Assembly: GCA_003566155.1 (NCBI GenBank)
Contig: PXEP01000024.1
Location: 1-59,317 of the forward strand
From: Candidatus Acetothermia bacterium
GTDB lineage: Bacteria; Bipolaricaulota; Bipolaricaulia; Bipolaricaulales; Bipolaricaulaceae
DNA: 59,317 nt
Direction: 5' to 3'
Each line of letters opens with the position of its first letter. The first letter of the stretch is position 1. The position numbers were made by a program, and so were the translations under genes. The notes under the pieces are model-generated. The model was not told the DNA's origin. It searched no databases and saw nothing but the letters and a program-made list of their open reading frames with translations. Below, in pieces: positions 1 to 59,317 of the stretch.

Positions 1-1062
1 ACGGTGGATGAGGTGGTGGATGAGCTGTGCGCGGAGGTGGGTGAGCCGCTTGATGCTATCGCACACGCGGTGGTTGTGGGAAACCCGGCCATGCTTCATC
101 TGTTTGCTGGGGTGGACCCGGGCTGTCTGGGACAGGCGCCGTTTTCGCCGGCGTGGCGGCGCTGGACCACGCTGTCGGCGGGTGAACTGGGCCTTTCCTT
201 AGTCCGGGCGGTGCCGGTGGAACTGGTGCCGATGGTTTCGGGTTATGTGGGCGCGGATGTGGTGGCAGGGCTCGTGGCGTGCGGGATTCATGAGGCAAGT
301 GAGGCCACGCTATACCTGGATCTGGGCACGAATGGCGAAATCGTGCTTGCCGTAGAGGATCGGTTGATCTCCTGTTCCGCCGCCGCCGGTCCTGCATTCG
401 AGGCTGTGGGGATTTCCTGCGGGATGTCTGCGTTGAATGGAGCAGTGTCCAGCGTGGAAATCAATGATCATGATGTCTGGTGTGGGACCATTGGGGACGC
501 GCCCGCGGCTGGGTTGTGTGGCACGGGACTTACCGATGCTGTGGCCGAACTTCTGCGGGTGGGTGTATTGGACACAAACGGGCGGATGCTTCTCCCGGAG
601 GGCTGTTTGCGCAAGCGGGTCAAGGGCGAAGGAAACGAACGCCGCTTCACGCTCACGGAGGGCGTGCGGGAGGTGTACCTCTCTCAGGCGGACGTCCGCA
701 AGCTGCAACTGGCCAAGGCCGCACTACGAAGTGGGGTGGACGTATTGCTCTCCCGGGGGGAACTGGGGCCGGGCGACGTAAGGCGGGTATATCTGGCGGG
801 GGCTTTCGGAGCGCATATGCGCACCGAAAGCTTGATCCGCATCGGTCTACTGCCGCCGGAGGTTAAGGACAAGGTTGTACAAGCTGGCAATGCCGCGGGC
901 CTGGGGGCCAAAGCTGCCCTCGCGGACAGAAGAACGGCCCGGCTGCTTCGCCGTGTGGCCCGGCGGATGGAGTTTGTGGAACTGGCCGCAGAGAGCGAGT
1001 TCGGCCGACGGTACGTGCAGACGATGTGGTTTCCCGACCAATCGAAGGAGGTGCAGGTGTGA
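1..1062 (+). CDS. RACo-like corrinoid-protein activator (ASKHA/DUF4445), 5' end outside window
   Basis: The reading frame is open to the first base, so the gene starts upstream. What is visible is the ASKHA (sugar kinase/actin-like) part: DLGTNGEIVL (about residue 105), CGTGLTDAV (about 172) and YLAGAFGAHM (about 263), the pattern of the C-terminal half of RACo proteins (DUF4445). In the known family an N-terminal 2Fe-2S domain, here missing with the edge, supplies electrons, and ATP drives reduction of inactive Co(II) corrinoid iron-sulfur protein to Co(I). The stop overlaps the hydrogenase small-subunit start (GTGA), and metV, metF and fhs follow, which supports a Wood-Ljungdahl methyl-transfer role. 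Methyltransferase-specific activators have the same architecture, so the exact corrinoid partner is inferred. Confidence 0.8.
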   Translation, partial: TVDEVVDELCAEVGEPLDAIAHAVVVGNPAMLHLFAGVDPGCLGQAPFSPAWRRWTTLSAGELGLSLVRAVPVELVPMVSGYVGADVVAGLVACGIHEASEATLYLDLGTNGEIVLAVEDRLISCSAAAGPAFEAVGISCGMSALNGAVSSVEINDHDVWCGTIGDAPAAGLCGTGLTDAVAELLRVGVLDTNGRMLLPEGCLRKRVKGEGNERRFTLTEGVREVYLSQADVRKLQLAKAALRSGVDVLLSRGELGPGDVRRVYLAGAFGAHMRTESLIRIGLLPPEVKDKVVQAGNAAGLGAKAALADRRTARLLRRVARRMEFVELAAESEFGRRYVQTMWFPDQSKEVQV

Positions 1063-1919
1063 GTGGATCTTCAGCGCAGCCGGTGTTGTGGCTTCAGGCG
1101 GCCGGGTGTACAGGATGCTCGATCTCGTTGATGAACGCCGAGTACCCTGACATCAAGAACCTCATCTTGGATGAGCTGGTGCCGGGAAAGGCGCTATCGC
1201 TAAAGTTTCACGCTACGCTGATGGGGCGTACGGGGAGGGCGGCATTGGAAGTACTGGACGCGGCCCCGGCCGAACACGAGGGCCGGTACGTGTTGGTCGT
1301 AGAAGGGGCGATCCCTACAGCCGGCAAAGGATATGGGATGATCGGCGACCAACCCATGGCTGAGAGGGCCGGTTCCCTGGCGCGCAATGCAACGGCGGTG
1401 CTGGCGCTCGGCTCTTGCGCCGCCTATGGTGGAGTCCCGGCAGGAGCGCCCAATCCGACGGGATGCAAAGGCGTCGCCGACTTCCTTGCGGGAGAGGGTG
1501 TGGAAGTCCCTGTGGTCAACGTTCCCGGTTGCCCTCCGCATCCACGGTGGTTCGTCGATTCGGTAGCGCATCTCTTGTTGGGCAAGGTGAACCGGCCGGG
1601 CATGGTGGATGATGTCGGTCGTGTGGCTCCTGTCTACCCAGGGCTGATACACGAAAATTGCCCGCGCCGGGCAGATTTTGATGTGGGGAGGTTTGCCCAG
1701 TCCTTTGGAGATGAAGGGTGCTTGTACGAACTGGGGTGTAAGGGCCCGTATGCGGACGCCTTATGCTGGGATCATCGCTGGAACGGGGGTGTCAACTGGT
1801 GTATCCAGGCCGGTCATCCGTGTGTTGCTTGTTGTGAACCGGAGTTCCTCGATCAGGTATCGCCCCTCTATCGCAAGCTGCTAGCCCAGTCGCCGGAGGA
1901 ATCGAGGAGGGAGATATGA
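1059..1919 (+). CDS. [NiFe] hydrogenase small subunit, cytosolic type
   Basis: Electron-transfer subunit of a [NiFe] hydrogenase, 286 residues. The N-terminus carries LWLQAAGCTGCSIS, followed by GSCAAYGG and VPGCPPHP, the four-cysteine set for the proximal cluster. Further cysteines (ENCPRR, CLYELGCKG, WCIQAGHPCVACC) fit medial and distal clusters. There is no twin-arginine signal and no C-terminal membrane anchor, so it should act in the cytoplasm. The N-terminal motif is closer to group 1/2 uptake-type subunits than to Mvh/Frh-type ones. GTG at 1059 was chosen because AAGGAGGT lies 7 bases upstream; the frame's upstream GTG at 1026 has no such site. The stop overlaps the large-subunit ATG by four bases, implying translational coupling. 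Confidence 0.9.
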   Translation: MSGSSAQPVLWLQAAGCTGCSISLMNAEYPDIKNLILDELVPGKALSLKFHATLMGRTGRAALEVLDAAPAEHEGRYVLVVEGAIPTAGKGYGMIGDQPMAERAGSLARNATAVLALGSCAAYGGVPAGAPNPTGCKGVADFLAGEGVEVPVVNVPGCPPHPRWFVDSVAHLLLGKVNRPGMVDDVGRVAPVYPGLIHENCPRRADFDVGRFAQSFGDEGCLYELGCKGPYADALCWDHRWNGGVNWCIQAGHPCVACCEPEFLDQVSPLYRKLLAQSPEESRREI

Positions 1920-3334
1920 CAAAGATTTCCATCGATCCCATTACCAGAATCGAGGGTCATCTGAAGGTGGACCTGGAGATAGAAGACGGCGTTATCCGCT
2001 CGGCGTGGTCCTCCGGAGCTTTGTACCGCGGACTGGAGAAGATACTTGCAGGACGGCACCCACTGGATGCACAGAAGATCACTCAGCGGATTTGTGGGGT
2101 GTGCCCGCTGGCCCATTCCACCGCCGCCTCGCTCTGCCTGGATGACGCGTTGGGGATCGCAGAGGACATTCCTCCCAACGGCAAACTGCTGCGGAACCTG
2201 ATCTATGGGGCAAACTTCCTGCACAACCATGTTCTGCATTTTTACCATCTTGCGCTCCCTGATTATGTCGACCCGGAGGTGTTGGCCGGCCACAGTACGG
2301 CCCCGTTGGGACAGCTCCTTTCCCCCGGCCCGACGGGAGAGGATCGACGATTCACCGAAAAGGAGAATCGCCACCTGGTGGAAAATTACGTGCAAGCCCT
2401 TACGGTGAGGCGGAAGGCACAGGAGCTGGTCGCCCTGTTGGGCGGCAAGATGCCCCACGACATGGCCGTGGTGCCCGGCGGGGTGACGTTCAGGCCAGGG
2501 CTCGGGGAGCTGGAAGGGTTCCGGTTCCGTCTCGAGGAGATCAAACAGTTCCTCGAACAGGAGTACATACCCGACGTGCATTTGTGGCTGGAACGCTATC
2601 GAGATCATCTGCAGCTAGGACGAACGGAGGATTGTCTGGCATTGGGGGTTTTCCCCCAGCGCAATGGACGCCTTCTTCCCCAGGGCGCAGTACTCCAAGG
2701 GGATTACGTCGATCCCTCGTGGGAAGACATAAGAGAAATGGTGGATGCATCCTGGTATACGGGCGAGGCTGTTAACCCGGACTGGGGCAAGGAAGATGCT
2801 TACTCCTGGGTCAAGTCGCCTCGACTGGGGGGACGGGCCTGTGAGGTAGGCCCGGCGGCACGGGTTCGGGTCGCCTTGCGGGCCGCCGACGGTGAACTGC
2901 GGGGCTCGTTGGAGGAAGGCCTCCGGGATGCGCGGATAGAGGACGAAGATCTGTGCTCTGTGGCCGGACGGCACCTGTCGCGAGCCCTTGAGTCCCGGGT
3001 GATTGCTGAAAAGCTGGGCGACTGGCTTTCGGAGGTGGACCCCGAAGGGCCGGTGGCATGCTCGGTTTCCATTCCTGAGGAGGCGGCCGGAGTCGGGTTG
3101 ACCGACGCGCCGCGGGGTGCGTTGGTGCACCGGATTGAAATCCAAAGAGGAAAGATAGCCCAGTATGATGTTATCTCACCCACTACGTGGAACGCTTCCC
3201 CCCGCGATGGGGCTGGGATCCCGGGACCGATCGAGGCGGCGCTGACAGGGACGAGTGTCGAAGGGAACGGGCATACAGAGGCGGGGCGGATCGTGCGGTC
3301 GTTCGACCCCTGTCTGGCATGCGCGGTTCAATGA
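1916..3334 (+). CDS. [NiFe] hydrogenase large (catalytic) subunit without C-terminal extension
   Basis: Catalytic NiFe(CN)2CO subunit, 472 residues. The N-terminal nickel motif is RICGVCPLAH (Cys60, Cys63) and the C-terminal motif is DPCLAC (Cys466, Cys469). The protein ends three residues after Cys469 in AVQ. In most hydrogenases the motif continues to His or Arg followed by a peptide that a maturation protease removes; here Gln sits at that position and nothing follows, so no proteolytic maturation seems needed. CooH, Ech-type and regulatory (HupV/HoxC) large subunits are also known to lack the extension. The stop is ten bases before metV, with AAGGAGG between, so hydrogenase and methylene-THF reductase subunits are very probably made together. 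Confidence 0.92.
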   Translation: MTKISIDPITRIEGHLKVDLEIEDGVIRSAWSSGALYRGLEKILAGRHPLDAQKITQRICGVCPLAHSTAASLCLDDALGIAEDIPPNGKLLRNLIYGANFLHNHVLHFYHLALPDYVDPEVLAGHSTAPLGQLLSPGPTGEDRRFTEKENRHLVENYVQALTVRRKAQELVALLGGKMPHDMAVVPGGVTFRPGLGELEGFRFRLEEIKQFLEQEYIPDVHLWLERYRDHLQLGRTEDCLALGVFPQRNGRLLPQGAVLQGDYVDPSWEDIREMVDASWYTGEAVNPDWGKEDAYSWVKSPRLGGRACEVGPAARVRVALRAADGELRGSLEEGLRDARIEDEDLCSVAGRHLSRALESRVIAEKLGDWLSEVDPEGPVACSVSIPEEAAGVGLTDAPRGALVHRIEIQRGKIAQYDVISPTTWNASPRDGAGIPGPIEAALTGTSVEGNGHTEAGRIVRSFDPCLACAVQ

Positions 3335-3344
3335 AGGAGGATGG

Positions 3345-4028
3345 ATGCTGACGTCGGAACTGAAGCCGGCCGAGGAGATATTGGAAAACCTGGCCCAGGG
3401 CGAGCGAGTGTTCTTGGTGGCGTGCGCCGGGTGCGCCGAGGTGTGCGACGCGGGAGGGGAAGAGGCCTTGCGTAGGTTGCGCAAGCTGTTGGAAGAAGGC
3501 GGTCGGACGGTGGTGGGAGGCACGTCGTTGCCCTTCCTGTGCAATCGGGCGCTGGTGTCGCTCCGACTGGGTAGGTGCGCCCAACAGCTGAAGGAGGCCG
3601 ACTCGATCCTGGTAACGTCCTGCGGTGTGGGCATACAGGCGGTGGCCGCGGTGAGCGCGCTCGTTGTTCACACGGCTTCCAACACCACCACTATGGGGGC
3701 CTTTCAAGGAGTGTGGCCATCCGACGAACGCTGCGCACGTTGTGGCGACTGTGTACTGGAGTACACCGGAGGAATCTGCCCGCTGACGGTGTGTCCCAAA
3801 GGACTGTTACACGGACCGTGCGGCGGGTCGCATGGCGGGGAGTGTGAGCTGGAGCCGGGACGTTCCTGCGGGTGGCAGGAGATACACGATCGCCTGGAGC
3901 AAACCGGGCAGCGAGAGATGCTACATCGCTATCAGCCGCCGAAAGACCGGCGCCGTCAGTTAGACGTACCTCTTGCGCGAAGACGGTCGGTGTTCTGGGC
4001 GCTGGAGTACGCAGAGGAGGACGAATGA
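3345..4028 (+). CDS. metV: MetV, iron-sulfur subunit of methylene-THF reductase
   Basis: Small Cys-rich partner of MetF (227 residues), known from acetogens as the protein that feeds electrons to MetF in place of NAD(P)H. Visible cysteines include Cys27-x2-Cys30-x3-Cys34 near the N-terminus, then SCGVG, CARCGDC, and a GGICPLTVCPKG/HGPCGG block typical of the MetV C-terminal domain. ATG 3345 follows AAGGAGG by four bases; the in-frame extension to 3255 lies inside the hydrogenase gene and lacks a ribosome site. It overlaps metF by ATGA. Placement between a hydrogenase and metF is unusual and suggests that H2 or the hydrogenase clusters supply its electrons; that is inference. Confidence 0.88.
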   Translation: MLTSELKPAEEILENLAQGERVFLVACAGCAEVCDAGGEEALRRLRKLLEEGGRTVVGGTSLPFLCNRALVSLRLGRCAQQLKEADSILVTSCGVGIQAVAAVSALVVHTASNTTTMGAFQGVWPSDERCARCGDCVLEYTGGICPLTVCPKGLLHGPCGGSHGGECELEPGRSCGWQEIHDRLEQTGQREMLHRYQPPKDRRRQLDVPLARRRSVFWALEYAEEDE

Positions 4029-4900
4029 AGCTCCGAGAACGGATAGAGCGAGGAGAGTTCATCGTCACCTGTGAGGCTGCCCCGCCCAAGGGGATCGCGG
4101 TGGAGAAGGCCCTGGAAGAGGCCCAATCGGTGGCTGACTACGTACACGCGTTCAACGTTACCGACTTGCAGTCGTCCGTAATGCGCATGAGTTCGTGGGC
4201 CTTCTGTGCTCTGCTCCGGGGCCGGGGGTTGGAACCCATCCTTCAACTCACGTGCCGGGATCGTAACCGCCTTGCGTTGCAGGCGGATCTGTTGGGAGCA
4301 TGGGGGCTGGGGATCGAGAACGTGCTTGCTCTGACGGGTGATCACACGACCCTGGGCGACCATCCGGAAGCTATGCCCGTGTTCGACCTGGATTCGGTAC
4401 AGCTGCTGGATGTGATCGGCAAGCTCAACTCGGGACATGACATGGTAGGCAATGAGCTGGATGGGGCGACGGATTTCTTCCCCGGCGCTGTGGTGAATCC
4501 AGCTGCGGACCCACTGGAGCCTCATATCCACAAGCTGCACCTGAAAGTCAGCTTGGGGGCAAAGTTTTTCCAAACACAGGCGGTGTACGACCCGGAAAGC
4601 TACAACGTGTTCGCCGAGAAGACTGCCGGAATAGGTGTCCCCATCCTGGCGGGGATCATACCCCTCAAATCGGCAAAGATGGCCCGGTTTATGAACGATA
4701 ACATCGCCGGCGTACACGTTCCGGAGGAGGTGATTGGAGAGCTGGAAGCTGCCACGAGCAAAGAGGACAGGGTCAAGCGCAGCATCGATCTCTGCGCGCG
4801 GACCATCCAGGCGGTACGCCCGCGGTGCCAGGGCGTGCACTTGATGCCTATGGGTTGGGAGCGACATGTCCCGGCCATCTTGGAGCGGGCCGGGCTATGA
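4025..4900 (+). CDS. metF: 5,10-methylenetetrahydrofolate reductase
   Basis: Reduces 5,10-methylene-THF to 5-methyl-THF, the last step of the methyl branch before transfer to the corrinoid protein. The 291-residue protein is a standard-length MTHFR TIM barrel: an early Glu in VTCEAAPPKG (the conserved catalytic region), LQLTCRDRNR, LALTGDH, AVVNPAADP, KFFQTQAVYD and ILAGIIPLKS are all recognisable. It starts inside the metV stop (ATGA), so a MetVF complex is expected. No NAD(P)H-binding module is added, in line with MetV being the electron donor. fhs follows after 40 bases with its own strong ribosome site. Confidence 0.93.
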   Translation: MKLRERIERGEFIVTCEAAPPKGIAVEKALEEAQSVADYVHAFNVTDLQSSVMRMSSWAFCALLRGRGLEPILQLTCRDRNRLALQADLLGAWGLGIENVLALTGDHTTLGDHPEAMPVFDLDSVQLLDVIGKLNSGHDMVGNELDGATDFFPGAVVNPAADPLEPHIHKLHLKVSLGAKFFQTQAVYDPESYNVFAEKTAGIGVPILAGIIPLKSAKMARFMNDNIAGVHVPEEVIGELEAATSKEDRVKRSIDLCARTIQAVRPRCQGVHLMPMGWERHVPAILERAGL

Positions 4901-4940
4901 CGGTCGTCTGAGGCACATGCAGCACTAAGGAGGGAAACAG

Positions 4941-6701
4941 ATGCCATATGATCCGACCACGCTGGCGGATTGGCAGATCGCAGCGGAAGCGGAAAAGAAG
5001 ATGCCCACGCCCGATGGCTGGCGCGAGCGGCTGGACCTAACCAAAGAGGAAGTCATCCCCTTTGGACGAATCGGCAGGTTGGATTTCCTGCGCGTTGCCG
5101 AGCGTCTGAAGGATCGCCCGGACGGAAAGTATATCGAGGTCACTGCAATCACGCCCACTCCGCTGGGGGAGGGAAAGACCACCACCAGCCTGGGGCTGAT
5201 TGAAGGGTTGGCCAAGCGTGGAGCAAACGTGGGCGGATGTCTCCGACAACCCTCGGCGGGTCCGACGTTCAACATCAAGGGGTCGGCCGCGGGAGGGGGA
5301 AACGCCCTGCTCATACCCATGACCGAGTTCTCGCTTGGTCTCACCGGCGATATCGACAACATCACCAACGCGCATAACCTGGGGATGGTGGCCCTCACCT
5401 CGAGGATGCAGCATGAGTTCAACTACACCGATGAGCAGCTTGCCAAGCGTAGTCTCAAGCGGCTGAATGTCGATCCCCGTCAGGTGGAGATGAAGTGGGC
5501 GATGGACTTCTGCGCGCAGGCAATGCGCAACATCGTAATCGGACTCGGGGGCAAGATGGACGGGTTCCTCATGGAGTCAGGGTTCCAGATCTCCGTATCT
5601 TCGGAACTTATGGCTATCTTGTCCATCGCCTATGACCTGGCTGATCTGCGGCGGAGGATCGGCGAGATGACCATCGCCTACGACAAACGAGGGAACCCGG
5701 TCACCTGCGACGATCTAGAGGTTGGGGGCGCGATGACCGCATGGATGAGAAGCACGATCAACCCCACGCTCTGTTGTACGATCGAGTACCAGCCGGTCAT
5801 GATCCATGCGGGGCCGTTTGCCAACATTGCCGTGGGTCAGTCGTCCATCATCGGGGACCGTTTGGGACTGAAGATGTTCGACTACCACGTGACCGAAAGC
5901 GGTTTCGGCGCCGATATCGGGTTTGAGAAGTTCTGGAACGTGAAGTCCCGCCTGAGCGGACTGAAACCCCACGTATCCGTGTTGGTGGCTACGATCCGGG
6001 CGCTGAAGATGCACGGCGGTGGGCCGCGCGTCGTGCCTGGGCGGCCACTTCCCAAAGAGTACACGGAGGAGAATCTCGAGCTTCTGGAAAACGGGATCGG
6101 GAACCTGTTGCACCACATTCACATGGTACGCAAGTCGGGGATCAACCCGGTTGTGTGCGTGAACGTGTTCCCGACAGATACACCGGACGAGATTGCCACA
6201 GTGCGACGCTATGCGGAACAGGCGGGCGCGCGTTGCGCTGTCTCCGAGCACTGGGCCAAGGGCGGAGAAGGAGCGCTCGAACTGGCCGATGCGGTGATCG
6301 AGGCCAGTGAACAACCGACGGACTTCGACTTCTTGTACTACCTGGATCTGCCCCTCCGCCAACGGGTGGAGCGCATCGCCCAAGAGGTCTACGGCGCGGA
6401 CGGAGTAGAGTGGTCCGCCGAGGCGGCGGAGAAGGCCGACCGGTTCGAGGCAGACTCCAAGTTCACGGACTACCAGACGATGATGGTCAAGACGCACCTG
6501 TCGCTTTCACACGATCCGGCGCTTAAGGGTGTACCCAAGGGTTGGACGCTTCCCATCAGGGACATCCTGCTGTTCTCCGGAGCCAAGTTCCTGTGCCCGA
6601 TGGCCGGCAGCATCAAGCTGATGCCTGGGACCAGCTCCGATCCTGCGTACCGGCGGATCGATGTGGACACGGAGACCGGAGAGGTGCAAGGGCTGTTCTA
6701 G
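4941..6701 (+). CDS. fhs: Formate-tetrahydrofolate ligase
   Basis: ATP-dependent activation of formate to 10-formyl-THF, the entry step of the Wood-Ljungdahl methyl branch (and a C1 supply for purines). The 586-residue protein has the family P-loop region [13 protein letters not shown] near residue 75 and long diagnostic stretches ([42 protein letters not shown]). It is slightly longer than the usual 555-560 residues. ATG 4941 has AAGGAGGG six bases upstream. Its place at the end of the corrinoid activator/hydrogenase/metVF operon argues for a role in acetogenesis or formate assimilation rather than only biosynthesis. The gene for the dehydrogenase/cyclohydrolase step (FolD) is not in the window. 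Confidence 0.96.
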
Positions 6702-6710
6702 GGAGGCAGT

Positions 6711-7148
6711 ATGAGACCCGAGCTGTGGGCAATACTCACTGCGGTACTGTGGGCCACGGGGGCCTTCTTTGGGAAACGCGGCATGGCGCAGGCAGGGCTT
6801 GAGCCCCAGCAAGGACTGACCATTCGTCTGGTGATCTCGGCGCTGGTCGTCCTGGCCGTTACTGCGCCGCGTCTTGCGGACCTGGTGCGGAGCCTGGGTA
6901 CAGAGGTTGGGCGCCGAGGGATCGGCCAGATCGCGTTGTTCGAGGGGCTCGTGGCCGGCTCGCTGGGCATGCTCGCCTTCTATACGGCTTTGCGGCATGG
7001 CGCCTTATCGCGAGTGGTGCCCCTGGCATTCACCGTTCCACTGTGGGGCTTTCTCCTCGGGGTGCTGTTTGCTGGTGAGGCGGTGACGGTGACCAAGGCG
7101 GTGGGCGTGGCCGCCGTGGTTTCCGGCATCGTTATGTTGAATCTGTAA
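6711..7148 (+). CDS. EamA/DMT-type half transporter (single domain)
   Basis: A 145-residue membrane protein with four to five hydrophobic segments and the EamA pattern (LTAVLWATGAFFGKRG at the start, ALRHGALSRVVPLAF and LFAGEAVTVTKAVGV near the end). It is one EamA domain, about half of a usual ten-helix drug/metabolite transporter, so it would need to dimerise. It begins nine bases after fhs with a GGGAGG site and may be co-transcribed with the Wood-Ljungdahl operon. The substrate cannot be told from sequence; the family exports amino acids, sugars and other metabolites. Confidence 0.75.
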   Translation: MRPELWAILTAVLWATGAFFGKRGMAQAGLEPQQGLTIRLVISALVVLAVTAPRLADLVRSLGTEVGRRGIGQIALFEGLVAGSLGMLAFYTALRHGALSRVVPLAFTVPLWGFLLGVLFAGEAVTVTKAVGVAAVVSGIVMLNL

Positions 7149-7168
7149 ATGCAGACGCAGTAGCCTGG

Positions 7169-7206
7169 AAGGTGTGCCCGTCCTTGCGCTGGGGCGGGCA
7201 CACCTT
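7169..7206 (+). terminator. 12-bp perfect inverted repeat, probable terminator of the fhs/EamA operon
   Basis: The arms AAGGTGTGCCCG (7169-7180) and CGGGCACACCTT (7195-7206) pair perfectly around a 14-base loop, 20 bases after the EamA stop and 67 before the next start. No long T tract follows, so it could also be a protein-binding operator or a processing/stability hairpin. Confidence 0.5.
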
Positions 7207-7273
7207 AGCCAGTGGGTGCGGGCAAGAGGTCTGTCTGGCTGAATTCGGAAAACTGGAAAGAGGACGCGCGGAT

Positions 7274-8545
7274 ATGCGGGTGTTGATCACAGGACTGTTC
7301 GAGCCGGGAGCGCTGGCGGCGCTCCGGCGTTTTGGAGAGCTTGGGGCGGAGATCACGGCTGCCGATTGTCATCGGCTGTCATATGGGATGTACTCCAAAT
7401 ACGTCCGCCGGCGAATCGTGCTTCCCTCCCTGCGGGAGAAACCTGCGGAGTATGCTCGCAAGCTGTTGGCTGAGCTGACGGGAAGCTCGTACGATTATTA
7501 TTTCCCGGGGTATGAGGAGATCGTCCTCATGAGCCAGTTGCGGGAGCAGGTATTGGACAATGTTCAGAGCGTGCTCCCGCCGTACGAGACCTTGCTTAGC
7601 TTCCATGACAAATCGCGGTTGGCACACCTGGCCGAACGTGCCGGCGTGGCCACCCCAACGGTATGGAGACCTGCTGCCATGGACGATGTCCGGCAGCTCG
7701 CCGGGACGATCAAGGGCCCGGTGGCGATTAAGCTGCGCCGTGGGGCGGGAGCCAGCGGGCTGCGGGTAGCCCGAGACGCGAGCGCTTTGCCTAAGCTGTT
7801 TCAGGAAGTAGTTGAGTCCAATGACGTTCCTCCCGAGCATCTGCCGATCGTGGAGCAGTGGTTGGACGGCGAGACGGTGTGTTCGCTTGAGCTCTGTCAG
7901 CGGGGTCAAGTGCTGGGCGAGGTGTTCTACCGTGGAGTGCGGACGATGCCCCGGCATGCGGGCACCACGGTGCTGCGGGAGACAGTGGTCGCCCCCGCGT
8001 GTGCTGAGGCGGCGCGTGCACTGGTGGGAGAGCTCGATTACACGGGGTTTGTGGGCTTCGATTTTGTGATGAAGGACGGTGTTCCTTTTGTAGTAGACGC
8101 CAACCCGCGGATGACGCCTGCGCTTAACCTAGCGCAGCAAGCTGGATGTGATATGGTGCCGGCCTGGCTGGCCCTTGCCGACGGCCATTCGCCGGAGCCG
8201 CTCTCCGGGCCCCGTATCGGAACCCGAACGCGCATTCAGTTCGGAGAGACGATGTGGCTGTTGGAGAGTCTGTTCCGTTCGCTGCGCTATTGGGATAGAG
8301 AACGCGAACTGAGACGGGGCTGGTGGCGCGATGCGCGGTGTCCGGATGATGTGGCTACTTGGCGCGATCCTCTTCCCAACATCATGTTGTGGGGCTATGT
8401 GCTTACCAGCCTACCACGAGTGCTGTTAAGCAAGGTCGATACGGCGGAACTATTTATGTACCACAATCACTATATCGACCATGAGCCGTACGCAGTTTCG
8501 GGAGAGGAAAGACCGCTGTCTCATAGATCGCGGATGTCCAGGTAA
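7274..8545 (+). CDS. ATP-grasp domain protein, substrate unknown
   Basis: A 423-residue protein with the carbamoyl-phosphate-synthase-like ATP-grasp layout: a Rossmann-like start (MRVLITGLFEPGALAALRRF), a central domain with PVAIKLRRGAGASGLRV for nucleotide binding, and FVVDANPRMTPALN with the metal-binding Asn. Such enzymes join a carboxylate to an amine or other nucleophile with ATP. The C-terminal 120 residues (from about IQFGETMWLLESLF) are an added domain also seen in uncharacterised relatives. ATG 7274 is the first start before the Rossmann strand; the frame opens further upstream but through the inverted repeat. The 3' end overlaps the convergent GNAT gene by 25 bases. No function is claimed beyond the fold. 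Confidence 0.75.
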   Translation: MRVLITGLFEPGALAALRRFGELGAEITAADCHRLSYGMYSKYVRRRIVLPSLREKPAEYARKLLAELTGSSYDYYFPGYEEIVLMSQLREQVLDNVQSVLPPYETLLSFHDKSRLAHLAERAGVATPTVWRPAAMDDVRQLAGTIKGPVAIKLRRGAGASGLRVARDASALPKLFQEVVESNDVPPEHLPIVEQWLDGETVCSLELCQRGQVLGEVFYRGVRTMPRHAGTTVLRETVVAPACAEAARALVGELDYTGFVGFDFVMKDGVPFVVDANPRMTPALNLAQQAGCDMVPAWLALADGHSPEPLSGPRIGTRTRIQFGETMWLLESLFRSLRYWDRERELRRGWWRDARCPDDVATWRDPLPNIMLWGYVLTSLPRVLLSKVDTAELFMYHNHYIDHEPYAVSGEERPLSHRSRMSR

Positions 8546-9555
8546 AGAGGGGGTTGGGGAAACTCCCCCGTTCTGGTTATCGCCAGCGTGTGATAGTTCA
8601 TCGTCTTCTGCAGGAGGAACCGCGGGCGGTCAAGCAGCGGCTCGTCTAGGTAGTAGAACAACGCAAGTATGTCTATCCCTTGCGCTGCCGCCAGGCAGCG
8701 TAACCCCTGTAGTAGCTGGCGCATGAGGCTGCTCCCGCGTCTACCTGAGGTATAGGCGTCGAAGCAGTGCCAGTAGTGCACGGGCTGCCCAACAGTGGGT
8801 AGCCGAGGGACGGGCAAGACTTTGCTTACCGGGTTGATCACCCCTGCGACTGCTCTTAGGGGAACAGGTATGCGCAAGGCGCGGCCTCGGTACAATTCTG
8901 ACAAGTCCCACACGCTAACCTGGGCCAGCGAACGCCCCCGCTCCAGGCGGTAGACGCCCTTCAGATAGCCGAGCTCCAATCCCCTTCTGTAGCAGTCGAC
9001 GAGGCTGGTAGGGCGCATATCGCGCTGCCCCACGAGTTCCTCTACGCGAGCCGCGCCCTCCAATGGGTCGGAGCAAGGACTGGGAGCGGTGTATCCCCTG
9101 GGCAGAGAGGGCAAGGTGCACACGCCGAATGTTCCTACTCGTTGCGCTCCGCCTTTGTACATCACGCGCAGCGAGTCGTGATTGTCTTCCTTCACATTCA
9201 TATAGTGAAGCGGCGCCCCGTGCTCCTGTGCGTCCCACTGGAGGTTCTGCCACAATCTAAACAGCCCGCGCTTCATGCTTCTGCGGTAGGTGGGGTCGCT
9301 GCGCAGGTCGTAGGCAAAGGCCACCGGACACACGTTGCCTCCCAGCCACACGTCCTTGATGGCATAGGACATCGTCCCCACTAGGCGGCCATCCTCCTCA
9401 GCAAGCAGGATCTTGGCGTAATCAAACAACGAGGACCGATAGAAGTACGTCTTCCGCTCCAACAGGATCTGGGTGGAATCACCTTGGGGACTGGCGGATT
9501 CCATAGACAGAAGCGCTCGATCGTCGCTGTGCGTGGCCTCACGAATTCTTAGCAA
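8521..9555 (-). CDS. GNAT-family N-acyltransferase-like protein
   Basis: A 344-residue protein whose first 150 residues look like a GNAT domain (MLRIREATHSDDRALLSM; LLAEEDGRLVGTMSY; LRSDPTYRRSMKRGLFRLW, the acyl-CoA-binding turn region). The remaining part resembles a second, degenerate GNAT-like half (SGRRGSSLMRQLLQGLRCLAAAQGIDILALF). The start is TTG at 9555, with AGGAG four to five bases upstream. It follows the PC4-like gene by 12 bases, so it belongs to the tRNA-Pro transcript. The acyl acceptor is unknown. The 3' end overlaps the ATP-grasp gene head-on. Confidence 0.7.
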   Translation of the reverse strand: MLRIREATHSDDRALLSMESASPQGDSTQILLERKTYFYRSSLFDYAKILLAEEDGRLVGTMSYAIKDVWLGGNVCPVAFAYDLRSDPTYRRSMKRGLFRLWQNLQWDAQEHGAPLHYMNVKEDNHDSLRVMYKGGAQRVGTFGVCTLPSLPRGYTAPSPCSDPLEGAARVEELVGQRDMRPTSLVDCYRRGLELGYLKGVYRLERGRSLAQVSVWDLSELYRGRALRIPVPLRAVAGVINPVSKVLPVPRLPTVGQPVHYWHCFDAYTSGRRGSSLMRQLLQGLRCLAAAQGIDILALFYYLDEPLLDRPRFLLQKTMNYHTLAITRTGEFPQPPLYLDIRDL

Positions 9556-9567
9556 CAGCTCCTGCCT

Positions 9568-9789
9568 TTAGGATTCCGCTTTCTCGGCGTCCTCCAGGGC
9601 GTGCAGCAGCTGTTGGCGTAGCTCCCAGGGAATGGACACGCCCTTTTTTGTGGGAAGCCACTGCTCGTCGTCCCCTTGGAAGAACTGTCGGATGTCGAGG
9701 TATTCCTTACCCTTGAACTGCGTGCGTCGGATCACGATCCGTTGTCCAGGGCCGCGCTCGAATTCGGCAATCTTGGTTTCGTTGTCCAT
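9568..9789 (-). CDS. PC4/p15 (YdbC-like) single-stranded nucleic-acid-binding protein
   Basis: A 73-residue protein matching the bacterial PC4-like family: RIVIRRTQFKGKEYLDIRQFF followed by a KKGVSIP element is the usual signature of the beta-sheet that binds single-stranded DNA or RNA. ATG 9789 was chosen because GGAGGG stands three bases upstream. That ribosome site begins on the base right after the CCA end of tRNA-Pro, so the mRNA can only be translated from a precursor or after cleavage exactly behind the tRNA. In bacteria these proteins bind ssDNA and may affect transcription or replication; the exact role is not known. Confidence 0.82.
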   Translation of the reverse strand: MDNETKIAEFERGPGQRIVIRRTQFKGKEYLDIRQFFQGDDEQWLPTKKGVSIPWELRQQLLHALEDAEKAES

Positions 9790-9798
9790 TGTCCCTCC

Positions 9799-9875
9799 TG
9801 GTCGGGGCGACTGGATTTGAACCAGCGACCTCCTGCTCCCAAAGCAGGCGCGCTCCCAAGCTGCGCTACGCCCCG
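9799..9875 (-). tRNA. tRNA-Pro (UGG), CCA encoded
   Basis: The minus strand forms a complete cloverleaf: acceptor stem CGGGGCG/CGCCCCG with discriminator A, anticodon stem CCTGC/GCAGG with loop TTTGGGA (anticodon TGG at 9841-9839), and TPsiC arm GGTTCAAATCC. The terminal CCA is encoded at 9801-9799. The tRNA is the first part of a transcript that continues into the PC4-like and GNAT genes. Confidence 0.97.
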
Positions 9876-10007
9876 TACAGCGCGCACCGAGAAGTGTTTT
9901 CCACCCGCAGTTTAGCTTCTGTACCAAGGGTACGCCAGCCGAGGACGCACGCTGCGAACTGGTAACGAGAGAACATCGGTGCTAGGTTGGTGCAGGAGGT
10001 GGTGGAG

Positions 10008-10973
10008 ATGCGGGCGGCGGGAGGGGCCCTGATCGCGGTGTTGACTGTTGTCGTGGCGGGCGTGGCGGCCGAGGAGCTTCAGGAGCTAGTTTCATTCCAA
10101 CTGACCAGCACGGCCTTGGCCTTCTCGCCGGACGGTTCCCTATTGGCAGTGGCCGCGGGGGACGAAATCCAGTTGTGGGAGACCGACGACTGGACGGTGC
10201 TCAGAACTCTGCAGGGACATGAGGGGACAGTAACGGGAGTTGCGTTCGACGGCGGGGGAGTGCGACTGGCTTCTTCGTCGTGGGACGAGACCGTGTGGAT
10301 CTGGGATGTGGAGAGTGGGCAACAAGCGCAGACCATCGGCGGGTATAACAGTTGGGTTCGTGCGGTGGATCTTAGTCCCGATGGGGCGTTGGTGGCGTCG
10401 GGGGCGTTGGAGCACAGGCTGGGCTGGGGACTTTTGCTTCTTTCCGATGTGCGCACCGGCCGGGCGAGAATGACCAAATTGGAGCACGAAGACTGGGTGC
10501 GTGCGGTGGCATTTAGTCCAGATGGCAAGCTACTTGCCTCTGGGTCGGACGACAGGACGGTTCGGGTATGGGATGTCAGCACGCGGAGTGGGCTTGTCGC
10601 TCTTAGCGGCCTGAGGGGGCGCGTGCACGCCGTTGCCTTTTCCGGAGACGGCAAGCGCCTGCTTGCCGGCACCTGGGGGGGAGTCACGGTATGGAACTGC
10701 GATGACTGGTCCCAGGTGGGGGCCGTCTCCACGCACAGACGCAACGTCCGATCGTTGGCAGCATCACCCGGTTCGGAGCTGGTTGCGTCGGGGGATGACG
10801 ACGGCACTTTGGTTGTCTGGAGTAGCGTGACCCTTGACGTGCAATGGACCACGGGGGCGCACGAAGGGGCTGTGCGTGCATTAGCCTTCCATCCCCATGA
10901 GGAGTTGCTTGTGTCCTGCGGCGAAGACGGGCTAATGAAGATCTGGATTCTGCCCGGGCAGGCGGGGGGTTGA
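10008..10973 (+). CDS. Secreted WD40-repeat beta-propeller protein
   Basis: A 321-residue protein with an N-terminal signal-peptide-like stretch (MRAAGGALIAVLTVVVAGVAA) and about seven WD40 repeats, each recognisable by blocks such as FSPDGKLLASGSDDRTVRVW and ending in WD or similar. It is expected to form one seven-bladed propeller outside the cytoplasmic membrane and act as a protein-binding platform; no catalytic motif is seen. ATG 10008 has AGGAGGT seven bases upstream and puts the signal peptide at the start; the GTG at 9987 would add seven residues before it. It diverges from the tRNA-Pro transcript with 132 bases between them. Confidence 0.85.
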   Translation: MRAAGGALIAVLTVVVAGVAAEELQELVSFQLTSTALAFSPDGSLLAVAAGDEIQLWETDDWTVLRTLQGHEGTVTGVAFDGGGVRLASSSWDETVWIWDVESGQQAQTIGGYNSWVRAVDLSPDGALVASGALEHRLGWGLLLLSDVRTGRARMTKLEHEDWVRAVAFSPDGKLLASGSDDRTVRVWDVSTRSGLVALSGLRGRVHAVAFSGDGKRLLAGTWGGVTVWNCDDWSQVGAVSTHRRNVRSLAASPGSELVASGDDDGTLVVWSSVTLDVQWTTGAHEGAVRALAFHPHEELLVSCGEDGLMKIWILPGQAGG

Positions 10974-11107
10974 TTCTCAAGGGGCGCTGGTGGACGCTTT
11001 GCGCCGGCGTCGTCTGAAGGCGGGTCATAGGGAAAGATGGCTAAGCGAATCATACCTGGGCTGGAAGGTGGAGGCATGGGCGGGCTAACCGAGGTCCTTA
11101 AGGTCGG

Positions 11108-11866
11108 GTGGCGATGGAACTTGTAGGGTTGTCCGAGCTGTCGGTGCTGCTGAGGCTGGTGCTGGCGCACTTGCTAGCCGACTTCGCTCTGCAAAAGACA
11201 CGGTGGGTGGAGGAGCGTTCGCGCCGCGGATGGGGCTCGGTGTGGTTGTACGCACACAGCGGGATCGCTGCTCTTTTGGCTTACTTGTTTGCCGGCCTAT
11301 GGACTTTGTACTGGCTTCCGTTGGCGGTGTTTGCTTCTCACCTGGTTCTGGACAGATGGAAGACCGAGCAGGGCGACACCACCCGAATGTTTGTCGCGGA
11401 CCAGGCAGGTCATCTTGTGGTGTTGATCGCCCTGTGGGCTGCGGCTGTCGGACTTCCGTGGGAGGAGACCGCAAGGTGGGTTGGCGATTTCGCCGTTCAG
11501 CCTGCAGTGTGGGTCTACGCGCTCGCCTACTCAGCTGTGTTCTGGCCGGCGGGCATCTTCGTGGCCAAGTTCAACAGCGCGGCCCCCGACCGAGCTGTGG
11601 ACGAGCAGCTTGGAAGGACCGGATTGTGGATCGGGCGCCTGGAGAGGGTACTGGCGCTTACCGCGTTGTTCCTGGGGCGGCTTGAGTTTGCTGGTCTCCT
11701 TCTAGTGGCGAAGGCGTTGTTCGTCCGGTGGGAAGGGAGCTTGAAGGAGCACTCGGAGCGTCCCACGGGCGTGCTGTTAGGGACGCTGATGAGCTTTGCA
11801 GTGGCGGTAGTCGTGGGGGCTTTGGCGATTGCGGTCCTGGGGGCGCTTCCGTCGTTCCGTGTGTAG
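11108..11866 (+). CDS. DUF3307 membrane protein
   Basis: A roughly 250-residue polytopic protein starting with LVLAHLLADFALQ, the hallmark of DUF3307 proteins, and HLVLDRWKTEQ in the next helix. Six to seven hydrophobic segments are visible. Its biochemical role is unknown. The start is uncertain: GTG 11108 sits four bases after AAGG, while ATG 11114 is two codons further. It lies between the WD40 gene and a ZIP transporter on the same strand, with gaps of 134 and 72 bases; the 134-base gap before it shows only short G+C-rich inverted repeats. Confidence 0.75.
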   Translation: MAMELVGLSELSVLLRLVLAHLLADFALQKTRWVEERSRRGWGSVWLYAHSGIAALLAYLFAGLWTLYWLPLAVFASHLVLDRWKTEQGDTTRMFVADQAGHLVVLIALWAAAVGLPWEETARWVGDFAVQPAVWVYALAYSAVFWPAGIFVAKFNSAAPDRAVDEQLGRTGLWIGRLERVLALTALFLGRLEFAGLLLVAKALFVRWEGSLKEHSERPTGVLLGTLMSFAVAVVVGALAIAVLGALPSFRV

Positions 11867-11938
11867 GGAAGACAGGATTTATGTGTCCCTTCAGTCTGGC
11901 TGCGGGCATCGGCAATCGATCCACAGGTGGAGCGACCT

Positions 11939-12802
11939 ATGTCTAATGTGGTTTTTGCGTTTGGGCTAACGCTGTTCGCCGGTCTTGCCACCGGTGTCGG
12001 CGGGCTGATCTCCTTGTTCGCCAACCGGAAGAACTATCGCTTCCTCTCTTTGGGTACCGGCTTCTCTGCGGGGGTGATGCTCTATATCTCATTCATGGAG
12101 ATCTTGCCCGAGGGCATCGAAGCGCTGGGCGAGGTGTACGCGCAGCGGACGGCCAACTGGGCGGCGGTTGCTGCGTTCTTCGGGGGAATTGCGCTTATTG
12201 GCCTGATCGATTTGCTTGTGCCTGCCGGAGAGAACGTACACGAGTTTCCTTCAGCGGAGCGGGTGAGCGCGCTCCGGAAGTCGCGGAACACCGGGACCGG
12301 CGATTCGGCGGCCTCCCAGGGGGATGAGGCCAAGCTGATGCGGATGGGGTTGTTCACGGCGTTGGCCATAGCCATCCATAACTTCCCCGAGGGCTTGGTG
12401 GCGTTCTTATCGGCTCTGCATGACCCCGCGCTGGGAGTGCCTATAGCCGTGGCCATCGCGCTTCACAACATCCCTGAGGGGGTAAGCGTGGCCGTCCCCA
12501 TTTACTACGCCACAGGTAGCAGAGCTAAAGCGCTTGGCTACTCGGTCCTCAGCGGACTTGCCGAGCCGGTGGGGGCGGGCATCGCCTATCTGGGCCTCCG
12601 GCTTGCGTTCGGCGGGCAGGAGGGCGCGTTCCCCCCGCAGGTGATGGGGGTGTTGTTTGCCGGGGTGGCAGGTGTGATGGTCTATATCAGCCTCGACGAG
12701 CTGCTGCCCACGAGCCGGGCTTACGGTAAGGGGCACGACAGTATCATCGGGCTAGTCGTTGGCATGGCTGTTATGGCGCTGAGTCTGATCCTGTTGGGTT
12801 AG
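11939..12802 (+). CDS. ZIP-family divalent metal transporter (ZupT-like)
   Basis: A 287-residue inner-membrane transporter of the ZIP family, taking up Zn2+ or other divalent metals. The two metal-binding helices are plain: [10 protein letters not shown] and [16 protein letters not shown], each with His-Asn-x-Pro-Glu-Gly. A soluble loop of about 45 residues ([16 protein letters not shown]...) separates helices III and IV as in ZupT. ATG 11939 follows AGGTGGAG by six bases. A small zinc-ribbon protein is encoded just downstream, which may be coincidence. Confidence 0.9.
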
Positions 12803-12869
12803 GACTCAGGCAGATTGCACCCGCTGGAGGGGTATACGGTGGCGCACGGTCAGGGAGGTGTTTTGTGTC

Positions 12870-13109
12870 GTGGAAGGCATGCCGCCATGGGGATGGGTCC
12901 TGGTGGGACTCGGCTTGCTTGCTGTGTGGTTTACGGTTAAGGGGAGGGCTGGGTGGCGCCGTCAGCCCGATGTTGCCTGTGTTCACTGTGGACGGAGCGG
13001 GGAGGTGTGGAAGGCGTTTGTGCCAGTGGCGAAAGGGAAACCGCGCCATATCTCGAAGCCTCTGTGGCGATGCCGCCGCTGTGGGATGGAGTGGATGGAC
13101 GATGATTGA
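12870..13109 (+). CDS. Small membrane-anchored zinc-ribbon protein, unknown function
   Basis: About 79 residues: one hydrophobic helix (WGWVLVGLGLLAVWF) followed by a four-cysteine ribbon (CVHC ... CRRC, 30 residues apart) and an acidic tail. No known family is recognised. The start is ambiguous: GTG 12870 is 11 bases after GGGAGG, ATG 12879 is also possible, and an overlapping frame has a better spaced GTG at 12865 but encodes a less protein-like product. The gene lies between the ZIP transporter and tldD. Confidence 0.55.
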   Translation: MEGMPPWGWVLVGLGLLAVWFTVKGRAGWRRQPDVACVHCGRSGEVWKAFVPVAKGKPRHISKPLWRCRRCGMEWMDDD

Positions 13110-13143
13110 CGCCGGTATACTGCTCTTCTGGGAGGGATCATAG

Positions 13144-14589
13144 ATGGAACAGCTTGTCCAGTGTGGACTCGATGCGGCCCTTGGCGCAGGGGCTAGTTAC
13201 GTTGAGGTACGGGCTGAGCGGCGACAAAGCGAGTCGATCCAGACCAAGAACCACGAAGTCGACAGCCTATCCCGTCAGGACTCCTCCGGTACAGGGATCC
13301 GGGTGTTGCACAACGGCGCGTGGGGATTTGCCGCCACCGGCGTGCCCACCGCGGAGGCGGTGGAACAGGCAGCCGCTCGGGCAATGGAGATCGCGCGAGC
13401 AACGGCGAAGCTGCGCAGTAATCCTGTGCACTTGGTGCCAGAAGCGATGTACCGCGATACTTACAGCGTTTCCTTCGTCCGTAACCCCCTGGAGGTACCG
13501 CTGGAGGAGAAGCTGGAGTTACTGCTGACGGCCGCCGAGCGGATGTTGAACGTGCAGGGCGTGGTTTTGGCTAAGGGGCAGTTGCAGTCGTGGAAGGTTG
13601 ATAAGATCTTCGCCAGCTCGGAGGGGAGCCGCATTCGGCAACAGCTGACAACCTGTGGTGGAGGCATAGAGGCGTATGCTGCAGGAGAAGGCGGATTTCA
13701 GCGACGTTCTTATCCTACCTCCTTTGGGGGGGACTTCCGCAACGCTGGATACGAGTTCATCGAGAGCCTTGATCTTGTGGGAAACGCACAACGTGTGGGT
13801 GAAGAGGCGGTTGCCTTGCTGACAGCTCCTGTGTGCCCAAGCGGAACATACGACATTATCCTCGGCAGCTCGCAGATGGCGCTGCAGATCCACGAGTCGG
13901 TTGGCCATCCCACTGAGTTAGATCGGGTTTTGGGAACGGAACTTTCTTATGCCGGCGGGAGCTTCCTGACACTGGACAAGCGCTCCGGGTACCGCTATGG
14001 TTCGCCGCTGGTGACCATCGTTGCCGACGCAACGATCCCCGGAGGGTTGGGTACGTTTGCCTACGACGATGAGGGAGTCCCCGCGCAGAGCCTGCCCATT
14101 ATCCAACAGGGCGAGTTTGCCAACTACCTAAGCTCGCGGGAGGCGGCTGCCCAGGTGGGAGAGGAAAAGAGCGGGGGATGTTGCCGCGCGTCAAGCTGGA
14201 ATCGGATCCCGCTGATACGGATGACAAATATCAATCTCCTGCCGGGAGAAGGGACTTTGGACGACCTGATTGCGGACACAGAGGAAGGCATCTTGTTCGA
14301 TACCAACCGCTCATGGTCCATCGATGACCGGCGGGTGAACTTCCAGTTCGGGACCGAGGCGGCGTGGGAGATCAAGAACGGCCGCCGCACGCGCCTCGTA
14401 AAAAACGCCATGTACACGGGGATCACTCCTCAGTTTTGGGGATCGTGTGTGGCGATCGGCGGCAGGGAGGAATGGCGCCTATGGGGGTTGCCTAACTGCG
14501 GTAAAGGAGAACCCTCTCAGGTGATGCAGGTCGGGCACGGAACAGCTCCGGCGAAGTTCGCCAACGTTGAAGTTCTGGGGGCGACATGA
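13144..14589 (+). CDS. tldD: TldD/PmbA-family metalloprotease
   Basis: A 481-residue TldD-type protein. The metal site HESVGH (His250, Glu251, His255) followed by PTELDRVLG, the GTFAYDDEGVPAQ block and the C-terminal VKNAMYTGITPQFWGSC are family features. TldD normally pairs with TldE; the heterodimer degrades unfolded or modified peptides in a cavity (for example microcin B17 maturation, CcdA degradation). No TldE partner lies next to it here. GGGAGG is seven bases before ATG 13144, and the stop overlaps the next gene by ATGA. Confidence 0.9.
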   Translation: MEQLVQCGLDAALGAGASYVEVRAERRQSESIQTKNHEVDSLSRQDSSGTGIRVLHNGAWGFAATGVPTAEAVEQAAARAMEIARATAKLRSNPVHLVPEAMYRDTYSVSFVRNPLEVPLEEKLELLLTAAERMLNVQGVVLAKGQLQSWKVDKIFASSEGSRIRQQLTTCGGGIEAYAAGEGGFQRRSYPTSFGGDFRNAGYEFIESLDLVGNAQRVGEEAVALLTAPVCPSGTYDIILGSSQMALQIHESVGHPTELDRVLGTELSYAGGSFLTLDKRSGYRYGSPLVTIVADATIPGGLGTFAYDDEGVPAQSLPIIQQGEFANYLSSREAAAQVGEEKSGGCCRASSWNRIPLIRMTNINLLPGEGTLDDLIADTEEGILFDTNRSWSIDDRRVNFQFGTEAAWEIKNGRRTRLVKNAMYTGITPQFWGSCVAIGGREEWRLWGLPNCGKGEPSQVMQVGHGTAPAKFANVEVLGAT

Positions 14590-14888
14590 TTGTGTGTGAG
14601 TTCTCCATAGTACCGTTGGGGAAGGGCGAGTCGATATCATCGTACGTGGCGGAGTGCATGAGAATCGTCCAGGGAAGCGGGCTTGCTCACCAGTTGACGG
14701 CTATGGGTACGATCGTGGAGGGTGAGTGGGACGAAGTGATGGCTGTGGTTGCGGAATGCCACCGGGCCGTGCGTTCGCGATCGCCTCGGGTCCTCACCAC
14801 GGTGAGGCTGGATGATCGAGAGGGAGCCGAAGGCCGTTTGGAATCAAAGGTCCGTTCCGTGCAGACAAAAGTCTCGCCCCCAGCGTGA
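14586..14888 (+). CDS. MTH1187/YkoF-like thiamine-binding-type small protein
   Basis: A 100-residue ferredoxin-fold protein of the MTH1187 (DUF77) family, with the typical VCEFSIVPLGKGESISSYV start and MGTIVEGEWDEVMAVV centre. Members form tetramers and several bind thiamine or related pyrimidines; the ligand here is not shown. It is translationally coupled to tldD by an ATGA overlap and is the last gene before a strong hairpin. Confidence 0.85.
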   Translation: MIVCEFSIVPLGKGESISSYVAECMRIVQGSGLAHQLTAMGTIVEGEWDEVMAVVAECHRAVRSRSPRVLTTVRLDDREGAEGRLESKVRSVQTKVSPPA

Positions 14889-14977
14889 TCCTTATTACAG
14901 ACGGTCTACTGCGGGCAGCCTATACTATGTGCAGGAGTGGGTGGATTCTTCCCCTCACCCGGTGAACCACCGTATCC

Positions 14978-15006
14978 GGGCGGCCGTTACCCCCCAACGG
15001 CCGCCC
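14978..15006 (+). terminator. Strong hairpin between convergent genes
   Basis: GGGCGGCCGTT (14978-14988) pairs perfectly with AACGGCCGCCC (14996-15006) around a seven-base loop, giving an 11-bp G+C-rich stem followed by GCGTTT. It lies between the convergent MTH1187-like and rnz genes, so it can stop transcripts from both sides, although the T tracts are poor. Confidence 0.7.
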
Positions 15007-15011
15007 GCGTT

Positions 15012-15860
15012 TCACAGTCCGATCTCCGTCAGCTCTCCCGGGGGGACGAGCACGACCTCGAAAGGAAGCCCCTTATCATTCAGACGGCGCTGGGCCCTGT
15101 TTACATCACGTCGGTACCGACTGGAAATGTGAAAGCAAATCAGCTTTCTCTGCACGCCCGCAGATTGCGCCGCCTGCAGCGCTTCGTCCAGCGTGGAGTG
15201 CTTGTACTCCTTTCTGTCTTCGTCGGCCAGGAAGGTGGCCTCGTGAAGCAGTACCTCAGTGGAGTGGATAGGACCGGGACGCAAAGGCACCGAATCGCCT
15301 CCGTAGGAGAGGAGCTTCTGGTTATAGGACTCGCTTATCTCATCGCGGCGACCGGCCTTGATTAGTTCCACGATTTCCTCTTGGGAAAGGTCACGGTACT
15401 CCTGTCTCAATCGCTGGCGTTGCTCCAGGATGTTGTAGCCCAGGGTTGTCTCTCCGCTTGCATGAACAGTCGGGAACGCCTCCACATGCCGTGGGTTGCG
15501 CCCGCCGAGCACTTTCACCTGATCGCCTGAGGTCATAGGAATCCATTCGAGGTGGTAGCGAAGATGTCGGTTTGTGCGAGAGAAGTAGGTCATGAGCTCG
15601 GAGATGAAATGATTCCCGGCGGGAAAGTATATCTGGAGTTCCTTCTCTCGGTCTCCCATTGCGTTGTTCCGGATGTTTATGAGCCCGATAAGCCCTGCGA
15701 TGTGGTCTGCGTGCCCGTGGGACAGAAAGACGCGCCTTATCGCGAATGACTTGTTCTCTAGCTGAGAGCTGGCTCCCTCGCCGCAGTCAAACAGAATGCG
15801 ATCGGGCGAGTAGTATGCCCAGGTGGAGTAGAGCGCCTTGGAGTAGATCGTGAGGCTCAT
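15012..15860 (-). CDS. rnz: Ribonuclease Z (tRNA 3' endonuclease)
   Basis: A 282-residue metallo-beta-lactamase-fold nuclease. The zinc motif SHGHADH is at residues 47-53, followed by family elements AFPTVHASGETTLGY, LLHEATF and CFHISSRY. The length is that of short-form RNase Z. The enzyme trims tRNA 3' ends; in bacteria whose tRNA genes encode CCA, its job is less obvious, but Thermotoga maritima RNase Z is known to cut after CCA, which would suit the tRNA-Pro/PC4 transcript in this window. ATG 15860 has no good ribosome site. Confidence 0.88.
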   Translation of the reverse strand: MSLTIYSKALYSTWAYYSPDRILFDCGEGASSQLENKSFAIRRVFLSHGHADHIAGLIGLINIRNNAMGDREKELQIYFPAGNHFISELMTYFSRTNRHLRYHLEWIPMTSGDQVKVLGGRNPRHVEAFPTVHASGETTLGYNILEQRQRLRQEYRDLSQEEIVELIKAGRRDEISESYNQKLLSYGGDSVPLRPGPIHSTEVLLHEATFLADEDRKEYKHSTLDEALQAAQSAGVQRKLICFHISSRYRRDVNRAQRRLNDKGLPFEVVLVPPGELTEIGL

Positions 15861-16130
15861 CTGATGACCAACGCCTTTCTTGTTGTTCGATGGTTTAGCT
15901 GCGCCGAGCGGCCAACCCCTACACTAAGGCGGCCGTCCCCGGTACTCTTGCGTGAGCGCTGATTATCCACTCCCGGGGCTTCTGCGTTCAAGATCGCTCC
16001 TCCCTCATGACCGGCCAACGCGGCTCCCGGCGACATGATACCGATTCCATCACTGCTGTTCTCGCAGCCGGAGGACCGCCTCGCTGGCCGGAACGCAAAA
16101 ACTGGCACCCTTGCCCCGGAGAAAGCTAAA
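15861..16130. other. Intergenic region between rnz and serS
   Basis: About 270 bases between divergent genes. I looked for a T-box (the conserved antiterminator bulge sequence and a specifier stem) before serS and did not see one. Only short G+C-rich inverted repeats such as CGGCC/GGCCG near 15908-15936 are present, and no convincing promoter pair could be picked by eye. Confidence 0.5.
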
Positions 16131-17411
16131 ATGAATCCCATGCTGGACATGCGGATACTTCGCGAAGACCCTGATGGTGTGGCAGTGCGGCTGCAACGAC
16201 GTGACCCAAGTATCGACCTGGGACCACTGCTAGAGGCCGATGACCGCCGCCGAGCGTTGTTACGGCAGGTGGAGGATCTGCGGCGGAAGAAGAACGAAGG
16301 TTCAGAACAGGTCGGACGCCTCCAAGCGGAAGGACGCGCTCAGGAAGCGGAGGCGGCAGTGGAGCAAATGCGCCAGACCGCCAGTGAGTTGAAGGGGGCG
16401 GAACAGAAACTGGCAACGGTGGAGAGCCAAGTGCAGAAACTGCTGCTGGCCTTGCCCAACATACCCCTGGACGAAGTCCCTGATGGGGAAGAGGACGAGA
16501 AGGTAGTTCTTCGCACATGGGGAGAGCCGCGCCCGGCCGACTTCGAGCCGCGACACCACGTGGATTTGGCACGCCAGCTGGGACTCCTGGACATGGAGCG
16601 GGGAGCCAGCCTTGCCGGTAGCCGGTTTCCGCTGTACACAGGGACAGGGGCTATGTTGGAGATGGCCTTGGTTATGTGGATGTTTGACTTCCAGGTGCGC
16701 GAGCATGGCTACACGGCGTTGTTACCTCCGTTTTTGGCTAACAGCACGTCGATGCAAGTATCGGGACAGATTCCCAAGTTCGAGGACGACCTCTACTACT
16801 GCGAGCGGGATGGGTTGTACCTGATTCCGACAGCGGAGTCGCTACTGGTGAACCTGCATCGGGGGGAAATCATCAGCGCTGATGACCTTCCCTTGAGGTA
16901 CGCGGCCTACACCCCGTGTTTCAGACGTGAAGCCGGCTCCTACGGTGAGGAGCAGCGCGGTTTGATCCGGGTTCATCAGTTCAACAAGGTGGAGCTATTC
17001 CATTACGAAGTCCCCGAACGATCGTCGGAGGCGCTCAGCGACCTTCTCTACCATGCAGAGCGGGTTCTCCAAGAACTGGGTCTTCACTATCGAGTGACCC
17101 TGCTTACAGCGCAGGATCTGGCTCAACAGGCAGCGAAAACGGTGGACTTGGAGGTGTGGCTTCCGGGGCAGGGCCGCTACTACGAGGTTTCGTCCTGCTC
17201 GGATTGCGGGACATTTCAGGCGCGCCGAGGCAATATCCGTTACCGTGTCGCTTCGGGAGGGAAGCCGCGCTTTGTGTCTACATTGAACGGGTCCGGGTTG
17301 GCAACTTCACGGTTGTTCGCAGCGCTCCTTGAGCAGGGACAGCGTGAGGATGGAACCGTCGAGCTCCCCTCCGTTATGCAAGAGCGGTTAGGCAGGGAGG
17401 CGATCGAGTGA
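16131..17411 (+). CDS. serS: Seryl-tRNA synthetase
   Basis: Charges tRNA-Ser with serine. The 426-residue length is standard for the bacterial enzyme. The N-terminal coiled-coil arm spans about residues 30-100 (LLRQVEDLRRKKNEGSEQVG...), and class II motifs follow: motif 2 with YTPCFRREAGSYG and motif 3 with LNGSGLATSRLFAALLE. ATG 16131 has GGAGA eight bases upstream and begins with MNPMLDMRILRED, matching the usual N-terminus; the frame extends upstream without such support. The stop overlaps the GTG of the following ABC ATPase. Confidence 0.96.
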   Translation: MNPMLDMRILREDPDGVAVRLQRRDPSIDLGPLLEADDRRRALLRQVEDLRRKKNEGSEQVGRLQAEGRAQEAEAAVEQMRQTASELKGAEQKLATVESQVQKLLLALPNIPLDEVPDGEEDEKVVLRTWGEPRPADFEPRHHVDLARQLGLLDMERGASLAGSRFPLYTGTGAMLEMALVMWMFDFQVREHGYTALLPPFLANSTSMQVSGQIPKFEDDLYYCERDGLYLIPTAESLLVNLHRGEIISADDLPLRYAAYTPCFRREAGSYGEEQRGLIRVHQFNKVELFHYEVPERSSEALSDLLYHAERVLQELGLHYRVTLLTAQDLAQQAAKTVDLEVWLPGQGRYYEVSSCSDCGTFQARRGNIRYRVASGGKPRFVSTLNGSGLATSRLFAALLEQGQREDGTVELPSVMQERLGREAIE

Positions 17412-18178
17412 CGCCCATAGAGGTGGAGGAACTAGGCAAGTACTTCCCTGGCAAGGAAGGCCCGGTACGGGCTGTGGATGGACTGTCGTTTTCGGTTGAC
17501 AGCGGCGAGATATTCGGGCTACTAGGGGCAAACGGTGCAGGAAAAACCACCACGCTGCGTATTATGGCCGGCCTGCTTACCCCGAGCTTCGGACGGGCGG
17601 TCATATACGGCTACGATGTCGCCGCACGGCCGGAGGAAGTCCGTGCCCGCCTGGGTTTTTTGGCAACAGAGACCGGCCTATACGAGAGGCTGACTCCGTG
17701 GGAGACGCTGAGCTTCTTTGCGCGCATCTTTGGTCTATCGGTCCAGGAGGGTGCCCAGCGGGCGGAGGCGCTCCTGCGTCGCTTGGGGCTGTGGCCCTTG
17801 CGCAATAGGAGAGTGGGGACACTCTCGGTGGGAGAGCGTCAAAAACTCTCATTTGCACGGTGCTTGGTGCACGATCCACCGCTTTTGATTCTCGATGAGC
17901 CCACGGCAGGCCTCGATGTGTTTGTGGCGCGCACCGCTGTGGAGTTGATCCTGGAGGCGGCCCGCGGGGGAAAGACCGTGGTCCTGTCCACGCACGACAT
18001 GCATCTGGCAGAGCGTCTGTGTGAGCGTGTGGGAATTATCCATCGAGGGAAGCTGGCTGCAGTGGACACTCCGGAACAGCTGCGCGACGAACTGGGAGGG
18101 GAGGACTTGGGCGAGGTGTTCTTTCGTGCGGTGGAAAGGGAGGGGCTGTCCCTTGATGACGCGAATAGTGTCCGTTAA
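17408..18178 (+). CDS. ABC exporter ATP-binding protein (NatA-like)
   Basis: A 256-residue ATPase with Walker A GANGAGKTT, signature LSVGERQKLSFAR, Walker B LLILDEPTAGLD and H-loop STHD. The order and C-terminal extension resemble the ATPase of NatAB (sodium export) and related ABC-2 systems. Its likely membrane partner is the NatB-like permease at 18984, although a beta-helix protein gene lies between. GTG 17408 overlaps the serS stop (GTGA). Note LSVGE rather than LSGGQ, a mild variant that is common in this subfamily. Confidence 0.85.
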   Translation: MTPIEVEELGKYFPGKEGPVRAVDGLSFSVDSGEIFGLLGANGAGKTTTLRIMAGLLTPSFGRAVIYGYDVAARPEEVRARLGFLATETGLYERLTPWETLSFFARIFGLSVQEGAQRAEALLRRLGLWPLRNRRVGTLSVGERQKLSFARCLVHDPPLLILDEPTAGLDVFVARTAVELILEAARGGKTVVLSTHDMHLAERLCERVGIIHRGKLAAVDTPEQLRDELGGEDLGEVFFRAVEREGLSLDDANSVR

Positions 18179-18234
18179 CGCCCTGCATCGCTCCTGCTAG
18201 TATCTGTCGTACTGCGGCGACAAGGAGGTCTCAT

Positions 18235-18894
18235 ATGAGGCAGTGCGTGCTGGCGATAGCGCTGGTGTCGATTGGGGTTGCTGCCCTTGCGTACGGAGCG
18301 ACAACTCGGGAACCGATATACATCTTTGGCGACGAAGCGTTCACCCCGGCCAATGGTGTGGTGGCGGGTGGGGGTACCGCAGATGATCCATATATCATTG
18401 AGGGCTGGAACATCGAGGGGGCTGGCTACGACTACGCCATCCATATATCGAACACTACAGCGCATTTCATCATCCGTGGTTGTCGCATCAGACGGCATCC
18501 TCTAGGCACTGCGGTAAGACTTACCGCTGTGGAGAACGGGCGGATCGAGAATCTCGTTATAACGGGCGTAAAGACGGCGTTGCAACTGGTGGCTGTTCGC
18601 AATACAGTGATCACCGGAAACGTACTCGCCTACAGTCAATACGGGGTTGTGGTCAGCATAGGCTCGGCGGACAATCTCGTGTATGGAAATAGCATCATCG
18701 ACTGCCAAATCCCAGCGCGGGATGAGGGCCGGAATAACAGCTGGTATTACGGTGGTCGTGGAAATTACTGGTCAGACTACCGTGGACAGGACAAGATCGG
18801 AGATGGGATAGGCGATACACCCTATCGGATCGTCCTCGACCGCTATCCTCTTTTGGATCCTCCGGTGGAAGTGCCTGCTGAATCCAGGCAATAG
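18235..18894 (+). CDS. Secreted right-handed beta-helix protein (NosD-like)
   Basis: A 219-residue protein with a signal peptide (RQCVLAIALVSIGVAALAYG) and a short parallel beta-helix: repeated N/G-rich turns such as IEGWNIEGAGYDYAIHISNTT, IRGCRIRR, NTVITGNVLAYSQYGVVV and NLVYGNSIIDC. The C-terminal NYWSDYRGQDKIGDGIGDTPY block is typical of NosD/CASH-domain proteins. NosD proper helps copper-site assembly of N2O reductase, but no nos genes are here. ATG 18235 has AAGGAGG six bases upstream. It sits between the ATPase and permease genes of an ABC exporter, so a link to that transporter is plausible but unproven. Confidence 0.8.
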   Translation: MRQCVLAIALVSIGVAALAYGATTREPIYIFGDEAFTPANGVVAGGGTADDPYIIEGWNIEGAGYDYAIHISNTTAHFIIRGCRIRRHPLGTAVRLTAVENGRIENLVITGVKTALQLVAVRNTVITGNVLAYSQYGVVVSIGSADNLVYGNSIIDCQIPARDEGRNNSWYYGGRGNYWSDYRGQDKIGDGIGDTPYRIVLDRYPLLDPPVEVPAESRQ

Positions 18895-18983
18895 CCCCTG
18901 GAGGCGGGCTCGTAGACCGGGACCGGGGCCTCGGACATTGCAGGCCGGGGGAGCCCCAAGACGCGTAAGGAGCGAACCCATTC

Positions 18984-20147
18984 ATGAGTGAGAGCATCTT
19001 GCTGCTGCGCAAGGAGCTATTGCAGGCGATCCGTGACAGGCGGACTGTGTTGTTGACCGTACTGTTCCCGCTGATCTTTTACCCGCTACTGTTCGGCCTT
19101 ATGGGCTCGATCGCCGAGCGCGAGCAAGCCCGGTTGGCCGACATCGTACCCCGGCTGGCTTTGGTAGGCGAGCGGGGGGATAGCCTGGTGGAGGGGCTGC
19201 TGGAGGACCGCCGCTTGAGGGGGTTCTACTTTGCGGACAAGGCCACTGCCCTCGCGGAGCACGACAGGCGAACGATTGACGTGGTGTTGCATCTTCAGAG
19301 GCAAGAAGAGCGAGGAGTGATGGGCTATGAGGTGAGGCTGTACGCTGATGCTGGAGATGCTACCGGGCAGGCCGCAGCCGCTCGGACGCGCGAAGTGTTG
19401 CAGGACCACTTTCAGGGACTGGTGTGGCAGCAGATGGAAGGTATGGGAATCGATCCGGCCGAGGTCGAGCCCCCGTTTACGCTTGAGGTGATAGATACGG
19501 GGGAAGAGGGGGCGATGATGCGGGTGCTCGCGGCGCAGATGTTGCCCTACTTCCTTGTTCTGTCGATCTTGTCGGGCGCGATGGGCTTTGGGGCCGAGAT
19601 CACCGCCGGGGAGAAGGAGCGAGGTACGATCTCTACCCTGCTTTCGTCTCGCCTGTCCCGAACACAGATCGTTCTGGGCAAGTTTCTCGCTGTTTTGGCC
19701 GTGGCGTTGGCTTCGACACTGGTATCCGCAGTAGGTCTCCTGTTGGGCATCCGCGCGTTTGGTGCTGGTGTAGTAGGCATCTCCCCGACGGCAGCGCTAT
19801 GGGTGTTCCTCCTTCTTCTGCCGCTGGCCATGGCACTGGCGGCGGTAGTCTTGATCGTAGGGAGCTTTGCCCGTACGCAGAAGGAAGCCAGCGCGTACCT
19901 TGTACCGCTTTTGATGGTCATCGTGTTGGTGGGAATCAGTTTGATGATTGGTGCTGCTGATCCGCAAGGGGTGCAGCTGGCCATTCCCCTTGCCGGCCCG
20001 TTGGCTGCGATCCAACGGGGCATAACGGGGGTGCTCACCTATGCGGAAGTTGGGTGGGCCCTGGGCTCCTCGGGCCTGCTCGCCGCTGTACTGCTAGCTG
20101 CCGCGGTACGGATTTTCCGCTCCGAACGGGTGCTGTTCAGGATGTAG
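18984..20147 (+). CDS. ABC-2 type permease (NatB-like)
   Basis: A 387-residue membrane protein: one N-terminal helix (TVLLTVLFPLIFYPLLFGL), a roughly 150-residue extracytoplasmic domain, then about five helices at the C-terminal half, with GAEITAGEKERGTISTLLSSRLSR, the coupling helix sequence of NatB/CcmB-type permeases. It should pair with the ATPase at 17408. The substrate is not evident; NatB exports sodium, other members export peptides or drugs. AAGGAG is 11 bases before ATG 18984. Confidence 0.85.
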   Translation: MSESILLLRKELLQAIRDRRTVLLTVLFPLIFYPLLFGLMGSIAEREQARLADIVPRLALVGERGDSLVEGLLEDRRLRGFYFADKATALAEHDRRTIDVVLHLQRQEERGVMGYEVRLYADAGDATGQAAAARTREVLQDHFQGLVWQQMEGMGIDPAEVEPPFTLEVIDTGEEGAMMRVLAAQMLPYFLVLSILSGAMGFGAEITAGEKERGTISTLLSSRLSRTQIVLGKFLAVLAVALASTLVSAVGLLLGIRAFGAGVVGISPTAALWVFLLLLPLAMALAAVVLIVGSFARTQKEASAYLVPLLMVIVLVGISLMIGAADPQGVQLAIPLAGPLAAIQRGITGVLTYAEVGWALGSSGLLAAVLLAAAVRIFRSERVLFRM

Positions 20148-20187
20148 GTGGTAGGTAGTGGGTGGTAAGTAGTGCGTAGCCAGTAGG
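20144..20187. repeat. Short degenerate GTAGG-type direct repeats
   Basis: Five to six imperfect units of GTAGG/GTAGT/GTAAG run from the stop codon of the permease gene into the gap before smpB. The 118-base gap otherwise holds nothing I can name. Confidence 0.55.
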
Positions 20188-20265
20188 AACGTGTGCTAGG
20201 AGGAAACCGCTGTGGTTACGCCTAATCGCTTCCGCCACACCAATCTCCAGCGCGCACTGCCCACG

Positions 20266-20730
20266 CTACCCCCGCATGTGGCGTTTCATCGCTTCGCGTG
20301 CACGGCGTTCCTCTTCCTCCTCAATGAGCTTTCTACGCTTGTCCACCTTGGTGCGTCCCTTGGCCGCCGCCAGTTCCAGTTTGGCGTAGTTGCGTGGGTT
20401 GAAGTAAAGGGACAGTGGCACCAGGGTGAACCCGGCCCGGGAGGTGAGTCCGGTCAACCGGTCGATCTCGCGACGCTGGAGGAGGAGCTTGCGTGGACGG
20501 CCGGGGTCGTGCCCGTAATGGGAGCTTGGGCCGTAGGGTGCTACATGCATGCCGTGGAGCCATACCTCGCTGTCCTCAACGCGGGCATAGGCTTCGTCCA
20601 GCGAGACTCGCCCCGCACGGATCGACTTCACTTCCGAGCCTGTAAGGCTTAGGCCTGCTTCGTAGGTCTCCTGGATGTCGAAATCCCGCTTTGCCCGACG
20701 ATTCCTGGCCACTACTTTTCTGGCGCCCAT
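20266..20730 (-). CDS. smpB: SsrA (tmRNA)-binding protein
   Basis: Binds tmRNA and brings it to stalled ribosomes for trans-translation. The 154-residue length and the blocks NRRAKRDFDIQETYEAGLSLTGSEVKSIR, PYGPSSHYGHDPGRPRKLLL and the basic C-terminal tail (KGRTKVDKRRKLIEEEEERR) are diagnostic when read in pieces. tmRNA itself (ssrA), often a neighbour, is not recognisable in the flanking gaps. No clear ribosome site precedes ATG 20730. Confidence 0.95.
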   Translation of the reverse strand: MGARKVVARNRRAKRDFDIQETYEAGLSLTGSEVKSIRAGRVSLDEAYARVEDSEVWLHGMHVAPYGPSSHYGHDPGRPRKLLLQRREIDRLTGLTSRAGFTLVPLSLYFNPRNYAKLELAAAKGRTKVDKRRKLIEEEEERRAREAMKRHMRG

Positions 20731-20904
20731 TGCCCGTCCAGCCTAACCTAACACCCCCGCCATTTCACGATCTTGTGCCCCTTGTTGCGCATCCCCTTCC
20801 GCAGGGTTCGTGTTTGAGGGAGGTCTCTCCTAGAGGTGCGCCCGGTTCAGTGTAGCCAGGCTGAGCCCAGCGCGGACAAGGCGGTTTCGTTCTGCACAAA
20901 CCTG

Positions 20905-20934
20905 TTGTCCTGCGCTTGAACCATGGCGTATACT
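20905..20934 (+). promoter_or_regulatory. Sigma-70-type promoter for a leaderless mRNA
   Basis: TTGTCC (20905-20910), an 18-base spacer and TATACT (20929-20934). Counting seven bases from the last T of the -10 puts the start site on the A of ATG 20941. There is no Shine-Dalgarno sequence before that ATG. Confidence 0.6.
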
Positions 20935-20940
20935 CGGGAT

Positions 20941-21672
20941 ATGGCAGGCGCGCTCTTACCAACGCTATGCATCGCGCCCGGGGATCTGCCCGAGTGCGTG
21001 CTCGTCCCAGGCGATCCGCAGCGGGCGGCGCGTATTGCCGACCGGCTCACCGACGCCGCCACGCTGGCACAGAATCGCGAGTTCCATAGCTACAAAGGCG
21101 TTTACCACGGACGGGAAATAGGTGTGGTATCCAGTGGTGTGGGGGCTCCGGGGGCGGCTATATGCGCCGAAGAGGCGGTCCAGGCTGGAGCCCGTGTGCT
21201 CCTACGTGTGGGGACGGCTGGATCGTTGCAGGATCATGTACGCGACGGCCATTTGGTAGTGGCCACCGCGGCGGTTCGCTGTGAGGGTACCACAGCGCGC
21301 CTACTGCCCGGTGAATGGCCCGCGCTTTCCGATCCCGATGTCCTGACAGCGCTCTGGGAGACCGCGGGCTCAACCGGACGGGAACGGCATCGGGGGGTGG
21401 TTGTAACCCTCGACCTTTTCTACCAAGGCGTGCTGGATTTGGGATTGGACACATGGACAACCTGTGGGGCGCTTGCTGTGGAGATGGAGTGCGCCGCGAT
21501 CTTCTGTGTCGCGGCCATCCGGGGTGTACGGGCGGGAGCGATCCTTGCGGTGGATGGTGATGCACGGCGGGCTTCGGGTGGAGACTACGATCCACATCGG
21601 GACGTGGTAACGGATGCGATCGACGCCGAAATCACCGCGGCGCTGGAAGCAGCCGTGGCCCTGGGAAGCTGA
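20941..21672 (+). CDS. Nucleoside phosphorylase (PNP/uridine phosphorylase family)
   Basis: A roughly 243-residue NP-I family enzyme that would cleave a nucleoside with phosphate to base and (deoxy)ribose-1-phosphate. Visible motifs: VLVPGDPQRAARIA (phosphate and ribose region), SSGVGAPGAAICAEE, RVGTAGSL and the nucleoside-binding AVEMECAAIF. The subfamily (uridine, purine or methylthioadenosine) cannot be fixed by eye. It heads a cluster with a nucleoside ABC importer, mtnA, an aldolase and ahcY, so MTA, 5'-deoxyadenosine or purine nucleosides are likely substrates. An upstream in-frame ATG at 20923 exists, but it overlaps the -10 hexamer, which favours 20941. Confidence 0.82.
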   Translation: MAGALLPTLCIAPGDLPECVLVPGDPQRAARIADRLTDAATLAQNREFHSYKGVYHGREIGVVSSGVGAPGAAICAEEAVQAGARVLLRVGTAGSLQDHVRDGHLVVATAAVRCEGTTARLLPGEWPALSDPDVLTALWETAGSTGRERHRGVVVTLDLFYQGVLDLGLDTWTTCGALAVEMECAAIFCVAAIRGVRAGAILAVDGDARRASGGDYDPHRDVVTDAIDAEITAALEAAVALGS

Positions 21673-21806
21673 AAGGTGTTGTGTGGCTAGGCAGTGAGAA
21701 GACTGGCCATGTACCATTTCAGAATGGATAAGGAGGTGATAGGGTAAGCAACGTGAAACGCGATCGAGTAATGTTTGTGGGCAGAATATCTCTAGGAGGT
21801 GTTGTG

Positions 21807-22850
21807 ATGCGTAAGTTGCTATTGGTTCTTGCGGTCGTGGCGTTGGCTGCGACGGTGGCCGTTGGGCATCCGAAGATCGGCCTGATCCTTGCCACGGGAG
21901 GCCTTGGAGATCGGTCGTTCAATGACATGGGCTACTGGGGCGCCGAGATGGCAGCCGAGGAAATCGCTGAGCAGTACGGTGTAAGCGTGGACGATGTCCT
22001 CGACTATGTGGAGCCCCGCGAGATCGCTGACTATGAGGGCTACTACCGGGAGTTCGCTCGGACCGGAGAGTACGACATTATTGTGTGCATCGGATTTGAT
22101 CACGCAGAGCCGTTGGAGTTTACGGCCCCTGACTACCCAGATCAGAAGTTCGTGATCGTGGACGATGTAGCCGACGCCGACAACGTGGCCTCTGTGCTGT
22201 TCAACGACCAGGAAGCGGCTTTCCTCTGTGGCGTGGTAGCGGGGATGATCAGCGACACGGGCAAGGCGGGCGTGCTCGGCGGCATGGATATCCCGTTGAT
22301 TCGTCGGTTTGTGGACGGATTCACGCAGGGCATGCAGTGGGTTGACGCCGACGCTGAAGTGATGTCCCGGTTTGTCGGGGCATGGAACGATCCGACCCTC
22401 GGGATGGAGCTTTCCAGGGAGATGTATCGTGCCGGCGCGGACATCATCTACGGCGCTGCCGGCGGCTCGCATCTTGGGACCTTTGTCGCCGCCGAAGACA
22501 GTGCAGACCGGTGGGCCATAGGCACGGACGTTGACCAGGCGTGGTCGGTTCCTGAGCATTCCGATGTGATCATCGCCTCTGGCCTGAAGCGCGTGGACCT
22601 GGCGGTCTACGAAGAGATCATGAAGGTGATCGATGGTACTTGGGAGCCGGGCGTGATCCAGTACGGCCTGGCTACCGAAACCCGCACGGGGCACGGCATT
22701 GCGTTCGGCCCGTGGGACGTGAGCGAGTACATTCAGGCTAGCTACTCCACGGCTTCGCTGCCCAACGACGTGGTCCGAGATGTTCTACTGAAGCTCGATG
22801 AAGCTGTGCAGGGAATCCTGGACGGCACGATCGAGATCGAAGTTGAGTAA
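21807..22850 (+). CDS. BMP-family nucleoside-binding protein of an ABC importer
   Basis: A 347-residue periplasmic-type binding protein. After a signal peptide (MRKLLLVLAVVALAATVAVG) comes KIGLILATGGLGDRSFNDMG, the BMP/PnrA family signature, and later AGVLGGMDIPLIRRFVDGF and GAWNDPTLG. BMP proteins (PnrA, BmpA) bind purine nucleosides. There is no lipobox cysteine at the cleavage site, unlike most members, so it may be soluble or anchored otherwise. ATG 21807 follows AGGAGGT by six bases; a GTG at 21753 in frame would add an odd basic segment before the signal. The 134-base gap before it contains a second AAGGAGGT (21730-21737) but no riboswitch I can recognise. Confidence 0.9.
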   Translation: MRKLLLVLAVVALAATVAVGHPKIGLILATGGLGDRSFNDMGYWGAEMAAEEIAEQYGVSVDDVLDYVEPREIADYEGYYREFARTGEYDIIVCIGFDHAEPLEFTAPDYPDQKFVIVDDVADADNVASVLFNDQEAAFLCGVVAGMISDTGKAGVLGGMDIPLIRRFVDGFTQGMQWVDADAEVMSRFVGAWNDPTLGMELSREMYRAGADIIYGAAGGSHLGTFVAAEDSADRWAIGTDVDQAWSVPEHSDVIIASGLKRVDLAVYEEIMKVIDGTWEPGVIQYGLATETRTGHGIAFGPWDVSEYIQASYSTASLPNDVVRDVLLKLDEAVQGILDGTIEIEVE

Positions 22851-22873
22851 CAGACGGACATAGGGACATAGCA

Positions 22874-24421
22874 ATGAACGAACGGGAGAGGTCGGTGCGT
22901 GGCGAAGCTGTGCGTATGGAGGGAATCGTCAAGCGGTTCCCAGGCGTTACGGCGAACGCCGGCATCGACCTCTCCTTGAACTACGGCGAGGTGCACGGTC
23001 TTCTCGGCGAGAACGGAGCCGGGAAGACCGTGCTTATGTCCGTTTTGTATGGCCTTTATCGTCCTTCCGAAGGGCAAATCTACTTGGAGGGGAACCCGGT
23101 TTCCATCGACAGCCCTGCGGTGGCCATCCGTGCAGGCATCGGCATGGTGCACCAGCATTTCATGTTGGTTCCTCGCCTCACAGTAGCCGACAACATGGTG
23201 GTCGGATGGGAAACCTCGCGGGGGCCGTTCCTAGATCGCAAGCGCATCCGGAAGCGTATCAAGGAACTCTCCGAGCAGTATGGATTGGAGGTTGACCCGG
23301 ACTCGGCGGTCGAGGAGCTGTCCGTAGGTGAACAGCAACGGGTGGAGATCTTGAAAGCGCTGTATCGGGGTGCGGAGGTGCTGATCCTGGACGAGCCCAC
23401 TGCGACGCTTCCCGAGCAGGAAGTTGAAGCGTTTTTCACCACGATCCGAGCTATGCGGGACGAAGGAAAGGCCATGGTGTTCATCACCCACAAGCTACGG
23501 GAGGCGTTGACGATCTGTGACCGGGTGACCGTCCTCCGCAAGGGCGAGAAAGTAGGCACCGTGCCAACCACGGATGCGACGGAGGCGCAACTCGCGGAGA
23601 TGATGGTCGGTCGCGAGGTGGTGTTCGAGGTACAGAGGGACCGGGTAGCGAGTGAAGGGCGGCCGCTGCTGCAGGTTGAGGGCTTGAGCGCAGTGGATGA
23701 CCGCAATGTGCCGGCTGTGGAGGGTGTAGACCTCACTGTGCACGACCACGAGATCCTGGGGGTGGCCGGGGTTCAGGGCAACGGCCAGACTGAACTCGTC
23801 GAAGCGATCTGTGGGCTCAGGAGTGCTGTCCAGGGACATGTCATGCTAAACGGAGAGGCAGTCACCGGTTCCTCCCCCCGCAAGATGGCTGAAGCCGGCC
23901 TTGTACACATCCCTGAGGACCGGCACCGGCGGGGGCTCGTCCTGAACTTCAGTGTGGCCGAGAACGCGATATTGGGCCGTCAGTACGAGGCACCGTTTGC
24001 CATTGGCCATGTGGGACAGTCGAAGCGCGCCATCGCTGGATACGCGCGGGAATTGGTGGAGCGGTTCAGTGTTGTTGTCCCTGGTGTGCGCACCCCAGCG
24101 CGGGCGCTCTCCGGAGGCAACCAGCAACGTGTGATCCTGGCCCGGGAGCTGGATCGCAAACCAAAGGTCATTGTGGCCGCGCAGCCTACCCGCGGCTTGG
24201 ACGTGGCCGGAATCGAGTTCGTGTGGGAGCAGCTCCTGGCTATGCGCCGCGAAGGGGCTGGAATTCTTCTTGTGTCCATGGATCTCGACGAGTTGATGAC
24301 GCTGGCCGACCGATTGGTGGTCATGTACCAGGGCAAACTGGTCGGCGAACACCGGCCTGGGGAGACCGACAAACAGCAGATTGGACTGCTCATGCTGGGG
24401 GGCGCCGTTGAGACTTCTTAG
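22874..24421 (+). CDS. Nucleoside ABC importer, double ATP-binding protein
   Basis: A 515-residue protein with two ABC domains, as in YufO/NupA-type nucleoside importers. Domain 1: Walker A GENGAGKT, signature LSVGEQQRVEI, Walker B LILDEPTATL. Domain 2: GVQGNGQTEL in place of Walker A, signature LSGGNQQRVIL, and VIVAAQPTRGLD in place of Walker B, with Ala-Gln where Asp-Glu is expected, the usual degenerate second site of this family. It lies directly after the BMP gene and overlaps the permease start by 14 bases. Confidence 0.92.
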   Translation: MNERERSVRGEAVRMEGIVKRFPGVTANAGIDLSLNYGEVHGLLGENGAGKTVLMSVLYGLYRPSEGQIYLEGNPVSIDSPAVAIRAGIGMVHQHFMLVPRLTVADNMVVGWETSRGPFLDRKRIRKRIKELSEQYGLEVDPDSAVEELSVGEQQRVEILKALYRGAEVLILDEPTATLPEQEVEAFFTTIRAMRDEGKAMVFITHKLREALTICDRVTVLRKGEKVGTVPTTDATEAQLAEMMVGREVVFEVQRDRVASEGRPLLQVEGLSAVDDRNVPAVEGVDLTVHDHEILGVAGVQGNGQTELVEAICGLRSAVQGHVMLNGEAVTGSSPRKMAEAGLVHIPEDRHRRGLVLNFSVAENAILGRQYEAPFAIGHVGQSKRAIAGYARELVERFSVVVPGVRTPARALSGGNQQRVILARELDRKPKVIVAAQPTRGLDVAGIEFVWEQLLAMRREGAGILLVSMDLDELMTLADRLVVMYQGKLVGEHRPGETDKQQIGLLMLGGAVETS

Positions 24422-25460
24422 AGAACTGGGAATCATCGGTCTTTCGGTATCGCTCGGTCTGGGAGTGGGGGCGATCATCACTGCGGCCACTGGCCATTCA
24501 GTGCCCGCGGTGTTCCGGGAGCTGGCATTGGGCGCGTTCAGCGATGTGTACCGCTTTGCCAACACGTTGATGCGTGCGACACCCATCTTGTTCACATCCC
24601 TCTCTTTCCTGATCGCTTTCCGAGCAGGACTGTTCAACATCGGAGCGGAGGGACAGTTGTTCATAGGAGGTTTCTTCGCCGCTTGGGCTGGATTCACGTT
24701 CAGCCTTCCCCCGGTGCTCCATCTTGTGGTGTGTTTGCTGTTCGGTGCCGCTGTCGGTGGCCTGTGGGGTTTCATCCCCGGTTGGCTGCGGGCCCGCCGG
24801 GGGGCCAACGAGTTTGTGACCACAATGATGCTATCCTATGTGGCGATACTCCTCACCCAGTGGTTTGTATCGCCCGGGGGGCCGTTTCATGGTGGCCGCA
24901 TGGCGGCCCGTACGGTGCGAATAGAGAGTACCGCCGAACTGCCGAGGCTGCTGGCCGGTACGCAGCTCTCGTGGGGGCTGTTGATTGCGTTTATTGTTGC
25001 GTTGCTGGTGTGGTACTTTTTGTTCCGCACGCCCCGTGGTTATGAACTGCGGGCCGTGGGGCAGAGGGAGACCGCTGCCGAGTACGGCGGAGTAAACGTA
25101 GCCCGTACGCAGATTTTGGCAATGGTCTTGGCTGGTGTGCTGGCAGGTTTAGGTGGGGCAGCGGAGATCCTCGGCATTCATCGCGGCTTCACAGTGGGAT
25201 TCTCGCCGGGCTACGGATGGGACGGCATCGCCGGTGGACTGATAGCCAGAGCACATCCGATCGGAGCTGTGTTCGCCGCGTTGCTGATGGGTGCGCTGCG
25301 GGCCGGTGGGGCAGGTGTGGATCGGGCGGGTGTTGCCCCAAGGGATCTGGTGGAGGTGCTCCAGGGGTTGGTGATTTTGTTCGTCGTTGCTCCGGAGCTG
25401 TTCCGCCTGGTCGGCCGTTGGAGACTGAGAAGGAGGGCCCATGGACGTGCTCAGTCTTGA
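24408..25460 (+). CDS. Nucleoside ABC importer permease 1 (YufP-like)
   Basis: A 350-residue permease of the BPD_transp_2 family with about ten helices. FRAGLFNIGAEGQLFIGGFFAAW and RRGANEFVTTMMLSYVA are the conserved loops of BMP-linked permeases. TTG 24408 was chosen: it follows a G-rich site in the end of the ATPase gene and gives MRLLRELGIIGLSVSL, whereas the longer frame adds residues translated from the ATPase coding region. It overlaps the second permease by 20 bases. Confidence 0.88.
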   Translation: MRLLRELGIIGLSVSLGLGVGAIITAATGHSVPAVFRELALGAFSDVYRFANTLMRATPILFTSLSFLIAFRAGLFNIGAEGQLFIGGFFAAWAGFTFSLPPVLHLVVCLLFGAAVGGLWGFIPGWLRARRGANEFVTTMMLSYVAILLTQWFVSPGGPFHGGRMAARTVRIESTAELPRLLAGTQLSWGLLIAFIVALLVWYFLFRTPRGYELRAVGQRETAAEYGGVNVARTQILAMVLAGVLAGLGGAAEILGIHRGFTVGFSPGYGWDGIAGGLIARAHPIGAVFAALLMGALRAGGAGVDRAGVAPRDLVEVLQGLVILFVVAPELFRLVGRWRLRRRAHGRAQS

Positions 25461-26298
25461 CTTGCTAGTCGTGGCTCTGCGCCTGGCGACCCCTGTGGCC
25501 TTCGTTGCTCTGGGGGAGCTATTCTCCGAACGGGCCGGAATCATCAATATCGGCGTGGAAGGAAGCGCATTGGCCGGGGCGTTGATCGCAGGGATCGTGG
25601 CCCATTACAGTGGGAGCGCCTGGTTGGCGTTGGCGGCGGCAGTGGGTATCGGAATGCTCCTGGGCTTCATCCACGCTATCTGGTGCGTGTACCTGCGGGC
25701 CAACCATGTGGTGGCGGGGGCGGCGGTCAACATTCTCGTCGCCGGTCTGGCGTTGTTCCTCACCGTGCTGGTATGGGACTGGCGTGGACGGTCGGCTTCG
25801 GTGGTGAGCCTCGATCCGTGGATCCTGGTGTGGCTATTGCTGGTGCTGGTGGTGGTGGCCCAAGTGTTTCTGTTCCGCACACGCTGGGGTTTGCGGCTGC
25901 GGGTCGTGGGGGAACACCCGCAGGCTGCTGACACAGCCGGGATCAATGTCTACCGGACCCGGGTGGCGTACTCGGTGTTGACCGGAGCACTGTGTGGGTT
26001 GGCCGGTGCGTTCTTGGTGAACAACCTGGGACGGTTCACCGCGGGGATGGTTGGGGGACGGGGGTTTATCGGAATCGCGGCGATGGTGGTGGGCAACTAC
26101 AAGCCCATTCCCGCGTTCCTGGCCGCTTACCTCTTTGGCTTCGTCGACGCGCTGCAGATGCGTTTGCAGGATGTGATCCCTTCTGAGATCTCCATGATGC
26201 TTCCCTACGTACTGACGGTGATCGTGTTGGCTGGCTTCTTGGGCAAGGCCAACGTGCCGGCGGCGCTGGGCAAGCCCTACATCAAGGAACAGGGATGA
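25441..26298 (+). CDS. Nucleoside ABC importer permease 2 (YufQ-like)
   Basis: A 285-residue permease, second half of the heterodimeric channel. The conserved FSERAGIINIGVEGSALAGAL loop and RANHVVAGAAVNILVAG identify the family, and GRGFIGIAAMVVGNYKP is its C-terminal hallmark. With the BMP protein, the double ATPase and permease 1 it completes a four-gene nucleoside importer. Its stop overlaps the mtnA start by ATGA, which ties import to nucleoside breakdown. Confidence 0.9.
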   Translation: MDVLSLDLLVVALRLATPVAFVALGELFSERAGIINIGVEGSALAGALIAGIVAHYSGSAWLALAAAVGIGMLLGFIHAIWCVYLRANHVVAGAAVNILVAGLALFLTVLVWDWRGRSASVVSLDPWILVWLLLVLVVVAQVFLFRTRWGLRLRVVGEHPQAADTAGINVYRTRVAYSVLTGALCGLAGAFLVNNLGRFTAGMVGGRGFIGIAAMVVGNYKPIPAFLAAYLFGFVDALQMRLQDVIPSEISMMLPYVLTVIVLAGFLGKANVPAALGKPYIKEQG

Positions 26299-27323
26299 TC
26301 CAGCCCGTTTGTTGGACGGACGGCACCTTGGAACTCCTGGACCAGACCCTCCTGCCGGTGAGTGAAAAGTGGCTTCAACTGACGACTTGGGAAGAAGTGG
26401 CTGAGGCCATTCGGCGACTGGCCGTGCGTGGTGCCCCGGCCATTGGGATCGCCGCCGGCTACGCGTTGGTGCTGGCCGTGTGGGGAGTAGACGAGCGGAA
26501 GGAGGCCGATAGCGCCTTTTCCGAAGCTTCGCACGGGCTAGCGGCCGCCCGGCCCACGGCGGTCAACTTGTTCTGGGCTCTGAAGCGCCTGGAAGGCGTG
26601 TGGAGGGATTACGCCGAGGAGTCGGTAGACGCCGCGCGCGGTGCGCTGCTGATCGAGGCTCGGCGAATTCACGCCGAAGATGTTGAAGGCAACAAGACGA
26701 TCGGCCGGCACGGGGCGGAGCTCCTGCCAACGGGGAGTTCTGTTCTTACCATCTGCAATACGGGTGGCCTAGCCACCGGTGGTTACGGTACGGCGTTGGG
26801 TGTGGTCCGCTCTGCGTGGGCCGAAGGGAAGCTCAACCGAGCCTTCCTATGCGAGACCCGACCCCTTCTCCAAGGTTCGAGGCTCAATGCGTGGGAGCTT
26901 CTTCAGGAGGGTATTCCGTTTCGCGTGTTGGTCGACGGCGCGGCCGGGGCGCTGCTTTCGCGCGGTGAAGTTAAGGCTGTGCTTGTCGGAGCCGATAGAA
27001 TTGCCGCCAACGGTGATACCGCAAACAAGATAGGTACCTACAGCCTGGGCTGCCTGGCCGACCGACACGGGGTGCCGTTGTATGTGGTGGCACCGCTTTC
27101 GACGGTCGATCGCGATACACCTACCGGGCAGGAGATCCCGATCGAGGAGCGCGGGTACGAGGAGATCCTCGCTCCGCTGGGGCGACAGGCGGCCCCGGAG
27201 GGCAGCGAGGCCTGGAACCCCGCGTTCGATGTCACCCCGGCGGAGCTCATCGCGGCCATCGTTACCGAGCGGGGGGTGTTGCGTCCTCCGTATGAACAGG
27301 CAATCGCTGCGGCCATGGCGTAA
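26295..27323 (+). CDS. mtnA: Methylthioribose-1-phosphate isomerase (or 5-deoxyribose-1-P isomerase)
   Basis: Converts 5-methylthioribose-1-phosphate (or 5-deoxyribose-1-phosphate) to the ribulose form. The 342-residue protein has the MtnA/eIF2B-like signatures RGAPAIGIAAGYALVLA, PTAVNLFWALKR, ICNTGGLATGGYGTALG, RPLLQGSRLNAWEL, GADRIAANGDTANKIGTYS and VAPLSTVD, including the catalytic Cys (of ICNTG) and Asp (of GADRI). The gene is coupled to the importer and followed by a class II aldolase, the pair found in the DHAP shunt. No MtnK kinase or lower methionine-salvage genes (mtnC/D/W) are present. Confidence 0.93.
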   Translation: MIQPVCWTDGTLELLDQTLLPVSEKWLQLTTWEEVAEAIRRLAVRGAPAIGIAAGYALVLAVWGVDERKEADSAFSEASHGLAAARPTAVNLFWALKRLEGVWRDYAEESVDAARGALLIEARRIHAEDVEGNKTIGRHGAELLPTGSSVLTICNTGGLATGGYGTALGVVRSAWAEGKLNRAFLCETRPLLQGSRLNAWELLQEGIPFRVLVDGAAGALLSRGEVKAVLVGADRIAANGDTANKIGTYSLGCLADRHGVPLYVVAPLSTVDRDTPTGQEIPIEERGYEEILAPLGRQAAPEGSEAWNPAFDVTPAELIAAIVTERGVLRPPYEQAIAAAMA

Positions 27324-27882
27324 GGGTGTGGCCCGGGCCGCCCGGACGATGGCGGAACTGGGTCTGACCCATTGGTCCTCGGGAAACGTCTCCGCCCGGG
27401 TTGGCGACAAAATCGTGATTACCCCGAGCGGAGTACCGTATGCCCGCCTTCAGCCACGCCAGATCGCGACGCTGGATCTAGCGGGCGAAGCAGCGGCCGG
27501 GGCGAGCCTCCCGTCCTCCGAATGGCGGCTCCACGTGGCGTTGTACCGAGCCCGTGAGGACATCGCGTGTGTGGTGCATACGCATTCCCCGGCGGCTACC
27601 GCCGCCGCTTGCCGGGGGGAGCTGATACCGGTGACCCATGAGGCGCAGATCTTCCTGGGCGAGCGCGTTCCGGTGAGCGACTCCGCGCCGCCGGGAAGCT
27701 GGGAACTAGCCCAGGCGGTCAGCCGCAGTCTGGGGGATGGATGCGTCGCTTTGATCGCAAACCATGGCGCGGTAACGGTGGGGGAGCGCATGGAGCGTGC
27801 ACTGGCGTTGGCGGTGCTGTTGGAGGAAGCGGCGCGCACTCAGCAAGCAGTGCCCGGATCGTGCTTGAAAAGGGGGGCATAA
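27292..27882 (+). CDS. Class II aldolase (fuculose/5-deoxyribulose-1-phosphate type)
   Basis: A zinc aldolase of up to 196 residues. Landmarks: HWSSGNVSAR (phosphate binding), the zinc pair in VVHTHSPAATA, HEAQIFLG and IANHGAVTVGE with the third zinc ligand. The active-site acid is expected in PSSEWRLH (Glu). Relatives include fuculose-1-P aldolase, MtnB dehydratase, and the Ald2/DrdA enzymes that split 5-deoxy- or 5-methylthioribulose-1-phosphate into DHAP and an aldehyde. Adjacency to mtnA favours the last. The start is unclear: ATG 27292 overlaps mtnA by 32 bases, and GTG 27328 directly after the mtnA stop is equally possible. Confidence 0.82.
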   Translation: MNRQSLRPWRKGVARAARTMAELGLTHWSSGNVSARVGDKIVITPSGVPYARLQPRQIATLDLAGEAAAGASLPSSEWRLHVALYRAREDIACVVHTHSPAATAAACRGELIPVTHEAQIFLGERVPVSDSAPPGSWELAQAVSRSLGDGCVALIANHGAVTVGERMERALALAVLLEEAARTQQAVPGSCLKRGA

Positions 27883-29067
27883 GTGGGAGATGAACAGGGC
27901 AAACAGAAGATCGCCTGGGCACAGGCACATATGCCGCTTCAATCAATGCTTGGAGAACGGTTCTCCAGCCGTAAGCCGTTGGCCGGCCAGCGGATTGGGG
28001 TGGCGTTGCACTTGGAAGCGAAGACGGCGGTGCTCATCCTGACCCTGCATGCGGGTGGGGCGGAGATCCTGGCCGTGGGGTCAAACCCATGGTCGACCCA
28101 GGATGAGGTGGTGGGGGCGCTGGCCGATGTTGAGGGAATCGTTGTGCACGCCCGTCGTGGGGAATCGGAGGACGACCGTCAGGCTAACTTGGAGAGGTTA
28201 CGAGCATTCCGCCCCACCATTGTGGTCGAAGACGGCGGAGATGTAGCAGTTGCTCTGGCTGAACACGGTCGGGGGCAGTCAGCCGGGCTTGTTGGCATTT
28301 GCGAGGAGACCACCACCGGGGTAGAGCGCCTGCTGCAGCTGGAGGAGGCGGGTAACCTATGGGTGCCGGCGATCGCGGTTAACAGCGCGCGGATGAAACA
28401 TCTGATGGATAACCGTTACGGGACCGGGCAGTCTAGCTGGGAAGCCCTCATGGGAGCGACCAATCTGTTGATCGCGGGAAAGGTTGTCCTCATTGTGGGG
28501 TTCGGCTGGTGTGGACGGGGGTTGGCCCTGCGGGCTGCTGGACTGGGGGCGCGGGTGCTCGTGGCTGAAATTGACCCGGTGAAAGCGGTGGAAGCGGCCT
28601 TCGAAGGATACCGGGTGGTCGAACTTGGAGAGGGTATGGCGATGGCTGACTTCGTGATCACGGCCACCGGTCGACCAGGGGTGGTCGACGGGGCTGCTCT
28701 GGAGCAGGCCAAGGATGGCGCAGTGCTGGCCAATGCAGGTCATTTCGGCTACGAGATCGATCTGCCGGCGTTGCAAGCGCGGGCTGGCCGGGTGGACGAG
28801 GTTCGCCCCAACGTCCATGTGTACGTTCTCCCTGATGGGCGTAGGCTGTATATTGCGGGGAGGGGCGAACTGGTTAACCTGTCCGCCGGAGACGGTCACC
28901 CGGTGGAGATCATGGACATCTCATTTTCTCTCCAGGCTCTGGCAGTAGAATACCTGGTGGGTCGGGGGGCGGAGCTTCCGCCACGGGTGCATGCGTATCC
29001 GCAGCAATTGGACACGACCGTGGCACAGATGGTCCTCCACACACTGCGAGAAACAAGCACTGGGTGA
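27883..29067 (+). CDS. ahcY: S-adenosylhomocysteine hydrolase (short form)
   Basis: NAD-dependent cleavage of S-adenosylhomocysteine to adenosine and homocysteine. The 394-residue protein is the short form without the long insert of eukaryotic and proteobacterial enzymes. It shows GICEETTTGVERL, AIAVNSARMKHLMDNRYGTG (NSxxK-D-N-GxG), the NAD Rossmann loop GFGWCGRGLA, ANAGHFGYEIDL and the C-terminal VEYL region. Some short archaeal relatives prefer S-inosylhomocysteine, so the purine base is not certain. GTG 27883 starts directly behind the aldolase stop. It links SAM-dependent methylation by-products to the nucleoside importer and phosphorylase upstream. Confidence 0.92.
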   Translation: MGDEQGKQKIAWAQAHMPLQSMLGERFSSRKPLAGQRIGVALHLEAKTAVLILTLHAGGAEILAVGSNPWSTQDEVVGALADVEGIVVHARRGESEDDRQANLERLRAFRPTIVVEDGGDVAVALAEHGRGQSAGLVGICEETTTGVERLLQLEEAGNLWVPAIAVNSARMKHLMDNRYGTGQSSWEALMGATNLLIAGKVVLIVGFGWCGRGLALRAAGLGARVLVAEIDPVKAVEAAFEGYRVVELGEGMAMADFVITATGRPGVVDGAALEQAKDGAVLANAGHFGYEIDLPALQARAGRVDEVRPNVHVYVLPDGRRLYIAGRGELVNLSAGDGHPVEIMDISFSLQALAVEYLVGRGAELPPRVHAYPQQLDTTVAQMVLHTLRETSTG

Positions 29068-29089
29068 CAAGGCGGATACCGCTGGCTGG

Positions 29090-29118
29090 TTGTGGTCACT
29101 GACGCCGCGGCGTACTAT
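29090..29118 (+). promoter_or_regulatory. Predicted recA promoter with a palindromic spacer
   Basis: TTGTGG (29090-29095), 17 bases, TACTAT (29113-29118). The predicted start is near 29125, just ahead of the AGGAGGG ribosome site. The spacer end contains the perfect 12-bp palindrome ACGCCGCGGCGT (29102-29113), a possible repressor site. No LexA box of the E. coli or Gram-positive type is seen. Confidence 0.45.
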
Positions 29119-29137
29119 GCTGCTTAGGAGGGAACAT

Positions 29138-30160
29138 ATGGGCAAACGTGAAGTACTTGATGGTGTATTGAAGCAAATCAAGAAAAACTACGGCGAAGGT
29201 TCCATTATGTGGTTGGGTCAGCAAACGGTGGCTGCCGGCGTGAACGTGATCCCTACCGGATCCTTGGGGTTGGATGTGGCGCTCGGGGTCGGGGGAGTCC
29301 CCCGAGGACGTATGGTGGAGATCTTCGGTACGGAGGGCTCGGGAAAGACCACGGTGGCGTTGCACATCATTGCGGAAGCGCAGAAACTGGGCGGTACGGC
29401 GGCGTTTGTCGATGCCGAGCATGCGCTGGACCCCAACTACACGCGGGCCATCGGTGTTGACCTTGATCACTTGCTGCTCTCTCAGCCCAGTTCCGGAGAA
29501 CAAGCCCTGGAAATCACCGAGCAGCTCGTTCGCTCCGGCGCGGTGGACATCATCGTCGTCGACTCCGTAGCCGCGCTGGTCCCGGAGGCGGAGATACAGG
29601 GGCAGATGGGCGATGCTCAGGTGGGCTTGCAGGCACGTCTGATGTCCCAGGCGATGCGCAAGCTGGCGGCGGCCATTGCCCAGTCCAAGACGGTGGCAAT
29701 ATTCGTAAACCAGATCCGCTCCACCATTCAGTCGGGGCCGTGGGGCCCTGGAACCACCACCAGCGGAGGACGGGCGCTCAAGTTCTACGCATCCACACGG
29801 CTCAATATATGGCCGGAGGGGAAGATTTCCGAAGGGGAGGAGCGCGTGGGGATGCGCGTTCACGTTCGAGTGGTGAAAAACAAAGTCGCACCTCCGTTTC
29901 GCGAGGCTTCGTTCGACATCATTTACGGGAAAGGCATCGTGCGCGAGCGCGACCTGATCAACGCAGGGGTGGATCTGGACGTGCTTACGCGGTCGGGTTC
30001 GTGGTACTCCTACGGCGACACGCGATTGGGACAGGGCTTGGCTCAAGCTTCTGCGCACCTCAGCGAGAACCCCGAGCTTACACAGTCCATCGAAGCCCAG
30101 ATCAGAGAGAAGGCAGGCCTGGTGACCCCGGAGGGGTTGGCCGGCGATGACGAAGGATGA
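29138..30160 (+). CDS. recA: RecA recombinase
   Basis: Strand-exchange ATPase for homologous recombination and SOS induction. The 340-residue protein has Walker A GTEGSGKTT (the commoner form is GPESSGKTT), Walker B IIVVDSVAAL, MSQAMRKL, and loop L2 with FVNQIRSTIQSGPWGPGTTTSGG. ATG 29138 has AGGAGGG five bases upstream and gives MGKREVLDGVLKQIKKNYGEG; the longer frame runs into ahcY. recX follows with a 14-base overlap. Confidence 0.97.
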   Translation: MGKREVLDGVLKQIKKNYGEGSIMWLGQQTVAAGVNVIPTGSLGLDVALGVGGVPRGRMVEIFGTEGSGKTTVALHIIAEAQKLGGTAAFVDAEHALDPNYTRAIGVDLDHLLLSQPSSGEQALEITEQLVRSGAVDIIVVDSVAALVPEAEIQGQMGDAQVGLQARLMSQAMRKLAAAIAQSKTVAIFVNQIRSTIQSGPWGPGTTTSGGRALKFYASTRLNIWPEGKISEGEERVGMRVHVRVVKNKVAPPFREASFDIIYGKGIVRERDLINAGVDLDVLTRSGSWYSYGDTRLGQGLAQASAHLSENPELTQSIEAQIREKAGLVTPEGLAGDDEG

Positions 30161-30617
30161 ACAGCGTGCCTTTCAGGTGCTTACCCGGTTGGTCGGGATA
30201 CGACCGCGGACGGAAAGCGAGATGTCCCGCCGGCTGACGGAAAAAGGGTTCGCGCCCGAGGTAGCCGAGCGAGCGATAGCACAGGGACGACGCGCGGGCC
30301 TGTTGGACGATCGGTTGTTTGCGCGCCTGTACGCCGAAGACCGGCTGATGTCCCGCCCGTGTGCTCGCAGGTTGCTGGCGCAGGAGCTATCCAACAAGGG
30401 AATACACAGACAACTGGCACAGGAGGCGGCGTCCAACGCCCTGCCGGAGGTCGATGAACAAGAGCTTGCCGAGCGGGCACTCGCCGGGGGTGCACACCTG
30501 TGGGACCGGGTGTCCCCGGATGTGGCGCGACGGAGGGCAGCGGCTTTCCTGTTGCGGCGGGGGTTCACCCCGGGCGTTGCCCGCAAGGTCGTTGATCAGC
30601 GCTACAAGGAACGGTGA
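30147..30617 (+). CDS. recX: RecX-family regulator of RecA
   Basis: A 156-residue, mainly helical protein made of tandem three-helix motifs. RTESEMSRRLTEKGF, GLLDDRLFARLYAEDRL and LLRRGFTPGVARKVV fit the RecX pattern, and overlap with the recA end is the classic arrangement. RecX caps or destabilises RecA filaments. Translational coupling to recA should keep levels low. Confidence 0.9.
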   Translation: MTKDEQRAFQVLTRLVGIRPRTESEMSRRLTEKGFAPEVAERAIAQGRRAGLLDDRLFARLYAEDRLMSRPCARRLLAQELSNKGIHRQLAQEAASNALPEVDEQELAERALAGGAHLWDRVSPDVARRRAAAFLLRRGFTPGVARKVVDQRYKER

Positions 30618-31114
30618 TGGACGTACGGGTCGGGTTGGGAATGGATTTCCACCGGCTGGTTCCGGGGAGACGGCTGGTGCTTGGCGGTGTGGAGCTGGCC
30701 GGTCCGCTTGGGTTGGATGGACATTCCGATGCGGATGTACTGGCCCATGCCGTATGCGATGCCCTCCTGGGCGCTGCCCGGCTTGGCGACATCGGCCGGC
30801 AATTTCCCCCCGGCGATCCTCAGTTTCGCGACATTTCTTCCATAGAACTGCTGCGGCGGGTGCTGGTGGCACTGGGTGAGGCGGGCTATGAGCCCTTCCA
30901 GGTGGATGCCGTGGTGGTGGCGGAGGAGCCTCCACTGGCGACCTACGTACCGGCTATGGAGGCACGAATGGCCGAGGTTCTGGCGCTTCGGCCTGGCCAG
31001 GTGTCGGTGAAAGCTACCACCAGTGAAGGGATGGGGGCGTTGGGACGGGGGGAAGGGATGGGAGCGTGGGCCGTGGCCCTCATCCAAACAGCCGCAACAC
31101 GTCCCAAAACGTGA
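30617..31114 (+). CDS. ispF: 2-C-methyl-D-erythritol 2,4-cyclodiphosphate synthase
   Basis: Fifth enzyme of the MEP isoprenoid pathway. The 165-residue protein has the zinc site in GMDFHRL (Asp-x-His), GHSDADVLAHAVCDALLGAA, GDIGRQFPP and the C-terminal TTSEGMGALGRGEGMGAWA. ATG 30617 overlaps the recX stop (TGATG) and follows AAGGA by six bases. Its partner ispD is at 42264, not adjacent. The 3' end overlaps the convergent rseP gene by 35 bases. Confidence 0.95.
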   Translation: MDVRVGLGMDFHRLVPGRRLVLGGVELAGPLGLDGHSDADVLAHAVCDALLGAARLGDIGRQFPPGDPQFRDISSIELLRRVLVALGEAGYEPFQVDAVVVAEEPPLATYVPAMEARMAEVLALRPGQVSVKATTSEGMGALGRGEGMGAWAVALIQTAATRPKT

Positions 31115-32351
31115 TTAGGACAAGTAGCGAGATCAGTATCAAAAAACCGATCGTATGAACCGCATTTTCTACGGTGGGGGAGACCTTGCGTCGAGTGATG
31201 ATTTCCCACAATGAGAACGAGATCCGCGCTCCGTCTAGGGCAGGGAAGGGGAGCAGGTTGATGATGGCCAGGTTCAAGCTGAGCAAGGCCACCAGGATCA
31301 GCGTGGGCCAGGCTCCGGCGCGGACTCCCCGGGAGAGAATTCCCGCTATGCCCACTGGACCGGCGACCGCTTCGTCGGCACGCACATCGCCGGCGATCAT
31401 CAGGCGGATTCCGTGAACAAAATCGGATAGGGCTTGGGTCAGGAGCCGAAACGAAAGCGGCACTCCGTCGAGCCCCGCTCTCCGGTGGGTCGGAGGCAAC
31501 ACGGCGAACTCAGCGCCTGCCAGAAGCTCCAGAAAACCCTGTTCGGGTAGATCAAAAGTAAGGAGTTCACCTTCACGTTCCACTGTAAGCTGGCGGCAAC
31601 CCTGCTCCCACACGGCCGACCATTCGTGTGCCGAGGTAAGCTCCTGGCCGCAGGCAGATACGAACAGGTCACCGGCTTGCAGGCCCGTTTGGGCCAGAGG
31701 TGCCTCGGGGGGTAGCTCGGTCAGCTGGGGAAGCAACACCTGGGAGGAGAAGAAACTACCCACCCTGTAGGCGTCTTCATTCGCATCGTACTGAGGCACT
31801 ACGGCCACCGTATGCCGTTCACCATCCCGCAATACCTCGAAACTAATCTCATTGGGTGCCGCCGCCTGAATGGCGGGGCCGACTTCGCCGGGCAGCCATA
31901 CCTTTCGGTCGCCGACGCGCAGCACCTGATCCCCTACCTGGAGCACCTGTTGGGCAGGGGCATCGGGCAATAACCCCGCAACTTGGATTCCCGGTATTCC
32001 GACGCTCCACACTGCTATCATGAGCACCACCAGGGCGAGGACGACGTTGGCGGTCGGGCCGGCCGCCGCGAGAGCCAGGCGGGCCCAGGCTGGCCGACCA
32101 TAGTAGGTGCGCTCGAACGGGACATCGCTCGGGCGTTGGTCTTCCCCCGCCAGTCGCACAAAGCCTCCTAGTGGCAGAAGGCGGACCGAATAGCGTGTTT
32201 CCCCGCGCGTTTTGCTCCAAATCCTGGGTCCGAATCCCAGGGCGAACTCCTGCACGGCAACGCCGGTGAGCTTGGCCATGAGGAAGTGTCCCCCTTCATG
32301 AACGCCCACTAACAGCAAGATAAAACCTATAAAGATAAGCAATGTTGTCAC
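31080..32351 (-). CDS. rseP: RIP metalloprotease RseP (site-2 protease, M50B)
   Basis: Intramembrane zinc protease that cleaves membrane-bound regulators such as anti-sigma factors. The 423-residue protein has HEGGH at residues 18-22 in the first helix, GGFVRLAGED after it, PDZ-like regions in the middle (LPDAPAQQVLQVGDQVLRV and APLAQTGLQAGD), and the C-terminal NLLPFPALDGAR with the third metal ligand. Three to four transmembrane helices fit the family. It overlaps tilS by four bases (ATGA). Confidence 0.92.
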   Translation of the reverse strand: MTTLLIFIGFILLLVGVHEGGHFLMAKLTGVAVQEFALGFGPRIWSKTRGETRYSVRLLPLGGFVRLAGEDQRPSDVPFERTYYGRPAWARLALAAAGPTANVVLALVVLMIAVWSVGIPGIQVAGLLPDAPAQQVLQVGDQVLRVGDRKVWLPGEVGPAIQAAAPNEISFEVLRDGERHTVAVVPQYDANEDAYRVGSFFSSQVLLPQLTELPPEAPLAQTGLQAGDLFVSACGQELTSAHEWSAVWEQGCRQLTVEREGELLTFDLPEQGFLELLAGAEFAVLPPTHRRAGLDGVPLSFRLLTQALSDFVHGIRLMIAGDVRADEAVAGPVGIAGILSRGVRAGAWPTLILVALLSLNLAIINLLPFPALDGARISFSLWEIITRRKVSPTVENAVHTIGFLILISLLVLITFWDVLRLFG

Positions 32352-33697
32352 AGACCACTCACCGCCTCCACGCGCAATACACGCTGTGTGTTCTCCCTCA
32401 CCTTATGGTGCTCTGACAGGCGCACTCCCGCCACCCACAGTATGTCCCTCTGATCGCAGACCAGCGGCCAGGTGTCTCGTAGGTGCCGGGGTACGCCGGC
32501 CTTGGACATCAGATGGCTCACACGTACATGTTGTTCCATCCCCAGCGGGCGGAGCCTGTCGCCGGGCCGACGGGTGCGCACAACCAGCGGGAGCGACAAT
32601 GTGTCAAGGTCAAGATGAGCCACCCAAGGACCGTGGCTTTCGGGATTGACTGTTGGGGATTCCAGCGCCGTGCGGATCGACCAGCCTACCTCCGAAAGTT
32701 GGGTCTCGCCCGGAACAGGCAGCCGGTACTCGTAGGCCCGGTCTGGGCTAGCTCTGCCAAAGTGCAGTTCACCTCTGTGCACCCACGCTCGCAGCCCGCG
32801 CGGAAGATAGGCTTCACCAGAGCGATTTGTGCACAGTTTCCATAGAGCTTCCACATGTGCCTTGCTCGGTTTGCGGTCCTCGCCCAAAGCGTCGGCGGCT
32901 GCCTGCCTTAGCGTAAGCCGCTGCACCTGTGGCGGCAAGGAGCATAGTTTGTCCAAGGCAAGGCCATGCTCTGTCTCTACAAAAGCCAGACCCTGACGAG
33001 CCGCCCACTGCAGTGCCTGTTGAGCTTCCTCCCACAGGTGGGCGCTGCGGGCGAGTGCTTGTTCCGCTTTCGGGTTGAACCTCTCCAGCTGTGGGAGGAG
33101 TTCTTTGCGTACGGCATTTCGCGTGTAGCGCAGATCCTGATTTGTGGGGTCCTCTCGGAACGGCAGGTCGTGCGCGTGGCAGAACTCGTGTGTTTGGCTG
33201 CGCGAACAGTCCACCAGAGGTCTGATATAGGGTTCCCGTACGGGGGGGAGGCCGCGCAAACCTGCAGGCCCGGCCCCGCGGAGCAGGTGAAGAAGCACGG
33301 TTTCGGCGAGGTCCGTCCTGGTGTGCCCGAGTGCAATCGAGTGTGCATCAACCAGGGCGGCGATCCGCTCCAAAAAAGCGTATCTGGCGTGGCGTGCTGC
33401 TTCCTCAAGGTTGCCCCTGCGACCGCGCAAAGAAGGGACATCTACCCGCTCTTCGTGGAGCGGGATCTCCAAATCCTGGCAGGCGATACGGACGACTGCC
33501 GCGTCTTCAGGGCTGTCTTCACGAATACAGTGGTCCAGGTGCGCTGCAGTGAGCGTAAGGCCCAGGTCGTGGCGTAGCCAGAACAGTGCATACAGCATAG
33601 CGATAGAGTCTGCGCCTCCGGAGACCGCAACCACAACGTGCTGTGGGGGGTCTACCATTCCCCAGTGGGCGACCGTCGCCCGGACTTGACTCAACAT
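32348..33697 (-). CDS. tilS: tRNA(Ile)-lysidine synthetase
   Basis: Modifies C34 of the CAU-anticodon tRNA-Ile to lysidine with ATP. A 449-residue N-type ATP-pyrophosphatase with VAVSGGADSIAML as P-loop, HLDHCIRED, GNLEEAARHARYAFL, LGHTRTDLAETVLL and RPLVDCSRSQTHEFC. The C-terminal half carries the TilS-specific and C-terminal domains (TRRPGDRLRPLGM). It lies between yebC and rseP on one minus-strand operon. Confidence 0.93.
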   Translation of the reverse strand: MLSQVRATVAHWGMVDPPQHVVVAVSGGADSIAMLYALFWLRHDLGLTLTAAHLDHCIREDSPEDAAVVRIACQDLEIPLHEERVDVPSLRGRRGNLEEAARHARYAFLERIAALVDAHSIALGHTRTDLAETVLLHLLRGAGPAGLRGLPPVREPYIRPLVDCSRSQTHEFCHAHDLPFREDPTNQDLRYTRNAVRKELLPQLERFNPKAEQALARSAHLWEEAQQALQWAARQGLAFVETEHGLALDKLCSLPPQVQRLTLRQAAADALGEDRKPSKAHVEALWKLCTNRSGEAYLPRGLRAWVHRGELHFGRASPDRAYEYRLPVPGETQLSEVGWSIRTALESPTVNPESHGPWVAHLDLDTLSLPLVVRTRRPGDRLRPLGMEQHVRVSHLMSKAGVPRHLRDTWPLVCDQRDILWVAGVRLSEHHKVRENTQRVLRVEAVSGL

Positions 33698-33735
33698 GGG
33701 TTCAACCCCCAGCGCAGCGGCATCGGAGAGCGGGG

Positions 33736-34491
33736 TCAGCCTGCCTCGACCTGAGCTAGAATCTCGTCGGGTATGTCGAAGTTGGACATTACATCCTGGA
33801 CATCATCCTGCTCGTCCAACTCGTTGAGAAGTCTAAGCACACGCTCGGCCTCTCTCCCGCCCACGGGAATGGTGGCCTTCGGCTCCCAAGTAATCTCGGC
33901 CCGTTCCACCGAAATGCCATTCTCTCTTAGTCCGTCCCGCAAGCGTGCCACCTCTGTAGGTTCTGTACGGAAGGTGATCCCACCTTCCTCCTCAGCAAAA
34001 TCATCGGCACCGTGTTCGATGGCCAACAGGACCAACTCTTCCTGCTCCAGGCCGTCGGGATACGCGTCCACCCGTACGATGCCCCGCCGCTCGAACTGCC
34101 ATGCCACACAACCCTCGGTGCCTAGGGAACCTCCGTGACTGTCGAACACCCGACGTACGGCAGCGGCAGTGCGGTTACGGTTGTCGGTAAGGGAGCGAAC
34201 CAGGATGGCTACGCCGCCGGGACCGTAACCCTCGTAGAATACCTCTTCCAGCTGAACAGCGCCGTCCTCCCCGGTAGCCCGCCTGATGGCGCGTTCGACA
34301 TTGTCCTTAGGGACATTGGCCTCTCTTGCCCTTTCCATAGCCGAGGCTAGCGTGGGATTGGTCTCGGGGTTTGGGTCGTCCCGCGCGGCCACCATGATCT
34401 CCCGGGTCAACCGGGCGAACAGGTTGGAGCGCTTCTTGTCCTGGCGCTCTTTGCGGTATTTGATGTTGGCCCACTTGGAGTGCCCTGCCAT
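33736..34491 (-). CDS. yebC: YebC/PmpR family protein
   Basis: A 251-residue protein of the universal YebC family: AGHSKWANIKYRKERQDKKR at the start, ERAIRRATGEDG and YEGYGPGGVAILV in the middle. Family members were named transcription regulators; YebC and its paralogue have more recently been linked to translation of proline-rich stretches on the ribosome. ATG 34491 is preceded by GCAGGA. It begins the yebC-tilS-rseP unit, 108 bases from the divergent Sir2 gene. Confidence 0.95.
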   Translation of the reverse strand: MAGHSKWANIKYRKERQDKKRSNLFARLTREIMVAARDDPNPETNPTLASAMERAREANVPKDNVERAIRRATGEDGAVQLEEVFYEGYGPGGVAILVRSLTDNRNRTAAAVRRVFDSHGGSLGTEGCVAWQFERRGIVRVDAYPDGLEQEELVLLAIEHGADDFAEEEGGITFRTEPTEVARLRDGLRENGISVERAEITWEPKATIPVGGREAERVLRLLNELDEQDDVQDVMSNFDIPDEILAQVEAG

Positions 34492-34599
34492 AATTCCTGC
34501 CTTTCCCGATTTTCCGATGATGTCAACAAGATGATAAGCGCCCCTTCGAGGACTGACAACCGCTGTTGAACGCGGCGTAGCGCCGATGGAAACTAGTGT

Positions 34600-35373
34600 A
34601 TGGCATTGAACCCAGGAGATGTACGCCGAGCCGCACAGCTTATCGCCGAGGCCGAAAGGGGATGGGCGCTGACCGGGGCAGGGTTGAGCACATCTTCTGG
34701 GATTCCGGACTTTCGGGGGCCGGGTGGACTATGGCAGCGCTACGATGTTGAGCAGGTCTCAACTGTGGAAGGACTCAGACGGGATCCCGAGCGTTTTTTC
34801 AGCTTCTGGATGGAACGTTTTGAACGCATGCGCCAGGCCGCGCCGAACTACGCGCACCGATATCTGGCCAGTCTAGAGCAGCGCGGGAGACTGGCGGGCG
34901 TGATCACCCAGAACATCGATGGTCTCCACCAGTCTGCCGGGTCCCAGCGGGTGGTGGAAGTGCATGGCCACGTGCGAAGTGGTAGTTGTTTGGATTGCAC
35001 GCAGTCCTACTCGTTCGATTGGGTCGCCGGGGAGGCCAGGGCTAAGGGCGCGGCGTGGTGTCCGTGCGGCGGACCGGTGAAGCCCGACGTAGTACTGTTT
35101 GGGGAGCAACTTCCGCCGGCCATGGAGGAGGCGTTGCGGGCCATACAGGATGCGGACCTGTTGTTGGTGTTGGGTACTTCCCTTACCGTATGGCCGGTGG
35201 CCGGCCTCGTGCCACAGGCCAGCGCGTGGAGGGTGCCGGTGGTGATGGTGAACAACCAACCGACCGAGTACGACGGGCTGGCAGAGGTAGTCCTGCGGGG
35301 GGATGTGGAAGAGGCGTGCAGGTTGTTGAGTCACCTGGGTGAAGGGCGTGGGGCCGCCGATGACGAAAGCTAG
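34600..35373 (+). CDS. Sir2-family NAD-dependent deacylase (CobB-like)
   Basis: Removes acyl groups from protein lysines at the cost of NAD, releasing nicotinamide. The 257-residue protein has [20 protein letters not shown] (residues 26-45), ITQNIDGLH, the catalytic His in [10 protein letters not shown], a zinc knuckle CLDC plus CPCGG (the last two Cys only one residue apart), LFGEQLP and [13 protein letters not shown]. In acetogens acetyl-CoA and acetyl-phosphate can acetylate lysines, so a deacetylase is fitting. The gene overlaps the pncC-like gene by 14 bases. No ribosome site precedes ATG 34600. Confidence 0.92.
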
Positions 35374-35869
35374 CGGGATCCTTAGCGAGGCCGGCCTGTG
35401 GCTGGCTATTGCCGAATCGTGTACAGGAGGACTGTTGGGCGCCCGTCTGACCGATAGACCTGGGGCATCGGCATTCTTCCGGGGTGGGGTGGTGGCTTAC
35501 GCCGATTGGGTCAAGCGGAAGCTGCTTGAGGTACCGGAGGTTGTGCTGCGTGAGCACGGAGCGGTCTCGGCCGAGTGCGCCCGGGCTATGGCCGAGGGGG
35601 TCCGGAGGCTGTTTTCCGTGGACCTTGGGGTGTCGGTAACGGGGATTGCCGGGCCGCAGGGCGGGAGTGCATGCAAACCGGTTGGGCTTGTGTACACTGC
35701 ATTGGCGGCGAAACAGGGACCTGTTTGGGTACGAGAGTTTCGCTTCTGCGGGGACCGGGCACATATCAGGACTCAGGCGGTCGATGCGGCACTGGAATTG
35801 TTGATGGAAGCGCTTTCCCACAACGCGCGGAGCGAAACCAGACGTGCCCGGTGGCAGGCGGACTCGTGA
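35360..35869 (+). CDS. pncC: CinA C-terminal domain protein (NMN deamidase-like, PncC)
   Basis: A 169-residue stand-alone CinA C-terminal domain. [50 protein letters not shown] and [10 protein letters not shown] are all diagnostic; members hydrolyse nicotinamide mononucleotide to nicotinate mononucleotide for NAD recycling. Overlap with the Sir2 gene makes sense, since both handle the NAD cycle. ATG 35360 is chosen; an in-frame GTG at 35339 is possible. Confidence 0.88.
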
Positions 35870-35896
35870 GTTGGCAGCCATGGGAACGGTAACTCA

Positions 35897-36961
35897 ATGA
35901 ACATCCGGAGAAGGTTTGTATTCGCCGGTCTTGTCTTGGGAGGGGCGTTTCTTTTGGGGGGAGCCATCTACCTCAGTGGACCGGCTAGGGTATGGGAACA
36001 AGTCCGCGCGGTCGGTGTGTGGGGAATACTGGCCATTTCCGGCAACCTGTTGTTCGTGTTTGTGTGTTGGATGTTAAGCTGGTCCGTGCTGCTTCGCTCG
36101 GCCGGCATTCGTGTTCCTTGGCGCACCTTGGTCGGTTCGTTGGTTGGGGGGTTCGCCGTGGGCTATATCACACCGTCCATGCACCTTGGGGGCGAACCGT
36201 TGCGAGCATACGCGGTTTCCGAGCGAACCGGTGTTCCGATGGCCGTGGTGATGGCCACGGTGGTGCTGGAAAGACTGCTGGCTGCGGTGGCGCTGATTGC
36301 CATCGCGGCGATGGGAGGGGCCTTTGTCTTGGCTTCCGGCGATGTGGAAGCCAGTCACAAACAGGCGATAGCTTCTGGCCTTGGTGTCACCGCCGTTGTT
36401 GTTGCCGTGGCGCTCTTGTCGTTTGTTCGCGATTGGCGCCTGCTGTCGAATGTGTTACGCATTGTGGCCCGGCGGCTCCCGGGGCGTGAGCGGCTCATGC
36501 GGGCCGCGGCGCGGGTGGCCGAAACGGAACGGGAAATTCACCAGGCGCTTCGGTTCCGGCGCAGCCATGCGACCCTGGCGTTCGGCCTGCAGCTTCTGCT
36601 TGTGTTCCTAAACTTCCTGCGGCCGCAGGTATTTTTCTTTTTCACCCAAAGAACCGTGTTCTCATTAGGAGAGTTGTCGTTGTATTTCACGCTCAATGTT
36701 TTCCTAACGACGATCTTCTGGATCACTCCTGGAGGGTTGGGGATTGCGGAGGGAGGGAGAATCGGTATCTTCAAATTGTTAGGGATCGAGGCCAGTGGAG
36801 CGGTGGCGTTCTCCGTCGTGTATCGGTTCGTGGAGCTGCTGGTGGTGGGTGCCGGATTGGCGTTGCTGCTGCGGTGGAGTGCTATACGGGTCCGGCGGGC
36901 GCTTGCCGGTGCCGGGGAAGGACGACTAAAAGCGCCAAGAGGTGATGATGATGAGACTTAG
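35897..36961 (+). CDS. Flippase-like membrane protein (LPG synthase TM/UPF0104 family)
   Basis: A 354-residue protein with about eight hydrophobic helices. PSMHLGGEPLRAYAVSERTG and FWITPGGLGIAEGGRIGIF are conserved marks of the lysylphosphatidylglycerol synthetase TM/AglD family, thought to move lipids or lipid-linked intermediates. It lacks the catalytic aminoacyl-transfer domain. It starts 27 bases after pncC, and its end overlaps the next gene. Function beyond the family is not inferred. Confidence 0.82.
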   Translation: MNIRRRFVFAGLVLGGAFLLGGAIYLSGPARVWEQVRAVGVWGILAISGNLLFVFVCWMLSWSVLLRSAGIRVPWRTLVGSLVGGFAVGYITPSMHLGGEPLRAYAVSERTGVPMAVVMATVVLERLLAAVALIAIAAMGGAFVLASGDVEASHKQAIASGLGVTAVVVAVALLSFVRDWRLLSNVLRIVARRLPGRERLMRAAARVAETEREIHQALRFRRSHATLAFGLQLLLVFLNFLRPQVFFFFTQRTVFSLGELSLYFTLNVFLTTIFWITPGGLGIAEGGRIGIFKLLGIEASGAVAFSVVYRFVELLVVGAGLALLLRWSAIRVRRALAGAGEGRLKAPRGDDDET

Positions 36962-37517
36962 GATAATCGCGATGACGATGGCGGTCGTCGCTGCATGCTC
37001 AGCGGCGGCATGGGCGCAGGTCGAACTGGACGAGTTCCCATCAGGTACCACGGAGATGTCCTGGCGGCTGACAGGAGAGAACATCCCTCCTGAGCAGACG
37101 ATCAGGTTGACCGTGATCCGGGAGGGGGATGAGTACGAGCTGGGGTTACAGGTTAGTGCCCGGGGAGCGGCGGAGGAACTGGGGTTACTCGGGTTCTTGG
37201 GTTCGGCATTTGGCATACAGGCCCCCGGGGCTGAAGTGGACCTCAGTGTGGTATCAACGTTGCTCCGCAGGCCGGAACGCTTGGAGGTGGGCGCCGATTA
37301 CCATCTGCCTGGTGGAAGATTGTTCACAGTCCGTGAGCGGACAGAGATCGCAGGAGTGCTGTGCTTGGTCGGCGAATACAAGGAGCCTGGCTCTGCCCGA
37401 GTAGTGGAGATCGGAATAGCCCTTGAGGACCCTGTCTACTTCTTGCCGCTGGTCCGGGTTACCCGAAACAGTGAGCTGCAGATGGAAATGGAGCTTGTAG
37501 AGTACATCAGGCCATGA
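36951..37517 (+). CDS. Secreted protein of unknown function
   Basis: A 188-residue protein with a signal peptide (MRLRIIAMTMAVVAACSAAAWAQ) and a mature part rich in beta-strand-like sequence and acidic residues; I recognise no family. AAGAGGTG precedes a run of GTG/ATG codons (36942, 36945, 36948, 36951); 36951 is chosen for spacing. The stop overlaps the ATG of the ABC ATPase by ATGA, so it is probably a partner of that LolD/MacB-like transporter, perhaps its substrate or a periplasmic adaptor. Confidence 0.7.
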   Translation: MRLRIIAMTMAVVAACSAAAWAQVELDEFPSGTTEMSWRLTGENIPPEQTIRLTVIREGDEYELGLQVSARGAAEELGLLGFLGSAFGIQAPGAEVDLSVVSTLLRRPERLEVGADYHLPGGRLFTVRERTEIAGVLCLVGEYKEPGSARVVEIGIALEDPVYFLPLVRVTRNSELQMEMELVEYIRP

Positions 37518-38194
37518 AAGAAGCGCTGGTCTCCCTCCGCGGGGTCAGCAAAACCTACCGCCTGGGAGAGATCGACGTTCCCGCCGTTCGCGGGGTCAGC
37601 TTAGACATATGGCGGGGGGAATTCGTTGCGTTGATGGGCCCGTCAGGTTCGGGCAAAACAACCCTGCTGCATCTGGTTGGCCTGCTCGATCGTCCCAGTT
37701 CGGGACAGCTGGTGTGGAACGGCAGGGAGGTTGCGGCCCTGAGCGAGGGGAGACTGGCCGAGCTCAGAGGGCGACACATTGGGTTTGTATTCCAGACGTT
37801 CAACTTACTTCCAGGCCTGAGTGCGCGGGACAACGTGGAGTTTCCGCTTATCTTCCAAGGGATGCCGGCTAGGCGACGCAGGAAACGAGCGGAGGAGATG
37901 TTGGAAAGGCTCGGCCTTGCGGATCGGGCGTCCCATCGTCCGGGACAGCTTTCGGGCGGTCAACAACAGAGGGTGGCGTTGGCCCGCGCGCTTGCGGTCG
38001 AACCGCAGATGATCCTGGCCGATGAACCGACAGGCAACCTGGACAGTCAATCCGGGCAAGAGGTTATGGGGATGCTGCATATGCTGGCGAGCGAAGGACG
38101 GAGCGTATTGTTGGTCACACACGATCCGGAGGCAGCTGAGTATGCCCCTCAGGTCCTGCGTATGCGGGACGGAACGCTGGAGCACGGAGCATGA
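37514..38194 (+). CDS. LolD/MacB-type ABC ATP-binding protein
   Basis: A 226-residue ATPase with Walker A GPSGSGKTT, FVFQTFNLLPGLSARDNVEFPL (typical of LolD/MacB/FtsE-like members), signature LSGGQQQRVALARAL, Walker B ILADEPTGNLD and THD. It works with the FtsX-like permease that overlaps it by ATGA. Such pairs do mechanotransmission rather than classic transport: lipoprotein release, antimicrobial peptide resistance or adhesion to efflux proteins. Confidence 0.92.
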   Translation: MKEALVSLRGVSKTYRLGEIDVPAVRGVSLDIWRGEFVALMGPSGSGKTTLLHLVGLLDRPSSGQLVWNGREVAALSEGRLAELRGRHIGFVFQTFNLLPGLSARDNVEFPLIFQGMPARRRRKRAEEMLERLGLADRASHRPGQLSGGQQQRVALARALAVEPQMILADEPTGNLDSQSGQEVMGMLHMLASEGRSVLLVTHDPEAAEYAPQVLRMRDGTLEHGA

Positions 38195-39375
38195 TACGTG
38201 ATCTGCTCCTGCTGGCGGTCGGTAACGTCTTCCGTCGGCGGCTACGGTCGTGGCTGACGGTGATCGGTATCCTCATTGGTACCGCTGCTGTGGTGGCCCT
38301 GATCTCTGTGGGCCAGGGACTGGAGCAGAGCGTCATCGCGCAGGTGAGGCGGGTTGCCGGGTACAACACACTGCTCATCAGCCCCAGGGGAGGACTGGGT
38401 GGAAGGTTCCAGGCGGATGCCGAGGAAGTACGCAAACTTCCTGGGGTGATGGAGGTCATGCCCGTGCGTACGGAGATGGCGTTTGTGGATGGTCCAGCGC
38501 GGCGTGGGATCATGCCCCTGGTGGGATATACGGCGGCGATGGAGACGTTTCTGGCAGATCTGGATATCGGCCATGTCGCAGGCCGCGGCCTGCAGGCGCG
38601 GGCCGAGGCAGTGTTGGGGAACCGCACAGCCAGGGCAGTTGGAGCTGAACCAGGAACCACAGTGATGATCGAGGACAAGGCGTTCGAAGTTGTGGGCGTG
38701 CTGGCGCCTACTGAAGGACACACGGGGCTTGCGGGCATGGCAGGCATCCCTATCACCGACGGGATATTCGTCCTGTACGAGGATTTACGCGAACTGTTTC
38801 CAGGCCCCAATTTGGTGCAGTACGTGATGATAAGACTGGTGCCGGGTGCCGATGTGGTGATGGTAAGGGAGGATGTGCGACGTACTTTGGTAGAGTCCGG
38901 TACCACCGGAGCGCAGATGACCAGCTTTGCTGACATCACTGAGGGAATCAGTTCCATCTTGGCCGGGGTTCAGGCCTTCTTGGCCGGGATCGCCGGCATT
39001 TCGCTCCTAGTAGGGGGCGTAGGGGTGATGAACACGATGTACACGGCCGTTTTGGAACGCACTCGGGAGGTGGGGCTGGCCAAGGCGGTGGGTGCAAAAC
39101 GTAGGCACATTCTGTGGATCTTTTTGTTCGAGTCAGGCCTGATGGGCGTGGTCGGGGGCGCTTTGGGATTGCTGGCTGGGTTTGGGCTTGCTTGGGGGGC
39201 TGTGAGGGTTGCGGGGAGAGCGTTCGACTTCGAAGGGGTGTTCGCTCCGGTGTTCAGCGTGGAGTTAGCGCTGGGGGCGCTATTGTTCTCGTTCTTGGTC
39301 GGTGCGGCATCCGGTGTGTTGCCGGCTATGCGGGCCTCGCGTCTGCCGCCTGCAGATGCCTTGCGTCATGAGTGA
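38191..39375 (+). CDS. MacB/LolC-type FtsX-like permease
   Basis: A 394-residue membrane protein with the MacB topology: one N-terminal helix (SWLTVIGILIGTAAVVALISVG), a periplasmic domain of about 200 residues, then three helices from about residue 265 (GIAGISLLVGGVGVMNTMYTAVLERTREVGLAKAVG is the FtsX-domain signature, read in parts). It partners the ATPase upstream. The 3' end overlaps the convergent ftsX gene by ten bases. Confidence 0.92.
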   Translation: MIRDLLLLAVGNVFRRRLRSWLTVIGILIGTAAVVALISVGQGLEQSVIAQVRRVAGYNTLLISPRGGLGGRFQADAEEVRKLPGVMEVMPVRTEMAFVDGPARRGIMPLVGYTAAMETFLADLDIGHVAGRGLQARAEAVLGNRTARAVGAEPGTTVMIEDKAFEVVGVLAPTEGHTGLAGMAGIPITDGIFVLYEDLRELFPGPNLVQYVMIRLVPGADVVMVREDVRRTLVESGTTGAQMTSFADITEGISSILAGVQAFLAGIAGISLLVGGVGVMNTMYTAVLERTREVGLAKAVGAKRRHILWIFLFESGLMGVVGGALGLLAGFGLAWGAVRVAGRAFDFEGVFAPVFSVELALGALLFSFLVGAASGVLPAMRASRLPPADALRHE

Positions 39376-40184
39376 TGGTGTCGCGGTGGGTATCCGAGCA
39401 GTGCGCCCAGCAACCCCAGCAGCAGGGCCACCAATATGCCTATCGCTGTAGCCATCGGTCCGCCCGTTTCGAGCGCCGGTGCAGCGTCAAGTACGACGGG
39501 GACCTGCTGAGCCCAGGCCCATACTCCCCAGTAGCAGCCGAGGTATAGCGCTGCGCCGGTCAGCCCAACGAGCGCCCCGGCCGCAAGGAACGGCAGTCGC
39601 AGCACTGACTCGCGCAATCCTGTCTGCCTAAGCAGCGCCAGCTCGTTGTTCCACCGCGAGGCCATCGCCGCCATGGACCAGCGTGCGAGGACTACTGTAG
39701 CCGCCAACGCTCCCACCAAACCAATCAGCGCTCCTATTCGCGAGGCTGGTGGAAGGCGGGGAGGAGGTGTAAGCGTGCGTCGCAGTTGTTCCACTCCAGC
39801 TACCCCATCAGCAGCAGCCATTCGGTCTTCCACCTCTATCCGGGCCTGCTCATCTTCTACATGTAACACCAATGCCCGCCGCTGTATCTCTTTGGGTTCG
39901 TTCTCACCCACGAACCTGAACCCCTGGTGCGAGACCTCTGGCCATCTCCAGGCTTCCCACGCCAGGCGGTTAATGTCGTCCTCCGACAGGTCTCGCTCGA
40001 GGTAGGCAAGGACTATCAGTTGGGTCTCCGGCTGGCGTGCTTCCTCGTGGTCGGGGAGCAGAACCACAGCAGTCCCTGCCAACAGCACCGCAGCGATGGC
40101 CACGGACCACGCTGCCCCCCTGCCAACAGCCCCGAGCAACGCTCGCAGTCCGTCCCAGACGATGAACCCCAGTCCGGCTTTCAC
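39366..40184 (-). CDS. ftsX: FtsX-like cell-division permease
   Basis: A 272-residue protein with the FtsX arrangement: one N-terminal helix (SVAIAAVLLAGTAVVLLP), a periplasmic domain of about 100 residues with LIVLAYLERDLSEDDINRLA and a VAGVEQLRR turn, then three helices (ALIGLVGALAATVVLARW onward). FtsX couples the cytoplasmic ATPase FtsE to cell-wall hydrolases. It overlaps ftsE by four bases. The usual four-helix core and cytoplasmic coupling segment (RWNNELALLRQTGL) are in place. Confidence 0.82.
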   Translation of the reverse strand: MKAGLGFIVWDGLRALLGAVGRGAAWSVAIAAVLLAGTAVVLLPDHEEARQPETQLIVLAYLERDLSEDDINRLAWEAWRWPEVSHQGFRFVGENEPKEIQRRALVLHVEDEQARIEVEDRMAAADGVAGVEQLRRTLTPPPRLPPASRIGALIGLVGALAATVVLARWSMAAMASRWNNELALLRQTGLRESVLRLPFLAAGALVGLTGAALYLGCYWGVWAWAQQVPVVLDAAPALETGGPMATAIGILVALLLGLLGALLGYPPRHHHS

Positions 40185-40855
40185 AACACCGCCTCCTGTC
40201 GGAGCCGCACGACCGTTCCCTGGGGGGCAACCTGGACCAGGCTACGCGCCGGTTCGCTGTCCCGAGCGGTGAGCACCAACGCCGTACCCGCGCTGCGCAC
40301 ACCGTGCAAGAGCTCAAGGATCGTTTCCTGTCCATCAGTCCCCAGATCGCGCAGCGGGTCGTCGCATAGGAGCAATGGGGGCTCGGTAACCATCGCCGAA
40401 GCCAGCGCCAGCTGCTTGTGTTGGAGGGGGGAAAGCTCCTCCGCCAGCGATTGGTCCTCCTCCTCCAGGCGGGCCAGTTGCAAGGCCCTGTTGACCAGAT
40501 CCGGCATTTCCTCCAGGGGTGTGGCCAGGGCCCTCAGTTTGAACTCCAGGTTGTCCAGAACTGTTCTATGCGAGAGTATGGCGGGCTGCTCCGGCATGTA
40601 CCCCACGCGGCGTCGCAGTTGTGTGACTTTCGTAGGGGAAAGGCGGGCAACGTTTCGTCCGAGCATCAAGATCTGTCCTCCACTGGGCGTCAGTTCCCGA
40701 AGCAGGAGCTTCAGGAGCACAGTCTTTCCCGAAGATGCCGGGCCTACCACCAGGGCAGTCCCGTCGCGGGGAACCCCGAACGAAACATCGTCCAGGACAA
40801 GAATGCCCTCGCCGGTGGCGAACCGGAGCCCCGAAACCTGCAGTATTACATCCAT
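40181..40855 (-). CDS. ftsE: FtsE-like ABC ATPase with degenerate motifs
   Basis: A 224-residue ABC ATPase in the ftsE position directly before ftsX. Walker A is intact (GPASSGKT, residues 38-45) and the Q-loop region VGYMPEQPAIL is recognisable. The signature reads LSPLQ (141-145) instead of LSGGQ/E, the Walker B end is LLLCDD (161-166) with Asp where the catalytic Glu should be, and Arg198 sits where the switch His is expected (TARD versus ATHD). Known FtsE needs ATP hydrolysis to drive hydrolases, so this protein may bind but hydrolyse poorly. It overlaps prmC by ten bases. Confidence 0.82.
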   Translation of the reverse strand: MDVILQVSGLRFATGEGILVLDDVSFGVPRDGTALVVGPASSGKTVLLKLLLRELTPSGGQILMLGRNVARLSPTKVTQLRRRVGYMPEQPAILSHRTVLDNLEFKLRALATPLEEMPDLVNRALQLARLEEEDQSLAEELSPLQHKQLALASAMVTEPPLLLCDDPLRDLGTDGQETILELLHGVRSAGTALVLTARDSEPARSLVQVAPQGTVVRLRQEAVL

Positions 40856-41730
40856 CGGATCGCCAGGATGCGTGCCCTCCCCCCAATATCGTTGTGCACC
40901 TTACTTTCTACCAGACCAGGCATACCGTTGGCAAGTGCGAGCGCCCCGCGGGCTTGCATATGGCCGATCTCCAGCAGCGCGTGGCCGCCGTGGACCAAGT
41001 GGAATGGCAGTCCTGCAAGTATTCTGCGGAACTCGGCCAATCCATCCTCCCCGGCGGCGAGCGCCGAACGAGGCTCGTATTGCCGAACCTCCGGCTCCAG
41101 CGTGGACAGCTCGTTGGTACTGATGTAAGGGGGGTTGGCTGTGATCAAGTTGAAGCGTCCGTCCACTTCCGAAAACCAATCCGACCGGCGTACCTCTATC
41201 TGCGCGCTTAACCCCAGCCGGCGCACGTTCGTACGGGCGCAGGCCAGCGCACGCGGTGCTGCGTCCACCGCCAGGACCCTGGCATCTCTTCTGGTATTGG
41301 CCACTGCGCACGCTATTGCCCCGCTTCCTGTGCCCAGGTCGAGGATGCGCGGGGTCTTGGGCAGGGTGCTCAAGAGCGTCAACGCCATCTCAGCCAGCTC
41401 CTCGGTCTCCGGCCGCGGCACAAAAACGCCCGGCCTTACTGCAAGCTCCAGATCCATGAAGCCCACCCGCCGGGTCAGATATGCCAGGGGGACACGCCGG
41501 CATCGTGCGTCTACTAATCGGCGGAAGCGAATGGTGATGTGCGTAGGGGGCACTCCGCGACGGTCCATGCGCCAGGCCGGCCCGCCGCCTGCCGCTTCCC
41601 AGAGCCAACATGCCTCACTCCAGGAAGACTCGATCCCGCTTCGGTACAGGTGGGCCGATCCCCACCGTAGCAGCTGTTGGATCTGGAGGCACCTGGCACC
41701 TGCCGCGAGGGTGCGCGTACAATGGACCAT
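40846..41730 (-). CDS. prmC: Release-factor glutamine methyltransferase (HemK)
   Basis: SAM-dependent methylation of the GGQ glutamine in RF1/RF2. The 294-residue protein has an N-terminal helical domain (residues 1-90), PLAYLTRRVGFMDLELAV with VRPGVFVPRPETEELAE, the SAM loop LDLGTGSGAIACAVA, and the catalytic NPPYIS. ATG 41730 was chosen over the long upstream extension because it sits exactly seven bases downstream of a TATCAT hexamer and has the right N-terminal length. prfA is not adjacent in the window. Confidence 0.92.
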   Translation of the reverse strand: MVHCTRTLAAGARCLQIQQLLRWGSAHLYRSGIESSWSEACWLWEAAGGGPAWRMDRRGVPPTHITIRFRRLVDARCRRVPLAYLTRRVGFMDLELAVRPGVFVPRPETEELAEMALTLLSTLPKTPRILDLGTGSGAIACAVANTRRDARVLAVDAAPRALACARTNVRRLGLSAQIEVRRSDWFSEVDGRFNLITANPPYISTNELSTLEPEVRQYEPRSALAAGEDGLAEFRRILAGLPFHLVHGGHALLEIGHMQARGALALANGMPGLVESKVHNDIGGRARILAIRWM

Positions 41731-41736
41731 GCACCG

Positions 41737-41742
41737 ATGATA
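41737..41742 (-). promoter_or_regulatory. -10-like hexamer for a leaderless prmC mRNA
   Basis: TATCAT on the minus strand (41742 to 41737), followed by six bases and then the prmC ATG at 41730. No Shine-Dalgarno sequence and no clear -35 hexamer are present. Confidence 0.4.
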
Positions 41743-41759
41743 ACCGTAAAGGAGGATGT

Positions 41760-42260
41760 GTGGTGCGCGCAGGGTTGAAGGCAGCAGCACTGTTGGCAAC
41801 AGTAGCCGTCGTGGGAGGCTGCGGATTTCTCCAACGACCGGGGATCGAGATGGACTTCTTCGAACCGGCGCTGTCTCCGGACGGACGGCAGCTGGTGTTT
41901 GTGGCAGAGCGGGAGGACACGTATGACTTGTTTCTCCTCGATCTCGAGGAAGGGCAGGAGCGCCTTCTGACAGAAACGGAGCGACAAGCGTTTTCACCGA
42001 GCTGGTCACCCGAAGGTGGACACGTAGCGTTCATGGCGATGGGGGATGAAGAGAGCTCTGACATCTTCACCGTGGATGTTGCCACTGGAGAGATGTTCAG
42101 GGTAACTTCTGAGCCGAGCTTGGATTTCTATCCTATGTGGTCCGGCAACGGGGAGATCGTGTTCATTTCCGACCGCGAGGGGCCGTGGACGGCGTTCTCC
42201 ATTCAGCCCGACGGGACCGGACTCCGCAGATTGGGTGTAATCCGTCCTCAGTCAGACTAG
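41760..42260 (+). CDS. Lipoprotein with a short TolB-like (PD40) repeat domain
   Basis: A 166-residue protein with a lipoprotein-type signal (VRAGLKAAALLATVAVVGGC, the Cys as lipid site) and about three PD40 repeats: ALSPDGRQLVFVAERE, SPSWSPEGGHVAFMAM and YPMWSGNGEIVFISDRE. Three blades cannot close a propeller, so it may oligomerise or be a remnant. GTG 41760 is five bases after AAGGAGG; GTG 41763 is equally usable. It is only 29 bases from the divergent prmC and is followed by ispD after three bases. Confidence 0.75.
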   Translation: MVRAGLKAAALLATVAVVGGCGFLQRPGIEMDFFEPALSPDGRQLVFVAEREDTYDLFLLDLEEGQERLLTETERQAFSPSWSPEGGHVAFMAMGDEESSDIFTVDVATGEMFRVTSEPSLDFYPMWSGNGEIVFISDREGPWTAFSIQPDGTGLRRLGVIRPQSD

Positions 42261-42263
42261 CGA

Positions 42264-42941
42264 ATGCGGATAAGCGGGGTAGTACTAGCCGCGGGTCGCG
42301 GAGAGAGGTTCGGTGGTTCGGAGAACAAGGTCTGGCAAGAGGTGGCCGGTCGCCCGCTTCTGTTCCACGCGCTGAGCAGCCTCTGGAAAAGCGACCTTCT
42401 GGATGAGCTCGTGGTTGTCGTGCGCCCCGGGGATGAGGGTCCTCTGGAGCAGTTGGCCGAGCATTGGGAAGTCCCGTTTACGGTTGCCGCGGGCGGACGG
42501 AGGCGGCAGGACTCGGCGCTAGCGGGCGTAAAGGCCGCGACAGGGGATTATGTGTTGGTGCACGATGGAGCGCGGCCGGTTGTAGGCAACCGCACCATCC
42601 GCAGAGTGCTGGAGGCCGCCCAGCTTCACGGCGCGGCCGTGCCGGTGGTTCCGGTGGTGGACACATTGCGCTATTGTGACCAGGAGGGGTACCTCAGGCC
42701 TGGGGGGCCGGACCGAGGCGGGCTGGTGCACATTCAGACGCCGCAGGCGTTCCGTCGAGCGCTTCTCCTGGAGGCGTATGCCGCGGCGGGGGATGAGCAG
42801 TTGACGGACGATGCCGCCGCGTTATTGACGCAGGGTCGTTCGGTGGTCGCTGTGCCCGGGGACGTCTCCAACGTCAAAGTCACCCGCCGCGCGGACTTGG
42901 AACTGGTGGGCAGGTTGCTTGATCCCATAGGACACCTATAG
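42264..42941 (+). CDS. ispD: 2-C-methyl-D-erythritol 4-phosphate cytidylyltransferase
   Basis: Third MEP-pathway enzyme, transfers CMP to MEP. The 225-residue protein has VVLAAGRGERFGG (nucleotide loop; the usual following PKQ is SENKVW here, with the Lys kept), VHDGARPVV, QTPQAFRR, TDDAA and NVKVTRRADLEL. It starts three bases after the lipoprotein gene without its own clear ribosome site, so coupling is likely. ispF is separate at 30617. Confidence 0.93.
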   Translation: MRISGVVLAAGRGERFGGSENKVWQEVAGRPLLFHALSSLWKSDLLDELVVVVRPGDEGPLEQLAEHWEVPFTVAAGGRRRQDSALAGVKAATGDYVLVHDGARPVVGNRTIRRVLEAAQLHGAAVPVVPVVDTLRYCDQEGYLRPGGPDRGGLVHIQTPQAFRRALLLEAYAAAGDEQLTDDAAALLTQGRSVVAVPGDVSNVKVTRRADLELVGRLLDPIGHL

Positions 42942-42970
42942 GCTCTGGCTAGGCTGCGACCGGAGCAGCA

Positions 42971-45451
42971 TTATTCCAGTTGATGCTTGAGTTCGGCGAT
43001 CAGTTTCAGAGCCTCCAGTGGGGTAAGCGAGTCGGCAGCGACCTCTCGCAATTGCCGTATAACTGGGTGCTCTTGGGGACCGAACAACGGTAGCTGGAAT
43101 CCGGACGGTGCGGAGGGGGCGCCTCCATGTTCGAGGCGGACCAGGAGCTGTTGGGCCTCACGCAGGATCTCCTCGGGCAACTGGGCCAGGCGTGCCACGT
43201 GCACACCGTAGCTGCGTTCGGCCACCCCCGGGAGGATTCGGTGCAGAAAGATCACCTGGCCCTCCCATTCGCGCACCGCTGCGTGGAGGTTGATTACCTC
43301 AGGCATTTCATCGGCGAGGGTGGCCAATTCTCGATAGTGTGTGGCAAACAAGGTGGTGCAGCCGACCCGGCGGGTAAGAAAGCGCGCTATGCTCCATGCC
43401 AAGCACATCCCGTCGTGTGTGCTGGTCCCCCGGCCCAGCTCATCCAGGATCACCAAGGAGCGCTCGGTAGCCCCCGAGAGTATGCATGCCGCTTCCTGCA
43501 TTTCGGCCATGAACGTGGATAGTCCGTCAGCCACCGCATCCGTTGCGCCGACCCTGGTGTACATGCGATCGAACACCGGAAGAACGGCCTCGTGGGCGGG
43601 GACGAACGAGCCCAGCTGAGCCAACAGGCTGATTAGCGCTGTTTGCCTCAGGAACACGGACTTGCCAGCCATGTTCGGCCCGGTTACCACTGCCAGCCGC
43701 TGTCCCGGTTCCATGACAAGATCGTTGGGCACAAACTCGGCTGAGAGTTCTACCGCGGGATGCCGCCCTTCGCTGATCCGAAGCGCTTGCCGTTCGGTGA
43801 AGGTTGGACGCCGGTAGTTGCGTTGCTCGGCCAAGACCGCCAGAGAATGAAGCACATCAAGCGTGGCCAGAGCGGTGCCCACCTGGGATAGGGTTTGGAG
43901 CTCCTCCTGAACGCGCTGGTAGAAGTGGTCCAGGATCTCCCGCTGCCTCTCTGCGGCCTCCGAATCCGCGCCCAGCAGGTCGTCGGCCAGAGCGTCCAAT
44001 TGAGAACTCGTGTACCGCTCCCCTGCGGATAGTGATTGGCGTCTGCGCCATTCATGTGGGACCTTGGGTAGCTGGCCTCGGCTGACCTCGAAGAAGTAGC
44101 CCAGCATCTTGTTGTGCCGTATGCGCAAGTTTCCGATCCCGGTGCGTTGGCTCTCTCGTTCCTCCAGCTGGGTGATCTGCCGCCGGAGACTCTCGGCGCG
44201 GGAGAATATGTTGTCCAGCCCTGCGTCGTAGCCAGGGCGGATCACCGGGCCGCTGTCCAGGTCCCGGGGGGGTTCGGCGGGCAGCGCCCGGTCGATAGCC
44301 GTGGCAAGTTCGCCGGGAGCGCGGTCAAGGTCCCGCACAAGCTCGGACAGCAGCGCCGGAAGTTCAGGAAGGGAGCGCAACGTTCCCTCCAGAGACTCGA
44401 CCGAGTCGATGGTTCGCTGCAAAGCCACAAGGTCAGGCGGCGAGAGTCTGCCCAAGCCCGCTCGACCAACAAGTCGGGGAAGATCACAGCAATGGTCCAG
44501 GCTTTCTTTCATCTTCCCCATGTCGGACGTTTCGGCAAGTGCTTGTACAGCATCCAGTCGCGCGTTTATGGTGTCTTTGTTGCGTAAGGGGGCTAAGATC
44601 CATCGTCGGAGCAGGCGTTTTCCCATGGCGGTGCGTGTGTGGTTCACCACCGAAAACAGCGTAGCCCCTCCCTCTTGACGTAGTGGCGAGGTGAGCTCAA
44701 GCGAACGCTGTGTGAACGCATCGAGAAGCATGTGGTCCTCAGCGTCGTGCAGTGCGGGCGGCCGCAGGTGCGGGAGCTCCCCAACGGTCTCCTCTAGGTA
44801 TGCCAAGAGCGCGCCCGCAGCTCTAGCGGCGAGAGGTGCCTTGGCAAGGGTGCCAGGGAAGCGCTCCTGTGTTCTATGCGTGTCGAACAAGCTCGCCGGC
44901 CGGCGGGACAGCGTCCCTAAGAGGGTGAACGGAACGTGGAGCTCCTCGGGAACCAACCATTCCTGAGCGTCCAGCCGGGCTGCGACATCGGGAAGCTGGG
45001 CGGCGGGCAACTCTTGGGCCCCGAATTGCCCCGAGGCTGCCTCCACCCAGGCAACGCCCGCCCCGTCTGCCTCCATAAACAGCGCTGCCAGGAGCGTGTC
45101 CTGTTCCGGGTGTAGCCCTTCTTCTTCCAGCACTGTGCCCGGAGTGAGCACGCGGACCACCCGGCGCCGGAGGAGCGCCTTGCCGTCCCCGGAGCGCTCC
45201 ACCTGGGGGCACAGGGCAACCTTGTAACCCCGCCTCAGCAGGCGTTGAATGTACAGCTCGACCTTCCGCACCGGAATGCCAGCCATGGGGATTCCGTCGC
45301 GTGCGGTTAGGGTAATATCGAGTTCGCGTGCGGCCAGGGCAGCGTCGTCATAGAAGGTCTCGTAGAAGTCCCCCAGCTGGAATAGCAGCACTGCGTCCGG
45401 ATGCTGCTCCTTCATCTTGCTGTACTGCTGCATCATCGGCGTGGACCCCAT
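42971..45451 (-). CDS. mutS: DNA mismatch repair protein MutS
   Basis: Recognises mismatches and small loops. The 826-residue protein begins MGSTPMMQQYSKMKEQHPD with the mismatch-reading Phe-x-Glu in LGDFYETFYDD. The connector, lever and clamp domains follow, then the ATPase with Walker A GPNMAGKSVFLRQ, the DELGRGTSTHDG Walker B/signature and FATHYREL. This is a MutS1 type, not MutS2 (no Smr domain). ATG 45451 is chosen over the longer frame because it matches the family start; seven bases before it is TACTAT and there is no Shine-Dalgarno sequence. mutL is not in the window. Confidence 0.96.
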   Translation of the reverse strand: MGSTPMMQQYSKMKEQHPDAVLLFQLGDFYETFYDDAALAARELDITLTARDGIPMAGIPVRKVELYIQRLLRRGYKVALCPQVERSGDGKALLRRRVVRVLTPGTVLEEEGLHPEQDTLLAALFMEADGAGVAWVEAASGQFGAQELPAAQLPDVAARLDAQEWLVPEELHVPFTLLGTLSRRPASLFDTHRTQERFPGTLAKAPLAARAAGALLAYLEETVGELPHLRPPALHDAEDHMLLDAFTQRSLELTSPLRQEGGATLFSVVNHTRTAMGKRLLRRWILAPLRNKDTINARLDAVQALAETSDMGKMKESLDHCCDLPRLVGRAGLGRLSPPDLVALQRTIDSVESLEGTLRSLPELPALLSELVRDLDRAPGELATAIDRALPAEPPRDLDSGPVIRPGYDAGLDNIFSRAESLRRQITQLEERESQRTGIGNLRIRHNKMLGYFFEVSRGQLPKVPHEWRRRQSLSAGERYTSSQLDALADDLLGADSEAAERQREILDHFYQRVQEELQTLSQVGTALATLDVLHSLAVLAEQRNYRRPTFTERQALRISEGRHPAVELSAEFVPNDLVMEPGQRLAVVTGPNMAGKSVFLRQTALISLLAQLGSFVPAHEAVLPVFDRMYTRVGATDAVADGLSTFMAEMQEAACILSGATERSLVILDELGRGTSTHDGMCLAWSIARFLTRRVGCTTLFATHYRELATLADEMPEVINLHAAVREWEGQVIFLHRILPGVAERSYGVHVARLAQLPEEILREAQQLLVRLEHGGAPSAPSGFQLPLFGPQEHPVIRQLREVAADSLTPLEALKLIAELKHQLE

Positions 45452-45458
45452 CGCAGGG

Positions 45459-45464
45459 ATAGTA
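45459..45464 (-). promoter_or_regulatory. -10-like hexamer before mutS
   Basis: TACTAT on the minus strand (45464 to 45459), seven bases before the mutS ATG. An overlapping TATACT two bases upstream is an alternative. No ribosome site lies between, so a leaderless or near-leaderless mRNA is predicted. No good -35 hexamer is seen. Confidence 0.4.
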
Positions 45465-45467
45465 TAA

Positions 45468-45495
45468 TGGACACCACTGGGCTTCTGTGTATCAT
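45468..45495 (+). promoter_or_regulatory. Predicted promoter of the HPP gene
   Basis: TGGACA (45468-45473), 16 bases, TATCAT (45490-45495), then eight bases to ATG 45504; no Shine-Dalgarno sequence. A perfect TATAAT at 45463-45468 on the same strand is an alternative -10 but lacks a -35 partner. Confidence 0.45.
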
Positions 45496-45503
45496 CAACG
45501 CCA

Positions 45504-45995
45504 ATGCCGGTTATCGATCCGAAATTCCGTCGCAAACTAGGCCAGTACATCGTTCAGTGTGCCTTGGCGTTTGTGTTCATCGCTGGGCTGGTGGCTTTCT
45601 TCAGTGCTGTGGCCGAGGCGGTCATCGTTGCTGCGCTGGGGTCCAGCGCGTTCATCGTGTTTGCCATGCCGCACAGAGTGACAGCGCTCCCCCGGCGCCT
45701 AGTAGGTGGTCACCTCCTGTGCCTGGGCATTGGGCTTGCCTGCTCCGTCCCGTTGCGTTGGGGATGGTTGGCAGGGGATGGGCTGGGGTTCTGTGTGGTG
45801 GCGGGGGCTTCTGTCAGCCTGGCCATCTTGGGAATGGTGATCACCAACACCGAGCATCCTCCCGCTGCGGGAAATGCATTGGCGTTTGCCGTATTGGAGG
45901 TAGGAACACTACACGTGGTGGTAACCGTTGGCGCGGTCATGTTGATGGCGTTGGTTCGGCGGCTCCTTCGCGGATGGCTGCAGGATCTGGTGTGA
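45504..45995 (+). CDS. HPP-family integral membrane protein
   Basis: A 163-residue protein with four hydrophobic segments and the NTEHPPAAGNALAF block that defines the HPP family (His-Pro-Pro). Plant and cyanobacterial members have been linked to nitrite transport into plastids; the bacterial role is unclear. This one has only the membrane domain, no CBS domains. It diverges from mutS with a 52-base gap and faces the DMT transporter gene. Confidence 0.82.
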   Translation: MPVIDPKFRRKLGQYIVQCALAFVFIAGLVAFFSAVAEAVIVAALGSSAFIVFAMPHRVTALPRRLVGGHLLCLGIGLACSVPLRWGWLAGDGLGFCVVAGASVSLAILGMVITNTEHPPAAGNALAFAVLEVGTLHVVVTVGAVMLMALVRRLLRGWLQDLV

Positions 45996-46033
45996 AGACT
46001 ACAGAGAGCGTACCGTCCTGTCGGGACCGTGGG

Positions 46034-46972
46034 CTAGCCCCGTTGAGGCGGGGGTGCACCGGTTGCTCCGCGGCGGCTGCGGATGACCAACACACCTGAC
46101 AACACAAGGGCTGTCCCAGCTGCTTGGAGCGGGGTTATCCGCTCCCCCAGTGCGATCCAGGCCAGCAATGATGCCAGCACGGGCTCGAGGGAGGCTGCTA
46201 TCGCTGCCCTTCCCGCCGGGAGGCGCTTCAACGCTCGTAGGTAGAGGGCATAGGCTATGATGGAGGGCACGAGGGCCAGGCCGAACACCAGAAGCCAACC
46301 TTCCATGGGCAGTGGGGTTGCCGGTGCGCCTGTTGCGGCCCAAATGGCGGCGAGCACCGCGCCTCCGAAAAACAGGCCGTAGAGGAGTACTGTCCAGCTA
46401 TCCGTCCCTCGAACCAAGCGCTTACCCAGCACGTTGAACGAGGCGATCCCCAATGCGTTTCCCAAGGCGAACCCAACTCCGGTGAAGTTCAACCTCAAGG
46501 CCGCTGGGTCGTAGCCTTCGGCAACCAAAAACACGCCAGCCGAGGTGAGCACAAGGGCGGTTAGGAGATAACGGTTCAACGGCTCGGCGAACACGAGCCG
46601 GGCCAGGAGAACGACCATCGCCGGATGTGCATAGGCAATGACAACAGCCGTAGTGACAGTGGTGTGTTGCAGTGCATACAGAAAGCATGCCATGTTGGCC
46701 GCCACGCCGAACAGACCATACACAAATAGGCCCCCGAGCCGGTCGCGGGGTACCCGTAGACTGCGAGGTCTCCACAGGGCCAAAGCCGCAGTCAGCAGCC
46801 CCGCGGCCAGCGCGACCCGCAGTAGCACAACCCATAACGGATCCGCACCCAGGGCGTACAGCATGTTCACCATTACCCCGAGGCCGGACCAGCACACTAC
46901 CGCACCCAGAACCAGCAGCAAAGTGGCCTGAGCATAGCCCAGAGGCTGAGTTTGTAACAGGGCTGGCAGCAT
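46034..46972 (-). CDS. EamA-family drug/metabolite transporter
   Basis: A 312-residue, ten-helix transporter with two EamA domains: first NMLYALGADPLWVVLLRVALAAG and FLYALQHTTVTTAVVIAYAHP, second NVLGKRLVRGTDSWTVLLYGL and ALKRLPAGRAAIAASLEPV with the LLAWIALGERITPLQAAGTAL end. The substrate is unknown. ATG 46972 is chosen because it begins just before the first helix; no ribosome site is clear and the frame extends into the tetR gene. It diverges from tetR, so the operator there could control it too. Confidence 0.82.
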   Translation of the reverse strand: MLPALLQTQPLGYAQATLLLVLGAVVCWSGLGVMVNMLYALGADPLWVVLLRVALAAGLLTAALALWRPRSLRVPRDRLGGLFVYGLFGVAANMACFLYALQHTTVTTAVVIAYAHPAMVVLLARLVFAEPLNRYLLTALVLTSAGVFLVAEGYDPAALRLNFTGVGFALGNALGIASFNVLGKRLVRGTDSWTVLLYGLFFGGAVLAAIWAATGAPATPLPMEGWLLVFGLALVPSIIAYALYLRALKRLPAGRAAIAASLEPVLASLLAWIALGERITPLQAAGTALVLSGVLVIRSRRGATGAPPPQRG

Positions 46973-47016
46973 GAGATCGGGCGGCACCCAGGGTAGCGAA
47001 CCACCACCAGCAGCGG

Positions 47017-47045
47017 TTGAACCACTGGCACGCCCGTAGTACACT
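47017..47045 (+). promoter_or_regulatory. Predicted promoter of the tetR-MMPL operon
   Basis: TTGAAC (47017-47022), 17 bases, TACACT (47040-47045); predicted start near 47052, inside the palindrome at 47048-47071. Confidence 0.55.
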
Positions 47046-47047
47046 CC

Positions 47048-47071
47048 TACCGAGCGAACGTTCGTTCGGTA
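47048..47071. promoter_or_regulatory. 24-bp palindromic operator, probably for the TetR regulator
   Basis: The half-sites ACCGAGCGAAC and GTTCGTTCGGT (with T/A flanks) are inverted copies with one mismatched pair out of twelve. The element covers the predicted transcription start and lies 13 bases before the tetR ATG, the usual place for an autoregulatory TetR site. Confidence 0.75.
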
Positions 47072-47084
47072 AAGGGAGAAGAGT

Positions 47085-47675
47085 ATGCAATCGTTATCGG
47101 AGCGCATTGTGGAGGCGGCGGTGAAGCTGTTTGCCGGGCGGGGCTTCCACGGCACCAGCATGCGGGCTATAGCGGGAGCCGCTGGTGTGTCCATCGGAGC
47201 CATATATCATCACTTCCCGTCCAAGGATGCGGTGTTCCTGGCCATATTGCGGGAGGAATACGAGCGGCGGCGGGAGGCCATCGAGGAGCTCAAAAGCTTC
47301 GGTCTCCCCCCGCAGGAGATGGTCCGGCGTATCGCCCAGCTTCACTTCGAGCTCCTGGAACGTCGCCGCGACTCAGTGCGGCTCCTTTCGCAGATGCTTC
47401 CTAGGGAACATCCTCGGCTTAGGCGGGAATTGGAGGATCTGGAGGAGGAGTTTGCCGGTCACGTCGCCCATCTGCTGGAAGAGGGGATGGAGGAGGGAGA
47501 GGTGCGACAGTGCCATAGCTGGATTGCGGCCTACGCCCTGCTGGGTATGGCCAAGGCGGTTACGGCACGGGCGCTCGCCGGTGATGAAAGGGCACAAGAG
47601 CTTCATCGCTACGGACCTGGAGAACTGGCCGAGTTGGCTTGGCGTGCACTGCGCCCGGAAGGAGTCATACAATGA
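47085..47675 (+). CDS. TetR/AcrR-family repressor
   Basis: A 196-residue regulator. The DNA-binding domain (residues 1-47) shows IVEAAVKLFAGRGFHGTSMRAIAGAAGVSIGAIYHHFPSKDAV, the helix-turn-helix pattern, read in parts; the rest is an acidic, helical ligand-binding domain. GGGAG precedes ATG 47085. It overlaps the next gene by ATGA and begins an operon with an MMPL transporter, so it probably senses a hydrophobic compound or lipid and represses its own operon through the palindrome upstream. Confidence 0.92.
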   Translation: MQSLSERIVEAAVKLFAGRGFHGTSMRAIAGAAGVSIGAIYHHFPSKDAVFLAILREEYERRREAIEELKSFGLPPQEMVRRIAQLHFELLERRRDSVRLLSQMLPREHPRLRRELEDLEEEFAGHVAHLLEEGMEEGEVRQCHSWIAAYALLGMAKAVTARALAGDERAQELHRYGPGELAELAWRALRPEGVIQ

Positions 47676-48115
47676 TCAGACGTGTGCTGGTGCTTGCGGT
47701 GCTCCTTGTCTGTGTGTCTGTGCTGGCGCTTTCCCAGGTGAGGCTGCTTATCATCGACCGTACTGAGACCATGGAGGAGTCGCTTCGGCTGGAAGCGCTT
47801 GCCCGGAGCCTGACCGCCACCAGACAGTTCGAGATCCGGGCAATGGCCACTTGGCCGCGTGAGCGGTGGGAGCAGGAACCGTTCCACCTAGTGCTATATC
47901 TCCCTCGAGAAGGAACTCGGGCGTGGCTTTGCGCGCCCGGCCCGAGCCGCTACTTGCCCCCCGGCTTGCAGGAGGCGCAAGTGGCTCTGGTATCCGCCGT
48001 GGAGGAGGCTTTCCAAGGCAAACGCTTGGTCACGGGAATGGAGCAGGATCTGTATCCGTGGCTGCTCGCTGTATATCTGTCACACCTTAAGTACTTGGTG
48101 GCGACGACCCCATGA
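47672..48115 (+). CDS. Membrane-anchored protein of unknown function
   Basis: A 147-residue protein with one N-terminal hydrophobic helix (VLVLAVLLVCVSVLALSQ, signal peptide or anchor) and a soluble domain I cannot assign. AAGGAG lies eight bases before ATG 47672. It overlaps tetR upstream and the MMPL gene downstream, each by ATGA, so it is very likely an accessory part of that transporter. Confidence 0.72.
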   Translation: MIRRVLVLAVLLVCVSVLALSQVRLLIIDRTETMEESLRLEALARSLTATRQFEIRAMATWPRERWEQEPFHLVLYLPREGTRAWLCAPGPSRYLPPGLQEAQVALVSAVEEAFQGKRLVTGMEQDLYPWLLAVYLSHLKYLVATTP

Positions 48116-50496
48116 GAGAGCGGCTGGGAAGTCTTGTCACCCGAAAGCCCATCTGGGTGCTGGCTGCCGTGATGGCGGTTACCGTGGTGTTCGCAGCGTT
48201 CCTGCCGCACCTTGGTTTTCAAGCTGATTACTCTCTGATGCTTCCCCAGGATGATCCGGTGGTAGAGCAGTACGACCGCGCTCTGGATAAGTTCGGTGCG
48301 CAGTCCGTCTTCATGTTGGCAATGGCGGCCCCGGAGGGCGGGTCGATCTTCGAGCTTGGCTCTTTGCAGAAGCTGTACGCGGTTACCGACGAGCTGGAAC
48401 CTCTGGAGGCACGCGGTTGGGTGGAGAAGATCGTCTCCCCGGCGACCATCGACGTGATCGAAGGTCGAGAGGGCGAGATCGTCGTGGACAAAGTGCTCCC
48501 GCATCCGCCGGAGACAGCAGATGATGCGGACAGGTTTCGCGAACGGGTGTTGGCTGAGCGGCAGTTGCGCGACAGCCTGGTCCGTGCGGATGGCTCCGCC
48601 GCGTTGGTGGTATTGCGTGTGCACCCCGATTACGAAGATCGGGAGGACATCCTGGCGGAGATCCAAGCTACCCTGGTCGATATCACCGCGCGCTACGAAG
48701 GACCGGAGCGGTTCTATGTGAGCGGTGACGCCCCGATGCTCGTACACGCCAACCGGTACATGCGGCAGGATCTGACGCTGCTGTTTCCGGTCGTGGTCGT
48801 GGTCGTGTCCGGTGTGCTGTTGGCCAGTTTCCGCTTGTGGCGGGGGCTGCTTCTGCCGCTGGCGGTGGTGTTGCTGGCGGTGGTGTGGACGTTAGGGTTG
48901 ATGGCGATCACGGGTACCGAACTGACGATCATTTCAACCTTTCTGCCCGTACTCCTGGTGACGGTGGGGTCGGCGTATGGCATCCACGTGCTGAACGCGT
49001 ACCTCCTGCGGGCCCGCCAGGGGGGGACGCGCAGGCAAGTGGTGCAGGACGTATTCAATGACATGCTAAATCCGGTGTTCGTCACGGCGTTCACCACCGC
49101 CGCTGGGTTCCTCACTCTGCTCAGTTCTTTCCTGATCCCGAGCAGGGAGTTTGGCGTGTTCTCCGCATTCGGGGTCTTCGTCGCATTTGCGTTGACGATG
49201 ACGCTGGTACCGGCGCTTCTCGTCTTGCTTCCGCTACCCCCGGCGCGACAACGGCGTGGGCGGGGGCGATTCGATGCCTTTGCGGAGGGGATCTCCGGCG
49301 CACTGGCTCGCCACCCGCGGCGGACCTTGATCATCGCGGCGGGCGCGCTGGCCGGATTGTTGGTCGGGGTTCCCTTGCTTCAAGTCGAGTCAGACTTTTC
49401 CAAATATTTCCATGACGACTCGCCGTTCATCCAGGGGCAGAACTTCGTGGAGGAGAAGTTCGGCGGCTCGCAAGAGCTGCGTGTGGTCATCGAGACCGAC
49501 CGGCGGGATGCCTTCTACGAGCCGGAGGCGCTGACGTTCTTGGAGCGCTTGCAGAACCTATTGGAGCAGCGGGACGAAGTAGGTGATACGTCGTCCGTAG
49601 CCGATCTCGTGAAGGAAGTGCACTATACGTTCCGCGGTGAAGATCCAGATTTTTACCGGGTTCCGGACAGCTCGCGGGCTGCGGCACAGCTTATGCTGCT
49701 TTATGACATGGGCGGCGGAGGCGAACTCCGTTCTTTGGTGACGCGGAACTACCGAAGTGCCCAGGTGTCGGCCCGGGTGCGCTCGGTGGGCATGGCCGGA
49801 TTTGTGGAGCTGCAGTCAGCCGTCGAGGGTTTCTTGGACGCCGAGCGCCCCGCGCTTGCAGAAGCGCTCGACACGGAGGTGTACACGTACGTGACCGGCT
49901 CGCCGAGCATCTTTGTGCAGATCTCGCGCAGGATCGTCCAGTCGCAGATCGTAAGCTTGGGGACCAGCCTGGGGGCCGTGTTGGTGATCATAGCGCTGAT
50001 CATGCAGTCACTGATTGCCGGGCTGTGCGCACTGATCCCGTTGGTGGTGGCCATCGCGGGGAACTTCGGGATCATGGGGTACGCAGGCGCGTACCTGGAT
50101 ATGGCCACGGTGATGATCGCCAGTCTGACCGTGGGCATTGGTGTGGATTACGCCGTCCATTTCCTCACGCGCTATCGCAGGGCGCGTAGCGGGGGCGAAT
50201 CGCACCGGGCCGCGTTGACCACCACCTACCGTACCGCCGGGCGAGCGATCCTCATCAACGCCGTCACCCTTACGACCGGGTTTCTGGTGATGCTGCTGTC
50301 GAGTTTTGGTGCGTTGACCGCCTTTGGCTGGCTGATTACCCTGACCATGGTGACCAGCGTGCTGGGGGCACTGTTCGTGCTGCCAGCCGTACTAGGAAGA
50401 GTACCGCTTGTGGCGTTGCTCTCCCCTATTCCATTCATCCGGACCGGTAGGTCCGTGGAAGATACGCAGGAGGACAACAATGAAGTGCATAGTTAG
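48112..50496 (+). CDS. MMPL/RND-family transporter
   Basis: A 794-residue, twelve-helix transporter of the RND superfamily. The two halves each have a helix, a large periplasmic domain and a five-helix bundle; sterol-sensing-like GSAYGIHVLNAYLLRARQGG and the second-half GIGVDYAVHFLTRYRRARSGG with the proton-relay Asp are clear. Relatives (HpnN, MmpL) move lipids or lipid-like molecules outward, driven by the proton gradient. It overlaps the next gene by 17 bases; the following LolA-like protein is its usual neighbour. Confidence 0.92.
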   Translation: MRERLGSLVTRKPIWVLAAVMAVTVVFAAFLPHLGFQADYSLMLPQDDPVVEQYDRALDKFGAQSVFMLAMAAPEGGSIFELGSLQKLYAVTDELEPLEARGWVEKIVSPATIDVIEGREGEIVVDKVLPHPPETADDADRFRERVLAERQLRDSLVRADGSAALVVLRVHPDYEDREDILAEIQATLVDITARYEGPERFYVSGDAPMLVHANRYMRQDLTLLFPVVVVVVSGVLLASFRLWRGLLLPLAVVLLAVVWTLGLMAITGTELTIISTFLPVLLVTVGSAYGIHVLNAYLLRARQGGTRRQVVQDVFNDMLNPVFVTAFTTAAGFLTLLSSFLIPSREFGVFSAFGVFVAFALTMTLVPALLVLLPLPPARQRRGRGRFDAFAEGISGALARHPRRTLIIAAGALAGLLVGVPLLQVESDFSKYFHDDSPFIQGQNFVEEKFGGSQELRVVIETDRRDAFYEPEALTFLERLQNLLEQRDEVGDTSSVADLVKEVHYTFRGEDPDFYRVPDSSRAAAQLMLLYDMGGGGELRSLVTRNYRSAQVSARVRSVGMAGFVELQSAVEGFLDAERPALAEALDTEVYTYVTGSPSIFVQISRRIVQSQIVSLGTSLGAVLVIIALIMQSLIAGLCALIPLVVAIAGNFGIMGYAGAYLDMATVMIASLTVGIGVDYAVHFLTRYRRARSGGESHRAALTTTYRTAGRAILINAVTLTTGFLVMLLSSFGALTAFGWLITLTMVTSVLGALFVLPAVLGRVPLVALLSPIPFIRTGRSVEDTQEDNNEVHS

Positions 50497-51277
50497 CTGC
50501 GCAGTGTTGGTTGGAGCCGTATTGGCTTTGTCGGTGAGCGGCTTGGCGCTGACCGCCGACGAGATACTTGAGCGGGTAGAGGACCAGGGTTTGCTCGGCA
50601 TTGGCGTGGGCGACTTTCAGGGCGAGTTCACCCTGAAGCTCGAAGAGCCCAATGAGGAACCCCAAGAGTACCGCTTCCGGGTATGGAGCCGCGAAGAGCA
50701 AGACGGAACGGTGAAGACAAACCTGTTGTACATGGCCCCGCCCCTTGTTGAGGGAACGATGTTCTTGTTCCACTCGGAGCCGGGGAAGGATCCGCGCATG
50801 TGGCTTATGTTGCCCGAGCTGCACATGGTGAAGGAACTCATGGGGGACGCGGCAGAGGACGAGTTCGTCGCCGGCACGGGGATAAGCTACGAAGAAATCG
50901 CCGAGGGGTTTGCCTACCGCAATGGTTATCGGAGTGAACTGGTCGACGAGGTAACGCTCGACGATGTGCTCTGCTGGAAGATCAAGGTCATCCCCGAGGA
51001 CCTGGAAGTCGAGGAGTGGCATTCGATTTTCCTCTGGGTACACCGTGAAGAGTACGTGGTGATGCGGGCGGACTTCATCGACGAGGATGGTGAAGTGGCC
51101 CGGCGCATGCTAGCAAGAGAGCTAGACGAGGACGACATCGGCGTCTTCCCTCGTCTTGTGCAGATGGAGGATCTCCGCGACGGTACGTTCACCGAGATCA
51201 GGATCCACCAGCGGTCCAAGGAGGAAGTGGCCGAAGACTATTTCAAGGCTGACCGCCTGCTGGAGCTCGAGATCTAG
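50480..51277 (+). CDS. Outer-membrane lipoprotein-sorting (LolA-like) protein
   Basis: A 265-residue secreted protein with a signal peptide (MKCIVSCAVLVGAVLALSVSGLA) and a half-barrel LolA/LppX-like fold: TADEILERVED, FLFHSEPGKDPRMWLMLPELHMVKEL, YRSELVDEVTLDDVLCWKIKVIPE. Such proteins carry hydrophobic ligands across the periplasm and are regularly encoded beside MMPL transporters. The pair suggests lipid export to an outer membrane and thus a diderm cell. CAGGAGGA precedes ATG 50480. Confidence 0.88.
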   Translation: MKCIVSCAVLVGAVLALSVSGLALTADEILERVEDQGLLGIGVGDFQGEFTLKLEEPNEEPQEYRFRVWSREEQDGTVKTNLLYMAPPLVEGTMFLFHSEPGKDPRMWLMLPELHMVKELMGDAAEDEFVAGTGISYEEIAEGFAYRNGYRSELVDEVTLDDVLCWKIKVIPEDLEVEEWHSIFLWVHREEYVVMRADFIDEDGEVARRMLARELDEDDIGVFPRLVQMEDLRDGTFTEIRIHQRSKEEVAEDYFKADRLLELEI

Positions 51278-51278
51278 A

Positions 51279-51292
51279 CGGCCCAAGGGCCG
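51279..51292 (+). terminator. Short G+C hairpin after the LolA-like gene
   Basis: CGGCCC and GGGCCG (51279-51284, 51287-51292) are perfect inverted copies two bases apart, two bases behind the stop codon region and between convergent genes. The following T content is low, so termination is only possible. Confidence 0.35.
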
Positions 51293-51318
51293 AGCGTATT
51301 CCTGGCTAGGGCTTGCCG

Positions 51319-52143
51319 TCAGGTGCTATGGCGCAGCGCTGCCCGTGCCACAGGTGCTCGCTCGTCATCGGCGAGCCACCGTTCGAGCCTGGCCACAGCA
51401 ATGCGGGGAGCGTGCGTTGTCAAGGACGTGAGGGCAGCGGTCACGGCTGCCCTCACGTATGGGCGGTCGTCCAGAGCCAGCTTGCGAAGAACGATCAAGG
51501 CCTTGCCCGCCACCCTACCCACGGCAGGCCCGGACAGAGTCATGGCCACATTCCACAGTACCTGTTCATTGTGGGAAGTGGACCACTGGGCCAGATGCTC
51601 CACGGTATCGTCGGGCAATGAGTCCAGGTACACGCGCGCCAACACGCCGGGTCCGAGACTCCGTCTTACCTGCGGGCAGCGGTCAGACAGCAGCGGGGCT
51701 AGCGTACGCAGCAAAGGCTCGGCCCAGCTGAAGTTGCCTGTAGAAGCCGGCTGGGCAGTCGCTTCCACCGCTGCCCTGCGTACGCTCGGCGATGGATCGG
51801 TTGCCCAAGATTGGACTACGGGCAGGAGCTCCGCGAACCGCTCTGTGAGCTGAAGGCCCAAAGCCTGCGCTGCTGCAGCACGGACTCTGCTCTCTTCATG
51901 GGTAGCGAGCGTGTGTAGTCTGGCGCCTATCGTCTCAGCCTCTTCGGATGTCCGGGCAAGCACCGCTGCGGCCGCCCGGGCTCCGTGGGAGCTGTGCGCC
52001 AGCAGACTGTCCGCCCAACGCAGTGCCCCGTCCTGAGCCATAGCCTTGACCGCTGCGCGACTCTGCGCGCCGCCCGCGCTCCATAAACGGAGCACCGCCT
52101 CGATATCACCATCCCGCACTGCACCATGCATCTTGTCTGCCAC
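51319..52143 (-). CDS. HEAT-repeat protein
   Basis: A 274-residue, all-helical protein of Ala/Leu/Arg-rich repeats (ESRVRAAAAQALGLQL, DPSPSVRRAAVEATAQ, DRPYVRAAVTAALTSL), giving a curved HEAT-like scaffold like that of DNA-alkylation-repair AlkD relatives; the AlkD catalytic residues cannot be identified by eye. GTG 52143 is the first start; ATG 52131 is an alternative. It is 69 bases behind tsaD on the same strand. Confidence 0.7.
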   Translation of the reverse strand: MADKMHGAVRDGDIEAVLRLWSAGGAQSRAAVKAMAQDGALRWADSLLAHSSHGARAAAAVLARTSEEAETIGARLHTLATHEESRVRAAAAQALGLQLTERFAELLPVVQSWATDPSPSVRRAAVEATAQPASTGNFSWAEPLLRTLAPLLSDRCPQVRRSLGPGVLARVYLDSLPDDTVEHLAQWSTSHNEQVLWNVAMTLSGPAVGRVAGKALIVLRKLALDDRPYVRAAVTAALTSLTTHAPRIAVARLERWLADDERAPVARAALRHST

Positions 52144-52212
52144 GCTCCAGAATAGCCGTACAGTTGCTGCACTGTCAACAGACCATGTGGGTGCGTCTGT
52201 GCCATGGGCGAT

Positions 52213-53208
52213 TCAGTCACGCAAGGTGAGTCCGGCTTCCGGGCGCAGTCTCAGCGTGTCCCCTTGACCTTCGGACTGTAGCCGATGGTAGCCGTAGGCT
52301 GCCACCATGGCTGCATTGTCAGTACATAGCGCTACAGGAGGGAAATGAACTTGCACTTCTCGTTCAGCAGCTTGTCGGGTGAACGCTTCACGCAGTCTGC
52401 TGTTGGCGGCTACACCCCCTACCACTGCGATATGCTCTAGGTCGACCATCCGGGCCGCACGGAAGGCTTTCACGGTCAGGACCTCCACTACTGCCTCCAA
52501 GTACGACGCGCACAGGTCCTCCAGACTGAAGCTCGAATGCTCCCGCAGCCAATACACTGCAGCTGTCTTGAGGCCGGCAAAGCTCATGTCCAACCCCGTA
52601 TCTAGAAGCGGGCGGGGGAGGGATACTGCGGCGGGGTTGCCTGCGGCCGCCAGCGCATCGATTCTTGGGCCCGCCGGGTACCCAAGCCCTACCTGTCGAC
52701 CGAACTTGTCCAGGGCCTCGCCGGCTGCATCATCGCGCGTTGCTCCAATAACCCTGAACGCGTCCCAGCTTGCCACATGGACGAGCGAGGTGTGCCCTCC
52801 AGAGACGATCAGGCCCAGAAACGGGGGTTCAATCTCGGGGTAGGCTAGCCAATGGGCGAACAAGTGTGCGGCGAGGTGGTTCACCCCTAACAACGGCACA
52901 GCACATGTCCAGCTGAGCCCCTTGGCATATGAAACACCGACCAATAGTGGTCCGATGAGCCCCGGGCCGCAGGTGACGGCAACAGCCCCGATATCGGACC
53001 AGTCGATCTGCGCTGTATGAAGCGCCTCCTCCACCAGCGGGGGCAGCTTGCGTAGATGATCACGCGAGGCCGCTTCGGGCACTACTCCGCCGTAGGAAGC
53101 ATGTAGCTGGGCTTGAGAATAAACGAGGTTGGCCAGGATGGTGCCGTTCGGACGAACCACGGCGGCGGAGGTTTCGTCGCATGAGGTCTCAATACCCAGG
53201 ATGTTCAA
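52213..53208 (-). CDS. tsaD: tRNA threonylcarbamoyltransferase TsaD (Kae1)
   Basis: Catalytic part of t6A37 synthesis on ANN-decoding tRNAs. The 331-residue ASKHA protein starts MNILGIETSCDETSAAV, has the metal site in GVNHLAAHLFAH, LIVSGGHTSLVHV, DDAAGEALDKFGRQVGLGYPAG and VVGGVAANSRLRE. TTG 53208 is preceded by AGGAG and overlaps the hpt stop by two bases. Partners TsaB, TsaC and TsaE are not in the window. Confidence 0.95.
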   Translation of the reverse strand: MNILGIETSCDETSAAVVRPNGTILANLVYSQAQLHASYGGVVPEAASRDHLRKLPPLVEEALHTAQIDWSDIGAVAVTCGPGLIGPLLVGVSYAKGLSWTCAVPLLGVNHLAAHLFAHWLAYPEIEPPFLGLIVSGGHTSLVHVASWDAFRVIGATRDDAAGEALDKFGRQVGLGYPAGPRIDALAAAGNPAAVSLPRPLLDTGLDMSFAGLKTAAVYWLREHSSFSLEDLCASYLEAVVEVLTVKAFRAARMVDLEHIAVVGGVAANSRLREAFTRQAAEREVQVHFPPVALCTDNAAMVAAYGYHRLQSEGQGDTLRLRPEAGLTLRD

Positions 53209-53780
53209 CGGATCTCCTGTTGCACGTACTTGGCACGCAACGCGCCGATGTACGGCAGGTTACGAAGGAGTTCGCGATAGTCCAGCCCGTAGCCAACCAC
53301 AAACCATGGATCTTCAAGTTCGAAGCCTACATAGTGAACCGCCACGTCGACCTCCCGCCGCTGGGGCTTGTCCAGCAGTGTGCACACCTTGATCGAGGCG
53401 GGCTCGCGGGCCAGAAGGCGGCGGGTGATATGCTGCAGTGTATGGCCGGTATCGACAATATCCTCAACGATGAGCAGATGACGGCCGGCGAGGGGTCGGT
53501 CCAGATCTTTCAGCACCCGGACCTCGCCGGGGATTGTCCCGTGTTCATAGCTCGATACGGAGATGAAATCATATTCCAACGGTACATCGATCGCACGAAT
53601 CAAGTCGGCCATGAACGGAAGTGCCCCTTTGAGCAATCCCACTACAAGGAGAGGGGGCTGTGAAGAGGCGCCTGAGGGGCCGTGGTAGGTGGAGGAGATC
53701 TCAGCTCCCAACTTTCGTACACGCCGCTCTATGTCCTCTGCGGAAAACAACACGCGTTCAATCATATCGCTTACGTTCAT
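53205..53780 (-). CDS. hpt: Hypoxanthine(-guanine) phosphoribosyltransferase
   Basis: Salvages hypoxanthine/guanine to IMP/GMP with PRPP. The 191-residue protein has LLVVGLLKGALPFMADL, VSSYEHGT, the PRPP loop LLIVEDIVDTGHTL and VCTLLDKPQRR followed by YVGFELEDPWFVVGYGLDY, as in bacterial HPRT. ATG 53780 has CGAGGGA directly before it; the longer frame runs through the hairpin upstream. It may complement the purine-related cluster upstream and the phosphorylase at 20941. Confidence 0.94.
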   Translation of the reverse strand: MNVSDMIERVLFSAEDIERRVRKLGAEISSTYHGPSGASSQPPLLVVGLLKGALPFMADLIRAIDVPLEYDFISVSSYEHGTIPGEVRVLKDLDRPLAGRHLLIVEDIVDTGHTLQHITRRLLAREPASIKVCTLLDKPQRREVDVAVHYVGFELEDPWFVVGYGLDYRELLRNLPYIGALRAKYVQQEIR

Positions 53781-53801
53781 TCCCTCGCTCCTCGGAAGTG
53801 G

Positions 53802-53837
53802 GGATGCTCCACACCGACAACTCCGGGCGGAGCATCC
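53802..53837 (-). promoter_or_regulatory. Leader hairpin before hpt
   Basis: GGATGCTCC (53802-53810) and GGAGCATCC (53829-53837) are perfect inverted copies with an 18-base loop, ending 21 bases before the hpt ATG on the minus strand. It could attenuate hpt, bind a purine-sensing regulator or just end the upstream transcript; no T tract follows. Confidence 0.4.
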
Positions 53838-53883
53838 GGGCAGCTCAATGCTAACCTTAGAAGATATTCCTTCTGACCGCATG

Positions 53884-53897
53884 CCGCCACCTGGCGG
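53884..53897 (-). terminator. Small inverted repeat after the FAD-subunit gene
   Basis: CCGCCA/TGGCGG with two bases between, about 20 bases behind the stop of the FAD-binding subunit. Poor T content, so a weak terminator at best. Confidence 0.25.
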
Positions 53898-53918
53898 TGC
53901 GCTCGGCAGAAACCGCGC

Positions 53919-54764
53919 TCACTGCAGGTGCTCGGCCATGTCCAGAAGCAAGGAACCGGCCACTCGGCGGCGGTAGTCGGCCGAAGCACGCACATCATCG
54001 ATGGGACAGGTCTCGTCACCCAGTTGGCGGGCAATGTCAGCAAGTGCAGGAGCGTTGAGGTCGCAGCCCACCAAGGCTTCCTCCACTCTGGCAGGACGAA
54101 GTACAGTGGGCGCTACGGACCCGAGGGCCAGCCGGGCTGCACGGATCCGGTCTCCGTCAACCCACACCAGGCTCCCCAGCGATGCGATAGCGATGACCAG
54201 TGCCCGCCGCCGGCCCACTTTGCGGAAATAGCTGAGGGGGTTCTCCCGGGGAAAGCGCACCGTGAAGGAGCGAATGAGTTCGCCCGGGTGCAGATCGGGC
54301 GAGCCGGGGCCCCGGATGAATGACTGGATAGGTACACTACGCTCTCCGTCCGGGCCAAATATGTCCACTTGCGTGTCGAGGAGATACAAGGGGATCAGTC
54401 CGTCGGCGGCCGGGGAAGCGTTGGCTGCGTTTCCCCCCAGCGTCCCCATGGCCCGTATTGCTGGTCCGCCAATGGTTGACAGAGCCTGACGGAGGATCGG
54501 GAGCCGGTCAGCTACCGTAGATTCGAAGAGTTCGGCGTGAGATACTGCAGCGCCTATCCGGGCTCCCTGTGAGTCATGCACGATTTGCTTTAGTTCTCTG
54601 ATCTGTCCGACGTATACCAATCGGTTGGGAGTCTGCCTGGCAGTGCGCACTCCCACAACAAGGTCGGTTCCGCCAGCCACAGCCTGGCCCCCGGCCGCGA
54701 GGAGTTCCACTGCCTCCTCCAAAGAACGGGGGTGTTCTACATCAAGCTGTTCCAAGTTTCGCAC
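53919..54764 (-). CDS. Molybdenum hydroxylase FAD-binding subunit (XdhB/YgfM-like)
   Basis: A 281-residue flavoprotein of the CO/xanthine dehydrogenase medium-subunit family. The FAD elements VAGGTDLVVGVRT and IGGPAIRAMGTLGGNAANASPAADGL are clear, with the C-terminal four-helix domain (SADYRRRVAGSLLLDMAEHL). It passes electrons from the iron-sulfur subunit to an acceptor. GTG 54764 has GGAGGAG five bases upstream and overlaps the mocA end by 28 bases. The molybdenum-binding subunit is absent from the window. Confidence 0.9.
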   Translation of the reverse strand: MRNLEQLDVEHPRSLEEAVELLAAGGQAVAGGTDLVVGVRTARQTPNRLVYVGQIRELKQIVHDSQGARIGAAVSHAELFESTVADRLPILRQALSTIGGPAIRAMGTLGGNAANASPAADGLIPLYLLDTQVDIFGPDGERSVPIQSFIRGPGSPDLHPGELIRSFTVRFPRENPLSYFRKVGRRRALVIAIASLGSLVWVDGDRIRAARLALGSVAPTVLRPARVEEALVGCDLNAPALADIARQLGDETCPIDDVRASADYRRRVAGSLLLDMAEHLQ

Positions 54765-55297
54765 GCAAGCTCCTCCGGTCGGTCGATATCCCACAACACA
54801 CCGGGTTGCTGTTGAGGGATGTGTTCACACTGCGCAAGCATACTGCGAGCGCCTTCGTCTCCCTGTAGGTTCTGGAGCTGGCCGCGCAAGGGGGGAGGGA
54901 TGTACACGGGGAACCCGCGCTGCCCACGGTAGCTCGGGGCCACCGGACGTTGACCGGCCCGCGAGATAACTTCCTCGCATGCCCGCTTGGGGATGCAGGG
55001 CATATCTCCTAAGAACACCAGCAACCCCCCCTTGGGGGCAACGGCCTCAGCTGCTCGCAGAGAGCTAGACATCCCCTCTTCCCATACCGGATTGACGATG
55101 ATTCGCCATCCTGTGGCAGGCACTGCTCCCCGTACTTTCTCCGCTTCCGAGCCAAGCACGAGCACACGGTGGGGCACCGACAGCTGTTGAACGAGTTGGA
55201 GCGTCCACTCAAGCAGTGGGCGCCCGCGGAAGGGCGCAAGCATCTTCGTTCTACCCATCCGCTCTCCCCCTCCAGCGGCGAGCACCACTGCTGTCAT
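54737..55297 (-). CDS. mocA: MocA-like molybdenum cofactor nucleotidyltransferase
   Basis: A 186-residue NTP-transferase: VVLAAGGGERMGRTKMLAPF, VFLGDMPCIPKRACEEVI, SYRGQRGFPVYI. MocA/YgfJ adds CMP to molybdopterin for hydroxylases, and YgfJ in E. coli sits beside ygfK and xdhD. ATG 55297 is preceded by GGAGGG at eight bases and overlaps the 2Fe-2S gene by four. Position between the hydroxylase subunits supports a dedicated cofactor role. Confidence 0.85.
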   Translation of the reverse strand: MTAVVLAAGGGERMGRTKMLAPFRGRPLLEWTLQLVQQLSVPHRVLVLGSEAEKVRGAVPATGWRIIVNPVWEEGMSSSLRAAEAVAPKGGLLVFLGDMPCIPKRACEEVISRAGQRPVAPSYRGQRGFPVYIPPPLRGQLQNLQGDEGARSMLAQCEHIPQQQPGVLWDIDRPEELACETWNSLM

Positions 55298-55761
55298 ATG
55301 CGTTGCCCTCCGCGGGAGACGCTCAGGACAGCTTCCACCACCTGGTCGTAGCCCGTGCACCGGCACAAGTTACCTGCCAGGTAGTCCCGTACCGTCTGCC
55401 GGCTGGGCTGAGGGTGGCGCTGCAACAGGGCGTAGCTTGCCATCAGCAATCCCGGCGTACAGAACCCGCACTGTACAGCACCGTGGTCTATGAATGCTTT
55501 CTGCAAAGGGTGTAGTTCGCCGGTCTGTGCAAGCCCCTCCACCGTAACCACGGAGCACCCGGGAAGCTGTGCAGCCAGCATCAGACAGGCCAGTTTCGGG
55601 CTTCCGTCGACAAGCACTGTGCATGCCCCGCACTCCCCCTCTCCGCAACCCTCCTTTGTCCCAATGAGCCCCAAATCGTCGCGCAACAGGTCCAGCAACC
55701 GTCTCCCCGGCGGGACATCGAGCACCACGGGCCGGCTGTTCAGCTCGAATGCTAGCTTCAT
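55294..55761 (-). CDS. Molybdenum hydroxylase 2Fe-2S subunit (XdhC-like)
   Basis: A 155-residue protein with two [2Fe-2S] sites: GCGEGECGACTVLVDG in the plant-ferredoxin-like N-terminal domain and VQCGFCTPG plus NLCRCTGY in the C-terminal helical domain. This is the small subunit of xanthine dehydrogenase/aldehyde oxidoreductase-type enzymes. It overlaps mocA and the threonine-synthase-like gene by ATGA each, so all are one transcript. Confidence 0.93.
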   Translation of the reverse strand: MKLAFELNSRPVVLDVPPGRRLLDLLRDDLGLIGTKEGCGEGECGACTVLVDGSPKLACLMLAAQLPGCSVVTVEGLAQTGELHPLQKAFIDHGAVQCGFCTPGLLMASYALLQRHPQPSRQTVRDYLAGNLCRCTGYDQVVEAVLSVSRGGQRI

Positions 55762-57005
55762 AGGTCAAGGTGTTCGGCCAACGCCTCGAGGTGCGGCGGG
55801 ACCACGATGGGGCCCGGGAGTCCGTCCAAGTAATCTCCGGCATCCTTCAGCCCCGAACCAGTGACCATCACGGCAACACGTGCCTGGGCAGGGATGTCTG
55901 CGCGGTCCAACAGCCTGAGTAGCCCGGCGTAGGACGCGGCTGCCGCCGGTTCGGCGAACACGCCCACCCGACGGGCGATCTCCTGTGCCGCCTCGTTGAT
56001 CTCGGCGTCGGAGACGGTGACGAAATCGCCGTCTGTCTCGGCGACACTGCGCACTGCCCTTAGCACGTCCCGCGGCCGACCGACGTTGATCGAGTCGGCG
56101 ATTGTCTGCGCCGGTTCTGTTGCGGGGAGTATGGTCTGGCCTTGCTTGTGGCGAGCAAATGCATGGGCGACTGCTGCTGCACCTTCTGCCTGCACGCCGA
56201 ACACCGCGGGTGTGCTTGCGGCCAGTTCTACCTGAACCAGCTCCCGGAACCCTTTGCACAGCCCGGAGATGAACGAGCCATCTCCCACAGGGGTGACCAC
56301 GTACTCGGGAAGCTCACCGCCCAACTGCTCCCAGAGTTCGAAGGCGGCTGTCTTCTCGCCCTCCACATTCATCGGGTTCACCGCTGCTGAGCGGTTAAAC
56401 CAGTCGTACTTGGCGCTGGCCTCCGAACACAGCTCGTAAGTTTGCTCGTAGGTGCCCCCCACCGCGAACACCAGTACCCCGAACGCCCGCAGCTGAGCAA
56501 TCTTGGGACGGGAGATCGTCTCCGGTACAAACACGAAGCCGGGCATTCCTGCCGAGGCACAGAATCCGGCCAAGGACACAGCGGCGTTGCCGGTGGATGC
56601 GCACGAGCACGAAGCCCGTCCCAGCTTTCTCGCTGCAGCCATTGCAACGGCCGTACTCCGGTCCTTGCAGGAGCCGGTAGGGTTGAGGCCATCGTCCTTG
56701 GTCCACAAGCCCCGCAATCCGAGCTCCGCGGCCAGGGTGCGGCACGAGTAAAGCGGCGTGCCTCCCGACCGCAGGCTGACGGCGTGTTCCCGCCCCATAG
56801 GGAGGAGCTCTTCGTATCGCCACAAGGAGTGCTGCTGTGTCTCGGCGAACGATTTGGGGGTCAGCCTGCGACCCAACGCCCGATAGTTATACAGAACCTC
56901 CAGCGATCCCTTGTCGGGCCCGCAATCCGGGCAGGCATAATCGAGGGACCACGGTGGAAAGAGCTGCCCGCAGTTCACGCATCGCAACTCCGTGGGTTCA
57001 CCCAT
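55758..57005 (-). CDS. Threonine synthase-like PLP enzyme
   Basis: A 415-residue fold-type II PLP enzyme with an N-terminal zinc knuckle (Cys9, Cys12, Cys25, Cys28) as in short threonine synthases, the Schiff-base Lys114 in NPTGSCKDRS (Phe is usual where Cys113 stands), TGNAAVSLAGFCASAGM and the C-terminal TGSGLKD. Threonine synthase turns O-phosphohomoserine into threonine. The position among hydroxylase subunits and ygfK, where E. coli carries the related diaminopropionate ammonia-lyase YgeX, raises the chance of a different substrate. ATG 57005 is chosen; ATG 57038 in frame is possible. Confidence 0.8.
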   Translation of the reverse strand: MGEPTELRCVNCGQLFPPWSLDYACPDCGPDKGSLEVLYNYRALGRRLTPKSFAETQQHSLWRYEELLPMGREHAVSLRSGGTPLYSCRTLAAELGLRGLWTKDDGLNPTGSCKDRSTAVAMAAARKLGRASCSCASTGNAAVSLAGFCASAGMPGFVFVPETISRPKIAQLRAFGVLVFAVGGTYEQTYELCSEASAKYDWFNRSAAVNPMNVEGEKTAAFELWEQLGGELPEYVVTPVGDGSFISGLCKGFRELVQVELAASTPAVFGVQAEGAAAVAHAFARHKQGQTILPATEPAQTIADSINVGRPRDVLRAVRSVAETDGDFVTVSDAEINEAAQEIARRVGVFAEPAAAASYAGLLRLLDRADIPAQARVAVMVTGSGLKDAGDYLDGLPGPIVVPPHLEALAEHLDL

Positions 57006-57048
57006 GCGCTGCCCTCTCACATTGCAGTCCACGGTCATGCCAGAGCAT
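56998..57048 (-). CDS. Possible 16-residue leader peptide before the threonine synthase-like gene
   Basis: ATG 57048 stands six bases behind AAGGAG (57060-57055), the best ribosome site in this gap. It opens a 16-codon frame that ends in a TGA overlapping the start of the PLP-enzyme gene in another frame. It may couple translation or be chance. Confidence 0.25.
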   Translation of the reverse strand: MLWHDRGLQCERAAHG

Positions 57049-57170
57049 CTTCATCTCCTTCACCGAACCTGTGTCCGCCCAGATGTCCCTGTGGGCCGCC
57101 CACTGTCAAGTCTTGCAAGCACATGGTACGACCACGCTTGCCCTACGGTCCACTCGGTGTTCGATCGTGC

Positions 57171-59317
57171 TCAGCCTTCCTCTCTGCCGTCAGATACGTG
57201 GGGCGTTGATTCCATCAGCCCCTCGAACAACACGGCCAGCTCGACCGCCCGATGTAGCGTCCGCCGCCCGGCAAATGGTTCCAAAAGTCGGACACGCACC
57301 GGAGTCAGGTCATGCCGCAATTCGGCGGACAGCGCCGGATCGGTGTACAGCCAACGATCCTCCCGTCGCTCGAGCTGACATTCCTCCCCTCCCGATCGAA
57401 GCCGGAGCACCGTGCCGGACATGTGAACGGCATTGTCGTCCTGCATTCGGAATTGCACCTTGTCGTAGAATAACCGTGGCTTGTCCATGTACGGACGCCC
57501 TTGGTGTACACAGAAAGTGGCGCAGGTTCCGCATTCATTGCATAGCTCATGCAGGTGCAGGATTTGTCTTCTCTGGGAGATACGCACCGTCTCCGTGTCC
57601 ACTTCTCGGAGCACGTCTCCTTCGCAGCTGAACACTGGAAGCTCTGAGGTGCGCGGCGTAATGAAGTACACGATGTTCGCGCGGTTGGGACACACTTCGA
57701 CGCACTTATCACACAGATAAGAGCACTGGAGACAGCGGTCGGCTTCGCTCCGGGCTTGGTCGATGGGAAGGGTCTGTTCCACGCAGGCAAACGCCCGGCG
57801 CTGCGCAGGTGGTAGGTGCTGCGGACTCTGGGGGGGTTGTCGCCTGGTACGGGAAACCTTGATCGCGGTGACCTCCTCCTGCGTCAACACGGGGAACTGC
57901 GCCGGAGGGGGGGTAAAGGGAACACCCCAGGTTCGGCACATCGATTCGGCGCCCCGTCGCCCGTCGCTGCAAGCCTCCACAATGGTTGCCGGACCACGGG
58001 CCAAGTCCCCTCCTGCGTACACGCTGCAGCCGACCCTGCCCGATTCTGGTTTCACCGATAACCTTTCGTCCGAGGTGAGGGTAACGTCCTGCCCGCTAGG
58101 GAACTGCACAGCCGGTCGTTGCCCCACGGCGAAGATCACCGAATCGGCTGGCAGGGTATGCTCACTTCCCGGCAAGGGACGCGGAGATGCCCGCCCGTCC
58201 GGACCCGGCTCGCCCAGCTCATTGTGCACACATTCCAAACCCACAACCCGCCCGTCCCGGGTCGCTACCCGTATCGGAGAGCGTAACGTAAGCAGCTGGT
58301 TTCCCTCGGCCAGCAGAGCCTCTACTTCCTCCTGGTCGGCGGGCATCTCGGCTTCTGTACGGCGGTACACCACCGTCACCGGGCGGCCGATGAGTCGCTG
58401 AGCGGTCCGTGCCGCGTCCATAGCGGTGTTCCCCCCTCCTACGACACACACGTGTGTTCCCAGCTGGGGGTGTTCCCCTTGGGCCACCCGCTCCAGGAGG
58501 TCCAATGCTCCCCAAGACCCGGTCGAGTCCTCTCCCTCGATTTCGGGGAACGCGTCCCGCTGCAGACCGCACGCCAAGAACACTGCATCGTAGCCTTGGG
58601 CCAGAAGCTCCTGGGGGGGAGCGGAGAACTCCTCTCCCAACCGAAACTCCACCCCCAGGTTCTCAATGCGCGCCACATCGCTATCCACCACCTCGCGGGG
58701 CAAGCGGAACTCAGGGGCCACTGCCGGCCAACCCCCCGCCGTGAGCCGTCGTTCGAACAGTGTCACGTGCACCCCGCTCAAGGCGAGGAAATAAGCTGCG
58801 GCCAGTCCGGCCGGCCCTGCGCCGATGATGGCTGCACGCCGGCCAGTTGGTGGTGCGGGGGAGGGGATGTGGGAGGAGCCGTGTTCGACCGCGAAGCGCT
58901 TTAGCGCCCGGATGAGCACGGGTTCATCGTAGCCGATCCGGGTACACCGTGTTTCACACAGTCGATTACAGATATAGCCGGTGATCCCGGGAAGGGGATT
59001 CCGGTGCAGGATGACCTGGAGCGCTTTGTCGTCGTTCCCGCGAGCGATCCACCAGGCGTATTCGGGGACGTCCTGGAAGATGGCGCATCGCTCCACGCAG
59101 GGAGCTGCTATGCAGTCGAAGGCTTCCAATGGCGACGCAACCTTCGGAAGCTCCCCGCCGTAGTAATGGCGGCGGTATCTTCTATCCTGTCGCGCGTGCG
59201 TGGCTTCCCGGGCTAGGTGCGTTCTGCTCTGAGAAGCAAGCTCGGACAACGTGTTCGCCCCGCGCTCGGTCATGTCCTGGGCCAGGTTATCCACCCACTG
59301 CCGGAGCCGCCCGTATC
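57171..59317 (-). CDS. ygfK: YgfK-like FAD/iron-sulfur oxidoreductase, 5' end outside window
   Basis: The frame is open to the window end, so the N-terminus is missing. What remains (over 710 residues) has the GltD-type plan: a cysteine cluster (CVERCAIFQDVPEYAW, YICNRLCETRC), an FAD loop GAGPAGLAAAYFLALSG, an NAD(P)H loop VVGGGNTAMDAARTAQRL, AGGDLARGPATIVEA, then two 4Fe-4S sets (CLQCSYLCDKCVEVCPNRAN and LCNECGTCATFC). This matches YgfK, once called a selenate reductase subunit and now tied by genetics to anaerobic urate/purine breakdown. It heads the hydroxylase-subunit operon, with a 165-base gap to the next gene. Confidence 0.88.
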   Translation of the reverse strand, partial: YGRLRQWVDNLAQDMTERGANTLSELASQSRTHLAREATHARQDRRYRRHYYGGELPKVASPLEAFDCIAAPCVERCAIFQDVPEYAWWIARGNDDKALQVILHRNPLPGITGYICNRLCETRCTRIGYDEPVLIRALKRFAVEHGSSHIPSPAPPTGRRAAIIGAGPAGLAAAYFLALSGVHVTLFERRLTAGGWPAVAPEFRLPREVVDSDVARIENLGVEFRLGEEFSAPPQELLAQGYDAVFLACGLQRDAFPEIEGEDSTGSWGALDLLERVAQGEHPQLGTHVCVVGGGNTAMDAARTAQRLIGRPVTVVYRRTEAEMPADQEEVEALLAEGNQLLTLRSPIRVATRDGRVVGLECVHNELGEPGPDGRASPRPLPGSEHTLPADSVIFAVGQRPAVQFPSGQDVTLTSDERLSVKPESGRVGCSVYAGGDLARGPATIVEACSDGRRGAESMCRTWGVPFTPPPAQFPVLTQEEVTAIKVSRTRRQPPQSPQHLPPAQRRAFACVEQTLPIDQARSEADRCLQCSYLCDKCVEVCPNRANIVYFITPRTSELPVFSCEGDVLREVDTETVRISQRRQILHLHELCNECGTCATFCVHQGRPYMDKPRLFYDKVQFRMQDDNAVHMSGTVLRLRSGGEECQLERREDRWLYTDPALSAELRHDLTPVRVRLLEPFAGRRTLHRAVELAVLFEGLMESTPHVSDGREEG

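Follow-up and report, generated by a model that had tools for sequence, protein, structure and literature searches.

Which donor supplies electrons to MetVF-type methylene-tetrahydrofolate (methylene-THF) reductases has long been a question in the energetics of acetogens. A 2021 scheme sorted methylene-THF reductases (MTHFRs) into five groups, none of them with a hydrogenase (PMC8515935), and a hydrogenase type is likewise absent from the types listed in two published schemes, namely MetF alone, MetVF, RnfC2, Hdr and NuoEFG (PMC8515935, PMC9430772). The RnfC2-MetVF of Acetobacterium woodii (3S) and the MetVF of C. ljungdahlii (2S) have MetV and MetF in common with the locus described here, but receive their electrons from RnfC2/NADH or ferredoxin and have no hydrogenase subunits. 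In the Moorella-type system (HdrABC-MvhD-MetVF; 6S/Hdr) a MetVF core is likewise combined with an electron-input module in one operon; however, this module is Hdr/MvhD and not a hydrogenase.

H2-dependent methylene-THF reduction has been described for Sporomusa membranes, where it proceeds via a periplasmic hydrogenase and an Hdr-linked MetVF (PMC9430772); this paper was the only match on the subject in the open-licence literature. The Sporomusa ovata system resembles the one proposed below in its donor (H2), its acceptor (methylene-THF) and the involvement of a hydrogenase and MetVF, but its hydrogenase is Tat-exported and membrane-bound via cytochrome b, its MetVF is linked to MvhD-HdrCBA, and energy is conserved (PMC9430772). 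The nearest precedent is one sentence in a 2024 study, which states that a group 1a HysAB adjoins MetVF in two Great Salt Lake Bipolaricaulia OTUs and may supply it with electrons (PMC11287216). The neighbourhood, the phylum and the idea of a hydrogenase feeding methylene-THF reduction are the same as in the present case. The preliminary description of this DNA knew of no described complex with a [NiFe] hydrogenase located directly before metV; the adjacency had already been noted and interpreted. That study contains no survey of other phyla, does not treat the loss of the Tat signal, the MetV clade or the loss of the large-subunit tail and protease, and includes no controls (PMC11287216).

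The window analyzed here (the whole stretch of 59,317 nucleotides) is contig C108 of a 1.93-Mb metagenome-assembled genome (MAG) of Bipolaricaulota (Acetothermia). The ORF list, translations and a Pfam search identified six ORFs on the same strand within its first 6.7 kb, and their families are unambiguous (Table 1). The RACo-like gene is truncated at its 5′ end by the contig edge. The six-gene order given in the preliminary description agrees with the ORFs, translations and sequence, as do the junctions: a GTGA overlap (RACo-like gene/hydS), two ATGA overlaps (hydS/hydL and metV/metF), and gaps of 10 bases (hydL/metV) and 40 bases (metF/fhs).

Table 1. Genes identified in the first 6.7 kb of the window.
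Gene	Predicted product	Position	Strand	Family and database matches
RACo-like	corrinoid activator (AcsV type)	1..1062	+	Pfam RACo_C_ter, Raco_middle; PDB match 3zyy/4c1n
hydS	[NiFe] hydrogenase small subunit, group 1a/[NiFeSe]-like	1059..1919	+	Oxidored_q6 + NiFe_hyd_SSU_C
hydL	[NiFe] hydrogenase large subunit	1916..3334	+	NiFeSe_Hases
metV	iron-sulfur subunit of MetVF-type methylene-THF reductase	3345..4028	+	PF12225
metF	flavin subunit of methylene-THF reductase	4025..4900	+	PF02219; PDB matches to MTHFR
fhs	formate-THF ligase	4941..6701	+	FTHFS; PRK13507 above cut-off

The metVF pair has the features of the MetVF type: a PF12225 protein with cysteines for two [4Fe4S] clusters, adjoined by a PF02219 MetF. 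None of the input modules of the known types accompanies it. There is no HdrABC/MvhD beside the window metVF (6S type), MvhD being encoded on contig C16 instead; hydL, and not NuoEFG, directly precedes metV (X type), the NuoF-like genes being located on contig C13; and the window operon contains no RnfC-like gene and no MetV-RnfC fusion (3S type). The same two contigs carry the other hydrogenases of this genome: C13 has a NuoF/NuoG-like-linked cluster, and C16 one of the MvhD type accompanied by Hdr-like genes. Since an ACS operon (AcsV, AcsC, AcsB and FolD) is present, and the window MetV is the single PF12225 protein found in this MAG (83% complete), the window MetVF looks like the only MetVF of the genome and appears to be its Wood-Ljungdahl pathway enzyme.

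Clear HydS homologs were detected in approximately 21 genomes (including the window's own) among 100 relatives, and HydS never occurred without MetV in this sample (21/21). Of the 20 Bipolaricaulota loci examined, 18 have the order hydS-hydL-metV-metF, to the extent covered by their contigs; in the remaining two, which belong to family f4, metV and metF are nearby but arranged otherwise. In family f1, HydS was accompanied by MetV in 13/13 cases, and two genomes contained MetV without HydS. In one of these (G002), a linked-type metV is immediately preceded by a stretch of N, and the MetV of the other (G017) scores like the unlinked type.

A wider survey was performed by scanning 84,980 GTDB species genomes with the HydS alignment as query and taking the best 80 loci. 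By the titles of their records these represent more than 10 phyla, including Chloroflexota, Planctomycetota, Omnitrophota, Elusimicrobiota, Aerophobota, Nitrospirota and Thermodesulfobacteriota, with the caveat that names taken from MAG titles may be incorrect (despite their titles, L060 and L062 are Bipolaricaulota by sequence). Four records (L077, L079, L107 and L109) are Great Salt Lake Bipolaricaulota. The hydS and hydL genes were on the same strand in 80/80 loci, and metV was located downstream of hydL, with or without an intervening protease gene, in 75/75 informative loci, a proportion that is conditional on the MetV-linked HydS clade, the loci having been ranked by likeness to such HydS. 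The five loci excluded as uninformative end 0–13 bases past the hydL match. The metF gene does not immediately follow metV in L073, L090, L096, L101 and L103, and no natural HydS-MetV or HydL-MetV fusion was seen among the loci. The gene order in relatives, on which the preliminary description had made its proposal depend, is therefore conserved across phyla (18/20 Bipolaricaulota and 75/75 GTDB loci); these counts include related and hence non-independent genomes, the majority being incomplete MAGs, and the Fisher p-values take no account of shared descent.

The remaining genes of the window operon were less constant. The fhs gene was a frequent but inconstant neighbor (20/80 GTDB loci) and RACo was near hydS in only 4/80 other loci. 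By gene neighborhood, the conserved module comprises hydS-hydL-(protease)-metV-metF, and RACo is outside it. The MetVF-Fhs-corrinoid activator operon of the preliminary description thus stands for the window itself, but outside the genus of the window its RACo link occurs only at those few loci. It is barely credible that HydSL serves RACo (or CO dehydrogenase) and that MetVF is a mere pathway neighbor: the GTGA overlap and the presence of RACo upstream of hydS in a sister genome (L037/L059) would agree with such a role, but the neighborhood survey, in which MetV was always present, largely refutes it. A second, full-length RACo copy lies inside the ACS operon on contig C110.

The closest PDB matches of both HydS and HydL were [NiFeSe] hydrogenases of group 1. 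In HydS, the likely ligands are C17, C20, C120 and C158 (proximal cluster), C236, C248, C255 and C258 (medial cluster), and H198, C201, C221 and C227 (distal cluster). The medial-cluster loop (NWCIQAGHPCVAC) includes an extra (fourth) Cys common to [NiFeSe] sequences. The HydS cluster ligands and the HydL active-site motifs (RICGVC and DPCLAC) are all intact. In sequence kinship and in its Ni-Fe and cluster ligands, the window HydSL corresponds to group 1a, to which related Bipolaricaulia copies were assigned by HydDB (PMC11287216).

The window enzyme shares its subunit sequences, cluster ligands and active-site motifs with the periplasmic group 1a hydrogenases (HysAB/HydAB), but these have Tat signals and mostly also a protease-cleaved C-terminal tail, and the window HydSL has neither. 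Its small subunit has no Tat signal, because it starts only eight residues ahead of the conserved V-L-W-L-Q motif. The large subunit ends with ...DPCLACAVQ-stop: the usual 15-residue cleavable tail is absent and Gln replaces the final His; the maturation protease is missing as well. A HydL tail of 15–16 residues was kept in 59 of the 80 GTDB relatives and absent in 17. Within Bipolaricaulota, family f2 has kept the tail and carries a HyaD/HycI-like protease gene between hydL and metV, whereas both are lost in families f1 and f5; the window therefore represents a simplified form of the module.

The lack of a Tat signal was common to all 86 MetV-linked HydS, two regex matches having been judged false on reading. 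Control HydS were sought outside the query-ranked set, in the class to which the Desulfobacteraceae record L128 belongs and in 100 genomes of the class Dehalococcoidia. All 19 Desulfobacterota group 1 HydS without an adjoining MetV had a Tat signal. In Dehalococcoidia, the close Tat-less HydS (G297, G236 and G300, together with the previously identified G107, G115 and G275) were followed by MetV, and none of the Tat-type HydS had MetV behind it (8/8); five genomes with Tat-type HydS (G217, G252, G271, G286 and G301) lacked any MetV. In the two control samples combined, Tat signals were present in 27/27 related group 1 HydS without metV. Two distant hydrogenases of the Dehalococcoidia sample (L265 and L266) had neither a Tat motif nor MetV. 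Three apparent counter-examples were dismissed: G274 has a Tat-type hydrogenase followed by a cytochrome-b-like gene, and G245 and G265 (both linked-type MetV without HydS) are explained by contig edges, the contig of G265 beginning inside hydL, with the hydL end, protease and metV in order. No cytochrome, diaphorase, ferredoxin or membrane-anchor gene recurred around the module at the 80 GTDB loci. The hydrogenase had been described beforehand as cytosolic-looking and without a diaphorase, Hdr or membrane partner, and both the Tat-less HydS and the gene neighborhoods bear this out.

Phylogenetic analysis of MetV revealed that 76/76 hydrogenase-linked MetVs fall together on one side of a branch (support 99/97), while 28 of the 29 other MetVs from the same genomes lie opposite, the sole stray being a very long branch. 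The unlinked paralogs are mostly encoded beside MvhD/HdrA, and MetVs in such a setting, which resembles that of the Moorella type, are outside the linked clade. The window MetV, which has 12 conserved Cys, belongs to this clade. W124 is invariant in the alignment of linked MetVs, and the others mostly have Gly at that position. With its Tat-less HydSL and linked-clade MetV, the window thus falls within the proposed hydrogenase-linked MetVF family.

The HydS and MetV trees had 20 of 56 splits in common (0.2 expected by chance), with a distance correlation of r = 0.76. In both trees the Bipolaricaulota f2 copies group with other phyla and not with f1, a pattern suggestive of transfer of the intact module between lineages. 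The MetV-linked HydS set may have a single origin, although the tree does not establish it, because one long-branched Tat group (unstarred support) sits inside the set. Chance adjacency of a hydrogenase and metVF was ruled out by the MetV clade, the agreement of the two trees and the 75/75 survey result.

An AlphaFold2 model of the window MetV (mean pLDDT 84.8) contains a confident alpha/beta domain (residues 1–116) and a cysteine-rich, less regular C-terminal part. PDB sequence searches with MetV (single sequence and profile) yielded no credible match, and a fold search with the model returned nothing under E 0.001.

Taken together, these data make it probable that hydS-hydL-metV-metF encode a soluble cytoplasmic H2:methylene-THF oxidoreductase. 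In this proposal, a group 1a-type hydrogenase, deprived of its membrane partner and of the Tat signal for export, would have re-docked onto a dedicated MetV. H2 would be split at the Ni-Fe site of HydL, and electrons would travel via the three HydS clusters (proximal, medial and distal) and the clusters of MetV to the flavin of MetF, which would reduce methylene-THF to methyl-THF for the Wood-Ljungdahl pathway; NADH, ferredoxin, Hdr and a membrane module would all be unnecessary. The core of the preliminary description, a cytosolic HydSL feeding MetVF, is supported by the gene order across phyla, the Tat loss, the MetV clade and the co-occurrence. We infer that the subunits associate physically, that electrons take this route, that H2 is taken up and not evolved, and that there is no energy coupling. 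Gene order and co-inheritance are no proof of a HydSL-MetVF complex. The hydrogen-dependent CO2 reductase (HDCR), composed of an [FeFe] hydrogenase and a formate dehydrogenase, offers a parallel, as there too a hydrogenase is attached directly to a Wood-Ljungdahl enzyme that reduces carbon; it has no subunits in common with HydSL-MetVF and so is not a member of this family.

It is rather unlikely that HydSL and MetVF belong to one regulon as two separate enzymes, with a soluble ferredoxin or flavodoxin reduced by HydSL and then used by MetVF. H2 is poor at reducing ferredoxin without coupling, and uncoupled H2 cannot reduce it far. Moreover, MetV is a constant neighbor, unlike fhs and RACo, and the linked MetVs are distinct from the Hdr-linked MetVs of the same genomes; a clade of their own argues for a specific docking partner. 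Nevertheless, ferredoxin is accepted by MetVF purified from other species (PMC8515935); in vitro, the C. ljungdahlii and S. ovata enzymes use reduced ferredoxin as their electron donor (PMC8515935, PMC9430772). HydSL could therefore act via a soluble carrier.

A second alternative shares the proposed complex, but has it operating in reverse in vivo, i.e. oxidizing methyl-THF and releasing H2 in a syntrophic or reverse Wood-Ljungdahl metabolism. [NiFeSe] hydrogenases, which include the closest solved relatives of HydSL and share the fourth Cys of its medial-cluster loop, are in general good H2 producers. The Fhs and ACS genes are compatible with both directions, and the potential gap of about 0.2 V favors H2 uptake except at very low H2 (PMC9430772), making the reverse direction an outside chance.

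The reduction of methylene-THF (E0′ −200 mV) by H2 is downhill by 41 kJ/mol (PMC9430772); the proposed H2-uptake reaction would therefore need no coupling, though the cells would forgo that energy. Uncoupled reduction would waste approximately 41 kJ/mol in energy-limited cells, which counts against the proposal. Bifurcation of H2 electrons to methylene-THF and ferredoxin would remove this waste, and 41 kJ/mol would in principle suffice for it, but the module contains no second flavin subunit, HdrA or diaphorase, and C. ljungdahlii MetVF did not bifurcate (PMC8515935). We consider such a complex highly improbable, and equally so that HydSL-MetVF constitutes a widespread further class of methylene-THF reductase performing flavin-based bifurcation to ferredoxin without an Hdr or diaphorase subunit.

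No description of the breadth of the family, the Tat loss, the dedicated MetV clade or the lost tail and protease was found in the open-licence literature. A hydrogenase-fed MetVF reductase class, hinted at once before, is here well supported as broad and cytosolic from the genomic comparison, and we infer its operation at the protein level. If correct, the known classes of methylene-THF reductase would gain a further one, a MetVF fed directly with H2 and spread over many uncultured phyla. Such a MetVF would also provide a cytosolic partner for the Tat-less group 1 hydrogenases of Dehalococcoidia; the electron partner of a Chloroflexi group I hydrogenase was called unclear in a 2013 study (PMC3971608). 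The module may illustrate a possible route by which an exported, respiratory-type hydrogenase is recruited to the cytoplasm, and the proposal would be relevant to models of subsurface carbon fixation driven by H2. That a cytosolic hydrogenase always travels with its own MetVF suggests that, in many uncultured anaerobic bacteria, H2 directly powers one step of CO2 fixation.

As listed in the table below, the large subunit (HydL) of the [NiFe] hydrogenase ends directly after the DPCLACAVQ motif, and the C-terminal tail is absent. The final residue of HydL is Gln in most members of Bipolaricaulota family f1 and His in family f5. In most other phyla a 15-residue tail is kept and a protease gene is often found close by. 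Loss of the tail is repeated, as it was also identified in loci L080 and L113, and this recurrence may provide a natural experiment on [NiFe] maturation.

Features of the contig with their coordinates
Feature	Position	Remarks
HydL C-terminus	3305-3334	...DPCLACAVQ, then stop
WD40-repeat protein	9987-10973	Length 328 residues; encoded here by a candidate-phylum bacterium
GltD/NfnB-like NAD(P)H oxidoreductase	57171-59315	Fer4_20 + Pyr_redox_2; right end, cut by contig edge

Another contig of the same genome (C16; locus L170) carries MvhD-hydrogenase genes. Behind them lie HdrC/HdrB-like genes together with genes for a 2Fe-2S/4Fe-4S protein and an FAD_binding_2 protein (by resemblance, a fumarate-reductase-like complex), and after these come 2-oxoacid oxidoreductase-like genes.

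In two loci of Bipolaricaulota family f4 (L053 and L056), a divergently oriented metV adjoins the hydrogenase genes, and its product groups in the MetV tree with the MetVs that are not linked to hydS-hydL. L056 contains an additional MetV of the linked type, located farther away. A partner switch in these f4 loci is possible.

Some single genomes also encode a hydrogenase-linked MetV together with another MetV (L136, L089, L113, L124, L125, L132 and L135), the second often being MvhD/HdrA-linked; both kinds are sometimes present on one DNA stretch. Such cells may thus supply this one reaction with electrons by two routes.
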